64,000 nt of DNA from Candidatus Ruthia magnifica str. Cm (Calyptogena magnifica) (lineage in GTDB: Bacteria > Pseudomonadota > Gammaproteobacteria > PS1 > Pseudothioglobaceae): NCBI RefSeq assembly GCF_000015105.1, contig NC_008610.1, forward strand, positions 186,001 to 250,000, given 5' to 3'. Position numbers and translations under genes: made by a program. Below the pieces are notes generated by a model. That model made no database searches. It saw only the letters and a list, made by a program, of their open reading frames with translations, and was not told the origin of the DNA. Shown one piece after another: positions 1 to 64,000 of the stretch (its first letter is position 1; each line of letters opens with the position of its first letter).

Positions 1-639
1 ACTAACGATAGGTATATCATCCCCTATTTTCATAATGGTACTGACAAGGGTTAACAAGCGACGACCTAATGTACCTGATGGGTGTGAGCGGGCAAAATCA
101 TCTACACTAAAACCTTTATTGATTAATAAGCTAATTGCTAGTGTATCACCCATGACTAAAGCTACCGTGGTTGAAGAAGTTGGGGCTAAGTTATGTGGGC
201 AGGCTTCTTTTTCAACACTGACATCAAGATGCACGTTACTGATCCTACCAATTGAGGAGTTTACATTTTTTGTCATGCCAATGATTAAAATACCGAGACG
301 TTTAATGATTGGTATTAAGGTCATAATTTCATCAGATTCTCCAGAGTAGGAAATAGCAATCACCACATCTTCTTGTGTAATCATGCCTAAATCACCATGC
401 CCTGCTTCACCAGGATGAACAGCAAAGGCAGGGGTGCCAGTAGAAGCAAATGTTGCAGCAATTTTGCCCGCAATGTGCCCAGATTTTCCCATGCCAATTA
501 ATACCACTTTGCCAGTGCAATTTTGGATTAATTGACAAGCATCGATAAAACTTTGATCAAGCCCATCGGCTAGCATCATTACAGCTTGTGCTTCAGTTAA
601 AATGACTTTTTTTGCAGATTGTAACAGTGAGTTGGACAT
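1..639 (-). CDS. kdsD: Arabinose-5-phosphate isomerase KdsD (3' part cut off by window edge)
   Basis: Interconverts ribulose 5-phosphate and arabinose 5-phosphate, the first step toward KDO for lipopolysaccharide. The 213 residues present form the SIS sugar-isomerase domain: GMGKSG near residues 49-54, the HPGEAGHGDLG loop at about 75-85, SYSGES near 97-102, and the family string NLAPTSSTT followed by DDFARSHPSGTLGRR. The start codon lies at 637-639. The C-terminal CBS pair expected for this family (total about 320-330 residues) would lie to the left of the window. It is transcribed away from the phosphatase gene. KdsD rather than GutQ is inferred from the DDFARSHPSG-type segment; the two paralogues are hard to separate by eye. 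Confidence 0.9.
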   Translation of the reverse strand, partial: MSNSLLQSAKKVILTEAQAVMMLADGLDQSFIDACQLIQNCTGKVVLIGMGKSGHIAGKIAATFASTGTPAFAVHPGEAGHGDLGMITQEDVVIAISYSGESDEIMTLIPIIKRLGILIIGMTKNVNSSIGRISNVHLDVSVEKEACPHNLAPTSSTTVALVMGDTLAISLLINKGFSVDDFARSHPSGTLGRRLLTLVSTIMKIGDDIPIVS

Positions 640-693
640 GGCTAATAAACACATTGGTATAATAAGTGTTAATTTTATCAATACATAAGACAG

Positions 694-1173
694 GTGAGTA
701 AAGAAAAAACAAAAATTTTATTTGTATGTATGGGTAATATTTGTCGCTCGCCAACGGCAGAGGGTGCTTTTAAGTCACAAATGGAAAAGCGTGGTGTTGG
801 GTGCTTGTTTGAAATAGATTCTGCAGGTACTCATGCTTATCATATCGGTGAGCAGCCAGATTCACGTTCGCAATTAGCTGCTAATAAATGTCATGTTGAT
901 TTATCTTATCAGCTGGCAAGACAAGTGCATAAGAGTGACTTTTATCATTATGATTATATTTTTTCTATGGACACTTCAAATTTGAGTGTTTTACAATCTA
1001 TTTGTCCACGTGAATATCAAACTAAACTATCATTAATGTTGGATAATATTCCTAATAACCAAGTAAAAAGTGTGCCCGATCCTTATTTTGAAGGATGCTT
1101 TGATGAGGTATTTGAAATGCTAAATTGTGCCAGTGGTTTTTTATTGCAAAGCTTGTTAAAAAGATCTCTATAA
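694..1173 (+). CDS. Low-molecular-weight protein-tyrosine phosphatase
   Basis: Hydrolyses phosphotyrosine in the cytoplasm. Starts with GTG. The active-site P-loop C-x5-R-S is CMGNICRS (Cys12, Arg18), and the general-acid motif DPYF is at about 129-132; both are intact in a full-length 159-residue protein. In other bacteria such enzymes often pair with a Wzc-type tyrosine kinase in a polysaccharide operon. Neither neighbour is a kinase here, so the substrate is unknown. No strong Shine-Dalgarno is visible before the GTG. The gene ends just seven bases before the -35 box of the ribosomal promoter. Confidence 0.9.
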   Translation: MSKEKTKILFVCMGNICRSPTAEGAFKSQMEKRGVGCLFEIDSAGTHAYHIGEQPDSRSQLAANKCHVDLSYQLARQVHKSDFYHYDYIFSMDTSNLSVLQSICPREYQTKLSLMLDNIPNNQVKSVPDPYFEGCFDEVFEMLNCASGFLLQSLLKRSL

Positions 1174-1179
1174 ATCTTG

Positions 1180-1209
1180 TTGACATAAGTACTCCTAACA
1201 AGGTATAAT
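1180..1209 (+). promoter_or_regulatory. Sigma-70-like promoter of the str operon
   Basis: TTGACA at 1180-1185 and TATAAT at 1204-1209, both perfect consensus, are separated by 18 bases. The site is about 90 bases upstream of rpsL, and the fusion of both consensus boxes in front of a highly expressed operon makes chance unlikely. Confidence 0.8.
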
Positions 1210-1301
1210 GCCTCGCTTTATCGTCTTTAGAGAAAAAACAAAAGAGGATTTAATAATTTGAATACATTATAAACTTTAGAGAAATTTGGAGAAATTGCAA
1301 T

Positions 1302-1676
1302 ATGTCAACGATTAATCAATTGGTGCGTAATCCGCGTAAAAAGAAAGTCATCAAAAGTGGTGTGCCAGCATTAGACAGCTGCCCTCAAAAGCGTGGTGTT
1401 TGTACTCGTGTGTACACCACAACTCCTAAAAAGCCTAATTCGGCACTTAGAAAAATTGCTCGTGTTCGACTTACCAATGCCAATGAAGTAACGACCTATA
1501 TTGGTGGTGAAGGTCATAACTTACAAGAACACTCAGTGATTCTTATTCGTGGTGGTCGTGTGAAAGATTTACCTGGTGTTCGTTACCACACAGTTCGTGG
1601 TGCATTAGATACAACAGGCGTTGATGGTAGAATGCAAGGCCGTTCTAAATACGGCACTAAAAAGTCAAAAAAATAA
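1302..1676 (+). CDS. rpsL: 30S ribosomal protein S12
   Basis: Decoding-centre protein of the small subunit. The 124 residues carry the hallmark [11 protein letters not shown] (about 41-51) and [13 protein letters not shown] (about 88-100); the Asp of the KDLPG segment is the residue that is methylthiolated in E. coli. Lys43 and Lys88, the classical streptomycin-resistance positions, have the wild-type residue. First gene of rpsL-rpsG-fusA-tuf, with an untranslated leader of about 90 bases after the promoter. rpoBC, which precedes this operon in many bacteria, is absent here. Confidence 0.98.
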
Positions 1677-1693
1677 AAAATTACAATAATTAA

Positions 1694-2182
<489 letters not shown>

Positions 2183-2206
2183 TAATACAAATAGGACATA
2201 AAAAAA

Positions 2207-4309
2207 ATGGCAAGAATAACTCCGCTTGATCGTTATCGCAATGTTGGTATTATGGCGCACATTGATGCCGGTAAAACAACCACAACAGAGCGCATTTTAT
2301 TGTACACAGGCCGTACTCACAAAATTGGCGAGGTACATGATGGTGGTGCAACCATGGACTGGATGGAGCAAGAACAAAAACGTGGTATTACCATTACTTC
2401 TGCAGCAACCACTTGTTTCTGGAAGGGTATGGATAAGCAATTCGAGGACCATCGTATTAATATTATTGACACACCTGGACACGTTGACTTTACCATTGAG
2501 GTTGAACGTTCATTAAAAGTATTAGATGGCGCTTGTGCTGTATTTTGTGCAGTTGGTGGTGTAGAACCTCAGTCAGAAACAGTCTGGCGTCAGGCGAATA
2601 AATACAATGTACCAAGAATTGGCTTTGTTAATAAAATGGACCGTGCTGGTGCAGACTTTTTACGTATTTGCGAGCAAATTAAAACACGCTTAGGTGGTAA
2701 TCCAGTTCCCATGCAAATTGCCATTGGTGCTGAGGAAAATTTTGAAGGTGTGATAGACTTAATCAGTATGAGGGCTATCTTTTGGAATGAAGCTGATCAG
2801 GGTGCAACTTATGAAACAAGAGATATTCCTGCAGAATTACAAGAATTAGCAGAAAAAAAACGCGAGTTCATGATTGAATCTGCCGCTGAGGCAAATGATG
2901 AATTAATGGAAAAATATCTTGAAGAGGGCGAGCTTAGTCATGATGAAATTAAAGAGGGTATTCGCTCTCAAACTATTAAAAGTGAAATTATCCCAATGTT
3001 TTGCGGCTCTGCTTTTAAAAATAAAGGTGTACAAGTAGTGTTAGACGCCATGATTATGTATATGCCATCACCACTAGATGTAGATGCCATTGCAGGCATA
3101 TTGAATGATAAGGATGAGGCAGTTGCTTCTAGAAATGTGGGTGATGATGAACCATTTGCCGCATTAGCATTTAAAATTGCAACTGACCCATTTGTGGGTA
3201 ATTTGACTTTTTTCCGTGTATATTCAGGCGTATTAAAAGCAGGTGATTTTGTATATAACTCATCTCAAGGTAAGAAAGAACGTATTGGCCGTATGGTGCA
3301 AATGCATGCTAATGAACGTGAAGAAATTAAAGAAGTGCGTGCAGGTGATATTGCCGCAGCAATCGGTCTTAAAGATGTTACGACAGGCGATACTTTATGC
3401 GATCTTAAACAGAAAATTGTTTTAGAAAAAATGGAGTTTCCTGAGCCAGTAATTGCTTTGGCAGTTGAGCCTAAAACTAAGGAAGATCAAGAAAAAATGG
3501 GTATTGCACTTGGTAAATTGGCTGCTGAAGATCCTTCTTTTCGTGTGTCAACTGATGAAGAGTCAGGTCAAACTATTATTGCAGGTATGGGTGAGCTTCA
3601 CTTAGATATTATTGTTGATCGCATGGTTCGCGAATTTGATGTTGAGTGTAATGTTGGTGCACCACAAGTTTCTTATCGTGAAGCCATCACAACCATGGTT
3701 GAGCATCAATATAAATTTGCCAAGCAATCTGGTGGCCGTGGTCAATATGGCCATGTATATTTACGAATTGAACCTCAAGAGCCAGGTGCTGGTTATGAAT
3801 TTGTTGATGAAATTAAAGGTGGTGTTATTCCCAAAGAATATGTACCTGCAGTAAATAAAGGTATTCAGGAACAAATTAAAAATGGCGTATTAGCTGGGTT
3901 TCCTATAGTTGATATTAAAGTAACTGTTTATGATGGTTCTTATCATGATGTTGACTCAAATGAAATAGCATTTAAAATTGCAGCCAGTAAGTGTTTGAGT
4001 GAGGGCGTTAGAATGGCTAATCCTCAGTTGCTTGAGCCAATGATGGCGGTAGAAGTTTCAACGCCTGAAAATTATATGGGCGATGTAATAGGCGATATTA
4101 ATAGGCGTCGTGGTATTGTTAGTGCGATGGAAGATACACCTACAGGTAAGCAAATTAAGGCAGAAGTCCCTTTAATAGAAATGTTTGGTTATGCTAATGA
4201 TTTGCGTTCAATGACACAGGGCCGGGCAAGCTATTCAATGGAATTTAAAAAATATACAGCAGCGCCAAAAAACGTGGCTGATGAAGTGATTGAAAAATTA
4301 AATAAGTAA
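2207..4309 (+). CDS. fusA: Elongation factor G
   Basis: GTPase that drives translocation and, with RRF, ribosome recycling. Full length at 700 residues. G1 is [10 protein letters not shown] at about 17-26, then RGITIT (switch I), DTPGH and NKMD, followed by the tRNA-mimicking domains IV and V (for example GRGQYGHV and [10 protein letters not shown]). It lies 24 bases after rpsG and 10 before tuf, so all four genes are probably one transcript. Confidence 0.98.
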
Positions 4310-4319
4310 GGAGTATAAA

Positions 4320-5510
4320 ATGTCAAAAGAAAAATTCGAAAGAACTAAGCCACACGTCAACGTTGGAACAATCGGTCACGTTGACCACGGTAAAACTACA
4401 CTCACAGCCGCTATCACTAAAATCATGTCAGAAGCACGCGGTGGTGAGTTCAAAGATTATGCAGATATTGATAATGCGCCTGAAGAAAGAGAACGTGGTA
4501 TTACTATTTCAACAGCCCACGTTGAGTATGAAAGTGAAGCTCGTCATTATGCACATGTTGACTGTCCAGGACATGCCGACTACATTAAAAACATGATCAC
4601 AGGTGCTGCCCAAATGGACGGCGCTATTATTGTCATCGCTGCCACAGATGGTCCAATGGCTCAAACTCGTGAACACATCTTATTGTCTAAACAGGTAGGT
4701 GTACCTTACATCGTTGTTTACATGAATAAAGCTGATATGGTTGATGATGAAGAATTGGTTGAATTGGTTGAACTAGAAATCCGTGAGTTATTGGATGAAT
4801 ATGATTTCCCAGGTGATGACACTCCAATTATCTTTGGTTCAGCCCTTAAAGCTTTAGAAGGCGACATGTCAGATATTGGCATGTCTTCTATTATTAAATT
4901 AGTAAAAGCATTAGACACTTACATTCCAACCCCTAAACGTGATACAGACAAGTCATTCTTAATGCCAATTGAGGACGTATTCTCAATCTCAGGTCGTGGC
5001 ACTGTAGTGACAGGCCGTATTGAAGCAGGTATTGTTTATGTCGGTGATGAGTTAGAAATCGTTGGTATTAAAGACACACAAACCACTACTTGTACAGGTG
5101 TTGAAATGTTTAGAAAGTTACTTGATTCAGGCGAAGCAGGTGACAACGTGGGTGTTTTACTTCGTGGTACCAAACGTGAAGAGGTTGAACGCGGTCAAGT
5201 ATTAGCCAAGCCAGGTTCAATTAAGCCACATTCAAAGTTTGAAGCAGAAGTTTATATTTTAAGCAAAGATGAAGGTGGTCGTCATACCCCGTTCTTTAAC
5301 AACTACCGTCCACAGTTCTATTTTAGAACAACAGATGTTACAGGTGCTTGTCAGCTACCTGATGGTGTAGAGATGGTTATGCCAGGTGATAACGTGAAAA
5401 TGCAAGTAGAGTTATTATCACCAATTGCTATGGAAGATGGTTTAAGGTTTGCTATTAGAGAAGGCGGTCGCACAGTGGGTGCGGGTGTGGTTTCTAAGGT
5501 AACGGATTAA
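4320..5510 (+). CDS. tuf: Elongation factor Tu
   Basis: Delivers aminoacyl-tRNA to the ribosome. The 396 residues contain GHVDHGKTT (about 19-27), DCPGHADY and NKAD, followed by the two beta-barrel domains. A strong Shine-Dalgarno, AAGGAG, sits seven bases before the ATG. Codon choice at the 5' end favours C-ending His, Asn and Asp codons more than neighbouring genes do, as expected for the most highly expressed protein. Only this one tuf copy is in the window; a second copy beside rpoBC is possible but not visible. Confidence 0.98.
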
Positions 5511-5515
5511 ATTAG

Positions 5516-5545
5516 TTAATTAAGGCGTAAGGTTTATTGTATAAT
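5516..5545 (+). promoter_or_regulatory. Possible promoter of the S10 operon
   Basis: A perfect TATAAT at 5540-5545 sits in the 90-base gap between tuf and rpsJ, the largest gap in this part of the block. The -35 region is weak (TTAATT with an 18-base spacer), so this rests mainly on the -10 box and position. Confidence 0.4.
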
Positions 5546-5600
5546 CTTTCGTTTTTCGTTTTAGAAATTTGCAACGTAAATAGACAGGATATAAAGGCAC

Positions 5601-5912
5601 ATGAGCAATCAAAATATTAGAATTAAATTAAAAGCGTTTGATCATCGTTTAATCGACAAGTCAGCGCTTGAAATTGTGGAAACAGCTAAGCGCACAGGTG
5701 CCAGTGTTAGAGGTCCAATTCCTCTACCTACTAAGAAGGAGCGTTTCACTGTATTGACCTCTCCTCACGTTAATAAGAAGGCAAGAGATCAATACGAATT
5801 AAGAACTTACGTTAGATTAATGGATGTTATTAGTCCAACAGATAAAACAGTAGATGCACTCATGAAGCTAGATTTAGCAGCTGGTGTTGATGTTGCAATT
5901 AAGCTTAATTAA
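5601..5912 (+). CDS. rpsJ: 30S ribosomal protein S10
   Basis: Small-subunit head protein that also acts as NusE in antitermination. The 103 residues are the standard length, with [14 protein letters not shown] near the start and the [16 protein letters not shown] loop. It opens the S10 operon, with rplC 35 bases downstream. A Shine-Dalgarno-like AGGATAT precedes the ATG. Confidence 0.98.
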
Positions 5913-5947
5913 ACACAAAAGTAAGTAAATAATTTAGGAATAAGATC

Positions 5948-6664
5948 ATGGCAATGGGTTTAGTAGGACAAAAAATAGGAATGACGCGCTTGATAAGCGA
6001 TGACGGTTCTATCACGCCAGTGAGTGTAATTAAAATTGAACTTAATCGTATTGTTCAAACAAAAACGGTTGATACAAATGGCTATAGTGCTATCCAAGTA
6101 ACAACAGGAGTGAAAGTAAATAAAAAAGGCGAAGCTAAAGTGCATCGCGTACCTGCTGCAATTAAAGGTCATTACGCTAAAACCTCTCAAGAAATTGGTT
6201 TGGGACTTTGGGAATTTAGAGTAGAGGCTGATGAAATAACCGATGCAACAAGTGTTGATATTTCATTATTTAGCGCTGGTCACTATGTTAATGTTGTTGG
6301 TAGATCTAAAGGAAAAGGGTTTCAAGGTGGTGTAAAACGCCATAATTTCCAAATGCAAGATGCCACTCATGGCAACTCAATTTCTCACCGTGCTATTGGT
6401 TCTACAGGACAATGTCAAGAACCGGGCCGTGTATTTAAAGGTAAGAAAATGGCTGGTCATATGGGTAATGAGCAAGTAACTCAAGAGTGCTTAAAGATTG
6501 TTAAAGTGGACAGTGAAAGAAATATCATTTTTGTTAAAGGTTCAATTCCTGGTGCAACTAAAGGCTTTGTTAAAATTTCTTTATCATCTAAGAAAAATAA
6601 AATTAATCAAGAAGTTAGTAAAAATATTCAAAATCAGGCAACTAATGAAGTTGTTTTAAACTGA
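5948..6664 (+). CDS. rplC: 50S ribosomal protein L3, with long C-terminal tail
   Basis: Early-assembly 50S protein reaching the peptidyl-transferase centre. The core carries GLVGQKIGMTR at the start and the loop GFQGGVKRHNF...THGNSISHRA...GQCQEPGRVFKGKKMAGHMG. At 238 residues it is about 25-30 longer than the usual 205-212. The extra length is a C-terminal tail rich in Asn, Lys and Gln after the canonical end (about residue 212). The tail stays in frame and stops 19 bases before rplD. Confidence 0.97.
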   Translation: MAMGLVGQKIGMTRLISDDGSITPVSVIKIELNRIVQTKTVDTNGYSAIQVTTGVKVNKKGEAKVHRVPAAIKGHYAKTSQEIGLGLWEFRVEADEITDATSVDISLFSAGHYVNVVGRSKGKGFQGGVKRHNFQMQDATHGNSISHRAIGSTGQCQEPGRVFKGKKMAGHMGNEQVTQECLKIVKVDSERNIIFVKGSIPGATKGFVKISLSSKKNKINQEVSKNIQNQATNEVVLN

Positions 6665-6683
6665 ACAAGCGTAAGGGCTTAAG

Positions 6684-7298
6684 ATGAAATTTAAAGTATT
6701 AAATATAAGTACAAATAAGTCAAGTACCATTGAGGTGGCTGATACTGTTTTTGCAAGAGGTTTTAATCAAGCACTGGTTCACCAAGTGACTACGGCTTAC
6801 ATGTCTGGCGGTCGTCAAGGTTCCAAAGCACAAAAAAATCGTTCTACTGTTAGTGGCGGTAGTAAGAGACCTTGGGCGCAAAAAGGTACAGGTCGTGCTC
6901 GTGCTGGTACTACTCGTGGCCCTATTTGGCGTTCAGGTGGCGTGACATTTTCAGCTGCACCAAGAGGTTATGCGCAAAAGGTTAATAAAAAAATGTATAA
7001 GGGTGCAATTAGTGTTATTTTTTCTGAACTTGCTCGCTCTGAACGTTTAAAAGTGGTGTCAGAATTTAACATTAAAGAGATTAAAACTAAAAATATCACC
7101 GCATTACTCAAGGCACTTAATGTTAAAGATGTTTTACTAATGACTGATGAGCTAGATGAGAATTTATATTTATCTTCTCGTAATTTATATCATGTTGGTG
7201 TTTGTGATATACAAAGTATTGATCCAGTTAGCTTGATTGGTTATGATAATGTTGTGGTAACTGAAATAGCATTGAAGAAAATTGAGGCAATGTTATGA
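6684..7298 (+). CDS. rplD: 50S ribosomal protein L4
   Basis: Binds 23S rRNA, lines the exit tunnel and in E. coli represses its own S10 operon. The 204 residues include the conserved tunnel loop ([20 protein letters not shown]). The stop codon overlaps the start of rplW by four bases (ATGA), implying translational coupling. Whether L4 autoregulation persists cannot be judged, since no S10 leader structure was evident. Confidence 0.97.
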
Positions 7299-7585
7299 AT
7301 CAAGAAAAAATATTAAAAATCTTATTGGCACCAATCGTTTCTGAAAAAACGACCATGCTATCAGCACATAATCAATATGCATTTAAAGTTCGTGTTGATT
7401 GTTCTAAAAGAGAAATTAAAGCTGCAGTTGAAATGTTGTTTAGCGTTAATGTTGAGAATGTGACAACCTCAATTGTTAAAGGTAAGAAAAAAATATTTAA
7501 AGGCAGGATTGGATCACGTCCAAATTGGAAGAAGGCAATGGTAAAAGTGTCTGAAGGCCAAATGATTGATGTGAGCAGAACTTAA
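7295..7585 (+). CDS. rplW: 50S ribosomal protein L23
   Basis: Exit-tunnel rim protein, the docking site for trigger factor and SRP. The 96 residues begin with the family pattern [14 protein letters not shown] and end with the RNA-binding extended loop ([19 protein letters not shown]). It overlaps rplD by four bases and is ten bases from rplB. Trigger factor itself is encoded later in this window. Confidence 0.97.
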
Positions 7586-7595
7586 AGAGATTATT

Positions 7596-8426
7596 ATGGC
7601 GCAAGTAATTAAAAGAAAACCAACCTCACCAGGCAGAAGGTTTGTTGTTAGTATTGTAGATAAAGAGTTACATAAGGGCGCGTCTTATGCGCCATTAACA
7701 CAAAGCAAAAATAGAATTAGCGGTCGTAATAACGTAGGTCGTATTACCACACGTCATAAGGGTGGTGGACATAAGCGTCGTTATCGTATTATTGACTTTA
7801 AGCGAAATAAAGACGATATTACTGCACGTGTTGAACGTTTAGAATATGATCCAAACCGTAGCGCTAATATTGCCTTAGTTTTATATACTGATGGTGAGCG
7901 TCGTTATATTATTGCACCTCATGGGCTGAGTGTTGGTTATACTATTGTGTCAGGTAATTCTGTTGCTATTCAAGCAGGCAATGTAATGCCATTAAGCAAT
8001 ATTCCATTGGGTGGTGTAGTTCATTGTATTGAATTAAAACCTATGAAAGGCGCGCAAATTGCTCGTAGTGCTGGTGCCTTTGCACAATTGATTGCTAAAG
8101 AAGGCAACTATGTTACTTTAAGACTTCGCTCTGGTGAGGTGCGCAAGGTTTTAGCAGATTGTCGTGCAACGATTGGTGAAGTTTCTAGATCTGAACATAG
8201 TTTAAAAAAATTAGGTAAAGCAGGTGCCACTCGTTGGCGAGGTGTTCGTCCAACTGTTCGTGGTGTTGTTATGAACCCAGTTGACCATCCACATGGTGGT
8301 GGTGAAGGTAAAACCAGTGGTGGCAGACACCCAGTTTCTCCTTGGGGTACACCAACCAAGGGTTATAAAACACGTAGTAATAAACGCACAGATAAGCTCA
8401 TTTTGCGTCATAGGAATAAGGGTTAA
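7596..8426 (+). CDS. rplB: 50S ribosomal protein L2
   Basis: Highly conserved 50S protein required for subunit joining and peptidyl transfer. The 276 residues include [20 protein letters not shown] near the N-terminus and the signature [18 protein letters not shown] close to the C-terminus, which holds the conserved histidine near the catalytic centre. Only two bases separate it from rpsS. Confidence 0.98.
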
Positions 8427-8428
8427 TT

Positions 8429-8698
8429 ATGGCTAGATCATTAAGAAAAGGACCATTTATAGACGAGCACTTAATCAAAAAAGTATTAGTAGCTCAAGAA
8501 AAAAATGATAGAAAACCAATTAAAACATGGTCGCGTCGTAGTGTTGTTGTACCTGAAATGATTGGTCTTACGATTGCAGTTCATAATGGTAGAGTGCATG
8601 TTCCTGTGTCTATCAATGAAAATATGATTGGTCATAAATTGGGTGAATTTGCTATTACTAGAACTTTCAAAGGCCACTCTGGTGATCGCAAAGTTTAA
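8429..8698 (+). CDS. rpsS: 30S ribosomal protein S19
   Basis: Small-subunit head protein contacting the A-site finger and S13. The 89 residues start with [10 protein letters not shown] and carry KTWSRRS and HNGRVHVPV, all diagnostic. It sits between rplB and rplV in the usual order. Confidence 0.98.
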
Positions 8699-8706
8699 AT
8701 AGGTAG

Positions 8707-9045
8707 ATGACAATGAAAGAAGTTAAAGCAATACATAAATATGCAAAAACATCCGCTTTTAAGGTAAGGTTGGTGGCGAATCAGATTCGTCTTAAATCGG
8801 TAGACGAAGCCTTAAATATTTTATCATTTAGTAATAAAAAGGCAGCAGTTTTAATTAAAAAAGTGTTGAACTCAGCTATTTCTAATGCTGAGCACAACGA
8901 TGGACTAGATATTGATGAATTATTCGTTGCCAGTATTTGTATTGACGAAGGTTCAACCATGAAAAGAATTCGTCCAAGAGCAAAAGGTAAAGCGAATAGA
9001 ATTTTAAAAAGAACAAGTCATATTACAGTTGGCGTAAGCAAGTAG
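8707..9045 (+). CDS. rplV: 50S ribosomal protein L22
   Basis: Exit-tunnel protein with a long beta-hairpin. The 112 residues carry [16 protein letters not shown] near the N-terminus and [20 protein letters not shown] at the C-terminus. Two ATG codons six bases apart (8707 and 8713) are both usable. The first is taken here, and the choice changes the protein by two residues only. Confidence 0.97.
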
Positions 9046-9052
9046 GTTTAAT

Positions 9053-9751
9053 ATGGGTCAAAAAGTAAATCCAAAAGGTATTAGATTAGGTATTGTCAAA
9101 GATTGGGATTCTAAATGGTATGCCAATAGTCAAGATTATTCTAAGTATTTATTATCTGATATTAAGGTTAGAGATTATCTATTCGATAAATTAACGAACG
9201 CTTCTGTTAGTCGTATTCAGATTGAACGCTTGGCAAATAATGCTAAGATTACTATTCACACGGCACGTCCAGGTATTATTATTGGTAAGAAAGGTGCTGA
9301 TATTGAACAGTTAAAATCAATTGTTTCAAAAATGATGGGCATCCCTGTTCATATTAACATTGAAGAAATTAAAAAACCTGAACTTGATGCGCGTTTGGTA
9401 GCTGAAAATATTGCTCAACAATTAGAAAAACGTGTGATGTATCGTCGTGCTGTTAAGCGTGTGTTAGGCAATACAACTCGTTTAGGTGCTAAAGGTATTA
9501 AAGTAATGGTCAATGGACGTTTAAATGGTGCAGAAATTGCACGTTCTGAGTGGTATCGTGAAGGCCGAGTTCCATTACATACTTTTAGGGCTGATGTTGA
9601 TTACTCTTCTTATGGTGCAAACACACAGTACGGTGTTATTGGTATTAAGGTTTGGATTTTTAAAGGTGAGATTTTAAATCACAAAAAAGGTACACTAGAT
9701 GAGGTTGCTCGTCGTGGTGCAACGAATCAGATTGCCCAAAAAATAAAGTGA
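9053..9751 (+). CDS. rpsC: 30S ribosomal protein S3
   Basis: mRNA-entry protein of the 30S subunit with helicase-related activity. The 232 residues hold the N-terminal [13 protein letters not shown], a type II KH domain with [12 protein letters not shown], and the conserved segment [24 protein letters not shown]. Seven bases follow rplV and twelve precede rplP. Confidence 0.98.
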
Positions 9752-9763
9752 AGGATTTGATAA

Positions 9764-10174
9764 ATGTTACAACCTAAGAGAACAAAATTTAGGAAAATGA
9801 TGAAAGGCCGTAATCGTGGTCTTGCAACGGGTTATAAGGTTAGTTTTGGTGAAATCGGACTTCAGGCTGTGAGCAGATGTCGCATGACTGCTAGACAAAT
9901 TGAATCTGCACGTCGTGCAATGACGCGCCATGTTAAGCGTCAAGGAAAAATTTGGATTCGTGTATTTCCAGACAAGCCTATTACTAAAAAACCATTAGAA
10001 GTTAGAATGGGTAAAGGTAAAGGTAGTGTTGAATATTGGGTTGCACAAATCAAACCTGGTCAGATGTTATTTGAAATGCAAGGTGTTGATGAAATAATTA
10101 TTAGAGAGGCGTTTGCGTTAGCGGCAGCAAAGTTGCCAGTCAAAACAACAATAATTAAACGGACGGTAATGTAA
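9764..10174 (+). CDS. rplP: 50S ribosomal protein L16
   Basis: 50S protein near the A-site tRNA elbow. The 136 residues match the family length, with [16 protein letters not shown] at the start, a conserved [16 protein letters not shown] stretch and [12 protein letters not shown]. Its stop shares one base with the rpmC start (TAATG), so re-initiation is likely. Confidence 0.98.
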
Positions 10175-10362
10175 TGAATGTTAAAGAGTTAAGAAATCAA
10201 GACGTTTCAACACTTAATGAAACCTTGATTAAACTTCTAAAGAAGCATTTTGAGTTGCGTATGCAACATAAAAGTGCACAATTGGATGATGCTTCAAAGT
10301 TGGGAAAAACTAAAAGATCTATTGCACAAGTTAAAACCATTATTAGGCAGAAACAAGTATGA
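10174..10362 (+). CDS. rpmC: 50S ribosomal protein L29
   Basis: Small helical-hairpin protein beside L23 at the tunnel exit. The 62 residues start with [10 protein letters not shown] and include the L29 pattern in which [11 protein letters not shown] is followed by [13 protein letters not shown]. Overlaps rplP by one base and rpsQ by four. Confidence 0.96.
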
Positions 10363-10625
10363 GTGAAAAAAAAGTAGAACGTGTATTAACAGGCACGGTT
10401 GTGAGTAACAATCGTAACAAGACCATTGCTGTTTTAATTGAACGCAAAGTAAGACATCCTATTTACAAAAAATACATTAAACGCAGCACCAAAGTTCATG
10501 CGCATGATGAAAAAAATAAATGTGCACTTGGCGATTTAGTTCGAGTGGTTGAAGCAAAACCATTTTCAAAAACTAAACATTGGGCATTACTGGAAGTGGT
10601 TGAAAAATCAGTTTTTGTTGATTAA
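10359..10625 (+). CDS. rpsQ: 30S ribosomal protein S17
   Basis: OB-fold protein binding the 5' domain of 16S rRNA. The 88 residues contain [16 protein letters not shown] and the [19 protein letters not shown] signature. Overlaps rpmC by four bases. It is the last gene of the S10 operon in the usual gammaproteobacterial arrangement, with rplN 28 bases on. Confidence 0.97.
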
Positions 10626-10653
10626 TATTAAATTTATTTAAAGAGAGTAGATC

Positions 10654-11022
10654 ATGATTCAAATGCAAACAAAACTTAAGGTCGCAGATAATAGTGGTGG
10701 TGTTAAAGCGATGTGTATTAAAGTACTGGGCGGTTCTAAGCGTCGTTATGCTAATATCGGTGATGTCATTAAGGTCAGTATTAAAGAAGCCGCATCGCGT
10801 GGTAAAGTTAAAAAAGGCGATGTGTATGATGCAGTTGTTGTACGTACTGCTCATGGTGTTCGCCGTAGTGATGGGTCTTGTATTCGTTTCGATAATAATG
10901 CAATTGTACTTCTAAATACAAAACTTGAGCCAATCGGTACTCGTATTTTTGGTCCAGTGACTCGTGAATTACGCAGTGCACAATTTATGAAAATTGTCTC
11001 ACTTGCACCAGAGGTTTTATGA
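10654..11022 (+). CDS. rplN: 50S ribosomal protein L14
   Basis: 50S subunit-interface protein. The 122 residues carry [19 protein letters not shown] and end with [19 protein letters not shown]. It opens the spc-type gene set. AGAGAG precedes the ATG, and its stop overlaps rplX by four bases. Confidence 0.98.
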
Positions 11023-11333
11023 TGAAAAAGATTAAATTAAACGATGAAGTTATTATTATTACTGGCAAAAATAAAGACTCTACAGGTGCAGTAATCAAGG
11101 TGTTAGATTCTAAGGTGTTAGTTGAGGGCTTAAATCTTGCAAAAAAACATGTAAGATCTAACCCAAATGCAGGTGTTACGGGTGGTATTACAGAGATAGA
11201 AGTTCCTCTAGCGGTTTCTAATGTTGCTATTTATAATTCAGCAACTAAAAAAGCTGATAGAGTGGGCATCCGAACTAATAAAGACGGCATTAAGGAAAGA
11301 TTTTTTAAATCAAATAATGAAGTAATCGTTTGA
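11019..11333 (+). CDS. rplX: 50S ribosomal protein L24
   Basis: Assembly-initiator protein of the 50S subunit. The 104 residues have the KOW segment ([20 protein letters not shown]), then [13 protein letters not shown] and [19 protein letters not shown]. The start overlaps the rplN stop by four bases, with two adjacent ATG codons there differing by one residue. Confidence 0.97.
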
Positions 11334-11355
11334 TTAAGTATAAGGAAATATAAGC

Positions 11356-11895
11356 GTGTCTAGATTACAAGAACAATACAAAAATGAAATTTTACCAGCT
11401 TTGCAAAAAGAACTAGATATGTCTAATCCTATGCAAGTGCCTAAAATTGAAAAAATTACAATCAATATGGGATTGGGTAGTGCATTGGGTGATAAAAAAG
11501 TACTGCAAAGTGCATTGAAAGAAATGAGCCTTATTTCTGGTCAAAAGCCATTAATTTGTAATGCACGTAAATCGGTGGCAAGTTTTAAGCTAAGAGAAGG
11601 AAATCCAATTGGTTGTAAGGTCACTTTACGTAAAGAAAGAATGTATGAATTTCTTGATCGGTTGATTAATATTGCCATTCCTCGTATTCGAGATTTTCGT
11701 GGTTTTAAGGCCACTGCATTTGACGGTCGCGGCAATTATAACATGGGTATTACTGAACAAATTACGTTTGCTGAAATTGATTTTGAAAAAGTAACAAGAA
11801 TACTTGGGATGGATATTGCTATTACCACCACTGCAAAAAGTGATGAAGAGGCTAAGAAATTATTGGTAATGTTTAAATTCCCATTTAAAGGATAA
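11356..11895 (+). CDS. rplE: 50S ribosomal protein L5
   Basis: Binds 5S rRNA in the central protuberance. The 179 residues have the usual length, with the conserved [31 protein letters not shown] and [21 protein letters not shown]. Starts with GTG, preceded by AAGGAAATA. Five bases separate it from rpsN. Confidence 0.98.
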
Positions 11896-11900
11896 GAAAA

Positions 11901-12206
11901 ATGGCTAAAAAGTCTATGATAAATAGAGACATCAAGCGTACAAAACTGGTTGAAAAATACAAAGTAAAACGTCTTGAGCTTAAAAAAATTATTAAGAGTA
12001 TTAACGTATCTGATGAAGAACGTTTTCAAGCAACCATTAAGTTACAGGCTCTGCCACGTGATGCTTCACCAACACGTCAGCGTAATCGTTGCGCTTTGAC
12101 AGGTCGTCCACATGGTTTTTACCGTAAGTTTGGCCTTGCTAGAACTAAACTTAGAGAGCGTACTATGAATGGTGAAGCTCCAGGTCTATCTAAAGCAAGC
12201 TGGTAA
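11901..12206 (+). CDS. rpsN: 30S ribosomal protein S14
   Basis: Small-subunit head protein. At 101 residues it is the long form without the zinc-binding Cys pairs, as in most gammaproteobacteria. The C-terminal core [20 protein letters not shown] is intact. It lies between rplE and rpsH as expected. Confidence 0.97.
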
Positions 12207-12217
12207 GGGGAAATAAT

Positions 12218-12613
12218 ATGAGTATGTCCGATCCTATTGCTGATATGTTAACGCGCATTCGCAACGCACAAATGGTTGAGAAGAAAGAAGTTAACGTTCC
12301 AGCGTCAAATTTAAAATCTGCCATTGCAAGTGTGATGCAAGAAGAAGGCTATATTAAATCTTTTAGTGTTGATGGCATTGCTGCTAGTAAAACATTAAAC
12401 ATCAAATTAAAATATTATGACAATAAGTCAGTCATTGAAAAATTAAAGCGTATATCAAAGCCAAGTTTAAGAGTTTATGTGAGCAGTTCACAAATGCCAA
12501 GTGTTATGAATGGCTTAGGTATTGTTATTGTTTCTACGCCTAAAGGTGTGATGACTGGACAAACAGCATATGAGCAAAATATAGGTGGCGAAGTTTTATG
12601 CAGCGTTTATTAA
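12218..12613 (+). CDS. rpsH: 30S ribosomal protein S8
   Basis: Binds the central domain of 16S rRNA and represses spc-operon translation in E. coli. The 131 residues contain [31 protein letters not shown] and [23 protein letters not shown] precedes the ATG. Confidence 0.98.
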
Positions 12614-12628
12614 TATTGGAGAGTTAGA

Positions 12629-13174
12629 ATGTCTAGAGTTGCAAAATCACCTATTACCATACCAACTGGTGTTGAAGTTACTATTACTAGTAATTTAATG
12701 TCTGTCAAGGGTAGGTTTGGTCAGTTGAATATGAGTATTCATCCTTGTATTGTAATTACAAATACTAATAATAAACTTAGCTTTGATATAACTATTACTG
12801 AAAAGAAAGAGCAAAAGAAAGCTTGGGCTCAAGCTGGCACAGCAAGGGCTAATACTGCAAATCTTATTCAAGGCGTAACAGAAGGTTGGGAAAAGAAGTT
12901 AACCCTAATTGGTGTTGGTTATCGCGCCAAAGTGATGGAGAGGGTGCTGAATCTTACGTTGGGCTTTTCACACCCAATTAATTACAAACTTCCAGAAGGT
13001 ATTACCGTTGAAGCACCCTCTCAAACTGAAATTATTATCAAAGGTATGGATAAGCAAAAAGTAGGTCAAGTAGCTGCTGAAATTAGAGCTTATCATCCGC
13101 CAGAGCCCTATAAAGGTAAGGGCGTTTGCTACATTGATGAGCAGGTTGTTCGTAAAGAAGCTAAAAAGAAATAA
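12629..13174 (+). CDS. rplF: 50S ribosomal protein L6
   Basis: 50S protein of the factor-binding region. At 181 residues it is slightly above the usual 176-177. The family segment [17 protein letters not shown] and the C-terminal [19 protein letters not shown] are intact. The few extra residues lie in the N-terminal half, which is less conserved here ([15 protein letters not shown]). Confidence 0.97.
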
Positions 13175-13191
13175 TTGACCAAGGTATTAAT

Positions 13192-13539
13192 ATGAAACTT
13201 TCTAAAAAACAAGCTCGTTTAAGAAGAGCGACCAAATTTAGAGCTAAACACGCACAAGGAAGTACTAAGCGCTTGTGTGTTCACAAAACTGCACAGCATA
13301 TTTATGCTCAGATTATTAGTCCTTGTGGTACTAAAGTTTTGGCCTCAGCTTCAACATTGACAGCTAAACTTAAAAATGGTGGTAATGTAGATGCAGCAAC
13401 TAAAGTTGGCAAAGAAATTGCTAAAGCTGCCACTAGTGTAAAAGTAATAAAGGTAGCTTTTGACCGTTCTGGATTTAAATATCATGGTCGTGTTAAAGCG
13501 TTGGCTGACGCGGCGAGAGAAGGTGGTTTAGACTTCTAA
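13192..13539 (+). CDS. rplR: 50S ribosomal protein L18
   Basis: 5S rRNA-binding protein. The 115 residues have an Arg/Lys-rich N-terminus ([15 protein letters not shown]), then [16 protein letters not shown] and the C-terminal [24 protein letters not shown], which are diagnostic. A 43-base gap follows, larger than its neighbours' spacing, before rpsE. Confidence 0.97.
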
Positions 13540-13582
13540 GTTATCAATAAGATTAATTAAAAAAATTTAAAAGGCGTAAATA

Positions 13583-14101
13583 ATGGCTGAATATAAGAAA
13601 AATAACAACAACGATGATAAGGATTATATTGAAAAATTGGTTAATATTCGTCGTGTTGTAAAAGTAGTAAAAGGTGGCCGTATCTTTGGTTTTTCAGCGC
13701 TTGTTGTTGTTGGTGATGGTAACGGTAAAGTTGGCTATGGCACAGGAAAAGCGCGTGAAGTGCCTGTCGCTATTCAAAAAGCAATGGATAAAGCGCGCAA
13801 AAGAATGAAGTCTGTTTCACTGGTAAACGGTACGCTTCATTATCCAATTGTCTCAAGCGTTGGTGCGGCTAAAGTTTATATGCAGCCAGCCTCAGAAGGT
13901 ACGGGTGTTATTGCTGGCGGTCCAATGCGTAGTGTATTGGAGGCAGTGGGTGTACATAATATTTTGGCAAAATGTAACGGTACTCGTAATCCAATTAGTG
14001 TGGTGCGTGCAACGGTTGAAGGGTTGACTTCTATGTCATCTCCACAATTAGTTGCTGCTAAGCGTGGCAAGACTGTTGATCAAATTACTAGGAAAGGATA
14101 A
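13583..14101 (+). CDS. rpsE: 30S ribosomal protein S5
   Basis: Translational-fidelity protein at the mRNA entry. The 172 residues contain [30 protein letters not shown] (conserved in two adjacent blocks), then [18 protein letters not shown]. The extreme N-terminus is unusually Asn-rich ([10 protein letters not shown]). Its stop overlaps the rpmD start by one base. Confidence 0.98.
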
Positions 14102-14421
14102 TGGTTGAAGAAAATAAAATAGTTAAGAAAGTAATAGTAACTAAAAAACCGACTATCAAAAAAGCACCAGTTAAGGCAGCATTTAAAAAAGAAGTAGTAG
14201 TTAAGAATGCAACAGTAATTAAAAAGACACAAACATCTAGTAAACGCAACACAGTTAATATTACCCTAGTTAAAAGTTTTCATGGTCGCTTACCATCTCA
14301 TCGTGCAACCATTGTAGGACTTGGTTTAAAGCGCATTAACCATATAAAAGAGCTTAAAGATACGCCTGAAATTAGAGGTATGATTAATAAAGTGGCTTAC
14401 TTACTAAAAGTAGAGGATTAA
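14101..14421 (+). CDS. rpmD: 50S ribosomal protein L30 with a Lys-rich N-terminal extension
   Basis: The C-terminal 60 or so residues are a normal L30 ([20 protein letters not shown], then [18 protein letters not shown]). In front lie about 45 extra residues, almost only Lys, Val, Ala and Thr, in a run of short KKxxVKK-like units, making 106 residues against the usual 58-61. The extension is in frame from an ATG that overlaps the rpsE stop by one base. No internal ATG or GTG with a Shine-Dalgarno is obvious at the canonical L30 start, so the extension is probably translated. Confidence 0.93.
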
Positions 14422-14425
14422 GAAA

Positions 14426-14869
14426 ATGAACGTTATGCAATTAAATACTTTGTCGCCCATTCAAGGCGAGAAACAATCAAGAAAACGTGTGGGTCGTGGT
14501 ATTGGCAGTGGCTTTGGTAAAACTTGTGGTCGTGGTCATAAAGGTCAAAAAGCACGCTCTGGTGGTTTTAGAAAGGTTGGTTTTGAAGGTGGTCAAATGC
14601 CTTTGCAACGTCGTCTTCCAAAGGTTGGATTCTCATCAAGAGTATCCATTGTTACGTCACAAGTAACATTATCTGAAATTGATAGGCTGACTGAGACTGA
14701 CATTACTATTGATGCTTTAAAAGCACACAATTTAATCACTAAAAATATTAAACGTGTTAAAGTCATACTTTCTGGTGAAATTATCAAAACAGTTACATTG
14801 ACTGGCATCAAAACAACTAAAGGCGCAAAGTTGGCGATTGAAGCCGTTAAAGGCTTAGTGAACGAGTAG
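14426..14869 (+). CDS. rplO: 50S ribosomal protein L15
   Basis: Late-assembly 50S protein. The 147 residues carry the glycine-rich [22 protein letters not shown] and [14 protein letters not shown] signatures. ATG at 14426 is used; a second ATG nine bases later would remove three residues and gives the more usual start MQLNTLSP. Four bases follow rpmD and three precede secY. Confidence 0.97.
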
Positions 14870-14872
14870 GTT

Positions 14873-16171
14873 ATGAAGCAATCCTTAGGTCTCTCTCAAG
14901 ATTTATCAAAGCGTATCCTTTTTTTACTGGGTGCGTTAATTGTTTTTAGGTTAGGCACACATATTACCATTCCATTTATCTCTAGTGCAGCACTTGCTTC
15001 ACTTGTACAAGATCAGCAAGGTACGATTTTGGATATGTTTAATATGTTTTCAGGTGGCGCGCTAGAAAGATTGTCTATTTTTACTTTAGGCATTATGCCT
15101 TATATTTCAGCGTCAATTATTATTCAGTTGATGACTTCTATTGTGCCAAAGTTAGAGCAACTGAAGAAAGAGGGCGAAACAGGTAAACGTAAAATTACAC
15201 AATACACACGCATAGGTACAGTGGTATTAGCAATATTTCAATCTTATGGTATCTCTATTGCTTTGCAATCACAAAGTTCTGGTGGTATTGCTTTGGTTAC
15301 TCAAGGTGACTTTACTTTTAATATGGTGACTGTAGTGACATTAACTACGGGTACTTTATTTTTAATGTGGCTGGGTGAACAAATCACAGAAAAAGGCATT
15401 GGTAATGGTATTTCAATGATTATTTTTGCTGGTATTGTTTCAGGTTTGCCTTCGGCATTAGGCTCAACTTTATCATTAGTAGCCACAGGCGAGTTAACTA
15501 TTATTTTGGTGGTAATTCTATTGATCATGACATTACTGGTTACAGCCTTTGTGGTCTTTATGGAGCGAGGACAACGCCGTATTACGGTTAATTATGCCAA
15601 GCGTCAACAAGGTCGTAAAATGGTTAGTGGGCAAAGTTCATATTTGCCGTTAAAAATTAATATGGCAGGTGTTATTCCACCAATTTTTGCCTCATCAATT
15701 ATTTTATTTCCAGCAACTTTGGGAGGTTGGTTTTCGCAAAGTGAAGGCATGGATTGGTTGGCAGATCTAACTGCTAGTATTTCTCCAGGACAACCCTTAT
15801 ATGTGTTATTTTATGGGTTGGCCATTGTATTTTTTACCTTCTTCTATACAGCATTAACATTTGATTCAAAAGACACGGCTGATAATTTACGCAAGTCAGG
15901 TGGTTTTATTCCAGGTATTCGACCAGGCAAACACTCGGCAGATTACATTGATTTAGTTATGTCTAGGTTAACGGCATCTGGTGCGATTTATATTACTGCT
16001 GTTTGTTTGTTGCCAGAGTTTTTAATTTTATATTGGAATGTACCATTTTACTTTGGTGGCACAAGTTTGTTAATCATTGTTGTGGTGGTGATGGATTTTA
16101 TTGCACAAGCTCAATCTCACTTAATGTCTAATCAGTATGAGTCATTAATGAAGAAGACAGGTTTAAACTAA
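14873..16171 (+). CDS. secY: Protein translocase subunit SecY
   Basis: Channel subunit of the Sec translocon in the inner membrane. The 432 residues give about ten hydrophobic segments. Diagnostic stretches are [18 protein letters not shown] (plug and helix 2 region), [18 protein letters not shown], and [15 protein letters not shown] in the cytoplasmic loop needed for SecA interaction. It is the last large gene of the spc operon, followed 13 bases later by rpmJ. It would export the cytochromes and DsbC encoded in this window. Confidence 0.98.
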
Positions 16172-16184
16172 AAAGGTCATTATT

Positions 16185-16298
16185 ATGAAAGTAAGAGCAT
16201 CAGTTAAGAAAATTTGTAACAATTGTAAAATTATTAAACGTCATGGTGTAGTTCGTGTTATTTGTAAAGAACCTCGTCATAAGCAAAGACAAGGTTAA
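16185..16298 (+). CDS. rpmJ: 50S ribosomal protein L36
   Basis: A 37-residue zinc-ribbon protein. It starts [11 protein letters not shown] and has the zinc ligands Cys11, Cys14, Cys27 and His32, so it is the zinc-containing form. It begins 13 bases after secY, its normal place between secY and rpsM. Confidence 0.96.
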
Positions 16299-16304
16299 TT
16301 AGGA

Positions 16305-16333
16305 TTGACATTGAAAAGTTGTAAGTGTAAAAT
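16305..16333 (+). promoter_or_regulatory. Sigma-70-like promoter of the alpha operon
   Basis: TTGACA at 16305-16310 and TAAAAT at 16328-16333 with an ideal 17-base spacer, immediately after rpmJ and about 120 bases before rpsM. It would drive rpsM-rpsK-rpsD-rpoA-rplQ and probably rpsU independently of the upstream operons. Confidence 0.75.
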
Positions 16334-16453
16334 CATGGGTTTTTTAAATTGTATGCTTTTTATTAAAATGAAAGCTTACGATACGTAATGATAGTAAAAG
16401 AATATAAGGAAATAAAGTCTACGAAACAAACACACGTTAGAGGTATAAGATAA

Positions 16454-16807
16454 ATGGCTAGAATAGCAGGAATAAACATCCCGACACATAAACATATTGT
16501 GATTGGCTTGCAGTCAATTTTTGGTATTGGTGATACCAGAGCAAAAGCGACTTGCAAGATCCTTAAATTAGATCCAGCTACCAAAGTTGTTGATATTGCT
16601 GAAGATCAGTTGGAATTAATTCGTGCAGAAGTTGCTAAGTATGAAGTTGAAGGTGATCTTCGTCGTCAAGTTTCTATGGATATTAAACGTCTTAAAGATT
16701 TAGGTTGTTATCGTGGTGTTCGTCATAGAAAATCACTGCCATTACGTGGTCAAAGAACAAAAACAAACGCAAGAACTCGTAAGGGCCCTCGTCGTTTAAT
16801 TAAATAA
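16454..16807 (+). CDS. rpsM: 30S ribosomal protein S13
   Basis: Head protein contacting P-site tRNA and the 50S bridge. The 117 residues include ARIAGINIP, a helix-hairpin-like [11 protein letters not shown], and the basic tail [17 protein letters not shown]. It is preceded by a leader of about 120 bases after the putative alpha promoter. In E. coli S4 represses this mRNA; the leader was not folded here. Confidence 0.98.
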
Positions 16808-16822
16808 TCATAGGTAGATATT

Positions 16823-17206
16823 ATGGCTAAAACACCCACAAGAAAGAAGTCTAAAAAAGTAATTATTGATGGTATTGCGCACATTCATGCAACGTTTAAT
16901 AATACCATTGTGATGATTACAGATCGTCATGGTAATGCAATTTGTTGGTCTGCCTCAGGTGGTTCTGGTTTTAGAGGCTCAAGAAAGTCTACACCATTTG
17001 CTGCACAAGTAACTGCAGGTAGTTGTGGTGAGAAGGCACTGGCTTTTGGTATGAAAAACTTAGAAGTTCGTGTTAAGGGTCCAGGTCCTGGCAGGGACTC
17101 AGCAATTCGTGGTCTTAATGCACAGGGTTTAAAAATTCAATCAATCACAGATGTGACACCAATTCCTCACAATGGTTGTCGTCCTTCTAAGAAACGTAGA
17201 GTATAA
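16823..17206 (+). CDS. rpsK: 30S ribosomal protein S11
   Basis: Platform protein near the E-site. The 127 residues carry [29 protein letters not shown] and [17 protein letters not shown]. Standard position between rpsM and rpsD, ten to sixteen bases from each. Confidence 0.98.
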
Positions 17207-17215
17207 GGATAAATT

Positions 17216-17842
17216 ATGGCTAGATATACTGGACCTACTTGTAAATTAGCACGTCGCGAAGGCACGGACTTATTTCTTAAAAGTGGCATTAGATCATTAG
17301 ATTCTAAATGTAATGTGACTCAACTTCCTGGTATGCACGGTGCTAATGCGCGTCGTCAAAAGGGCACAGAGTATGGCTTACAATTACGTGAAAAACAAAA
17401 AGTAAGACGTATTTATGGTATTTTAGAAAAGCAATTTCGTCTATATTATAAAAAGGCTTCGCAAAAGAAAGGCTCTACAGGTGAAAATTTATTATCACTG
17501 CTTGAGTGTCGTTTGGATAATGTTGTTTATCGTATGGGTTTTGGCTCCACACGTGCCGAGGCGAGACAATTGGTTTCACATAAGTCTATTTTGATGAATG
17601 GCTTGGTTGTTAATATTCCTTCTTACCAAGTGAGTGTTAATGATGAAATTTCAATTAGAGAAAAAGCTAAAAAGCAAAGTCGTATTCAATTAGCACTTGA
17701 GTTGGCTGAGCAATCAACTCAACCACAGTGGCTTGATATTGATCACAAAGCACTTAAGGGTGTGTTTAAAAATGTTCCTGCTCGTGATGAGTTATCATCA
17801 GACATTCAAGAACATTTAATCGTTGAACTGTATTCTAAATAA
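17216..17842 (+). CDS. rpsD: 30S ribosomal protein S4
   Basis: Primary 16S rRNA-binding protein. The 208 residues begin [18 protein letters not shown]. An S4 RNA-binding domain follows ([28 protein letters not shown], split here as two conserved blocks). The N-terminus lacks the four-Cys zinc motif, as in most gammaproteobacteria. In E. coli S4 is the alpha-operon repressor. Confidence 0.98.
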
Positions 17843-17854
17843 GGAATTATAATT

Positions 17855-18835
17855 ATGCAAGGTAGTGCAAGAAATTTTTTAAAACCAAAGCTAGTTGAGT
17901 CTTCTCAAACTGGTGTTAATGAATTCAAGGTAATCCTTGAGCCTCTTGAGCGAGGGTTTGGTCATACTTTGGGAAACGCCCTAAGAAGAACGCTGTTATC
18001 TTCTATGACAGGCTCTGCTGTAACTGAAGTTGCTATTGATGGGGTTATGCATGAGTTTTCTACAATTGAGGGCGTTCAAGAAGATGTATTAGATATTTTA
18101 CTTAACCTTAAAGAGGTGTCAGTTATGTTAAATACAGCTGAAACTGCGCAAGTTGTTATTGAAAAAAAAGGTCCGTGTGAAATTACAGTGGCTGATATTG
18201 AGGCTAATGGTATTGATATTACGGCATTTAATCCTGATAAGGTGATAGCAACAATTAATGATGAAAGTCATATGCGTATGACACTTAAGATTAGTACTGG
18301 TATTGGTTATGATACTGCCACTTCACGTACTGACGAAGCATCAAGTATTGGTGGTATGCAGTTAGATGCAAGTTTTTCACCCATTAGACGTGTTAGTTTT
18401 ACAGTGGATGCAGCGCGTGTTAAGCAGAAGGTTAATCTTGATAAGTTAAATATTACGATTGAGACTAATGGCTCGGTTAATGCAGAAGTTGCTATTAAAC
18501 GTGCAGCAATAATCTTACAAGAACAATTATCTTCATTCGTTGAATTAGAGTTGGTAGAAGAAGAAGAAGCATTGCCAACATCAGAAGATTTTGATCCACA
18601 ATTGTTAGCAGCAGTAGATGAGTTAGAATTAACTGTACGTAGTGCGAACTGCCTAAAGGCAGAACAAATTTACTATATTGGTGATTTGATTCAAAAATCT
18701 GAGCAAGATCTACTAAGAACGCCTAATTTAGGTCGAAAATCACTTAATGAAATTAAAGAAGTGCTAACTGAAAAAGGCCTTAACTTAGCCACCAGTATTG
18801 AAAATTGGCCACCAGTTGATTTAATGAGTGAATAA
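17855..18835 (+). CDS. rpoA: RNA polymerase alpha subunit
   Basis: Assembly platform of RNA polymerase. The N-terminal domain (about 1-230) holds [21 protein letters not shown] linker rich in Glu follows, and the C-terminal domain (about 250-326) holds [13 protein letters not shown], which contains the Arg and Asn used for UP-element DNA contacts, and [19 protein letters not shown]. Length of 326 residues is normal. AAGGAATTATA precedes the ATG. Confidence 0.98.
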
Positions 18836-18845
18836 GGAGTAAGAT

Positions 18846-19244
18846 ATGAGGCATAGAAAATCAGGTAGACAATTAAATCGCAACTCATCCCACCGTAAAG
18901 CGATGTTTAAAAATATGGCAAATTCATTGTTTTTACATGAAACTATTCGAACAACTTTATCTAAAGCAAAAGAACTTAGACGTGTTGTTGAGCCATTAAT
19001 TACTAAAGCCAAAATTGACAGTGTTGCTAATCGTCGTAATATATTTTCAAAATTACGTGATGACGCAATAGTTGCCAAATTATTCACTGAATTAGCACCA
19101 TTTTATAAAGATCGTCCTGGTGGTTACATTCGTATTTTAAAGGCTGGTTTTCGTGCTGGAGATAAAGCATTAATGGCAATTGTCCAATTGGTTGACTTTG
19201 AAACCACGACAGATATAGTTGCTGAAACTACCGACTTTTCATAA
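18846..19244 (+). CDS. rplQ: 50S ribosomal protein L17
   Basis: 50S tunnel-side protein. The 132 residues open with [20 protein letters not shown] and contain [21 protein letters not shown], both diagnostic. It is normally the last gene of the alpha operon, but here rpsU starts ten bases downstream. Confidence 0.98.
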
Positions 19245-19254
19245 AGGAAAATAC

Positions 19255-19470
19255 ATGCCTTCAATTAAAGTAAGAGAAAACGAACCTTTTGATATTGCAC
19301 TTAGACGCTTTCGTCGTACCTGTGACAGAGCTGGTGTTATCACTGATGTAAGAAAGAAAGAATTCTATGAAAAGCCAACTTGGGTTAATAAGCGCATGAA
19401 AGCTGCTGCTGTTAAAAGAACACACAAAGAAATGGCTAAAAATCGTGTTCATCGTAAACGCATGTACTAG
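19255..19470 (+). CDS. rpsU: 30S ribosomal protein S21
   Basis: Small basic protein needed for mRNA binding to the 30S subunit. The ATG at 19255 gives the canonical 71-residue protein [19 protein letters not shown] and is preceded by AAAGGAAA. A longer in-frame reading from 19219 would overlap rplQ and adds unrelated residues, so it is rejected. The gene directly follows rplQ, and the yqeY remnant follows it. In many relatives the order is rpsU-yqeY-dnaG-rpoD. Confidence 0.97.
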
Positions 19471-19498
19471 ATAGACGTACATTCTAAGTATTTCGCTT

Positions 19499-19944
19499 AT
19501 GTCTGAATTAAAAATTCGCAGAACTACTGGCTATGAAGACCAAAGACAAAGCTACCCTAAAGCGGTGGTACGTATAATTTTATGAACAATCAAATAAAGA
19601 GAAGTTGACGAATGCATTGAACTGGATGATATGCAGTTGCTTAGTGTTGTGTAGAAATGATTAAGCAGCGTAAAAAGATTTAATTTCACAATTTAAAGAA
19701 ACGTGTGATATTGATTTAGTTGGCGTTGAAGAAGCAGAGTTGATTGTTATTAACAATTATATGTATATGCTAGAAGCAATTATCATATGTTGAAGTGAGT
19801 GTTGTTATTGATAAAGCGATTGTTGATAGCGGTGTGTTTTTTATGAAAGATATGGACAAACTCATGGAGTTGTTAAAAAGTAAATTAGATGGCAAAACTA
19901 ATATGGGCGTTAATCTTGGCTTGTTTCGATCTAAACTCTCTTAA
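19499..19944 (+). pseudogene. yqeY: Broken yqeY (GatB/YqeY-like) gene
   Basis: Several pieces of a YqeY protein can be read in order but in different frames and across stops. They are MSELK at the ATG, then MKTKDKATLK, VDECIELDDMQLLS, KMIKQR, and a clean last third reading FMKDMDKLMELLKSKLDGK and ending GLFRSKLS. YqeY normally follows rpsU in this lineage, which supports the identity. At least two frameshifts and several in-frame stops rule out a full-length product. Confidence 0.88.
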
Positions 19945-20279
19945 AATAAAATCTCGCCACATATTCTGTAATTCTGTATGGTTGAAATATCTAATTGATA
20001 CAAACTGGTAATAATTTGTACTATTGCGCTTTATAATTCCTTGTAGGTGTATTAGAGAACATAATAAAATTATTTTAAATAAGGAGCGCCCTTTATTGAC
20101 AGATGTATATCGTCATTATAATTCATTACTGTTCAACATTAGAGTTATTAATATGGCCTTAATCCCCATATTTAACCAAGCCTTCACTTTTCTCAATGTT
20201 GGCATTTATAGAATTAATAATATGATGTTGTCAATATTCTTTAAATATTTTTAAGGTAGGGTGAAACTGACTAGTTTGG
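19945..20279 (+). other. Spacer without recognisable gene
   Basis: A/T-rich sequence between two gene remnants. A short open stretch on the plus strand (about 20024-20254) shows no conserved motif and no plausible ribosome-binding site. Nothing else supported is seen. Confidence 0.5.
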
Positions 20280-20804
20280 TTATTTGTAAAACAATCTTTG
20301 TGCTTGTTTAAGATAAAAGAGACCAAGAATTTGTATCTTCTTTCCTTATTTCTAAAAAATTTCATGCGAAAGCCTACATTAGCTAATTTGATTATACTCA
20401 TGTAGATATTACAATCTGATATGGGGAGGGATGGCCCTATTATTTTAAATAGGCTTAACAAGATAGAATCTCTTAGTCCAGTTGTATTTATTGCTAATAT
20501 TAGCTCGATTGCCATTATAGTTGATGCAATCAAATTAGGTGTGCTTTATTTTATTGAAAAGTCATTGGTGGAAGAAAAACTTTTATAAAAAGTGATTGGT
20601 ACTATTAATGAATTTCAAAAGAATATTAATGTATTACTCGTTATGAATTGTTAACCAATAAAGAAAAGCAAATATTTGCCTATTGTACTTGGTATTACTA
20701 ATTAGTAGATGACTGAAAAACTATATATTTTACGATCAATCGTTGAAAAGTATAGGAGAGCTTTAGTGATTATGAAAAAGATGACTCTTGCCATATTTGA
20801 TTAA
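20280..20804 (+). pseudogene. Broken FixJ/NarL-type response regulator
   Basis: Read across frames, a receiver domain is visible. A FDYTHVD-like piece leads to SDMGRDG (the region of the phospho-accepting Asp and the MPGMDG loop). Next come ILNRLNKIESLSPVVFI (beta-4) and VDAIKLGVLYFIEKSLVEEKLL, where AMKxGAxDFIEKP is the family pattern with its conserved Lys. Downstream, LLTNKEKQIFAY matches the start of a LuxR-type helix-turn-helix (LTxREREV), and ISxRTVExHRxxVMxKM is echoed by VEKYRRALVIMKKM before the stop. Multiple stops and shifts make it dead. No sensor kinase is recognisable nearby. Confidence 0.75.
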
Positions 20805-21494
20805 AATATTGTGATAATGCATATTTATCATCTTTTACTTATTCTTTTAAGCCTCATTTTTTTGCTTTATGATATTGAGAAGGATTTATGAAGTTATTAT
20901 TGATACTATCTATCGATACCTAATTATGCAAAAGAAACACGTTGAATAACATAAATTTAAGACGTGTTTATGGACGGAGATTTGGTTGAATGTTAATAAT
21001 TATGAATTTTTATCAATTTTTACATCGAGTGAGCCTGATATTAAAAAATAGTGATTATAGTCCATGGTTTTAGGTATAAGACTAGGTTCAAATTATTGAA
21101 CTATTGCGAGTTATGTTAACTGAAAAAAAGAGGGTTAATACTTTTCTATTTAAGTGTCTGTGTTGGCAAATTGGGTTGATGATGATCAATATGAGCCTTT
21201 AATTATTTAAAAGCATAAGGTTTTGAGATAAATACATTGGTTGCATATAGTTTAGGTAGTTCGATGAGCGTACATTGTTTAATTAATAATTATATCTATT
21301 TAAAGAATTTGTGTTAGATTTAGTAGTTGAATATTTGACAAAGATTGATATTCTCATGCTTGATTTATAGTATGGATGATATTGGGTTGGTATTAAGCTC
21401 TGTAGAGACGCGTAAAATAAAAATTACCATCAAAAAATGGTTAATGCAGATCACTTTTTAATTAATATGGTCAACACCTGGTTGAATTAGTTCA
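20805..21494. other. Decayed spacer, content not identified
   Basis: About 690 bases with many stops in all frames. A short plus-strand piece starting MKLLLILSI near 20888 could be the end of a signal peptide, but nothing after it is recognisable. It lies between the response-regulator and exporter remnants, so it may hold a third lost gene. Confidence 0.4.
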
Positions 21495-21690
21495 ACTATT
21501 ATTACTTAGAATATTTTCTGGGTTTGTAGTGGGTTTGTTGGGTGCTGGTTTAAGCCTTATTGTATGTGTTAGTAGCTGAAGTTCATGAAGTAGTTTTGAT
21601 GCACACAGCAATTGGTACTGCACTTTTTGTGATTATTTTTTAATTTTATTGTTAATTAACCCTGCCATGTCTGGGTTAGATTGTGCTTAT
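21495..21690 (+). pseudogene. Remnant of a TauE/SafE-type (sulfite/sulfonate exporter) membrane protein
   Basis: One frame reads IFSGFVVGLLGAGLSLIV. After a one-base shift it continues VLVAEVHEVVLMHTAIGTALFVIIF. Together these match the first two helices of TauE/SafE proteins (GxxxGLLGxGGSLIxVP, then HxAIGTSL). Only about 60 codons are recognisable, so the gene is both frameshifted and truncated. Family members export sulfite, sulfoacetate or related anions; the substrate here is unknown. Confidence 0.7.
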
Positions 21691-21692
21691 TT

Positions 21693-21872
21693 CTAAAATG
21701 TAGGGTTAGTATCTATAATTACTACATCAAGGTGTGAAAGTTTAAACATATTTTCTAAATGGATGATAGAATAAGGCATTTCTCTAGGTATTAATAAGTT
21801 TTTTTGTTCTTTAATCACCACATTAGTAACACGATCCATTGGTTTTTGAAAAATCTTAATCTAACTATTTTT
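21693..21872 (-). pseudogene. ubiX: C-terminal remnant of flavin prenyltransferase UbiX
   Basis: On the minus strand a single open frame reads TNVVIKEQKNLLIPREMPYS and then IIHLENMFKLSHLDVVIID and NPTF before a stop. This matches the UbiX C-terminus (AADVVLKERRxLILVPRETPxSxIHLENMLxLAxxGxxIxPPxPxFY) almost position by position. The N-terminal flavin-binding half is not recognisable upstream (to the right), so only a fragment survives. UbiX makes the prenylated FMN cofactor for UbiD decarboxylases in ubiquinone synthesis. Confidence 0.8.
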
Positions 21873-23060
21873 TGTTTTTAAATATTTCATGAGGTTTTTC
21901 AATTGCATCGGTATCGGCACCTAAATTGAGATCAGTTTTTATGGTAATAATGGTATTGGCAGCACGATAAATAATGACATAAATTAATGATTTGGTTTTG
22001 ACAGATTATTTGAGTAAGATTATAGTATATGATATATTAATATAATGGTAATAAGTTTCATAAATTGGATATTCATTTTATTAAAAATATCATCAAAACC
22101 ACTATTTAACATCACCACAAAGTGACTAAATTAAGATGATTTACAACCTCATCAACAGAGTCAAATAAATAATCTGAGTGTTTGTTTTTAAATAAGATGT
22201 CTCTAATTGCAACTTGGATTGTAATATTAAGATCTGATTGATATTTTTTAGTACATACATAAAAGTTTGTTGAATTGTATTAAACCTTAACTCCAAAATA
22301 GCAAAGACTCTAACACCCATCGCCTCTCTAATTATTACAAAAAAGTAATGGACTTAGTTTGGTGTTTATCTCTAAGCGATGATTTACATCTTTAAAATTA
22401 CTAAATACTTTACAAGCTACACCAACATTCATTGTGATGCATAACAAATAATTGTGCTCGTCTAATAAATATCACGATATTTGGTTATTCTCAGCATTAA
22501 ATTTTGTATCTGCTTTGTATTTATTAGTGTTTAAGTCGGCAAGACTTACTCTTCAGGCCAAATACCTTGTTTAAATACCGCTTAATATTTGTATTATTTT
22601 GTGAATAAATAATCAAAGTCATTGCTAGATATGGTGAGAATCAAATGGTGGAATTATTTTTGAATATCTTTGTAAGTCAAAAAATCTGTATCGTATTTAT
22701 CAGCCTTGATCACAAAAAAGTTAGCATCAGTTAAGCGTGACGACATCCAAAAATTTTGTGCAATCACAACAATGAAAAAACTAAGGATGGTAACTTGAAA
22801 ATTCAAGTATCTAAGTTAGTATACTGGTTGTGATAGTTTTCCATGAATGACTGACATGTCAAATATCTATTTATCATGTAATATATTTTCACTTAACCAC
22901 TGCAACTCTGGGATATACGGATATTGCTGGGTGAGCATGTCTTAGACATAAGCATTGTCACGAGAACAGGATATTGCCAATAATAAATAAATCTTCAGCT
23001 TTATAATTTTGTGTGTGTAGCTAATGTTTTGCTTATCAAGTTGGATACTCATTGACGAGT
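21873..23060 (-). other. Decayed spacer with unassigned minus-strand reading fragments
   Basis: Open minus-strand pieces read LTQQYPYIPELQWLSENIL (about 22865-22945), AQNFWMSSRLTDANFFVIKA and DKYDTDFLTYKDIQ (about 22660-22770), AANTIITIKTDLNLGADTDA (about 21910-21970), and others. They look like former coding sequence because they keep codon-like structure, but no family was recognised. The piece with IVVIAQNFW may include a membrane helix. No intact gene is present. Confidence 0.5.
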
Positions 23061-23160
23061 CACCCTTAATCCGTCCCAATGACTTGATACCTCATTTATT
23101 TGGTAATTAAAGTAAGCAAGCCTATAAATGTATCAGTAATACAAAGAATATGAATGTGTA

Positions 23161-23529
23161 TTATGAGGGCTTAAAATCAAGTGAGGCAGAGTTGATACAA
23201 TAACGATTACCACTTGAGGTAGGACCATCTGAGAAAACATGTCCAAGATGGGCATCGCAATTAGAGCACCTTGCTTCAACACGACTCATGCCGTGCGAGT
23301 TATCAGTAATTAACTTAACACTATCAGATTTTGAAGCATTAGAAAAACTAGGCCAGCCCATATTCGAATCAAATTTAGTATTGAATGAAAATAAGATCTG
23401 ATGACAACAAACACAAAGATAGTTTCCTTGTTCTTGATAGTTGTAATACTTACCAGTAAACGGCGCTTCAGTGCCTGCTTGTTGTGTGACTCTAAACTGT
23501 TCTGGGGTTAGCTTCTTAACCAAATTCAT
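23161..23529 (-). CDS. msrB: Peptide methionine (R)-S-oxide reductase MsrB
   Basis: Reduces the R form of methionine sulfoxide in oxidised proteins. The 122 residues are complete. Structural zinc ligands are Cys39 and Cys42, then Cys88 and Cys91 in RCSNCDAHLGHVF. The catalytic Cys is Cys111 in NRYCINSASL. MGWPSFSNA supplies the substrate-binding Trp. No signal peptide, so it is cytoplasmic. It is divergent from cca with a 40-base gap and follows a long decayed spacer. Confidence 0.95.
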   Translation of the reverse strand: MNLVKKLTPEQFRVTQQAGTEAPFTGKYYNYQEQGNYLCVCCHQILFSFNTKFDSNMGWPSFSNASKSDSVKLITDNSHGMSRVEARCSNCDAHLGHVFSDGPTSSGNRYCINSASLDFKPS

Positions 23530-23569
23530 TAGGGTATTATATAGATAATTAGTCTATTTTTTCATCATT

Positions 23570-24658
23570 ATGAAGGTTTATTTAGTCGGTGGTGCAGTGC
23601 GCGATCAATTATTAGGTATTGCTGATGAGTTCACTGAAAAAGATTGGATGGTCGTTGGTTCATCTTCTAAACAAATGCTGGATCTTGGCTATCGTCAAGT
23701 GGGTAAAAATTTCCCTGTATTTTTACACCCAGGTACACAAGAAGAATATGCTTTAGCAAGGTTGGAGCGTAAAATAGGTACTGGATATAAAGGTTTTAAG
23801 TTTGATATATCAAGCCAAGTCACGCTAGAGCAGGATTTATTTCGTCGCGACTTAACAATTAATGCAATGGCACAAAAAGCAGGCGAACTATTTGACCCAT
23901 TTAATGGCCAAGAAGACTTAAACAATGGTATTTTACGCCACGTGTCTAATGCTTTTAGTGAAGACCCAGTGCGGATATTACGTATAGCTCGATTTGCAGC
24001 ACGCTTTAAAAAGTTTGGCTTTAAAGTAGCGCACCAAACCCACCAACTAATGAGTCAAATGGTTACCTCAGGCGAGGTAGATGCCCTTACCCCTGAACGC
24101 GTGTTTAAAGAACTCAACAAAGCTTTATCGTACGAAACACCATCGGCTTTTTTTAAAGTATTAACTGCTTGTGGTGCTTATCAAAAAGTTTTCTCCAGCC
24201 TTGATAACCAAGTACACCAAAATCACAGCAATTCATTTGTGTTTTTAGATAATCTTAATACTGACAAAGCGCATATTAAATTCTCCATTTGGCTTAAAGA
24301 TGAGAATAGGCATAATATTAAAGCCTTATGTAACATAATTAAATGTCCTAAACAATATCAACAATTATCCGAACTTGTCAGTCAGTTTTATCAATTTTCA
24401 CAGGATTTTACCAATCACTCAAGTAACGAAGTATTTGATTTTTTCGCTAAAACAGATATTCTTAGACACAAAGATAGATTCGAAGATTTACTCTCTACAT
24501 TTAAATTACTAGAGATTGATATTGTACCCATCGAACACTTAAGAGATTTACTTAAAGATATTAATATATCTAAACTGGATAAATCAGACATTGCTAAAGC
24601 TATTCAAATAGAAAAAAGATTAATCATTGACTTGTTTTTTAAAACAGTAAAGAAATAA
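23570..24658 (+). CDS. cca: CCA-adding tRNA nucleotidyltransferase, lacking a recognisable HD domain
   Basis: Adds or repairs the CCA end of tRNAs. Class II signatures are present: GGAVRD (7-12), RRDLTINAMA (91-100) and RILRIARFAARF (134-145), followed by TPERVFKELNKAL. The catalytic DxD is read as ExD (Glu23-Lys24-Asp25 in TEKDW), a conservative change worth checking. The protein has 362 residues against about 410 in E. coli. The C-terminal HD phosphohydrolase motif (CHDLGK) is not seen, the corresponding region reading FSIWLKDEN. Nucleotidyl transfer is probably kept; phosphatase and 2',3'-cyclic phosphodiesterase activities are probably lost. Confidence 0.93.
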   Translation: MKVYLVGGAVRDQLLGIADEFTEKDWMVVGSSSKQMLDLGYRQVGKNFPVFLHPGTQEEYALARLERKIGTGYKGFKFDISSQVTLEQDLFRRDLTINAMAQKAGELFDPFNGQEDLNNGILRHVSNAFSEDPVRILRIARFAARFKKFGFKVAHQTHQLMSQMVTSGEVDALTPERVFKELNKALSYETPSAFFKVLTACGAYQKVFSSLDNQVHQNHSNSFVFLDNLNTDKAHIKFSIWLKDENRHNIKALCNIIKCPKQYQQLSELVSQFYQFSQDFTNHSSNEVFDFFAKTDILRHKDRFEDLLSTFKLLEIDIVPIEHLRDLLKDINISKLDKSDIAKAIQIEKRLIIDLFFKTVKK

Positions 24659-26132
24659 TACTAATCAAACGACTTAATTTTTTCCTTACAAAATTGCTGG
24701 ATTAAAGTTTGTAAGTAAGCGGCTACTTTTCACTAAAATAGCTTCTTCAGTAATTTTATAATATTTTGAATAACGTTTTTTAACATAGTCTTATTTGAGT
24801 GGTTGAAAATAACAACGCTTAAATTTGTTTTTTGTGGAAAGACATTAATTAACGATTTATTTTGATGAATTGCCATTGAACTAAGCTATTTTAAATTATG
24901 AGTATAAAACTTGTACTGAGCAAGCACTAAAGATAGGAAAGAGTAATAGTGTTCTGTAGTTTGATGGAGCAGAAAGGCGACTATTGTATTGTTGTCTTTC
25001 TTTTTTATCCAAAAAAATCATTTTTATTATTGAACTAACGCTCATAATCCTTAACTACTATTTTCTTGGGTTAAATTCCAAGGCGCAGCCAACCCCTTGC
25101 TGTAAAAACTATACAATTTCCATCTCTTGTTCTTTAATTTTAGCAAAGAAGTATTGTCCTTCTTTAGGTGCACTGTTTATCTTATCTGAACTATGCACAA
25201 TTAAATTACACTCTGGCTTAAAAAGTGGCGACAAAAAGATTTTTACTCTATCCTCAAATCATATTTTGTGATAAGTCAAATTGATTAACAATAAAAATAT
25301 CACAATCACTAATATAATCAGTATGTGACTTATTAACCCACTTACTCGTTGCATGCAGTCATAAAGAATAATTCTCAATAAACTCGCCTGTTTTTCTCTT
25401 ACCCAAGAATCCCATCAAACTTCTCACGAATCACTTACCTTGTATGGGTTTCTTATTACTAAGTAAGTAACTTAAAGGGTCTTTCATTTAATTTACTTGA
25501 AAATATTCGTTAGTTAAGCAAGTGTTGAGTATTAATTTATTAATAAAAATTATACAGATACAATGATAATCATAAGACAAAGGATAGATTTTGTATTTTT
25601 TATTTGGGTACTTAAAATCTTATCACAATAATTTTTTGAGATATACTTAAACTCATTTAAGTATGACAATTTTTTTGATTTATAAGTCAAAATTTATTTT
25701 TAGAGTTAAGTTTATTGCTACTATTTTTAGTAAGTAATTTGCTTAATATTTGAACAGTTATTATTTTCTATTTCAATAATAGCTTCATTCTAGCATTGGC
25801 ATAATGCTCACACAAACTGACCATTCAAAGTACTTTTTCCAGAAAAAGAACAAATTTTATATTTATATTTTTAAAATTACAATAATAAAATATACTTTTA
25901 AATCTTCATCTTTCTTAATAATCTAAATTTATATAATATCCTAATTTTTAATTATAGGTTTTTATGGATCCAATTGTAAAACACTTAACTATTATTATGA
26001 GAATTATTTCTTTATATTGCGATATTAAAAATATTTATGTACAATTTAGTTTAGAATTCACGTATTCTAACGGATGAAAGTTTTGTTATTTCAGTGAATA
26101 TATAATCAAAGATGGAATAAGAGGTTAAGTAA
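24659..26132. other. Long spacer without intact gene; one unassigned minus-strand remnant
   Basis: Very A/T-rich. On the minus strand from about 25487 down to 25060, a former gene can be followed from an ATG. It reads KDPLSYLLSNKKPIQGK, then after a TGA FVRSLMGFLGKRKTGEFIEN, then WVNKSHTDYISDCDIFIVN, and in another frame CNLIVHSSDKINSAPKEGQ and FFAKIKEQEMEIV. No family was recognised. A plus-strand open frame at 24984-25271 covers the same DNA and is judged spurious. The remaining right half (25500-26130) is nearly pure A/T and shows nothing. Confidence 0.5.
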
Positions 26133-28613
26133 TTATTTCACAATACGACAAAGCAAGTCAAATTCACAAAAATTACAGGCATTTTTGTTGGGCAGGACAG
26201 TAGTAATACCATTTTGAAAATCAATACTGGCAATATTTAAGGTTTGTTGCCAAATTTTAAGTTGCTTGTTCCAATCTTGATATTTGTCTTTGTATTTGGA
26301 TTGTTTGGGTAGAGAATCTGGGTTTTTTGAGAGCCCCTTGAAGTTAATTTTGTTTGAGGCTAGTTCAATAAAGGCTGCGCCTTGAACGTTGTTAGTGATG
26401 GCATAAATAGGGAGTTGTGGCTCACTGATGGCACTACCGTACCAGCTAGAGATTGAGGTGGTACTTGTTTTGTAATCGAAAATAATTTTGTCGCCATTAC
26501 TCATTCGATCGAGTCTATCTAATCGAGTTTCGAATTCTAAATTAGCAATATTAGCGGTTATATTTTGTTCGGTTGTCAGTACATAAAAATCTTCTCTAAG
26601 TTTATCAGCTTCAATGAAAGTGTGGATAAGATGAGAGAGCCTGAGTTTTTCTATTTTTTTAAAACTGGAGTTTAGATGACGCTTGAGAACGGTATTTATT
26701 TTATTAAGAATAAGGTTATCAAGTTCTTTAGTATTAAGGGCTAGGAGTTGTTCTTTTGAGGTAATTTTTTGATAAATATATTGCAAAACGTTGTGGATAA
26801 TATTGCCTTGTTCTAATCGGTTTATGCCAATGTGTGGCGCATCAAAACTTGTGGTATCGAGTCGATGTGCGAAGCCTTTAAAAGCGCAAGCCATTTGGTC
26901 TTTTAAAATGCGAACACCTAATTTTATTTGAGGTTTTTTTAAATAGCTTGTGTTGGTATCAAGAATAGACTCTAGTGGAATGGGGAATATTTTTTGAATA
27001 TGGCTTGTGTTAATGGTTGGGTTAAATTCTACCAGTGGTGAGGGTAATTGCTCATTTCCAAGGTGTGTTAATGCATAGGAAAAAACGACTTTATTGGCAA
27101 GTGAGTTTAAACTTTCCAATGTGTTTTTAGCGTCAGTTGTAATCAGTTTGTAATCTGTATTTGGGATTTGGTGTGTTACGCTGATATCATGTGCAATAAA
27201 ACGAGTTGAGTTGAGTCGTGTTGGTAGAAATTGGTTGGTCATGCCAAGTATCCAAGCCTCGTCAAAATATAAGCCTCGCGCTTCTAAAGCGTCTAGAATT
27301 TGGATATTGGTTTTGTTTGCTTGTTCTTGAAAAATAACTTGCGCGGTTAAATTGTTTAATTGCGTGATGGCAGATTGAGTACTAACTTTACCAAAGTAAA
27401 ACGAGAGTTGATTAAGCCCCAAACTAGTTTGTAAGTACTTGTTAAATAGTTTATATTCTGTGTTACTTAGGTTTCTATCAGTGGCAAAACCCCAAGTTTT
27501 AAGCATGTTATTAAAGTTTAAAAGATGAGATTCAAGTGTATTATTGGTTGGCTTTTCACGCTTAATATTGTTGATAATGGCCTCTAGTATTGGACATTTC
27601 GATAAATCTTTGTCAATTCTATCTAAACTAAATTCATCAACAGATAAAGACAAAACTTGGTTCATTAATAGACTTCTGGATGATCTTTCTTGTTGATAGC
27701 CAGAGACATAAACGCAAGTAGCAACTTTGTTGAATAATGTACTTTGAATTTTGTTGCATTGCAATTGAATGGACAGTGTTAAAATGGACAATAAATCTTG
27801 AATTAGTGAGTATTGATTTAAGTGTAGTCTTAAGGATATATTGTAGGATTTTTGTTCAATTTCAGTGAGCAAATTATCAAACACCTGATCAAAAATAGAA
27901 CTTAACTGGTGTTGTATATCGCTAAGCTGTGGACTAACGATGACGACTGATTTATCAGGATTAGTATCAAAATGTGCTTTTGCCCATTGAGCGGCTTTGA
28001 AAATTTCGCTTGTTGTGGTGTCAAAAGTGAAGGTTAATATATTGTGAGTGCTGATGGCGTTAATTTGTTGATATCCGATTGTATCGAATAAAAGTTTTTG
28101 TTGAGGGGTTAGAGTTTTAAAGCCGTATATATGAGGCTTAGTGATTGATGTGTTGGTTTTAATAATTAAACTTGGCAGGTCATGTAAATCAATCAAACCT
28201 AGGATTAATTTGGTGTTTTTATAGGCGTTAATCCAAGCACTAAACAATTCTGATGAGCGTATTTTTGAGTAAGTTAATTCGGATAAATCAATTAAATAAT
28301 TGGCGCAATAATCATTATTTTTAACCACTTCATCTAGCAGACTCTGGTGTGTATTTTGCCCTAGTTTTTGCATGGATTGCTTGATAAGGTGTCTTGATTC
28401 AATCTGGTCAATAAAGCGCAAGTTTGAATTAGGGCTAATTTGATGCCAAGTGTAGCACAAGTATTGTCCCCAAGATAAGGCTTTTGGCAGTTGAGTATTG
28501 CCACGTTGAATGGCAAAAGTTTTTTTAAAAGCCAGTACTTGTCGATTATTGGCTAAAACAATGATATCTTTAGCGTTAAGCTCGGTTAGTTCGGCATTAA
28601 TCAACATAGCCAA
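26133..28613 (-). CDS. AddB-like PD-(D/E)XK nuclease, probable DNA repair protein
   Basis: An 826-residue protein. Its C-terminal third is a RecB-type nuclease: [12 protein letters not shown] (helix with the motif I His), [18 protein letters not shown] with the catalytic D...DxK, EPQLPIYA (Q-x-x-x-Y), and a C-terminal C-x2-C-x5-C ([10 protein letters not shown]). A fourth Cys in [13 protein letters not shown] precedes the domain. The four Cys match the iron-sulfur 'staple' of AddB. The N-terminal two thirds is divergent and shows no clear Walker A, as in AddB-type inactivated helicases. It resembles the gammaproteobacterial 'probable DNA repair protein' family. It overlaps engB by 17 bases. 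Partner and pathway are unknown. Confidence 0.8.
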
Positions 28614-29196
28614 AAAATGTGTTTAATCGAGCCCCCAATATTTCTAAGCCCTGTTTTTTTAGGCTAGAGAATAACTGTACATCAACATAAGGGTACTTTT
28701 TAATTTGATTATGGACTTTAAGGTAAGTATTGCTGGCGGCGCCTTTTTTGAGTTTGTCGGATTTGGTGAGTATAATTTGTGTGGATAAATTAATACTATG
28801 ACACCAGTTTAGCACCATTTGATCAAAAAGTTTAAATGGATGACGAATATCCATAACCAGTACTGTACCGCGAAGACAATCACGCTTATTAAAGTATTCA
28901 TTTATGTCTTTGTGCCATTTAGTTTTGACACGTTTTGGTACTTTGGCGTAGCCATAACCAGGTAAATCAACCAGACGACGGTCTTTGTCAAGCTCGAAGA
29001 AAACAAAATGTTGAGTTTTACCAGGTGTACGTGATACTTTGGCAAGTTTATTTTGTAACGTGAGTGTATTAATGACACTTGACTTGCCCGCATTTGACCG
29101 ACCAGCAAAAATAACCTCATATCCTTCGTCTGGTGGACAACCCTTTAAAGAGGGGCAAGAGAGCAAAAATTTGGCTTGGTGGTAGTGTTTGTGCAT
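28597..29196 (-). CDS. engB: Ribosome-biogenesis GTPase EngB (YihA/YsxC)
   Basis: GTPase for 50S assembly. The 199 residues carry G1 GRSNAGKSS (about 32-40), SRTPGKTQ (G2), [11 protein letters not shown] (G3), TKSDKL (G4) and FSSLKKQG (G5), all intact. It overlaps the downstream nuclease gene by 17 bases and is divergent from a cytochrome c gene, as in many gammaproteobacteria. Confidence 0.96.
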
Positions 29197-29216
29197 TGTT
29201 AAAAACGGTGTATAAT
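29189..29216 (+). promoter_or_regulatory. Possible promoter of the cytochrome c genes
   Basis: A perfect TATAAT at 29211-29216 preceded directly by TG, about 55 bases before the first cytochrome ATG. The -35 candidate is TTGTGC at 29189-29194 with a 16-base spacer, weak at the last two positions. The site overlaps the start of the divergent engB. Confidence 0.45.
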
Positions 29217-29269
29217 CGAAAACTCATGGTTATTTATTGACTGTTAATTTTAATGATAAGGAGAGAGTA

Positions 29270-29560
29270 ATGAAGAGAATTTTATTAGTAGTAACTGTCG
29301 CTACATTTACAATGAATTTTGCCCAAGCAGATGGTGCAGCAGATTATGCTGCTGGTGGTTGTGCTAATTGTCATGGCATTACAGGAGTATCAGTCATCCA
29401 AATTTATCCTAACCTTTCTGGACAAAATTCAGCTTATACCGTTAAGCAATTAAAAGATTTTCAAACAGGTGTACGTAAAGACCCAACTATGAATGCAATG
29501 TCTAAAATAGTTGCTGGTAAAGAACAATCAATTGCTGATTTCTTGGCAACACAAAAATAA
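29270..29560 (+). CDS. Small periplasmic monohaem cytochrome c (class I)
   Basis: Electron carrier. ATG at 29270 is chosen because AAGGAGAGAG lies in front and it gives a Sec signal peptide (MKRILLVVTVATFTMNFAQA, cleavage after residue 20). An upstream in-frame start would add unrelated residues. Mature protein of about 76 residues: haem motif CANCH at 31-35, then PNLSGQ and the distal methionine region VRKDPTMNAM (about 68-77). Closely similar to the next gene, apparently a tandem duplicate. Redox partners are not known from sequence. Confidence 0.92.
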   Translation: MKRILLVVTVATFTMNFAQADGAADYAAGGCANCHGITGVSVIQIYPNLSGQNSAYTVKQLKDFQTGVRKDPTMNAMSKIVAGKEQSIADFLATQK

Positions 29561-29574
29561 CCCTTGTTTTTGAG

Positions 29575-29609
29575 TTAAAAATCTCCTAATTTATTAGGAA
29601 GATTTTTAA
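29575..29609. terminator. Stem-loop between the two small cytochrome genes
   Basis: TTAAAAATCTCCTAA (29575-29589) and its near-perfect complement (29594-29609, one bulged A) form a hairpin of about 15 base pairs with a short A/T loop. It is symmetric and lies just after a stop codon, so it could terminate, attenuate or protect the first cytochrome mRNA. No T-run follows beyond that in the stem. Confidence 0.55.
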
Positions 29610-29619
29610 CAACATAATA

Positions 29620-29913
29620 ATGCAAAAAATACTACACTACGTGTTAGCTATGATGACACTAAGTATTGCTTTGGGTGTACAAGCCTCTGGTAAATCTGTG
29701 TACAATTCATTAGGATGTTCGTCTTGTCATGGTATTGATGGCAAACCTTCCACATCTGCTTACCCTACTTTGGCTGGTAAAGACGCTGTGTGGCTTGTTA
29801 ATCAATTAAAATATTTTCAATTTGGTGTGCGTAAAGATCCAACTATGAATGCAATGGTGCCAATAGTTGCTGGCTATGAGCAGATAATTGCTGATTATTT
29901 ATCCAAGCAATAA
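29620..29913 (+). CDS. Small periplasmic monohaem cytochrome c (class I), second copy
   Basis: 97 residues: Sec signal peptide ending near VQA (residue 22), haem motif CSSCH (33-37), then YPTLAGKDAVWLVNQLKYFQ and VRKDPTMNAM with the methionine ligand. The segment FxxGVRKDPTMNAM is shared almost exactly with the preceding cytochrome, pointing to duplication followed by divergence around the haem. ATG lies 11 bases after the hairpin and has no clear Shine-Dalgarno. Confidence 0.9.
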   Translation: MQKILHYVLAMMTLSIALGVQASGKSVYNSLGCSSCHGIDGKPSTSAYPTLAGKDAVWLVNQLKYFQFGVRKDPTMNAMVPIVAGYEQIIADYLSKQ

Positions 29914-29944
29914 AAACCCCACCTTTTATTTTAATGAACTAATG

Positions 29945-29950
29945 TATAAT
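29945..29950 (+). promoter_or_regulatory. Possible -10 box for the dihaem cytochrome gene
   Basis: TATAAT at 29945-29950, preceded by TG, lies 34 bases before the cytochrome c4 ATG, after the stop of the preceding gene. No good -35 is seen. Confidence 0.35.
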
Positions 29951-29983
29951 CCTAGTTCATTTGTTTTCAACAAAACACATCTT

Positions 29984-30625
29984 ATGAATAAATTAGCCTC
30001 AATTTTTATTATTGTAATTACTTTTGCTTCAATCAATGTTTCTGCATCTGGTGATGTTGCCAAAGGGAAGGTTATTGCAGCAACTTGTGTTGTTTGTCAT
30101 GGTGTTCAGGGTAATTCAGTAGTGGCTACATTTCCTAAATTAGCTGGACAGGGGGAAGGTTATTTACTAAAACAGTTACAAGATTTTAAATCAAATACTC
30201 GTAAAGATGTAATTATGAAAAATACTGTTGTATCATTAACTAAGGATGATATGGAGAATTTAGCTGCTTATTTTTCTAAGCAAACTATCACTCAAGGTGT
30301 TGTCAGTAAAAGTGCCAATATTGCTTTGGGTGAACAACTTTATAAAGGTGGTAATAAGGATAAGGGCGTAACGGCTTGCATTGCCTGTCATGGTCCTATA
30401 GGGGCTGGCATTCCTTCTGCTAAGTTTCCAGCTTTAGCCTCTCAGCATGTGACTTATATAATCAAACAACTCGTCGCTTTTCGTCAAGATGCGTATAATG
30501 TACAAACGGGTACTAATACGCCTGAACGTAATAATGACTATGAAGGTATGATGAGAAATATAACCAAATATTTAGATAATAAAGAGATTGAAGCGGTTTC
30601 TCAATATATTGCAGGGCTACATTAA
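29984..30625 (+). CDS. Dihaem cytochrome c4
   Basis: Periplasmic two-haem electron carrier, family known to feed terminal oxidases. ATG at 29984 gives a Sec signal peptide (MNKLASIFIIVITFASINVSASG). Haem motifs are CVVCH (35-39) and CIACH (132-136), one in each of two homologous halves; each is followed by a PKLAGQ / PALASQ element. The c4 pattern RKDVIMKNTVVSLTKDDMENLAAYFSKQ supplies the first methionine region; the second is MRNITKYLDNKEIEAVSQYI. Engb-c4 divergence is a common gammaproteobacterial arrangement. A longer reading starting at 29888 is rejected because it precedes the signal peptide. Confidence 0.93.
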   Translation: MNKLASIFIIVITFASINVSASGDVAKGKVIAATCVVCHGVQGNSVVATFPKLAGQGEGYLLKQLQDFKSNTRKDVIMKNTVVSLTKDDMENLAAYFSKQTITQGVVSKSANIALGEQLYKGGNKDKGVTACIACHGPIGAGIPSAKFPALASQHVTYIIKQLVAFRQDAYNVQTGTNTPERNNDYEGMMRNITKYLDNKEIEAVSQYIAGLH

Positions 30626-30697
30626 ATTAAAAAATGAGTCAAAGTTTGAACAGTTTTAATTAATAAAAAAAGACAGTTATACTATCTTTCTTATTAG

Positions 30698-30703
30698 TAT
30701 AAT
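30698..30703 (+). promoter_or_regulatory. Possible -10 box upstream of trigger factor
   Basis: TATAAT at 30698-30703, 36 bases before the tig ATG, in the 114-base spacer after the cytochrome gene. The -35 region is not convincing. Confidence 0.4.
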
Positions 30704-30739
30704 TGGTTCTTTTCAAGTATAAAAATTGATTTGAACGCA

Positions 30740-32029
30740 ATGAAAGCCTCATTAGAAATATTAAAAGGTCTAGACAGATCATTGACAGTAGACTTGCCTA
30801 TTGATATTTTTAACCAAAAAACGGATAAAATTTTGCAAAAAATTGCATCGCAAGTGAATTTTGATGGCTTTAGAAAAGGTAAAGTTCCCGTTGCTGTTGT
30901 GCGTAAGCGTTTTGGCAATAATGTCAATTCAGATGCCATTAATGAAATTGTGAACGAAACTTTGACTGATGCATTGACACAAGTCAAAGCAACTCCTGTT
31001 TCACAACCAGTTATCAGCAAAATTGACTCAGAAGATGAGAAGAATTTTTCTTATACGGTGGATTTTGAAGTATTTCCTGAAATTAAAGTAGCTGATTTTT
31101 CAAAGCTTACTATTGAGCAAATTAAGGTAGAAATTACTAAAGCTGATGAGCAAAGAACACTAAATGGATTAAAAGAACAATTGACTGAATATAAAGCCGT
31201 TAAACGTAAATCTGAAATAGGTGATAGATTATCGATTGATTTTAAAGGCTTGATTGATGGAAAAACCTTTGATGGTGCTGAAGCTAAAGACTTCAAAATA
31301 GTACTTGGCAAAGGCTCAATGATTAAAGGCTTTGAAGAAGGGTTAATAGACGTAACTCCTAATAGTATGCTGATGTTGGACTTGGTATTTCCTAAAAATT
31401 ATCATATGAATAAATTATCGGGCAAAGCTGTTACTTTTGAGATCAATATTAATGAAGTGGCTTTACCCAAAGAGCCAAAATTAAATGAAGTATTTGCCAA
31501 GAAGTTTGGTGAAAAAGACATGGATGCTTTAAAAGTTAGCATAAAGATGCAAATGAAGGTCGAAATTGATGGCCGTATCGGCTATTTAAATAAAAATGCT
31601 ATTTTTGACGCACTTTCTGAAGCTAATCAATTTGACGTGCCACAATCTAGTATTGACAATGAAGCACAAAACTTACTCAAAGAGATGAAAGAACGTATAC
31701 AACAGCAAGGCGGCTTGCCAGCACAAGGTGAAATACCTGCTTCTGCCTTTAATGATGAAGCACAACGTCGTGTTAAACTAGGTTTATTAGTTAATCAAAT
31801 CTCTAATGATAATAAATTAAGTGCTAGTTTGGAACAAATTGATGCAAAATTACAAGAAATATCTCAGGCACATGGCAAGGATACCCAGAAAATTATTGAT
31901 TCTTATAATCAAGATCCAACGAAAAAATTAAGTATCGAGTTATTAGTGATTGAAAAAATGGTGCAAGATTTAATTTTAGATAAGGCCAAAGTAACTTTTA
32001 AGCAGAAAAAATTTCAAGAAATTACATAG
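30740..32029 (+). CDS. tig: Trigger factor (ribosome-bound chaperone)
   Basis: Folds nascent chains at the L23 exit site. ATG at 30740 gives the usual start MKASLEILKGLDRS; a TTG nine bases earlier is less likely. The N-terminal ribosome-binding signature GFRKGKVP is at about 41-48, the FKBP-type domain in the middle contains the GDRLSIDFKGLIDG pattern, and a long helical C-terminal domain follows. 429 residues is normal. It heads tig-clpP-clpX, with clpP seven bases downstream. Confidence 0.97.
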   Translation: MKASLEILKGLDRSLTVDLPIDIFNQKTDKILQKIASQVNFDGFRKGKVPVAVVRKRFGNNVNSDAINEIVNETLTDALTQVKATPVSQPVISKIDSEDEKNFSYTVDFEVFPEIKVADFSKLTIEQIKVEITKADEQRTLNGLKEQLTEYKAVKRKSEIGDRLSIDFKGLIDGKTFDGAEAKDFKIVLGKGSMIKGFEEGLIDVTPNSMLMLDLVFPKNYHMNKLSGKAVTFEININEVALPKEPKLNEVFAKKFGEKDMDALKVSIKMQMKVEIDGRIGYLNKNAIFDALSEANQFDVPQSSIDNEAQNLLKEMKERIQQQGGLPAQGEIPASAFNDEAQRRVKLGLLVNQISNDNKLSASLEQIDAKLQEISQAHGKDTQKIIDSYNQDPTKKLSIELLVIEKMVQDLILDKAKVTFKQKKFQEIT

Positions 32030-32036
32030 TAGCTAA

Positions 32037-32633
32037 ATGGACATTGAAAACTTAAATCAAATCCCAATAGTGGTGGAACAATCTGCCAGAGGTGAAAGGG
32101 CTTATGATATTTATTCGCGTCTTTTAAAAGAACGTATTATTTTTTTAGTAGGTCCCATTGAAGACTATATGGCAAATGTGGTTGTGGCGCAATTACTTTT
32201 TTTAGAATCTGAAAATCCTGATCAAGACATTCATTTATATATTAACTCTCCTGGTGGTTTAGTTTCCGCTGGTTTGGCGATTTATGATACTATGCAATTT
32301 ATCAAGCCTGATGTGTCTACTTTGTGTATTGGTCAAGCGGCAAGTATGGGCGCTTTATTGTTAACAGCAGGCGCTAAAGATAAACGTTTTGCATTACCTA
32401 ATGTTCGGTGTATGATTCATCAACCTTTGGGTGGGTTTTCTGGTCAAGCGAGTGATATTGATATTCATGCGCAAGAAATTTTAAAAGTGAGAGAAAAGCT
32501 CAATCAAATTTTTAAACTTCATACGAGTCAAACGATTAAAACTATTCAAAAGGACACCGATAGAGATAATTTTATGTCAGCAAATGAGGCTACCAAATAC
32601 GGCTTAATTGACAAAGTATTGGCAAAACGTTAA
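32037..32633 (+). CDS. clpP: ATP-dependent Clp protease proteolytic subunit
   Basis: Serine protease chamber of ClpXP. The 198 residues have the catalytic triad Ser103 (GQAASMGA), His128 (MIHQPLGG) and an Asp near 177 (TDRDNFM). It starts directly at the mature-like sequence [10 protein letters not shown] with a short propeptide. The next gene, clpX, begins within five bases of its stop. Confidence 0.97.
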
Positions 32634-32637
32634 ATTT

Positions 32638-33903
32638 GTGAAAGACGATAATCAAGAATTGGTTTGTTCATTTTGTGGTAAGGGCAAATCTGAAGTTGGG
32701 CGTTTAATCAAAGGCCCTGGGGTCTTTATTTGTAACAAATGTGTTGAATCGTGCCATGATTTAATTGAAGATCAGGCTTCTCAAGAAGGAGTTAATGAAT
32801 TTGAAGATTGGAATTACACACCTAAACAATTAAACAACTTTTTAAACGATTATGTGATTGGTCAAGATCATGCCAAGAAGGTGCTATCTGTTGCAGTTTA
32901 TAACCATTATAAACGCCTTCGAAGTGATTATATATCTAATAAGGTAGAATTAGATAAGTCTAATATTTTAATGGTTGGCCCTACAGGATCAGGCAAGACA
33001 TTATTGGCACAAACATTAGCACGCATATTAGACGTTCCTTTCACAGTGGCTGATGCAACGACATTAACTGAAGCGGGCTATGTGGGTGATGACGTTGAAA
33101 ATGTGATTAAAAATTTATTATCAAAATGTGATTTTGATCCAAAACGCGCTCAACGTGGTATTATTTTTATTGATGAAATTGATAAAATTTCTCGTCGTTC
33201 TGACTCACCTTCTATTACTCGTGATGTCTCGGGCGAGGGTGTACAACAAGCCATGCTTAAATTGATTGAAGGTACTGTGGCAAGTGTACCACCTCAAGGT
33301 GGGCGTAAGCACCCTAATCAAGAAACTATTGATGTAGACACTTCGAAGATTTTATTTATTTGTGGCGGAGCCTTTGATGGGTTGGATAAAATTATTAATA
33401 GACGTGTTGAAAAAGTAACAGGTATTGGTTTTGCTGCAGATGTAAAAGACCAAAAAGAAAAAAAAACATTGAGTGATTTATTTGCATTAATCCAACCAGA
33501 AGATTTAATTAAATTTGGCTTAATTCCAGAGTTTGTTGGGCGTTTACCAGTACAAACAGCACTGAGTGAGTTAGATGAAACTGCTTTAGTGAAAATTTTA
33601 ATAGAGCCTAAAAATTCAGTTATTAAACAGTTTCAAGAAATATTTTTTATGGAGGGTGTTAAACTTATTTTTAGAAATCCATCCTTACTGGCAATTGCAA
33701 GATTAGCTATTAAACGTAAAATAGGCGCTAGAGGTTTGCGTTCTATTTTAGAAGATTTGTTATTAGACACGATGTTTGAATTACCATCACTTCTTGATGT
33801 GACCGAGGTGATTATTGACAAAGCAGTGGTGAAAAAGAAAAAAGCACCACTGATTATCTATCAATCTCAAAAACACTCCAATAAATCTAAAAGAGTTGAT
33901 TAA
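32638..33903 (+). CDS. clpX: Clp protease ATP-binding subunit ClpX
   Basis: AAA+ unfoldase of ClpXP. GTG at 32638 is chosen; a TTG thirty bases earlier would overlap clpP and adds non-family residues. The N-terminal zinc-binding domain has Cys10, Cys13, Cys32 and Cys35 (CSFCGK, CNKC). Walker A is GPTGSGKT, then the pore loop GYVGDDV, Walker [10 protein letters not shown], and the ClpP-binding IGF loop (TGIGFAADV). 421 residues is the expected length. The GTG lacks a clear Shine-Dalgarno, so translational coupling with clpP is likely. Confidence 0.97.
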
Positions 33904-33917
33904 CATGAAGGCTTTAA

Positions 33918-35243
33918 TTGGTATTATTTGAACAACAAAAAGATGCTATTGGCAAAGGTGAAAGAACGCTTTTGGTGTATGTTGAGTTGACAAGTAATAA
34001 ACAGTCGCACAATGCTCAAGTTGAATTTAAAGAACTAGCTGAGTCTTCAGGTCTGAATATCGTTAAAACCATTAAAGTGAATTGTAACTCAGTATTAATT
34101 CGATTTTTTATTGGCACAGGCAAGGTTGAAGAAATCGCAAAAATAGTAGAGGATTCAGCATTGGATTTGGTGATTTTTTCTCCTGAATTATCACCCTCTC
34201 AAGAACGTAATTTAAAAAAATCTTTGAAGTGTCAAGTGATGGATAGAACGGGATTAATCTTAGATATCTTTGCTTTACGTGCCAGTTCTTTTGAAGGTAA
34301 GTTGCAAGTAGAGTTAGCACAACTTAAACACTTATCAACACGCTTAATTCGTGGTTGGACACATCTTGAGCGTCAAAAAGGCGGCATCGGGCTGCGTGGT
34401 CCTGGTGAAACTCAGTTAGAAACTGATAAGCGATTAATTGCTATACGTATTAAAAATATTACTAAGCGATTGTATAAAGTACATAAACAGCGTGATTTGG
34501 GTAGAAAATCACGCACTAAAAATGAATTACCTATGATTGCTTTAGCGGGCTATACTAATGCAGGTAAATCAACTTTGTTTAATGTCCTTACTAATGCAGA
34601 AGTATTTGCCAACGATCAACTTTTTGCAACCCTTAATTCAACCATTAGACGCGTGATACTGCCTGCATCTGGAGAAGCAGCAATTGTTGATACCGTGGGT
34701 TTTATTCAAGATTTACCTCATGACCTTGTTGATGCGTTTAAATCTACATTAGAGGAGACTAAATGCGCTAATGTTTTATTGCATATTGTTGACGCAGCTG
34801 ATGAGTATAATATTGAGAAAATTGCTCAAGTTGAAGATATTATTTTTGAGATTGGTGCAAGTAATATACCAAGTATATTGGTGATGAATAAAATTGATTG
34901 TTTAGATAATTTTGTGCCACGCATGGATCGTGATGAAAATGGACATATTCATAGAGTTTGGCTTTCAGCACAAACAGGAAAAGGTATCGATTTTCTTCAT
35001 CAAGCTCTAGCTGAACAGCTTAGTGGCATGATGACTCGTGCAAAAGTTCACCTGGATGTTGGTAGTGCATATATCCGTAGTAATATTCATGACATTGGAC
35101 ATATCCATCATGAAAAAGTGGATGATTTTGGGGCTTGGGTACTTGAAATCTTTGTTACTAAACACTATCTATCTAAATTACTAAACTTTAAAGGCGTTAC
35201 ATTGCTATGGGAACAGAGCTCACCAACGAACAAATTGATCTAA
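33918..35243 (+). CDS. hflX: Ribosome-splitting GTPase HflX
   Basis: Releases stalled ribosomes. The N-terminal HflX domain has LSPSQERNLKKSLKCQVMDR followed by LILDIFALRA. A coiled region follows (GWTHLERQKGGIGLRGPGE), then the G domain with GYTNAGKSTLF, DTVGFIQDLPHDLVDAFKST and VMNKIDCLD. TTG at 33918 is taken as start: GAAGG lies six bases upstream and the product begins VLFEQQK, like known HflX N-termini. The nearby ATG at 33905 is out of frame and stops after nine codons. Position between clpX and lon is unusual, hfq-hflX being the common order. Its 3' end overlaps lon by 37 bases. Confidence 0.95.
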   Translation: MVLFEQQKDAIGKGERTLLVYVELTSNKQSHNAQVEFKELAESSGLNIVKTIKVNCNSVLIRFFIGTGKVEEIAKIVEDSALDLVIFSPELSPSQERNLKKSLKCQVMDRTGLILDIFALRASSFEGKLQVELAQLKHLSTRLIRGWTHLERQKGGIGLRGPGETQLETDKRLIAIRIKNITKRLYKVHKQRDLGRKSRTKNELPMIALAGYTNAGKSTLFNVLTNAEVFANDQLFATLNSTIRRVILPASGEAAIVDTVGFIQDLPHDLVDAFKSTLEETKCANVLLHIVDAADEYNIEKIAQVEDIIFEIGASNIPSILVMNKIDCLDNFVPRMDRDENGHIHRVWLSAQTGKGIDFLHQALAEQLSGMMTRAKVHLDVGSAYIRSNIHDIGHIHHEKVDDFGAWVLEIFVTKHYLSKLLNFKGVTLLWEQSSPTNKLI

Positions 35244-37543
35244 GTAAAAGTAATATTCCACTATTGCCTTTAAGAGATGTAGTGGTTTTTCCACATACGG
35301 TTATTCCATTATTTGTTGGTAGAAAAACCTCTGTTAATGCGATCACTCAAGCAATGGGGGCCAATAAATACATTTTTTTAGTGACCCAAAAAAATGACAA
35401 GGTAGAAGAACCTTTGGGCGATGATTTGCATCAAGTGGGCACGTTAGCAACTATTTTACAAATGCTAAAATTGCCCAATGGTACCATCAAAGTTTTGGTT
35501 GAAGGAGTCAGACGCGCTAAGATTGAAAAAATTGTACAAGTTGATGGTTTTTCTGAAGTGAGTTTGAGTGAATTTAGTTTAAAGTCAAATGACGATACTG
35601 AAATAAAAGCAATGATGCGCCTAGCATTAGACGGTTTTGAAAATTATATTAAGTTAAATAAAAGAGTACCAGAAGAGGCGCTTAAAGTGTTACAAGAGGT
35701 TAGCGATGTTGAGCGTTTTAGTGATATTATTATTGCTAATTTGAATCTTAAAGTATCTGAAAAGCAAGCTTTATTAGGTGATGATAATGCTCAAGATAGA
35801 CTTAATAAAATCTTATCGATCATTCAAGGTGAGATTGATGTGTTAGGCACTGAGAAGAAAATTCAATCACGCGTGCGCAAGCAAATGGAGTCTAATCAGC
35901 GTGATTATTATTTGAATGAGCAAATGAAGTCTATTCAAAAAGAATTGGGCCAAGCTGAAGATGAAAATGAAATTGAAGAATTACAAGCCAGTATTTATAA
36001 AGCTAAAATGTCAAAAGAGGCTAAGGAAAAAGCACAAAGCGAGCTAAAGAAGCTTTCGCGTATGTCGTCACACTCATCTGATGCTTCTATTATTCGCACT
36101 TATATTGAAAACTTATGTGATATGCCATGGAAAAAGAAAACTGTTATTAACAAGGATCTTAATAAGGCGCAAAAAATTCTTGATGATGATCACTATGGCT
36201 TGGATAAAGTTAAAGAGCGTATTTTAGAGCATTTAGCAGTACAAACACGTGTCACTCATAATAAGGCTAATATTTTGTGTTTAGTAGGTCCTCCAGGTGT
36301 GGGCAAAACATCTTTAGGCGAATCCATTGCTAGAGCGGTTAATCGTAAATACGTTCGTATGGCACTTGGTGGTGTTCGAGATGAGGCAGAAATTCGTGGT
36401 CATAGGCGTACTTATATTGGTGCCATGCCAGGATCAATCATACAAAAAATGCAAAAAGCGAAGGTCAAAAACCCACTTTTCTTGTTGGATGAGATTGAAA
36501 AAATGGCAAGTGATTATCGTGGTGATCCTTCTTCGGCTATGTTAGAAGTGTTAGACCCAGAACAAAATCATACTTTTAATGATCATTATTTAGAAGTCGA
36601 TTATGATTTATCACAAGTCATGTTTGTGGCAACTGCCAACTCACTTGATTTACCACAGCCGCTTTTAGATAGAATGGAAATTATTGAATTGTCTGGCTAT
36701 ACTGAAGATGAAAAGGTTGAAATTGCCAAGCGCCATTTAACTAAAAAAGCAATGGATAGCAATGGTATTAAGAATAGTGAAATTAAGTTCCAAGATGGCG
36801 CTATTTTAGACATTATTCGTTATTACACACGCGAAGCAGGTGTGCGTGGTTTGAGTAGAACGATTAGTACCATTTGTCGAAAGGTAGTTAAAGAAGTGGT
36901 TTTAAAAAAACGTAAAACCAAAGCTAATATTGATGTTAAAAGTTTGGCAAAATATTTAGGTGTTAGGAAATTTCGTTTTGGACTAGCTGAACAAAATAAT
37001 CAAGTGGGTGAAGTAACAGGGCTTGCTTGGACTTCGGTGGGCGGGGATTTATTAACCATTGAGGCGACAGCTTATAAAGGTAAAGGCAAACTCAACTATA
37101 CAGGCCAATTAGGTGATGTTATGCAAGAATCAATTCAAGCAGCAAAATCTGTAGTTAGAAGTAGAGCCAAGAAATTTGGTATTGATGAGAATTTTGATGA
37201 AAAACTAGATATTCACATTCATGTTCCTGATGGTGCAACGCCAAAAGATGGACCTAGTGCAGGTGCAGCGATGATTACGGCACTAGTATCAGTACTTACG
37301 GGTAGAAAAGTTAAATCTGATGTTGCTATGACGGGGGAGATTACACTTCGAGGTGAGGTTACTCCAATTGGCGGGCTGAAGGAAAAAATGTTAGCCGCAT
37401 TGCGTGGTGGTATTAAAACAGTGATTATCCCTGATAATAACGAGCGTGAATTGTCTGAAGTGCCTGATAAAATCAAAGGAAAACTTAAAGTTATTCAAGT
37501 AAAATGGATCGATGAAGTTCTGGATATTGCTTTAGAAAAATAA
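35207..37543 (+). CDS. lon: ATP-dependent protease Lon
   Basis: Cytoplasmic AAA+ protease. The N-terminal substrate domain begins LPLLPLRDVVVFPHTVIPLF. Next come Walker A GPPGVGKTS and Walker B LFLLDEIEKM, then the protease domain with the Ser/Lys dyad (Ser near 684 in DGPSAG, Lys near 727 in GGLKEK). 778 residues is normal. The first 37 bases lie inside the end of hflX. hupB, the usual follower, is not seen; a decayed spacer begins instead. Confidence 0.97.
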   Translation: MGTELTNEQIDLSKSNIPLLPLRDVVVFPHTVIPLFVGRKTSVNAITQAMGANKYIFLVTQKNDKVEEPLGDDLHQVGTLATILQMLKLPNGTIKVLVEGVRRAKIEKIVQVDGFSEVSLSEFSLKSNDDTEIKAMMRLALDGFENYIKLNKRVPEEALKVLQEVSDVERFSDIIIANLNLKVSEKQALLGDDNAQDRLNKILSIIQGEIDVLGTEKKIQSRVRKQMESNQRDYYLNEQMKSIQKELGQAEDENEIEELQASIYKAKMSKEAKEKAQSELKKLSRMSSHSSDASIIRTYIENLCDMPWKKKTVINKDLNKAQKILDDDHYGLDKVKERILEHLAVQTRVTHNKANILCLVGPPGVGKTSLGESIARAVNRKYVRMALGGVRDEAEIRGHRRTYIGAMPGSIIQKMQKAKVKNPLFLLDEIEKMASDYRGDPSSAMLEVLDPEQNHTFNDHYLEVDYDLSQVMFVATANSLDLPQPLLDRMEIIELSGYTEDEKVEIAKRHLTKKAMDSNGIKNSEIKFQDGAILDIIRYYTREAGVRGLSRTISTICRKVVKEVVLKKRKTKANIDVKSLAKYLGVRKFRFGLAEQNNQVGEVTGLAWTSVGGDLLTIEATAYKGKGKLNYTGQLGDVMQESIQAAKSVVRSRAKKFGIDENFDEKLDIHIHVPDGATPKDGPSAGAAMITALVSVLTGRKVKSDVAMTGEITLRGEVTPIGGLKEKMLAALRGGIKTVIIPDNNERELSEVPDKIKGKLKVIQVKWIDEVLDIALEK

Positions 37544-37586
37544 TATTTAATCTATAAAAAGCACTCAATAAGTACCCTTTTAAAAC

Positions 37587-37930
37587 TTAAGGGCGAATGT
37601 AAAAATAGTTTTGTTATTGTAACTCCCCATACGAGCCACCAGAGGGTACGGTATTAACCTCCTGTTAGTGTTGTAAACTTGCCTTTTGCACTTAACGCTT
37701 TTCATTGTATTGTGATAAGCGCTGCTATGGGTTCAACACGATCAGCGTTTTATTGATTTTGGTTAATATGCTTAAATCAGGGCTGTAGACTAGAATATTA
37801 ACATTAACATTAACATTGTCAATACCGTAGTGTTTTTGTAAATTAACGACGTTATTTAAAATAATTTTTTGTATTCTAGTATGATCTGTGTTAATTTGAA
37901 TTACGTATTTCTGATTTGGATGGTTAGCGT
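37587..37930 (-). pseudogene. Remnant of a DsrE-family protein (COG1416-like)
   Basis: A minus-strand reading with only a few stops: KYVIQINTDHTRIQKIILNN, VVNLQKHYGIDNVNVNVNIL, VYSPDLSILTK, then EVNTVPSGGSYGELQ, a stop, QNYFYIRP and a stop. This follows the DsrE-like pattern (VVxxVSSDDPRTQKxALNNxxNL, xVxxYGPGLxLL, VPSGVxRIMELQEQGYxYIRP). A short in-frame hexanucleotide triplication encodes VNVNVN. Members are linked to sulfur transfer or oxidation. An intact, different DsrE-family gene lies elsewhere in this window. Confidence 0.75.
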
Positions 37931-38783
37931 TAATAATACAATTATTTTAATTCTGAGTAATATTTTTTTTATTTCTCTCTAGCTCTCTATGGTATAAAAA
38001 ATACCCATAAATTTCTTTGGTTTTTAAACCACCACTCGTGTGCTCCTAAGTTTTAAAATTCTTAAACTCAGTAACGTTCTTGTATTCACTTTTCTATATT
38101 TTTATTTTTCATTGGCGTACAAGTCATTGATATTTTTGATAAATCCGTTTATCTAGATTTAAACACTGAGTACAATCAAATCTCTGTTGATAAAAAAGAC
38201 AGTAAAACAAATACCAACTCAAAGAAGTTGGTAGTACATTTATGTAACGCTCTACTCTGCAGACTTAGATAATACTAACAAGTTAAACAATAAAATTTCT
38301 TCAGGATTAAAAACTCGAGTTATTAAGTTTTTTAATCAGTTTGGTTCTGGTCGTACTGAACATTAGCATTCATGAACTTAGTTCAAAAAAGCTAGACTAC
38401 AGTATTAAAATTATTCAACCAATCTCTGAGTTAAACGATAATAGTAAAGACTTTAATCTTCTTCCAAGATTAGCTTACTTCTCTCAGATAAAAAAAGACA
38501 ATCGTTGATAATACTAAAAAGGTCTTATCAGGTTATGACATTCAACTCACTTACACCTGCCTTGAGCAAAAATTAAAGGCGATATTCTTGGTATAGAGGT
38601 TGAACCAACTTCCTCTGATTAGTTTTGAATTTTGACAAGAAGATAACAACACCATAAAAATAACAAGTTATGATAAATTAAGCTTTAAATTATCCTTTAA
38701 TGACAATGAGTAACTTACAAAATTTATCATTGTTGACAAACCTTTTAAAGCTAGTAGAAAAAATGAACTTAGATAAATTTACT
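37931..38783. other. Decayed spacer with unassigned plus-strand remnant
   Basis: From about 38140 to 38770 the plus strand keeps protein-like pieces across frames: VYLDLNTEYNQISVDKK, LKTRVIKFFNQFGSGRTE, SIKIIQPISELNDNSK and SFKLSFNDNE. No family was recognised. A small perfect hairpin (TACCAACT / AGTTGGTA, 38212-38233) lies inside. No intact gene is present. Confidence 0.5.
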
Positions 38784-40049
38784 TTATGTTAGTTTTATTA
38801 TTTTGGCGTAATAAAAGCCATCAAAATTATCAGTGGGTAGTTGTTGTCTGCCTACGGTAGTATTAATGCCCCAATCTAGCTCTATTTTGATTTCTTTAGC
38901 GTCATAGTGAGTGTTTAAAAAATATTTGATTTGTTGTTCATTTTCAACCTTTAAAATTGAACAAGTAGCATATAGCAGTATGCCACTTGGTTTTAGCATT
39001 TGCCATAGGTTTTCAAGAATATTTTTTTGTAGAACAACTAAAGTGGTGATGTCTTTAGGCTTGCGTAGAAGCTTAATGTCAGGGTGACGGCGAATAACTC
39101 CTGTGGCTGAACAAGGTGCGTCAAATAAAATTTTATCAAATAGTTGGCTATCCCACCAATCTTGGTTTTGTGCACTACCTAGTATTGTTTGGATATTTGT
39201 TATTTTAAGACGTTGTGCATTTTGGCTTATTTTTATGAGTCGCTTATTATCATTATCAAGCGCAATAACTTTGCATTGTGGTGCTAATTCGCACAGATGC
39301 GTAGCTTTACCACCTGGTGCGCTGCAAGCATCTAAGATTAAGTCAGTATTTTTTGGATTTAATAGTGGTACAGACAACTGGGCTGATGCATCTTGGACGT
39401 AACAAGCTCCTTGTTCAAACTTTACTAAGTTAAATACTGTAGTGGCTTTATCTAACACCAAGGCTTGTGGCGTTATGGCGAGTTTTTGAGACGAGATACC
39501 TTCTTGTTGTAGTTGTTGTTGATAATGGTCTAAATTAAGCGAGGTGTGTACGCGAATAGTCATAGGTGCTTGGGTGTTGTTTTGTTTAAAAATTGTTTCA
39601 AAATCATTTGGATAGTCGCGCTTAATTTTTTTAACTAACCAGCTTGGGTGCGAGTAATGCACTTGTTGTTGAAGTATTTTTTTATCTCGATCAATTTTCC
39701 TAAGTATAGCGTTCACCAAAGCTTTTGCCCAAGGTTTATTGAGCGCATTAACAACATTAACGGTTTCAAAAATACTGGCATGTATAGCAATTTTTGAATA
39801 AAGTAATTGATAAGCACCCAAAAGCATCAAACAGTGAACATCAAGGTCTTCTTTTTTAAATGAGTGTTTAAGTCGTTTGGAAACAATATCATTCAGTTGA
39901 TGATAAAAGCGAATCGTACCAAAAACCAAAGATTTGATTAAGGGTGTGTCATTATCTTTTGGGTAGTTAAAAGCACTGAGCGATTTTTTGTTGATAATGA
40001 CGGAATAAATCGCCTCTAGTGCAATAAACCTAGTGATATTATTTGCCAA
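38784..40049 (-). CDS. rsmB: 16S rRNA (cytosine-967-C5) methyltransferase RsmB
   Basis: Methylates C967 in 16S rRNA using SAM. The N-terminal NusB-like helical domain covers about residues 1-140. The Rossmann methyltransferase follows, with motif I DACSAPGGKATHL, the catalytic Cys in ATCSI and the assisting Cys in DAPCSATGVIRRHPDIK. 421 residues is normal. It overlaps the upstream dsbC-like gene by 11 bases, so the pair is probably co-transcribed. Confidence 0.96.
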   Translation of the reverse strand: MANNITRFIALEAIYSVIINKKSLSAFNYPKDNDTPLIKSLVFGTIRFYHQLNDIVSKRLKHSFKKEDLDVHCLMLLGAYQLLYSKIAIHASIFETVNVVNALNKPWAKALVNAILRKIDRDKKILQQQVHYSHPSWLVKKIKRDYPNDFETIFKQNNTQAPMTIRVHTSLNLDHYQQQLQQEGISSQKLAITPQALVLDKATTVFNLVKFEQGACYVQDASAQLSVPLLNPKNTDLILDACSAPGGKATHLCELAPQCKVIALDNDNKRLIKISQNAQRLKITNIQTILGSAQNQDWWDSQLFDKILFDAPCSATGVIRRHPDIKLLRKPKDITTLVVLQKNILENLWQMLKPSGILLYATCSILKVENEQQIKYFLNTHYDAKEIKIELDWGINTTVGRQQLPTDNFDGFYYAKIIKLT

Positions 40050-40764
40050 TTGTTGCTTTAATTTTTTGTAACAAAATGGCGGGTGTCATATAACCAAGTA
40101 AATGCGTACCATCTTCTAAGAAGATGGTAGGTACACCATTTACACCTAGTTGCTTAGAAATTGCTAATTGGTTAGCTACTGGATTATGACAAGTTTTTAA
40201 GTTGAGTATAATTTTATTTTTCTTATAATCATCCATCGCTTTGACTGGGTCATCAGCGCACCAAATTCTTTCCATTTTTCCTTGCGCTGCTGGGTGTAAG
40301 GATGCAAGTGGCGAAGCGAGATATTTAACAGTAATACCTAAATCATTCATCTGCTTCATACCATTATGAAGTTTTTTACAAAATGGACAGTCAACATCAG
40401 TAAATACATGGATAATATATTTTTCATTTTTTGCTGGGTAAATGATTTTGTCGTGATCATCAATTGTGTTAATTAAGGCCTGTTTAATCAATTTAACATT
40501 ACCATTCATTGGTATAAGTTGTCTAGCGGTAGTGGTTAAATCAACAACATTATTTTGGATTAAATAACGATCATTTTTAGATACTAAAAGAGAATCAATG
40601 AGATTACGGAGAGTTATCTCAAAAATATCGCTTAATGGTGTGTTGATAATATATTGTTTGTCAATCGTGCCAAAAAATGGATACAGAGTGTTAATAATTG
40701 CGTTTTTGTCTGCAAAAGCATTATTAGAAAATAAGACGGTTGTGATGAATAGTAATTTAAGCAT
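40039..40764 (-). CDS. dsbC: DsbC-like periplasmic disulfide isomerase
   Basis: Isomerises disulfides in exported proteins. The signal peptide MLKLLFITTVLFSNNAFA is 18 residues long. The N-terminal dimerisation domain covers about 19-100. The thioredoxin fold has the active site CPFC (Cys126, Cys129) in FTDVDCPFCKKLH and the cis-proline loop GVPTIFLEDG (Pro212). The dipeptide PF replaces the GY of E. coli DsbC, which would shift the redox potential. 241 residues fits DsbC/DsbG. Co-oriented and overlapping with rsmB. Confidence 0.92.
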   Translation of the reverse strand: MLKLLFITTVLFSNNAFADKNAIINTLYPFFGTIDKQYIINTPLSDIFEITLRNLIDSLLVSKNDRYLIQNNVVDLTTTARQLIPMNGNVKLIKQALINTIDDHDKIIYPAKNEKYIIHVFTDVDCPFCKKLHNGMKQMNDLGITVKYLASPLASLHPAAQGKMERIWCADDPVKAMDDYKKNKIILNLKTCHNPVANQLAISKQLGVNGVPTIFLEDGTHLLGYMTPAILLQKIKATIGK

Positions 40765-40849
40765 GATGAAATCATTGGCTGAATAAACTTATTAATTTTA
40801 CCTTTTTGAGTAGAAAAACAGGTATTATATTTTTTAACGAGGTTTTAAG

Positions 40850-42271
40850 ATGAAATTTTCACTGATTAATGAAACAGTTCAATGCTTTGAAGGTGATAGT
40901 GTAGTTGTCTTTTGTAATTCTAATACGGTTTTTGATGATAAAAATATTCAAAAATTGATAACACTTAATCATTTCGAGCCTAAATCTGAAAGAGTGCTAT
41001 TATTGAGCTTGGTTTCTGGTTTTAAATCTAAACAAGTGATTGTTGCTGGTCTTGGCGATACGCCTGTAGATGCTAAAGCCTATGTTAAAACATTGAACAC
41101 TGTGAGTGTTGTACTTGCTGAAATTAAGGCAAAAAATTTGATGATTCAAAGTGTTAAAATTATAGGTTTTAATGAGTCATGGGTGCATAAAATAACTGCC
41201 AAGGTAATGCATAATGCGACTTATAAAGTTCAAAAAATAGGTGATGATAAGCAAGGCAGTGATATTGAGCATATTGCTATTCAATCTACTATGGATAATA
41301 CTAGTGCCTTAATGCAAGGCCAGGCAATTGCTGATGGTATGTCTTTAACACGCTATTTAGGGGATTTACCACCTAATGTCTGTACACCTAGTTATTTGGC
41401 AGATACGGCCATGTCCTTAGCTGAAGAGTTTAACCTTGAATATGAAATCTTGGAAGAAGCGGACATGAATAAACTTGGTATGGGGTCGTTATTATCAGTT
41501 TCTAAAGGCTCAATTGAGCCGCCAAAACTCATTAGTTTAAGTTACCAAGGTAATGGCAATGAAAAGCCGATTGTACTAGTGGGCAAAGGCGTTACTTTTG
41601 ATAGTGGCGGTATTTCGATTAAACCTGGCGCAGGTATGGATGAGATGAAATATGATATGTGTGGTGCAGCTTCTGTATTAGGAACAATGCGTACTATTGC
41701 GAAAATTAAGCTAAATATTAATTTGGTTGTTGTGGTTCCAGCAGTTGAGAATATGCCAGCACATAATGCTTCTAAGCCTGGTGATGTTGTTAAGTCTATG
41801 TCAGGGCAAACGATTGAAATTTTGAATACAGATGCAGAAGGGCGTCTTATTTTGTGCGATGCACTTACTTATGTTAAGAAATTTAACCCAAACGTGGTGA
41901 TTGATGTTGCTACGCTTACAGGTGCAGTAATTATTGCACTAGGTAAGCATAATTCTGGGCTTATGAGTAATGACCAAGATTTGGCTAATGATATTATCTG
42001 CGCTTCTAAAATTTCACTTGATGGCGTGTGGCAATTACCCATTGAAGATGAGTATGATGAATTGTTGAAATCAAATTTTGCCGATATGGCAAATATTGGT
42101 GGGCATGAAGCAAGCTCTATTACTGCCGGTTGTTTTTTATCCAGATTTACCCAAGATTATCGCTGGGCACATTTAGACATTGCTGGTACAGCATGGGTAA
42201 GTGGTGAAAAAAAAGGTGCAACAGGCCGTCCAGTATCGCTATTAACGCAATTTATTATGAATCAAGTTTAA
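40850..42271 (+). CDS. pepA: Leucyl aminopeptidase (cytosol aminopeptidase, M17)
   Basis: Two-metal exopeptidase removing N-terminal residues; in E. coli also an architectural protein for recombination. The M17 catalytic core is complete: VGKGVTFDSGGISIKPG (metal-binding Lys and Asp), KYDMCGAASVLG, and the signature NTDAEGRLILCDAL. 473 residues. It is divergent from dsbC. In E. coli holC follows; here a decayed spacer follows. Confidence 0.96.
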   Translation: MKFSLINETVQCFEGDSVVVFCNSNTVFDDKNIQKLITLNHFEPKSERVLLLSLVSGFKSKQVIVAGLGDTPVDAKAYVKTLNTVSVVLAEIKAKNLMIQSVKIIGFNESWVHKITAKVMHNATYKVQKIGDDKQGSDIEHIAIQSTMDNTSALMQGQAIADGMSLTRYLGDLPPNVCTPSYLADTAMSLAEEFNLEYEILEEADMNKLGMGSLLSVSKGSIEPPKLISLSYQGNGNEKPIVLVGKGVTFDSGGISIKPGAGMDEMKYDMCGAASVLGTMRTIAKIKLNINLVVVVPAVENMPAHNASKPGDVVKSMSGQTIEILNTDAEGRLILCDALTYVKKFNPNVVIDVATLTGAVIIALGKHNSGLMSNDQDLANDIICASKISLDGVWQLPIEDEYDELLKSNFADMANIGGHEASSITAGCFLSRFTQDYRWAHLDIAGTAWVSGEKKGATGRPVSLLTQFIMNQV

Positions 42272-42779
42272 GATTATAATATTTATTTTGATAGTAAGGT
42301 AAGTAGTTTGCATTATACAATTTGCTGATGATAGCAAGAAAACTCTGGGCATCATAATGTAGGGTGATATTGATGTAAATTCAAGAAGGTGAGGTGGACG
42401 TGTTATTGTCGAATGAATCTGAATGGTAAATATTCACCAAAGGTGGTTATTTGGTTTCCTAAATAGTCAACATTTCAACTTTAAGTTGAAAGTAATTGAA
42501 TTTATTATTAAGTGTCTTTATCTAGCCAAACATCAATATCTTCGGCGCAAATTTCTAAATCACTTTTAGTTTATTGGCATATTGGCAAAGTAGTTATAAG
42601 GTTGAGAAGGATTTCTTTAATAGCCTTAATACGATTTATGTTATATTTTTTAGGTGTTGATAATAATTCAATCCATTATATGTTCAATGAGCATACAATG
42701 GATTGAATTTTGATTAAAATAAATGCAGCTAAAGTGTGTTAAATAAGTGAATTTTAGTTTAAAATTCATTGACTAATTT
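42272..42779. other. Decayed spacer after pepA
   Basis: About 500 bases with no intact gene. The first 100 bases (FDSKVSSLHYTIC in one frame) sit where holC is found in relatives, but the match is too short to call. A minus-strand piece reads TKSDLEICAEDIDVWLDKD near 42510-42570 and is unassigned. Confidence 0.4.
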
Positions 42780-43335
42780 ATGGTTTTTCCACATTTTTGG
42801 GTCAAATTATATATGGGCAATTTGTGGGGAAATGAGTTTACTTTGGTTAGTATCAAGCTATCGATAAATCTTAATATCCGCTTTTCCAAACGTTATTTCA
42901 TCATTATTTTTGGCAATGATGATACGTTATTTTTATATGGGGATTAAATCACCTAAAAATTGTTTAAAAAATAATTCACCATAGGTTTGAAAAACACCTG
43001 CACGTAATTTTGATGGGTCAATTAAATGCTTGTAACCATATTCGTGGACAAAAACCCATGGCTTTAGGTAGATATGTTTGATAAGTTCATTTGTATTCAC
43101 ACCTGCATAGTCTAGGTGAATGTGGGTTAATAGAATATAGTTGATACTTTTACGGCTAATATTTTTTGCATTTAGTGTGGTTAAAAGGTTTGGTATTGAA
43201 AGATGGCACCTGTATTAATAAAAGCAATTTATCCATTATTTTCAATTAAATAACTAGCCACAAGGTCTTTACGTGTGTATTGTATCAATCGTAACATTAA
43301 AATCTAATTCGTGATGAATGGATTTAATTTTCTGT
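42780..43335 (-). pseudogene. Remnant of a metallo-beta-lactamase-fold hydrolase
   Basis: The clearest piece reads SINYILLTHIHLDYAGVN, which carries the metal-binding THxHxDxAG motif. Further pieces are KPWVFVHEYGYKHLIDPSKL and RAGVFQTYGELFFKQFLGDLIPI, then NNDEITFGKADIKIYR. Together they follow the order of MBL-fold hydrolases (VYVHERGARHLIDPSKL, then GExxxxGxxxI). An N-terminal piece with IDTIHT is separated by stops. Distal metal ligands are not recognisable. Dead gene. Confidence 0.75.
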
Positions 43336-43408
43336 ATGTTTAAATTTTTATTCTGACATAAAAAACCGGTCTAAAAGACGATTTTTGAATATAACGATAG
43401 TTTTTTTT

Positions 43409-44029
43409 CTAAAAATCACCCTCTGCACCACCATTTTGAATAGCAATTATCATTTTTTGAACAGCCAATGCCTTTTTAAGCAAAAAATCTGGTAATGGTG
43501 CACCACCGTAAATCATGGCATTCATATCCAATGTATAGATCCATCTTTGCCCTTGCTTGTCTTCAATTAATGCGAGTCTACAAGGTAGGTAGGCTGAAAA
43601 TGCATCTGAATGGTCAACCATAGTCATAGCTATACGTGGTGAGCAGTATTGATAAATTTTTAAAAATCTTTGTTTTTTACCAGTCTGTAATTCAACCATT
43701 TCTGATAAGGGTAACATACCCACAGAACGTATACCTTCAGCAATTGCAATACTCTCCATTGCTTCCTCAACGTCAGAATTTGAAACATCGTCAGCTACTT
43801 TTACACGTACAATAGAGGCCATGGCAGTATCACCTGTATCAAGTAAAGTGTTGGTCATTGGCATATAAACTTTTGCCATAGACTCTGGATGTAGTTTTGG
43901 TGAAATTATTTCACTAATAATCTTTCCAGTCACACCATCGTATTTGATTTGTAGTGATACGGCATAATAAGTTGTAATGGTGCCGATGATAATTAATAGC
44001 CATTTAACTAGATTGACAATTCCACTCAT
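43409..44029 (-). CDS. Membrane-anchored DUF302 protein
   Basis: 206 residues with one N-terminal membrane helix (about 6-25, LVKWLLIIIGTITTYYAVSL) and a soluble domain. The C-terminal half carries a DUF302-like pattern, YLPCRLALIEDKQGQRWIYT followed by LDMNAMIYGG. Cys residues lie in YQYCSPR and LPCRL. DUF302 proteins are common in sulfur oxidisers, but the biochemical role is unknown to me. It is 101 bases downstream of the CBS gene and may be its last operon partner or separate. AGGAAAGAG precedes the start. Confidence 0.75.
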   Translation of the reverse strand: MSGIVNLVKWLLIIIGTITTYYAVSLQIKYDGVTGKIISEIISPKLHPESMAKVYMPMTNTLLDTGDTAMASIVRVKVADDVSNSDVEEAMESIAIAEGIRSVGMLPLSEMVELQTGKKQRFLKIYQYCSPRIAMTMVDHSDAFSAYLPCRLALIEDKQGQRWIYTLDMNAMIYGGAPLPDFLLKKALAVQKMIIAIQNGGAEGDF

Positions 44030-44130
44030 TTCTCTTTCCTGTTGTTAAAATTAAAATAATTCAGCATTCTATCAGGTTAAAATAAAATAGTAAATGTATC
44101 ACTATATGCTAATTTTCTAATATTTTTTTA

Positions 44131-44535
44131 CTATACAACTCGTAAACCATTAAAAACAATATTGGTTAAACCAACCACGCCAATAATTTTTCCATTATCC
44201 AAAACTGGACAACGAGATAAGCTAAAATTTGTCAATAACCTTGCACAATAAAGAATATCCATATCAGGTCGAACTGAGATGACAGGTTTATTCATAATTT
44301 CATATACATTGACTCGGTCAAGAGCTCGGTCTTTAGCAATGACTTTAGAGGCAATGTCAGCAATCAGTACTACGCCGTATTCGTCATATTCATGAGATTT
44401 ATCAACCAAAAGCATTTTAGTTTTTTTATGTTGCATGTTATTAAGTGCATTTTGCACGGTACATTTTGAATCAACAATATCGACTTGTGTCCACATAACA
44501 TCTTTTACTAGGATTGGTGTTGTATTGTTAGTCAT
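44131..44535 (-). CDS. Two-CBS-domain protein
   Basis: 134 residues made of a tandem CBS pair: first repeat around VKDVMWTQVDIVDSKCTVQN to VVLIADIASKVI, second around VYEIMNKPVISVRPDMDILY to GKIIGVVGLTNIVF. CBS pairs usually bind adenosine nucleotides. There is no catalytic domain. The start shares one base with the stop of the PII-like gene, so the two are probably translationally coupled. Likely a regulatory subunit of the DUF1538 system, by context only. Confidence 0.85.
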   Translation of the reverse strand: MTNNTTPILVKDVMWTQVDIVDSKCTVQNALNNMQHKKTKMLLVDKSHEYDEYGVVLIADIASKVIAKDRALDRVNVYEIMNKPVISVRPDMDILYCARLLTNFSLSRCPVLDNGKIIGVVGLTNIVFNGLRVV

Positions 44536-44885
44536 TATATTTTCTTCTCTATAGTGTGTTCTAGTGCATGAATTTGATGCATGACGCCAACAGCATCCTC
44601 TACATCGATTTGAAACGCAATCCCTTCTTGTGGACTGGATTCAAAGTGACCTGTATCAGAAATTGTTTCTAGTATACCTCTAGAAAGGTGTTGTTCTACA
44701 AGTAGCAATAAGACATCTCTAGGTGTTTCAATGTTGAGCCCTAAAAATGTTTTGTTGTGTTTGAGACCTTCTCCTCGAGCTTGAGAAATAATGGTTGAGC
44801 CTGTGGCACCTTTTGTTCTAGCAGCCTCAAGTATTTTGTCAGTTTTGTCAGAATCAACAAAAGCGATAATCAGTTTAAAATGCAT
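44535..44885 (-). CDS. PII-like (GlnB-fold) signalling protein
   Basis: 116 residues starting HFKLIIAFVDSDKTDKILEA, with GATGSTIISQARGEG (the PII pattern GxxGxTxxxxxGxG). A short T-loop equivalent follows (LKHNKTFLGLNIETPR) without the uridylylated Tyr of GlnB. GHFESSPQEGIAFQIDVEDAVG occupies the B-loop/C-terminal part (in two adjacent blocks). It is best placed among PII-like proteins that bind adenine nucleotides and gate transporters. The start lies eight bases after the upstream DUF1538 gene and the stop overlaps the CBS gene. Confidence 0.8.
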   Translation of the reverse strand: MHFKLIIAFVDSDKTDKILEAARTKGATGSTIISQARGEGLKHNKTFLGLNIETPRDVLLLLVEQHLSRGILETISDTGHFESSPQEGIAFQIDVEDAVGVMHQIHALEHTIEKKI

Positions 44886-44893
44886 AATGTCTC

Positions 44894-45634
44894 CTATTTT
44901 TTATCTTGTTTTAAAAATTTTATAATTTGTACATAAGCCATTACGCTCATAATTGGAAATAGTGAGGCAAAAGCGATTAAACCAAAACCATCAATGAGTG
45001 TAGAACGCCCATCAATTGTACTTGCAAGTCCAAGTCCAAGGGCTGCAACCAGTGGTACGGTTACGGTAGATGTGGTGACACCACCAGAATCATAGGCAAG
45101 TGCAATAATATTTTTAGGTGCAAAATAGGTTTGTATCAGTACTACAATGTAGCCAGCAATAATAAAATAATGCAATGGCAATCCAGTCACAATGCGAAAA
45201 CTGCCGATGGCAATACCCACAGCCACACCAATGGCAACTGCAATTCGTAAGGGCCATACTTTAATGAAACCACCAGAGACTTGATTGGCTTTAATAGCAA
45301 CCGATAGTAAGGATGGCTCAGCAATGGTTGTGGCAAAGCCAATACTAGCTGCAAAGATATAAACCCAATAATAATCACTCCAACTAAGCGCATCACTACC
45401 AATAAAATTACTTGATGTAAGCTGATTTGCCATTAATTTTCCTAGAGGGAATAGTACTTTTTCCAATCCAACAATAAATAAAGTGAGCCCAATCCACACC
45501 AAAATAAACCCAATAATAATCTTCTTTAAATGAGGTATTTTTTGTTTAAGAATGATGATTTGGAAACCAAGTAATACCATTACAATAGGAGCTACATTCC
45601 AAAACATACTGATAAAGTTATCCACTATGCTCAT
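44894..45634 (-). CDS. DUF1538 membrane protein (second of pair)
   Basis: 246 residues with about six to seven hydrophobic segments. Hallmarks are [15 protein letters not shown], then a loop and [18 protein letters not shown], and [20 protein letters not shown] followed by [20 protein letters not shown]. The SGGVTTS and AEPSL motifs recur in the neighbouring gene at equivalent places, so both are copies of one unit. In many bacteria the two units are fused in one protein of about 480-500 residues; here they are separate with a four-base overlap. Function unknown; transporter or channel by inference. Confidence 0.82.
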
Positions 45635-46362
45635 AGCAATATACCAAATAACATTACTGCAATAATGGGTAATAATGAGGCAATGGCAATCATGCCAAAT
45701 CCATCGGTTAACGGGTTTCTGCCACTAATTGAACTTGTTAAGCCAACACCAAGTGCAGTGAGCAGCGGTACAGTAATGGTACTGGTCGTCACACCACCTG
45801 AGTCATAAGCGATGCCAATGATAAAGTCTGGTGCAAAAAACGTAGTGATAATCACCAAAAGATAACCACCAATAATTAAGTATTGTATTGGCCAGCCTTT
45901 TAAAATTCTGAACACGCCAATCACCACAGCTAGACCCACAGAGATAGCCACAGTAAAACGTAATGTTTGTGCATAACTATTGAGTTCTGTTTGTGTATTA
46001 ACAATACCACCCAGATGAGCAACTTTAGCTGCTTCATTAGCCACCGCTATAAGAGCGGGCTCTGTTACTGTGGTGCCAAACCCTAAGGCAAAGGCGAATA
46101 AAAGCAACCAAAAAATTGACCCTTTTTTGACAAAACTATAAGCTAGTACTTCACCAATAGGAAACAGTCCTAGCTTGAGTCCATAGACGAATAAAGTTAA
46201 ACCTAATAAAATAAATCCTGTTCCAATCATAATATCCATTAAGTTGGGAATGCTTTGCTGAAGCACAACAATTTGGAAAAAAGTAATCACACCTATAATG
46301 GGTGCTAAATCTTTAACACTATCAATTAGATTGCTAATAAACTGTTGAACAGTTTTTTTCAT
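45631..46362 (-). CDS. DUF1538 membrane protein (first of pair)
   Basis: 243 residues, hydrophobic throughout: [58 protein letters not shown], then [16 protein letters not shown], and [20 protein letters not shown] with [20 protein letters not shown]. It pairs with the next gene, overlapping it by four bases. It is the first gene of the minus-strand cluster, starting 126 bases from the divergent pabC. The TEPAL and SGGVTTS segments sit inside membrane helices and are plausible substrate-path residues. Confidence 0.82.
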
Positions 46363-46488
46363 GAAAGTCTTTGGCTTTGCGTTATTTTTTTGATGAGAGT
46401 ATTAAGCCAAACGATAAAAATTTATTTTTTAAGTGATTTTTCATATATTAAGATAGTAATTTCATGCGTTGAATTATAATGTCATCTT

Positions 46489-47349
46489 ATGAATAGCACT
46501 TTATTAATTAATGGGAAAAAACAAACTAAGCTCAGCGTACTTAATCGTCTTGTACAATTTGGTGATGGTTTGTTTGAAACTTGTTTAATTGAAGATGCTA
46601 AATTGTTATTTTGGTCCAAGCATTTTTCAAGGTTGAAAAAAGGTTACGATAAATTAAAAATTTATCCAGTGAGTGAGACTATTTGGCTTAAGGAAATTGC
46701 TAAAGCATTTACTATTTCTAAGTTAGACCAAGCTGTGGTTAAAATTATAATTTCTCGTGGTGAAAGCGTAAGGGGTTATGGCTATGAGAAAAATATTAAG
46801 CCAACTCGTATTGTGATTGTTTCTCCTGTACCTGATTTACCTTGGCAATATCATTTGGAAGTGTGTGTTAGTGGTTACTCCGGTAATCAATTGTTGTCTG
46901 AAATTAAGCATTGTAATCGCTTGGAGCAAGTTTTTGCAAGGTCAGAATTGCAAACGCAAGAGTGTATTATGTTGGATGAAAATGCTCAAGTCATTTCAGT
47001 GACTCAAGGTAATATTTTTGCCATCCGCAATCAGGTTATTTTTACACCTAGTTTGACTGATTGTGGTATTGAAGGCACTCGAAGATCAGTGGTTTTTGAT
47101 TTGGTACAAGTATTAGGCTTGAAGCTTGAAATTTGTTCTTTATCGTTGTCTGAACTACTTGAAGCGGATGAAGTATTTATTACTAATAGTATGATAGGCG
47201 TTAAGCCTGTGGATAAAATTAATCAGCAATTATTCAATCATCATCAAATTACAAATCAATTAATTAGTGCTTTTATACGTTCTAAAAATAATCATTTATC
47301 ATCAGTTTTGCTTAAATCAAAATCGCCTTATTTTTGTATTTTTAGCTAA
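46489..47349 (+). CDS. pabC: Aminodeoxychorismate lyase
   Basis: PLP enzyme making p-aminobenzoate for folate. Fold-type IV pattern: FGDGLFETCLIED near the start, the PLP lysine Lys140 in EIKHCNRLEQV, EADEVFITNSMIGVKPV near the end. 286 residues, slightly above the usual 265-270 owing to the tail after QLF. Family is shared with branched-chain aminotransferases and D-amino-acid transaminases, but neighbours (mltG remnant, tmk, holB) give the classical pabC context. Confidence 0.9.
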   Translation: MNSTLLINGKKQTKLSVLNRLVQFGDGLFETCLIEDAKLLFWSKHFSRLKKGYDKLKIYPVSETIWLKEIAKAFTISKLDQAVVKIIISRGESVRGYGYEKNIKPTRIVIVSPVPDLPWQYHLEVCVSGYSGNQLLSEIKHCNRLEQVFARSELQTQECIMLDENAQVISVTQGNIFAIRNQVIFTPSLTDCGIEGTRRSVVFDLVQVLGLKLEICSLSLSELLEADEVFITNSMIGVKPVDKINQQLFNHHQITNQLISAFIRSKNNHLSSVLLKSKSPYFCIFS

Positions 47350-47460
47350 ATACTTATCAAATTAATTATAGCGATAGTGCACTTTTAGTGCGTTTAAAAG
47401 AGCTCACAATGTGTCAAAAACTTAAACTCTCTGTCTCTAAAAAATGTTGAATAAGTGTTA

Positions 47461-47822
47461 ATATTTACCTCTTAAATTGAAAAAGAAATGGCTAATGTAT
47501 AAGAAAAACTAAAAATTGCATGTGTGTTTATTCGTCGCTTGCAAAGAAACATGTGTTTACAAACCGATTCAAGTATGGTTTATGTATTGAGTGAATATTA
47601 CCAAGTGTCACTTAAAAAACGAGATTTAAATTTTAATAGTCCTTAATACCTATAGAAATAAAGGTTTACTACCAGGCTCAATCTTCTCGGTAGATGTAAA
47701 TTATGTACCCACATATAAATGATGTGCTTTATTTTTTTGCTAAAAAGGACGCCACTTACGTTTTTGTAAATATTTATCAACAGCATAAAGATAATATCAA
47801 CAAGTTTCTAAGAAATCAATAA
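47461..47822 (+). pseudogene. mltG: C-terminal remnant of mltG (endolytic transglycosylase)
   Basis: One frame reads IFTS, a stop, IEKEMANV, a stop, EKLKIACVFIRRLQRNMCLQTDSSMVYVLSEYYQVSL and on, KKRDLNFNSP, matching MltG SIIEKE, VFxNRLxxxMxLQTDPTVxYGL and RRDLxxxSPYNTY. Later pieces are NTYRNKGLLPGSI, DVLYFFAKKDATYVF and HKDNINKFLRNQ. The catalytic Glu (IEKE) is there but isolated by stops, and the N-terminal membrane and LysM-like parts are gone. It sits exactly between pabC and tmk. Confidence 0.88.
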
Positions 47823-47844
47823 ATATCTATATAAAATATCTAAC

Positions 47845-48462
47845 ATGCAAAGAGGAAAATTTATCACTATTGATGGCGTTGAGGGTTCTGGGAAAAGTAC
47901 GCAAATTGATTTTATTTGTGACTATTTAGTCACAAAAAAAATTAATGTTATTTTAACACGTGAACCAGGCGGTACTGAGTTAGGTGAAAAAATCAGGACA
48001 TTATTACTAAGCACTGACATCCAATCAATACATGGTGATACTGAGTTATTATTATTGTTTGCTGCTAGAAATGAGCATATTAGGACTAAAATTATACCAT
48101 CACTTGAGAAAGGTGATTGGGTATTAAGTGATCGTTTTACGGATGCTTCATATGCCTATCAAGGTGGCGGTAGGGGGTTGAGTATTGAGCGTATCACACA
48201 GTTGGAAAAATGGGTGCTGCAAGATTTTACCCCGGATGTGACTTTACTATTAGATGTATCAGTTGCACTAGGCATGTCACGTGTTGAATCTAGAGGCCGC
48301 AAGGATAGAATTGAACTTGAAACAAATGACTTTTTTAAGCGTGTTAGAAATAGTTATATTGAAAGGTCTAAGCAATTTCCAAAGCGAATTAAGCTCATTG
48401 ACGCTTCAAAAACACTCGAACAGACCGCACAACAAATAAAAATAATTTTACAAGTATTATGA
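47845..48462 (+). CDS. tmk: Thymidylate kinase
   Basis: Phosphorylates dTMP to dTDP. The 205 residues contain the P-loop GVEGSGKST (11-19), TREPGGTELGEKIR and the LID/DR motif DRFTDASYAYQGGGR. AAGAGGAAA is close to the start codon. Its stop overlaps the holB start by four bases. Confidence 0.96.
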   Translation: MQRGKFITIDGVEGSGKSTQIDFICDYLVTKKINVILTREPGGTELGEKIRTLLLSTDIQSIHGDTELLLLFAARNEHIRTKIIPSLEKGDWVLSDRFTDASYAYQGGGRGLSIERITQLEKWVLQDFTPDVTLLLDVSVALGMSRVESRGRKDRIELETNDFFKRVRNSYIERSKQFPKRIKLIDASKTLEQTAQQIKIILQVL

Positions 48463-49466
48463 ATTTTCCTTGGCATGCAAATGCATGGTCTAAACTACAA
48501 AATATGATTGATCAAGATCGTATGCCTCATGCATTATTGATTACGGGTGTTGAAAAAATTGGCAAATTTGAACTCATGCAACAAATAGTAGGTGTTTTGC
48601 TAAAAGATGACGTTATTATTAGAAAAGATAATATCAGAGAGGATTTGGATTATTCTGTATTAATTAGACACTCAAATTATCCTAATATGGTTTATTGCCG
48701 TTCAGGAGAAATGGTTGAAAAAAGCAAAAATAGGTCTAAGAACATCCGTATTGAGCAAGTACGTGTTTTTTGTGATGCCTTGAATAAAACCGCCGATCAA
48801 TTACAAATTGGGGTTATTTTTTATGGTGACCAAATGAACATGAGTGCTGCCAATGGTTTACTAAAAACCCTTGAAGAACCTAGAAAAAATACGCTGATTA
48901 TTATCTTAGCGCACCACGTTGAAAATTTGCCAGATACTGTTGTATCAAGGTGTCAAAATATATACATTGCACCAGCGTATGATCAGCAAACTTGCCAGTG
49001 GTTAATTGAACATATTGGCAAAACTCAAAATGCAGATTTTGATATTCTGCAATTATTAGAAAATACACATGGCGTTCCATTTAAGGCGTTGTCTGAGTTG
49101 TCTGATGGCAATTTTATCCATTATCAGCATTACCAAAACCAGTTACTTAATATTGCCATCAATCCATTAATGGTGACACAAATTAAAGAGTTTGAGGGTA
49201 ATGAGCTAGTGGTTTTAAATTGCTTACAAAATATTGTTATTGAAGGGATTAGGTTAAAGACCATTCATCAAGAAGGTGGATTGATTGAGCTTAATCAAGT
49301 CATCAAAGCAGTAAAATTTGAGTTTTTATTCAAACTACTTGACGATATTTATCATACCATTAAACTATCAAAAACCACCGTTAATATTAAGTTATTATTA
49401 GATATTATTTTAATTATATGGTCGCATATTACTCATTTAAAACAATATCCACAAATTATTCAATAA
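48459..49466 (+). CDS. holB: DNA polymerase III delta' subunit, zinc module lost
   Basis: Part of the clamp loader. 335 residues, with conserved segments IRIEQVRVFCDALNKTA, AANGLLKTLEEPRKNT and VSRCQNIYIAP, the last holding the SRC arginine-finger motif. The four-Cys zinc cluster found near residues 50-65 of E. coli delta' is missing; the region reads DDVIIRKDNIREDLDYSVL. The P-loop area is degenerate, which is normal for this subunit. Overlaps tmk by four bases. Confidence 0.92.
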   Translation: MNFPWHANAWSKLQNMIDQDRMPHALLITGVEKIGKFELMQQIVGVLLKDDVIIRKDNIREDLDYSVLIRHSNYPNMVYCRSGEMVEKSKNRSKNIRIEQVRVFCDALNKTADQLQIGVIFYGDQMNMSAANGLLKTLEEPRKNTLIIILAHHVENLPDTVVSRCQNIYIAPAYDQQTCQWLIEHIGKTQNADFDILQLLENTHGVPFKALSELSDGNFIHYQHYQNQLLNIAINPLMVTQIKEFEGNELVVLNCLQNIVIEGIRLKTIHQEGGLIELNQVIKAVKFEFLFKLLDDIYHTIKLSKTTVNIKLLLDIILIIWSHITHLKQYPQIIQ

Positions 49467-49503
49467 ATATATAAAGCTCATTTTTTAACAAATAGGAGAA
49501 GAC

Positions 49504-50790
49504 ATGAATCAATCAGAAACTTTGTTTGCACAAGCAAAAACTGTCATTCCTGGCGGAGTGAACTCGCCAGTTAGGGCATTTAATGGCGTGGGAGGCAGTC
49601 CTATTTTCTTTACTCGCGGTGAAGGTGCTTATCTTTTTGATGAGGATGATAAAAAATATATCGACTATGTTGCTTCTTGGGGATCGATGATTTTAGGCCA
49701 TACCAATCAAGCGGTTATTATTGCCGTTAAAACAACTTTGGAAAATGGTCTTGGTTTTGGTGCACCTACTCAAATTGAAACAAAACTGGCAGAAAAAGTA
49801 TGCGAGTTAATGCCTTCAATTGAGTTGGTTCGTATGGTCAGTTCAGGTACAGAGGCAACTATGAGTGCCATTCGTTTGGCACGTGGTCATACGGGCAGAG
49901 ATAAAATTATCAAATTTGAGGGTTGTTATCATGGCCATTCTGACTCATTACTAATTAAAGCAGGTTCTGGCGCTTTGACATTGGGTGTGCCAACCTCACC
50001 TGGCGTGCCTAAAGATTTTGCAAAACACACACTGACTTTAGAATACAATAACATTGACCAAGTATGTGAAGTGCTAAGTGAGGTGGGTGCTGAAGTAGCT
50101 TGCATTATTGTTGAACCTGTGGCAGGTAATATGAACTGCATCCCACCTATTGACGGGTTTTTGCAAGTATTGCGTGAATTATGTGATGAGTACGGAGTTA
50201 TTTTAGTTTTTGATGAGGTGATGACAGGTTTTCGTGTAGCACTTGGCGGTGCACAAGCATTTTATAACGTAAAACCTGATTTAACAACATTGGGTAAGGT
50301 GATTGGCGGTGGTTTACCAGTGGGTGCGTTTGGTGGCAAGCGTGAAATTATGCAATCGATTGCGCCATTAGGGCCTGTTTATCAAGCAGGAACGCTTTCA
50401 GGAAATCCAATATCAATGTCAGCAGGTTTAGTAATGTTAAACGTATTATCAAAAGATGAGAATTTTTATACCATCTTGAATACTAAAGTTCAGAAATTGA
50501 CAAAGGGTATTTTGGCTAAAGCTAAGGAAAACAATATCGGCATGACTGCTAACGTTGTGGGTGGTATGTTTGGTTTATTTTTTACCGATTCTCAATCAGT
50601 GACTAACTTTAAAGAAACTTCACAATGTAATATTGAATTGTTTAAAAAATTCTTCCACCTAATGTTGGCAGAGGGTGTGTATATGGCACCTTCCGCTTAT
50701 GAGGCAGGTTTTGTTTCCAGTGCTCATAGTGATACAGATATTCAAAATACCATTGATGCAGCTGGACGTGCATTTATAAAATTGACATAA
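49504..50790 (+). CDS. hemL: Glutamate-1-semialdehyde 2,1-aminomutase
   Basis: PLP enzyme making 5-aminolevulinate for haem by the C5 pathway. The 428 residues include [20 protein letters not shown] at the N-terminus, [39 protein letters not shown] and the PLP lysine Lys265 in [18 protein letters not shown] clear Shine-Dalgarno (AGGAGA) precedes the ATG. Product would supply the cytochromes of this window. Confidence 0.97.
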
Positions 50791-51348
50791 GTTTTTATGA
50801 AGATTAATGTGGTTGAATTAGAGCTGATTAATGCTGTTAAATTGCAGGATTATTTTATATCATTTTTTGCTCTGCAAGAATTAACCAAGAGCATGATTTT
50901 GTAAAAAGCTTATCAATTGGGTAAATTATTATCTGATAGTGAGTTTAATATACTAACTGGTGCTAGTTCTGGTATTATTCAAGATACATTTGATAGAAAA
51001 TTAAGCAGTATCGAACTTAATATTAAATCTTCTCTATATTTGAACGAATGTCTATTGTTTGAGCATTTTTTACCAGCTAAGTTGCTTTGATTAAATATAC
51101 GGACGCTTGTGCTCTATTTCTTGATGATTTTTGGATAGCTGATGAGCCGAAGTATTGACTTTGACGCAAACAAGAAAATACAAGTGTATTAAAATCTTTT
51201 TTCTGAGTATGTCGTTTTGGTTACTTGTCATTATTTAGTTTGAAGCACTTATACAGAAAGGTTATATTAGTCTAGTCAACAAGATTTAAATTTATTTTTG
51301 CTTTATTGATGAGATAGAACAAATACTAGATAGTATTAAGGAGGTGTA
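50791..51348 (+). other. Decayed spacer with unassigned plus-strand remnant
   Basis: Right after hemL an ATG (50797) opens a frame reading MKINVVELELINAVKLQDYF, then FALQELTKSMIL, a stop, KAYQLGKLLSDSEFNILTGA and SSGIIQDTFDRKLSSIELNI. Later stops break it. The first 90 codons look like a real former gene, but no family was recognised. The last 20 bases belong to the Shine-Dalgarno of the next gene. Confidence 0.5.
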
Positions 51349-52002
51349 ATGGCACTTGCAATTTTTGATTTAGATAAAACACTTATTAAAGGAGACAGTG
51401 ATTTTCTTTGGGGAGAATTTTTAAGTGAAATTGGTGCTGTTGATGCGGGCACTTATCAAAGTAAAAATCAGTATTTTATTGACCAATACGTACTTGGAAA
51501 ATTAGACATTAATGAGTATTTAGAATTTTGCTTAATGCCCTTGTCTCAACATTCTATACAGATATTAAATCAATGGCATCAGCAGTTTATGAGCCAGAAA
51601 ATTGAACAAATTTTATTGCCTAAAGCTCAAGTAGTGGTTGATGCGCATAAAACAAAAGGTGATATTGTAATAGTGATTACTGCCACCAATCGCTTTGTTG
51701 CTGAGCCAATTGTGGCTAGATATGGGATTGAGCATTTATTAGCCACTAATCCTGAAATTAAAGAAGGTCAATATACGGGTAAGATTGAGGGTGAGCCGTG
51801 CTTTCAGTCCGGTAAAATTAATCATCTTAATAAGTGGCTGAAAGAGACTGGAGAAAACATCAAAGGTGCAAGTTTTTATTCAGATTCGCATAATGATTTA
51901 CCCATGTTGGAATTGGTAGATTATCCGATTGTTGTCCATGGTGATGATAAACTAAATACCTTTGCAATTGAGCGAGACTGGCAGTGTCTAGACTGGATGT
52001 AA
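51349..52002 (+). CDS. HAD-superfamily hydrolase, subfamily IB (SerB/CicA-like)
   Basis: 217 residues: HAD motif I FDLDKTLIKGDSD with nucleophile Asp7 and acid Asp9, motif II VIVITATN, a lysine near 146-150 (KIEGEPCFQSGK), and motif III/IV ASFYSDSHNDLPMLEL. This is the pattern of IB-type phosphatases (phosphoserine phosphatase-like). Substrate is not deducible. It has a perfect ribosome-binding site AAGGAGGTG ending four bases before the ATG. Flanked by a decayed spacer and the tusA-dsrE pair. Confidence 0.88.
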   Translation: MALAIFDLDKTLIKGDSDFLWGEFLSEIGAVDAGTYQSKNQYFIDQYVLGKLDINEYLEFCLMPLSQHSIQILNQWHQQFMSQKIEQILLPKAQVVVDAHKTKGDIVIVITATNRFVAEPIVARYGIEHLLATNPEIKEGQYTGKIEGEPCFQSGKINHLNKWLKETGENIKGASFYSDSHNDLPMLELVDYPIVVHGDDKLNTFAIERDWQCLDWM

Positions 52003-52030
52003 TGCTGTTTATTTTTTTTAGGCAGCTTTG

Positions 52031-52546
52031 TTACATATAAAGGTTATGGTTTGAGCCATCACATTCATTAAAATAAGTTGCCGCACCTGCAAATTCAATA
52101 CCATCAATGAAGTCGTCTTTACTATAGCCAAATAAACCAACTGTCATTTCACAAGCGATAAATTTAACATCAAATTCTTGACACATAGAACGCAACTCAT
52201 CAAGCGTGGCAACGCCATTTTTCTTCATGGTTTTTTTCATTAAAAAAGTAGCCAAGTATTCTGTGAATGGTAAAGACCAAAAGATATTTGGAATTTTTGG
52301 ACCAAAATTAATTTTTTGTAGCCATTCAGGGCCAAAAGGTAGTTTCATTGGCATGCCAGGATTTCCAAGAGGAGAAACACGCAATTTAGAGGTGTCTTTT
52401 AATAAAAGATTAAGCCCGTAAAAGGTAAAAAATATGGTAACTTCTTTATCCATCGCAACACCGGTAGAGGCAATAATGAAAGGCGGAAAAGCCCAATCAA
52501 AAGTTCCTTTGGTGGCAATAATGGTCATTTTTTTATTATCTGACAT
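52031..52546 (-). CDS. DsrE/DsrF-like sulfur-carrier protein (DsrE2 type)
   Basis: 171 residues. It begins KKMTIIATKGTFDWAFPPFI, then a stretch with VTIFFTFYGLNLLLKDT, and a C-terminal half with MCQEFDVKFIACEMTVGLFGY and CDGSNHNLYM. The Cys in the FIACEM segment matches the conserved cysteine of DsrE2-type proteins that accept sulfane sulfur from TusA; Cys in SMCQEF and ECDGS are additional. Expressed downstream of tusA (28 bases apart), which fits cytoplasmic sulfur transfer in a sulfur oxidiser. AGGAGAATCATT precedes the start. Confidence 0.85.
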   Translation of the reverse strand: MSDNKKMTIIATKGTFDWAFPPFIIASTGVAMDKEVTIFFTFYGLNLLLKDTSKLRVSPLGNPGMPMKLPFGPEWLQKINFGPKIPNIFWSLPFTEYLATFLMKKTMKKNGVATLDELRSMCQEFDVKFIACEMTVGLFGYSKDDFIDGIEFAGAATYFNECDGSNHNLYM

Positions 52547-52574
52547 AATGATTCTCCTATGAAATAATTAGTAC

Positions 52575-52799
52575 TTAAGCCTTTTCAATGTTGAAAATAT
52601 ATTTACCACTTTCTTCAATAGTGGATATAAGCTTGTTACCCGTTTGATTACAAAAAGCTTCAATGTCTTTTACTGAACCAACATCAGTTGAAATTACATT
52701 TAAAATTTTACCAGCATCCATTTTTGATAATGCTTTTTTAGTTTTTAAAATTGGCAATGGGCAGTTTAAGCCTGATGCGTCTAAAGTTTCGTCAGCCAT
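52575..52799 (-). CDS. tusA: TusA-family sulfur-carrier protein
   Basis: 74 residues starting ADETLDASGLNCPLPILKTK, with the CPxP motif and persulfide-carrying Cys13. AAGGAGTCC precedes the ATG. First gene of tusA-dsrE2. In chemotrophic sulfur oxidisers such pairs (often with a rhodanese) shuttle sulfane sulfur toward Dsr or sHdr systems; the rhodanese is not in this window. Tus role in tRNA thiolation is the alternative. Confidence 0.92.
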   Translation of the reverse strand: MADETLDASGLNCPLPILKTKKALSKMDAGKILNVISTDVGSVKDIEAFCNQTGNKLISTIEESGKYIFNIEKA

Positions 52800-52911
52800 T
52801 TGTGGACTCCTTATATATTTTATAAAGTTTAAATAATAAACATATTAGAAACAACTAATAAGTTCGACTATTTTAGTCGTCCATCGGTAAAGAGTCAAAT
52901 ATAATAATCGT

Positions 52912-54130
52912 ATGATTAAACTTTTAGTAATGTGGATATTAATAGTTTTATTTGCGTTTGCATTAGAGGTGCTTGAGCTGGCCTTATCCAAGTCGTTATA
53001 GGAGCAAAAACAAGGCAATGAATTTTTAAATTATTTGAGACACTATAGTTCTGTGGTGGCGGATATTAAAACTCAAGTTTATTTAAAAAAATTAGGTCAA
53101 GAACTGTCTGTTTATAGTAAAAATCCATTTAAGAACCTTAATTTTTTTATGCTGAATGATGATAGTGTAGGTCCAATATGGTTATATTGGTATGTATACT
53201 GGCAGTTGCTTAGTTCTGAATCTGAGCTTGCGGTATTCTTTCTCATGAAATATCACATGTTATTCAAAATCATTTGACTCGTTTTAGTGAGAAGACAAAC
53301 AAACTTATATAATGCTGGAAAATATGTTAGTTACAATATTGAATAATTCCACTATTGCAGTTTCTGGTGTTTCAGAAACTGCACAACAAGGCATTAATTT
53401 TATTAGTGCATATGAGTGGGAGGCGGATCGAATGGGCACTAAAATACTATTAAAATATGGCTTTGACCCTAAAGGCATGGCACAATTTTTTTTAAAAATT
53501 AAAGACAATCCAGGTGCAAATGAATTTTTATGTATCCATCTACTCAGTATTAATAGAATTTCTGATTCTATACAACGTTTTGTTAGAGAACGTAGTGACT
53601 ATTGAGCTGATTCATTCGAGTATTTTTAAGCATTAAAGCTAAGGTATTACCATCAACAAAAGCGTATTAAATTGGAAACAAACAAAGCGCTCAACTTGTA
53701 TATGTACGCTTACGATGCTTAAAAGAAACAAAAGTATCGACAAGCTAAAAATCATATTAATCAACTTTTGAAACTAAATCATGATAATCCAACTTATATT
53801 CTTGCGGGTAGAATTTATTCAAAACTGACACAGGTAGATAAGGCATAAACATATTTTTCCAAAGTGAGTTACAGTGAAACTAGCGTGTATTATGTAGCTA
53901 AATCTTATGCAGATAATAATAAAATTACCAAGGGTATTACTACATTAAGACGTTACTTAAAACTTAATGTGGGCACTTATCATTCTCATATGTAAGTACT
54001 GTAAAGTTAGGTCGCGCGCATATTCACAACGCTAAGGCATTGGTATTGTAAGGCAAGTTAAATGAAGTATTCGTTATCAGCGAGCAAAATCTGTCATCCA
54101 GTCGCGAGATTTGTTTGGTGTCTTAACAGT
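52912..54130 (+). pseudogene. bepA: Broken bepA-like periplasmic M48 metalloprotease with TPR tail
   Basis: From an ATG (52912) the pieces read MIKLLVMWILIVLFAFALEV, EFLNYLRHYSSVVADIKTQV, LNFFMLNDDSV, then in shifted frames YTGSCLVLN, ESELAVFF and SHEISHVIQNHLTRF (degenerate HExxH-like: HEISH is intact in one frame). Then come INFISAYEWEADRMGTKIL (EADRxG metal Glu) and YGFDPKGMAQFFLKIK, and finally a TPR-like tail (QAKNHINQLLKLNHDNPTYI). The order is that of BepA/YfgC, with at least four frameshifts or stops. It leaves OMP assembly quality control without this protease. Confidence 0.85.
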
Positions 54131-54173
54131 CAGAATTAAGCGCTTAAAGCAGTCGATATATTTGTATCAAAAT

Positions 54174-54845
54174 TTACCCAATTAGACGTGTTACGATTTT
54201 CACGCCATTAGATGTGCCTAATAATAAAATATCTGCGCCACGATTAGCAAAAAGCCCATTAGCCACAACTCCAGTAATGCTATTTAGTTTTGTCTCCATT
54301 ACTTTGGGGTTGGTGATTTTTAAATCTTTAATATCAAGGATTAAGTTACCATTATCAGTGATAAAATTTTCTCTAACTGTAGGCGTTCCACCAATTCTTT
54401 GGCTGATTTGATATTTGACATAATTAGATGCCATTGGAATAACTTCAACAGGTAGTGGAAAGTCACCCATTATTGTCACTAACTTTGATTCATCAGCAAT
54501 ACAAATAAATTGATTAGCCACCGCTGCCACAATTTTTTCGCGCATGAGTGCACCACCTCCACCTTTTATAAGATTTAGGCCATCATCTGATTCATCTGCA
54601 CCATCAATATAAACTGAAATAGTTTCTACCTCATTAAGGTCAAATACTTTTATATCATAACTCTCTAATCGTTGTCTAGTTGCTTTAGAGCTTGCGATAG
54701 CCCCCTTTATTTCGTTTTTTATTTTTGCCAATGCATCAATAAAAAAATTAGTAGTAGAGCCAGTACCCACGCCTATAATAGTATCTTTTACTACGTGCTT
54801 AAGTGCGGCTTGCGCAACAGCGAATTTCATCTCGTCTTGAGTCAT
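54174..54845 (-). CDS. rpiA: Ribose-5-phosphate isomerase A
   Basis: Interconverts ribose and ribulose 5-phosphate, needed for the Calvin cycle and pentose metabolism. ATG at 54845 gives [18 protein letters not shown], matching the family start; twelve more bases upstream would add [19 protein letters not shown] binds the phosphate, [12 protein letters not shown] and [14 protein letters not shown] are the active-site blocks. 223 residues. It is divergent from rdgB with a 41-base gap. Confidence 0.96.
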
Positions 54846-54886
54846 AATGAGCCCCATAGTCTAAATATTAAGTTAAATTATACACG

Positions 54887-55492
54887 ATGCAAAAAATCAT
54901 TCTTGCTAGCAATAATCAAGGCAAAATTAAAGAGTTTAATATTATGTTAAGCGGTATTTATGAAGTTGTATCTATGCAAGATATGCAAGTTGAAGAAGTG
55001 CCAGAAATAGGATTAACCTTTGTTGAAAATGCACTGATTAAAGCCAGAAACGCATCTATGATATCAGGCTTACCAGCTTTAGCAGACGATTCAGGTATTG
55101 TGGTTGATGCGTTAGGTGGCAGGCCTGGTATTTATTCTGCTCGTTATGCGAATCACCATGGTGATGATAAGGCAAATACACAAAAACTGCTGAATGAAAT
55201 GGCGACAGTGCCTGAAGGTGCGCGTAGTGCTCGTTTTTGGTGTGCAGTTGTTTTTGTTGGGCATGAAAATGACCCAACACCTATTATCATTCAACGTGGC
55301 TGGGAAGGTGAAATACTGCGTGAAAAAATGGGTGATAATGGGTTTGGTTATGATCCAATTTTTTATCTTCCGACCCATAACTGTACTTCTGCTGAGCTTT
55401 CATCCATAGAAAAAAACAAAATTTCTCACCGAAGTAGAGCTTTATCAGCACTACTTAAAATACTCAAAACAAATCAGTGGACTATGCGCTAG
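54887..55492 (+). CDS. rdgB: dITP/XTP pyrophosphatase (RdgB/HAM1)
   Basis: Hydrolyses non-canonical purine NTPs. 201 residues with ILASNNQGKIKEF, ENALIKARNAS, LPALADDSGIVVDALGGRPG and SARYA, and FGYDPIF followed by the SxxSHR motif near the end. The last few codons overlap the start of the hemW remnant, the order rdgB-hemW being standard in gammaproteobacteria. Confidence 0.96.
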   Translation: MQKIILASNNQGKIKEFNIMLSGIYEVVSMQDMQVEEVPEIGLTFVENALIKARNASMISGLPALADDSGIVVDALGGRPGIYSARYANHHGDDKANTQKLLNEMATVPEGARSARFWCAVVFVGHENDPTPIIIQRGWEGEILREKMGDNGFGYDPIFYLPTHNCTSAELSSIEKNKISHRSRALSALLKILKTNQWTMR

Positions 55493-56604
55493 AATTACCA
55501 CCATTGGTGTTGTATATTAATTATACGGTGTATTAAAAAATGTCTCTATTGTGATTTTAATTTGCATGAGGGTAGTCAACAAAGTTGACAATATTACTGC
55601 GTTGTTAAAAGACTTTGATGGGGATTATGTTCAAAGTCGCTCCGTTCAATCTATTTTCTTTAGGTGGTGGCATGCCCAGTTTAATAAGTGAAAAAGCGCT
55701 TTCTAAGTTGTTTTCTGATTTAAAGATGAGACTTAAATTTGTAAATTATATTGAAATTACTTTAAAAACTAATCCGGATACTTTTTAGATTGAAAAGTTC
55801 AAAGCATTTAAACGTATTGGTGTTAATCGACTCTCAATTGGTGTGTAGTCTTTTGATAATCAACATCTCAAATCATTGAGTCGTATTCATAATGCTAATA
55901 AATCAATTTATGCTTGTGAACAAGCTAAGTAAATAGGGTTTAAACGTTTTAATATTGATATTATGTATGGATTGGAAAACCAAACATAAGACGATTGTCT
56001 GTCTGATATCAATCAAGCTATGAATTTAAATCTTGATCATATTTCTTTTTATCAATTAATCATTGAGCCAACACTTATTTTGCTAAATTTACACCGATTT
56101 TACCAAATGATGATGATATTTGGCAGATGGGTAGTAAGGTTCTAAATTTATTATAAAAAAATGGTTATGTAGGCTACGGAAGTGTTTGCTTTTGGAAAGA
56201 CGCCGTTAAAACACAATCTAAATTATTGGCAATTTGGTGATTATATTGCTATAGGTGCTGGCGCTCATGGAAAAATTACCTGCTTAAACGAGCATTATTT
56301 ATTTATAACGACAAAGGCGTACTCGCCAAAAGATTATCTAAAAAATAGGCAAAAGTAAGTTAAATCCATTGAAAATTTAAGCTTTGATTTTATGTTCAAT
56401 GGATTTAAGCTAATGCATGGATTTGATTTAGCTTTTTTTACATTAAGAATAGAACAATCAATACGAGCAATTGAATACCAATTAAATCAGGTTCAAGTAT
56501 TAGGTCTACTTGAGTTAAATGATAAACGTATTCTACCTAGTGAAAAAGGTTTTGATCTTTTGAATAATTTGCAAGCTATTTTTTTTGATACAACTAAATT
56601 ATGA
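55480..56604 (+). pseudogene. hemW: Broken hemW (haem chaperone, radical-SAM family)
   Basis: Pieces in order: ALELPPLVLYINYTVY, then CLYCDFNLHEGSQQS (part of the iron-sulfur CxxxCxxC loop), FDGDYVQSRSVQSIFF, KRIGVNRLSIGV-like (reading GVNRLSIGV), FNIDIMYGLEN, LDHISFYQLIIEP, LNYWQFGDYIAIGAGAHGKI, and the clean C-terminus FNGFKLMHGFDLAFFTLRIE and LLELNDKRILPSEKGFDLLN. At least eight stops or shifts. The overlap with rdgB matches relatives. The first Cys of the cluster is not readable, so no activity is expected. Confidence 0.9.
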
Positions 56605-56690
56605 AAGTTTTGTTGTCATTAATTTTGCTCGTATTTGTGTCATTGGCCAGTGCTAGTGATATTGAACATTACTCTATGTTTGACCATTGA
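56601..56690 (+). pseudogene. Signal-peptide remnant of a small exported protein
   Basis: An ATG overlapping the hemW stop (ATGA) opens MKVLLSLILLVFVSLASASD, a good Sec signal peptide, and runs EIEHYSMFDH-like before a double stop at about residue 28. The rest is not recognisable. It once encoded an exported protein, possibly linked to the copper-related remnants downstream, but this is a guess. Confidence 0.45.
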
Positions 56691-57065
56691 TAAAAAGTTG
56701 TGTTTACTTAAGCGTTATATTGCTCAGTTGCTTTTAACAGTTTCTATTTTTGATATTTGCTATGAATCTTTTACCTCAAAGATAAATAACCCCATCTCCA
56801 ATTGTTTAAATTTTCTAGCATATTAATGTTTTGAAGTTGTTTTTATAAAACAATTCTTTTCATCATCAATTGCAAATTAATCTAAGTTTTTAGTAATATT
56901 TAAGAAAATAAATAAGAATATACAACTACAACTACTTTAGTAATTCTAACTTTAATTCAATTGTCTTTTACCAGTAATATTTATGATGGGCATGGCAAAA
57001 ATCAGCATTAGGTATAGCCAGATTTTGCACAACAAATGCAGAATTTAATGATATCAGATAGACGG
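56691..57065. other. Decayed spacer
   Basis: Very A/T-rich, stops in all frames. No supported feature. Confidence 0.4.
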
Positions 57066-57069
57066 TTTA

Positions 57070-57385
57070 ATGGATAAAGGTGAGATACTATTTATCAAAA
57101 ACTGTTTAAGTTGTCATGGTAATAACTTGTTGGTTAAAATATTTAACTCAAAACCTAGTGATTTAAGAGCTATGTCTTGTATGCATTTAAATTGGGGGTG
57201 TTACTTGAAAAATAACTAATGTATAACACTATTTCGGTTTGGAAAGGCATTCTTAAAGAGGTGAATATATGATATCTTGTGAATTATATTCAATTTTTAA
57301 ATGCTGATATGTTAAATAGAGAACACTCTAATATGCAAGGCATGAATCATACGGGTATGCAAATCAAAGATAAATACTAATGGAA
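57070..57385 (+). pseudogene. Remnant of a c-type cytochrome
   Basis: The plus strand reads MDKGEILFIKNCLSCHGNNL, a haem motif CLSCH in the usual GxxLFxxxCxxCHG setting. Later pieces in other frames are ISVWKGILKEVNI and NYIQFLNADMLNREHS, as at the C-terminus of a class I cytochrome, and a Met-rich end (MQGMNHTGMQIKDK). Frames are broken several times. The Met/His-rich tail and the multicopper-oxidase remnant that follows suggest a metal-related operon. Confidence 0.65.
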
Positions 57386-57398
57386 TAAAATAAAGAAA

Positions 57399-57890
57399 AT
57401 GAACAATAAAAGACTATTACGTAGACAATTTGTTAAGGGTGTTACTATAAGGTGCAACTGTTTTAGCAATTAGTCCAAGTATTTTATTTACTGGCATGTG
57501 TAACAATCTTAACAGGTGATATCTTCATCTAAATATTTCAGAGTAAAGTGTAAACTTTACTGGTGTCATGAGAGCGGTTACTACAGCTAATAATACTTCA
57601 CTTATGTCGTTATTAAAATTTAACGAAAATGATATGATTATTTTGTATGTTAAAAATAACCTTTAAGAGAACGTCTATTTTTATTGACATGGCTTGATTT
57701 TGTCATCAGAAATGGATAGCGCTCCTGATATTAGTAATGATTTCTATGGTATTAAGTCATGTGAGATTTTTATTTATCGTTTTAAGACCAAACAAAGTGT
57801 TACAGATATTATGACATAAATGCATATTTTTGATCAAGCGCATTTGATCATTGTAGCATCTATTGATACAGGATATTGTTGAATATTCAA
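57399..57890 (+). pseudogene. copA: Remnant of a CopA-like multicopper oxidase
   Basis: Starts with a Tat-like signal, NNKRLLRRQFVKG, then frameshifted ISPSILFTG. The first cupredoxin domain reads ESKVNFTGVMRAVTTANNTS in shifted frames, then LLKFNENDMIILYVKNNL, a stop, NVYFYWHGLILSSEMDSAPD (the WHG copper ligand motif), SCEIFIYRFKTKQSVT and a degraded HxH region. This is the N-terminal part of copper-resistance CopA oxidases. The rest of the gene to 58160 is not recognisable, so only about 160 codons survive. Confidence 0.8.
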
Positions 57891-60012
<2,122 letters not shown>

Positions 60013-60016
<4 letters not shown>

Positions 60017-60651
60017 TTAAGGATAACTTAGAAAAAATTCAAGAAAGAATTAACCAAGTTAATCACACTCAGTTTGTTACTTTAATTGCAGTGAGCAAAA
60101 CCAGATCGGTAGATGAATTGCAGCAGGCCATTAATACGGGTCAGAAACATTTTGCTGAAAATTATCTGCAAGAAGCACTCATCAAAATTAATCACTTAAA
60201 AGGCCAAAACCTAATTTGGCATTTTATTGGCCCTATTCAGTCAAATAAAACTTTAAAAATTGCCAAAAATTTCGATTGGGTACATAGTGTAGACCGATTA
60301 AAAATTGCTAAAAGGCTCAATGAGCAACGTCCAAAAAACTTACCAAATTTAAAAGTGCTTTTGCAGATTAATATTGATAACGAGCCTATCAAATCAGGTG
60401 CATCGATTGAACAAATTGATGAACTAGTTACTCATTTTGAAAGTCTAAAAAATCTCACTTTAAGAGGCTTTATGTGCATACCAAATCCTTCTAATTCAGC
60501 GCAAAATTTTACAAGAATGACAAGTATTATTAAGCAATACCCAAACTTAGATGCTTTATCAATGGGCATGAGTCGTGATTTAGAATCAGCCATTACTAAT
60601 GGTGCTACTTTTTTACGTATTGGTACAGATATTTTTGGCAAGAGAGCTTAA
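60013..60651 (+). CDS. PLP-homeostasis protein YggS (PROSC/PLPBP family)
   Basis: 212 residues forming a TIM-barrel PLP-binding protein with no known enzymatic reaction. PLP lysine Lys29 is in LIAVSKTRSVDEL. HFIGPIQSNK, WVHSVDRLKIAKRL and ALSMGMSRDLESAITNGATF followed by LRIGTDIFG are the family marks. TTG start at 60013 overlaps the pyrK stop by four bases (TTGA), so coupled translation explains the weak start. Usual partners proC and yggT are not visible downstream. Confidence 0.93.
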
Positions 60652-61728
60652 ATATAATCATTTTCTTTTTAAAGTAATGTTTTGTGACTGATTTTCAAAA
60701 AAATCAGAATCAAAAATTTTATGCTTTAGTTTTTATAAAAATTTTTGTGTATCCCAAATAAGTAAGAATAAACGATAATTTTTGTTCAATATTCATCAGC
60801 CAATAAATTCAAAAGGTTGGTTTGGTTTCACGTTTTGTGATTAGTAATTTTTCAACCATGTCAATTGGTAGATCAGGATTGATCATTGTAGTATGCCTAA
60901 TTTTTACCCAATATTTAATTTGATTGGACACTATTCTTAATTCTTTTTTGGTCTGAATTTTGGCTCGATTGTATAAATTTTTATTGATTCTGGTTTATAT
61001 TACTTGTCGCTTGGTTAATAATATAAATTTATTTTATTAGAATTGTAATAAGTTACCACACAATATATAACTATCCATTTAAACATGGTATGAATATTAA
61101 ACCACTAATCACTAATGGCATAATTGATAAAATTTATAACGAGCTGATTGGTCAGTTAGTTAAGTAAACCCATCTTGTTGCTACACTTAATCAGTCTAGG
61201 TCAATGGTTGATACTTTATTTGAAATGTTTTTTAAAAGATAGTTTGGATATGAGTGATGCTGATTGAATATTGATTTTGTGAAAGTTCCAGCCAAGTAAG
61301 ATAAACCGGTATTTTAATTGCTTATAACTGACACCATGATTAAAACTGCAAAACTATTGAGCAAAGAAGTTAACAATAAGAGCATTGTTTAATTTAGGTG
61401 TGACTTTTAAGTGCGATATTTATATTGTCATGAATGGGTAAGTGTTTAGTTTTGATAGGGTAGAGAAAAATAAAGAACTGGATATTTTTATATCCTTATA
61501 GTTCTTTGAGTGGGTTTAGTAGATTTTATTTTGTCATATGTTCAATAGCTTCTTTTAGTTGATCATCTGAACAAATCATATAGATACCTTTCGGTGACAT
61601 TTACGCTGTCACTTTGACTAGTAGATATATAATGCCGCGTTTAATCCATTAAACTTAGGCGCGTTAGTAACGCCAATACTATGCCAATTAGCGTATACAG
61701 AAATATAAACTCCCTTCGCCATTGCGAG
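60652..61728. other. Decayed spacer with unassigned remnants
   Basis: Nearly 1.1 kb of broken sequence. Plus-strand pieces near 61080-61440 read MNIKPLITNGIIDKIYNELI, LFNLGVTFKCDIYIVMNG and others. On the minus strand, 61530-61760 reads VNVIKLLKNLAMAKGVYISV, YANWHSIGVTNAPKFNGLNA and SPKGIYMICSDDQLKEAIEH before a stop. No family was recognised. A weak hairpin (CTGATTT / AAATCAG) lies at 60688-60707. Confidence 0.45.
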
Positions 61729-61852
61729 ATTTTTTAGCAACTTAATGACGTTAACTCTGTTGATATTTCAATACTTGAGGATAGAATTAGACCACTAGAT
61801 CAAGTATATTTGAAAGGTGGTTGATGTTAACGTCATTAAGTTGCTAAAAAAT
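61729..61852. repeat. 27-bp perfect inverted repeat with partly paired 70-base interior
   Basis: Arms 61729-61755 and 61826-61852 are exact reverse complements over 27 bases. Inside, TTTCAATACTTGA on the left has a near match in reverse complement on the right, so the pairing continues imperfectly. Both arms can be read as the same protein fragment (VNVIKLLKN) in opposite directions, so this looks like an inverted partial duplication of a former gene, or a large palindrome. It is far longer than chance would give. Confidence 0.85.
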
Positions 61853-62040
61853 GTATCAACGCCAAATAATAATAAAAATAGTAATAATAGCCGCCAGTGA
61901 ATTTTTCAAGTACATAGTATTTTTTCTTGTTTTTTAACATAGCCTTGTGCCAATATCGATAGATAACCCGTTCATAAAAATAAGTTATAATTCTAGAGAA
62001 GGGAAGTATTACACTAACAAGTCAATAATAAGTATCAAAA
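61853..62040. other. Spacer before yhdP
   Basis: A/T-rich. TATAAT at 61986-61991 lies 50 bases before the yhdP ATG and could be a -10 box, but no -35 is evident. Confidence 0.4.
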
Positions 62041-64000
62041 ATGATTAAAAAAAAACGCTTAAGTGGTATTAAAGTATTAAAAATAAGCACTTGGGTTAGT
62101 GTTATTTTTACGTTCATTTTTGTATTAGTAGTGTTATTTTTTGTCATCTTTCCAATGTTACTAAAAGTACCGATTGAGACTCAATTATCAAGTTTAACTG
62201 GGCTTGATGTTCAGTTGTCTAAAATTACATTTGATTTTGAAAAGAAAGGTATTACTTTAAAAGTGCATGATATTTCCATCGCATCTGGTGAAGCTCAGCA
62301 AATGGCCATGATTAAAAATTTATCTTGGCATATTAATCTGCTAAGTTTGTTTGATGATATTTATCATTCTAGTCAAATTTTTATTGATACTCTAGTGCTT
62401 TATTCTAATCTTGATGATTTCAGTATAGACGACATTAGAAATATAGCCTCACTTGGTATGCTAAAAGAACTATATTTTTTTGAATCTCTGCATATTAATA
62501 AAACAATTATTAAAGATACAGTTGAAATTGCATCATTGACGCTTAAAAGAGATGGGATGCAATTGTTGTTAACAATACCTAATCAGAGTATTGGCACTAA
62601 ACACCTTGACATTACGATTATCTTATCTAGTGCCAAGATTAATCAAAATGGCTTTTTAACGTTACCAATTACTTTGAGTGGTGATGATTTTGAGTTGTTG
62701 TCAAGTCTTAAAATATATAGCTATCAAGGTTATGATTTTATCCAATTTAGTGGCCTTATTCAGCGTATGAATGTGATTAATATTAGTGATTATTTACCTA
62801 TGGTATTGATAGGTGATATAAATCATCAATGGATTAAGCATGCATTTCAATCAGGTGAATTGGATAATATTAATATCAGCATTAAGAAAAATCTTTCAAC
62901 GCAATTACCAGCAAAGATAAAATTTGATGCGCACTTAAGCAATACTGAATTATTATTCAATACTGATTGGCAAAGTCTTAAGCAATTAGATGCAAATATT
63001 GCCATTGATGGTAGAAAAATCACAGTTATGGTCAATCATACTATGTTAAACGACATGTTTTTGCAAGGTATGAAAGTTCAAATATTGGACATGAGCAAAG
63101 ATAAATTAGAGATTAGCGTCGTTGGTAAAATTAATACTCAAAGTGAAATATTAACCCAATTTTTAAAAGATGCACCACTGAATGATAATGTAAATGATGT
63201 GCTTGGGAAATTTAGTCTATCTGGAAAGGTGGTAGGTAATGTAGATTTAATCATATCACTGGATGAAACAGAGCCGATATTGGATATTAATTTGAGCATT
63301 CAAGATAACCGTATGACAACATTGGGTGGCGCAATTGTGGTTAAGAACTATGATGCACAATTGACATTGCATAATAACAAAATTACTTCAAAGGGTGTGG
63401 GCAATATTCGGGGTGAGTCATTTAATATTCGCATCAATTCTAATAATCAAGATAGTGGTTTAGATGCATTATTTAAAGTAGGGCTTACTAACGGTAATAA
63501 TTTTGAGTTTTACTTGACTAAATATTTGGATCAAACATGGCAAGCAAATGTCAAGTCCGATACGTTAAAAACTGATGTAAAAATTATACTAAATGAGAAC
63601 GCTTTGCCTGAGGTAAAATTGATAAACCTTCAAGTAGAGGCGTTAGACAAAATAAAAGGCAATTGGGATATTCAGGCAAAAGATTTTCCCAGTATGCATT
63701 TAAGTGTACAAAACATACAAGTTGGTGAAAGTAAGTGGCCTGATTTTGAGGCCACACTTGGATCTCAGGACAAGGTGCTTAAAATCATTAATTTAGAATT
63801 TTTAGGCATAGGTGTGAATAGTCAAAACCTTAGTTTTGACGGTGCTTGGGTTGATGGTAGAACTATACTCACTGCTAAAGCAAAAGGTAGTAAGTTGAGT
63901 AAATTTCTTGATAAATTAAACATTAAAGAAAAAGTTCGTGGGGGTCAATTTGAATTTGATATACGCTTATTTTGTAATTGTGCTCCGTGGAATATGAGTT
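62041..64000 (+). CDS. yhdP: YhdP-family envelope protein (AsmA-like), C-terminus beyond the window
   Basis: About 653 residues are present and the frame is open to the edge. One N-terminal membrane helix (about 19-41, WVSVIFTFIFVLVVLFFVIF) anchors a long periplasmic beta-rich chain. IPMLLKVPIETQLSSLTGLD-type start with VDIxLSxI follows the AsmA/YhdP pattern, and the last visible residues, GGQFEFDIRLFCNCAPWNMS, match the YhdP motif of (F/L)xWPGAPWxF. In E. coli YhdP and TamB carry phospholipids to the outer membrane. The reading continues past the window, so length cannot be judged. Confidence 0.8.
   Translation, partial: MIKKKRLSGIKVLKISTWVSVIFTFIFVLVVLFFVIFPMLLKVPIETQLSSLTGLDVQLSKITFDFEKKGITLKVHDISIASGEAQQMAMIKNLSWHINLLSLFDDIYHSSQIFIDTLVLYSNLDDFSIDDIRNIASLGMLKELYFFESLHINKTIIKDTVEIASLTLKRDGMQLLLTIPNQSIGTKHLDITIILSSAKINQNGFLTLPITLSGDDFELLSSLKIYSYQGYDFIQFSGLIQRMNVINISDYLPMVLIGDINHQWIKHAFQSGELDNINISIKKNLSTQLPAKIKFDAHLSNTELLFNTDWQSLKQLDANIAIDGRKITVMVNHTMLNDMFLQGMKVQILDMSKDKLEISVVGKINTQSEILTQFLKDAPLNDNVNDVLGKFSLSGKVVGNVDLIISLDETEPILDINLSIQDNRMTTLGGAIVVKNYDAQLTLHNNKITSKGVGNIRGESFNIRINSNNQDSGLDALFKVGLTNGNNFEFYLTKYLDQTWQANVKSDTLKTDVKIILNENALPEVKLINLQVEALDKIKGNWDIQAKDFPSMHLSVQNIQVGESKWPDFEATLGSQDKVLKIINLEFLGIGVNSQNLSFDGAWVDGRTILTAKAKGSKLSKFLDKLNIKEKVRGGQFEFDIRLFCNCAPWNMS

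Follow-up and report, generated by a model that had tools for sequence, protein, structure and literature searches.

Introduction

Inversion of a spacer together with homogenisation of its arms has already been described as a product of template switching in yeast, and loop inversion has been described in rRNA; the palindrome reported here, from Candidatus Ruthia magnifica str. Cm (G000), is large for its type. In Saccharomyces cerevisiae both changes are attributed to intermolecular template switching in the available part of PMC8604942. The yeast cases share with ours identical arms, a reversed spacer and joints within short inverted repeats, but, as far as that part goes, their spacers are short (REG2: 16-bp arms, 5-bp spacer) and lie in coding sequence, whereas G000 has 27-bp arms around a long spacer of 70 nt in a dead bacterial gene. 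The rRNA hairpins in the accessible text of PMC8794818 include bacterial examples and are alike in that one event makes the stem and can invert the loop; the largest pattern there (no more than 59 bp) failed quality control, whereas 92-98 nt would have been copied in G000.

Quasipalindrome-associated template-switch mutagenesis in E. coli (PMC7202029, available in part) likewise has an imperfect inverted repeat as the switch site, but the G000 case belongs to an evolutionary time scale and its spacer is inverted too. An interrupted palindrome in E. coli without SbcCD and RecA gives an inverted rearrangement at the inverted repeat, and G000 is also without recA and without an SbcD match over the cut-off; the E. 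coli products, in the accessible portion of PMC3315005, are large chromosome duplications formed via hairpin ends, whereas about 95 nt would have been replaced in G000. Long perfect arms within genes are found in Nematomorpha mitochondrial genes, with template switching as one proposed origin (PMC6649704, available in part); there the genes are functional with many repeats, whereas G000 has one repeat in a dead gene. Searches of an open-licence literature set, judged by the titles and abstract openings of the papers listed and with subscription papers outside the set, showed no report of this locus.

Results

The window, the whole stretch of DNA that was analysed, comprises 64,000 bases (186001-250000) of a single-contig genome of 1,160,782 bases. 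The following features, in window positions, are used below.

61529..61915 (approximate), minus strand: dead cytochrome c gene with the palindrome inside; 11 stops in the stretch matched by the intact G006 protein
61729..61755, minus strand: donor arm, the ancestral flank on the downstream (C-terminal) side after a 13-nt deletion, putative template for the other arm; from in-place alignment with four relatives
61756..61825, plus strand: 70-nt spacer, in inverted orientation compared with its flanks; from the opposite-strand match to the gene sense of four relatives
61826..61852, minus strand: recipient arm, old upstream flank, probably replaced by a reverse-complement copy of the donor arm; from template-switch alignments with four relatives
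62041..64000, plus strand: yhdP, divergent, open frame of 824 aa that runs off the window; from protein-level matches

The palindrome is real and far beyond the expectation from shuffled DNA. The perfect 27-bp inverted repeat with a pairing interior, which the earlier note had described, was confirmed: the arm at 61729-61755 is the exact reverse complement of that at 61826-61852, the interior pairs imperfectly, and the DNA fold of the 152-nt stretch that holds them has z = -10.3, none of 200 shuffles being equally stable. The RNA fold lies 8.5 standard deviations below the shuffles. At spacers of up to 200 nt the next longest perfect stem of the window has 14; the longest in a 300-kb sample of G000 taken without the window is 23, and dinucleotide shuffles of that sample (5 per stretch) gave no perfect stem of at least 16.

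The location in a dead gene, also claimed before, was borne out, and the gene is a cytochrome c remnant. The intact G006 protein matches Cytochrome_CBB3 (PF13442, E 1.7e-15). With it as the query we detected a complete 145-residue cytochrome c in 3 of the 12 genus genomes (G006, G003, G011) and decayed pieces in four (G010, G002, G009, G000), with no match at E <= 0.001 in G001, G004, G005, G008 and G007. Alignment placed short remnants of the gene at the same position in G001, G004, G005 and G008; G007 stayed outside this alignment, as only 455 bases of its contig precede the yhdP match. G009 has lost the spacer. The first 283 residues of yhdP are present without internal stops in all 12 genomes.

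The neighbourhood contains further remnants. An asparaginase-like gene remnant (about 61081-61450, placed by eye) converges on the cytochrome remnant, and its hand-translated G006 counterpart matches PF00710 (E 8.3e-25). Between these two dead genes lies a hairpin (61472-61507, AAAGAACT...AGTTCTTT), at whose site G006 reads AAAGGGCT...AGCCCTTT; G006 differs in both arms, so the arms have changed together, though both adjoining genes are dead. At 57070-57219 lies another c-type cytochrome-like fragment; it contains a CLSCH motif and matches PF13442 weakly (E 0.0039, below cut-off).

Comparison with the relatives G006, G003, G011 and G010, the order used for all values below, revealed that the spacer is inverted. 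Their ancestral order is an upstream arm (ATTTTTTAGTCATTTAATTAAAGTTAAC or near), the spacer and a downstream arm (GTTAACGCCATTAAAGCACC...GTTGCTACAAAATCTCGC or near). Read on the strand opposite to its flanks, the G000 spacer matches them at 59/59/60/60 of 70 bases, against only 31/31/38/20 when read with the flanks and 46-51 for the best of 200 shuffles; BLAST of the stretch that includes the spacer against G006 gave E 2.6e-25. The flanks around the spacer retain the gene orientation.

Both arms are of the downstream type over CAACTTAATGACGTTAAC; the upstream-specific stretch is gone, and the downstream arm carries a 13-nt deletion. According to the template-switch alignments, the ATTTTTTAG/CTAAAAAAT end is the exception to the downstream type, and in the recipient arm about 61844-61852 (ATTTTTTAG) is still original. 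In the donor arm the one exception shared against all four relatives is a single base in CTAAAAAAT, with 1-3 further bases varying among the relatives: this right (downstream) arm reads CTAAAAAAT where the relatives read CTACAAAAT or CTACAAAAC, the exceptional position being CTAAAAAA in G000 and CTACAAAA in the relatives. The segment measures 150 nt in G000 and 165-168 nt in the four relatives. Because the new arm took the place of the old one, no sequence was gained; the inverted duplication proposed in the earlier note holds in that one arm is an inverted copy of the other, but not as an addition of sequence.

The palindrome is absent from the six nearer relatives aligned (G006, G003, G011, G010, G009, G002), three of which hold the intact gene; the comparison with related symbionts had been suggested together with the first description. 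The homologous stretch of G006 and G010 contains no inverted repeat of at least 12. Short matching sequences are seen at each of the two joints in the relatives, namely ATTTTTTAG/ATTTTGTAG at one joint and GTTAAC at the other (G011 has ATTAAC instead on one side). For an ancestor that was already an imperfect hairpin, as quasipalindrome correction would require, there are matching ends, but no repeat of at least 12 in G006 or G010 and no notable fold. The single-strand DNA fold of the intact gene has z -1.4 in G006 and -1.7 in G003, with 20 and 13 of 200 shuffles as stable; no strong pre-existing hairpin that could prime a switch is therefore seen, which leaves priming to the short matches alone.

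Scanning the window for micro-inversions relative to syntenic DNA returned the palindrome locus against G006 and G010, and nothing against G009, which has lost the spacer; the anchors covered 59,621, 35,007 and 19,681 of the 64,000 bases against G009, G006 and G010, respectively. Another candidate (47905-47946) proved false when read by eye, being a 10-bp palindrome.

Discussion

We suggest that one replication template switch most likely left the palindrome as its scar in a cytochrome c gene that was decaying and not under selection. This gene is dead, its spacer is inverted, its arms are of the downstream type, and short shared sequences stand at both joints. An earlier 13-nt deletion, and probably one C-to-A change, would precede the switch. 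The nascent strand would copy ...ATTTTTTAG in the upstream arm, leave it, and continue on the complementary strand, entering it where the downstream arm has the matching ATTTT.TAG. Backward copying would then run through the downstream arm and the entire spacer, 92-98 nt in total depending on the relative, until a return at the self-complementary GTTAAC, formerly present at both spacer ends, where synthesis would resume. The outcome would be an inverted spacer and an upstream arm that is the reverse-complement copy of the downstream arm. The alignments put the first joint after ATTTTTTAG (about 61844/61843) for three relatives, whereas for G010 it falls two bases earlier; the second joint lies around GTTAAC (61755-61748). 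The earlier note had named a strand event at a replication fork among its options, and strand switching survives from it, while the inversion of the spacer itself (59-60 of 70 bases on the opposite strand) had been missed.

Edit counts at unit costs favour this model. A colinear model needs 58/59/61/64 edits and an in-place inversion 33/35/33/38. A 13-nt deletion followed by inversion lowers the count to 22/25/25/27, and the deletion followed by a template switch to 18/20/18/23, a saving of 4, 5, 7 and 4 edits at two extra free breakpoints; the inversion breakpoints were scanned within limits, the best one for G003 sitting at the limit. When the deletion is left out and jumps are uncounted, two opposite-strand jumps leave 23/25/24/27 edits and two same-strand jumps 43/45/46/46. 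Among the four relatives a switch gave no net gain after the jump cost in 12 of 12 ordered pairs. An equal-length hand search for deletion plus switch was poor (29/none/30/35 mismatches) and was replaced by the full search. Given the assumed prior 13-nt deletion, a single event thus appears the most parsimonious; we infer that it was replicative and followed the deletion (probably also the C-to-A change). The CTAAAAAAT exception would call for one more substitution or a second correction.

The same structure could have arisen in two steps, by a reciprocal inversion over the short GTTAAC or a quasi-repeat and then by gene conversion or hairpin mismatch correction that equalised the arms. Deletion and inversion by themselves already bring the edits down to 22-27, and the CTAAAAAAT exception is compatible with a later correction. 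A reciprocal crossover, however, leaves one upstream-type arm whatever its position, while here both arms are downstream-type over CAACTTAATGACGTTAAC; since reciprocal inversion cannot give both arms one type, some non-reciprocal copying is needed, and a template switch would provide inversion and copying together. The two-step course also requires an extra event, and recA is gone from G000 (our own search and the available part of PMC3202245). We consider it unlikely.

Arms that differ at 0 of 27 positions beside a spacer that has diverged by 14-16% from the relatives call for an explanation: the event was recent, homogenisation was repeated, or an artefact is involved. A hairpin chimera in the sequenced library, from assembly or cloning, would explain perfectly identical arms within otherwise diverged DNA, and the palindrome is known here from one assembly. 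Against such a chimera, the divergence of the spacer from the relatives (10-11 of 70 bases) is comparable to that of its two flanks (5-11 of 68; 16-20 of 88), and on each side the spacer continues into colinear sequence, neither flank being duplicated. We regard an artefact as very improbable.

A role for the hairpin as a terminator, a cruciform or a regulatory element between the dead gene and yhdP would fit the very stable fold and the start of yhdP 189 bases past the last arm base. The palindrome, however, sits in a pseudogene and is missing from the six relatives named above, and its long stem is followed by no T run on either strand (GTATC on the plus strand, CTCGC on the minus strand). 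The terminator scan, limited to loops of 3-8 and therefore unable to reach the long stem, returned only a separate 5-bp hairpin (61715-61728). Rfam gave no family at gathering score, the top match being a microRNA model with 30.7 bits where 100 are needed. The terminator between converging remnants suggested in the earlier note finds no support, as the palindrome lies inside one remnant and upstream of the divergent yhdP. We infer a structure without function and regard any function as extremely improbable. A dispersed repeat or an insertion-sequence end is rejected, since a genome search for further copies, also proposed in the earlier note, gave none at E <= 0.01: its 241-base query matched only itself, its own two arms mutually and one 23-base stretch elsewhere.

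Returning to the template switch as the preferred origin, we looked at the remnants of the same cytochrome gene in other genomes. In the G008 remnant (L032:2546-2580) a perfect 15-bp repeat encloses a 5-nt loop, and in that of G005 (L031:1275-1316) a 19-nt repeat at 95% encloses a 4-nt loop; G006 and G010 gave none in this repeat search. This hairpin differs from the 27-bp palindrome of G000, and the YhdP tree groups G001, G004, G005 and G008 (100/100) apart from G000. A strong signal for a second switch against G006 (47 to 18 edits in G008, 46 to 18 in G005) was rejected, as it arose from charging a 30-nt length difference per base. One plain same-strand jump leaves 19-21 edits in G008 and 20-23 in G005 against the four relatives, and a switch leaves 16-19 in both at the cost of one jump more. 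With the deletion charged as one event, the switch gains 2-4 edits (G008, G005) or 1-3 (G001, G004) for one extra jump; at equal jump numbers it gains 1-2 in G008 and 2-3 in G005, and in G001 and G004 it equals two same-strand jumps or is one edit worse. The edit counts therefore barely prefer a second switch in the G008/G005 clade to a plain deletion, and we take it as a hint. Scored in this way, the G000 palindrome still favours a switch, which leaves 23-27 edits where two same-strand jumps leave 43-46.

Other long repeats were observed. In G001 (L131:14352-14458) a 27-bp perfect inverted repeat with a 53-nt spacer lies after rpsT, between what are presumably rpsT-like and Smr-like genes, and its left arm equals its right arm, unlike in three sisters. 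As a further switch it was rejected: the net gain is 0, -2 and -3 against G008, G005 and G004, and the spacer is not inverted. G009 (L114:3939-4138) has a 21-bp perfect inverted repeat with a 158-nt spacer, with matching opposite-strand pieces in G000, G011 and G007.

The repair gene content of the genus was compared as well. RecA reached the cut-off in 7 of the 12 genus genomes; the search gave no match in G001, G004, G005 and G008, and G000 retains a 36-position scrap of recA with 3 stops. The loss agrees with the available part of PMC3202245 for two species named there. On the tree the recA state needs two changes, of which well-supported branches alone force one. SbcD reached its cut-off in 0 of the 12 genus genomes (4 weak matches) and in 8 of 14 control genomes. 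For exonuclease VII the large subunit is at cut-off in 11 of 12 genomes, with no match in G008, and its gene looks broken in G009 (G009:C1:842520-843766); all 12 genomes have RecJ and ExoI family matches above cut-off.

A link of the palindrome to recA and SbcD is plausible, because E. coli without SbcCD and RecA forms large inverted duplications according to the available part of PMC3315005. Six genomes were sampled at 15 stretches of 20 kb each (300 kb per genome), and perfect inverted repeats with spacers of up to 200 were counted in them. Stems of at least 14 numbered 11, 11, 9, 17, 10 and 10 in G000, G006, G008, G010, G009 and G001 (shuffle means 0.0-1.8), and stems of at least 20 numbered 1, 0, 3, 1, 1 and 1. 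These 300-kb samples give no clear difference between the recA-less (G000, G008, G001) and the recA-bearing genomes, and we therefore claim no effect of recA. A broader proposal is that in clam symbionts without recA and with SbcD apparently missing, long (about 95-nt) strand-to-strand switches rewrite unconstrained DNA, dead genes decay partly by micro-inversion and palindrome growth, and the cytochrome remnant is a recurrent hot spot. It is improbable at present, with only one firm switch at the palindrome locus.

Taken together, the palindrome is real and most likely a non-functional scar of a known mutation process. Vesicomyid symbionts with and without recA are usable for a genome-scale test of whether RecA suppresses template switching, which the present small tests do not show. 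With intact relatives as the outgroup, the locus provides a clean polarised case in which one copying error can build a long perfect bacterial hairpin, and such a hairpin does not have to serve a function in a reduced genome.
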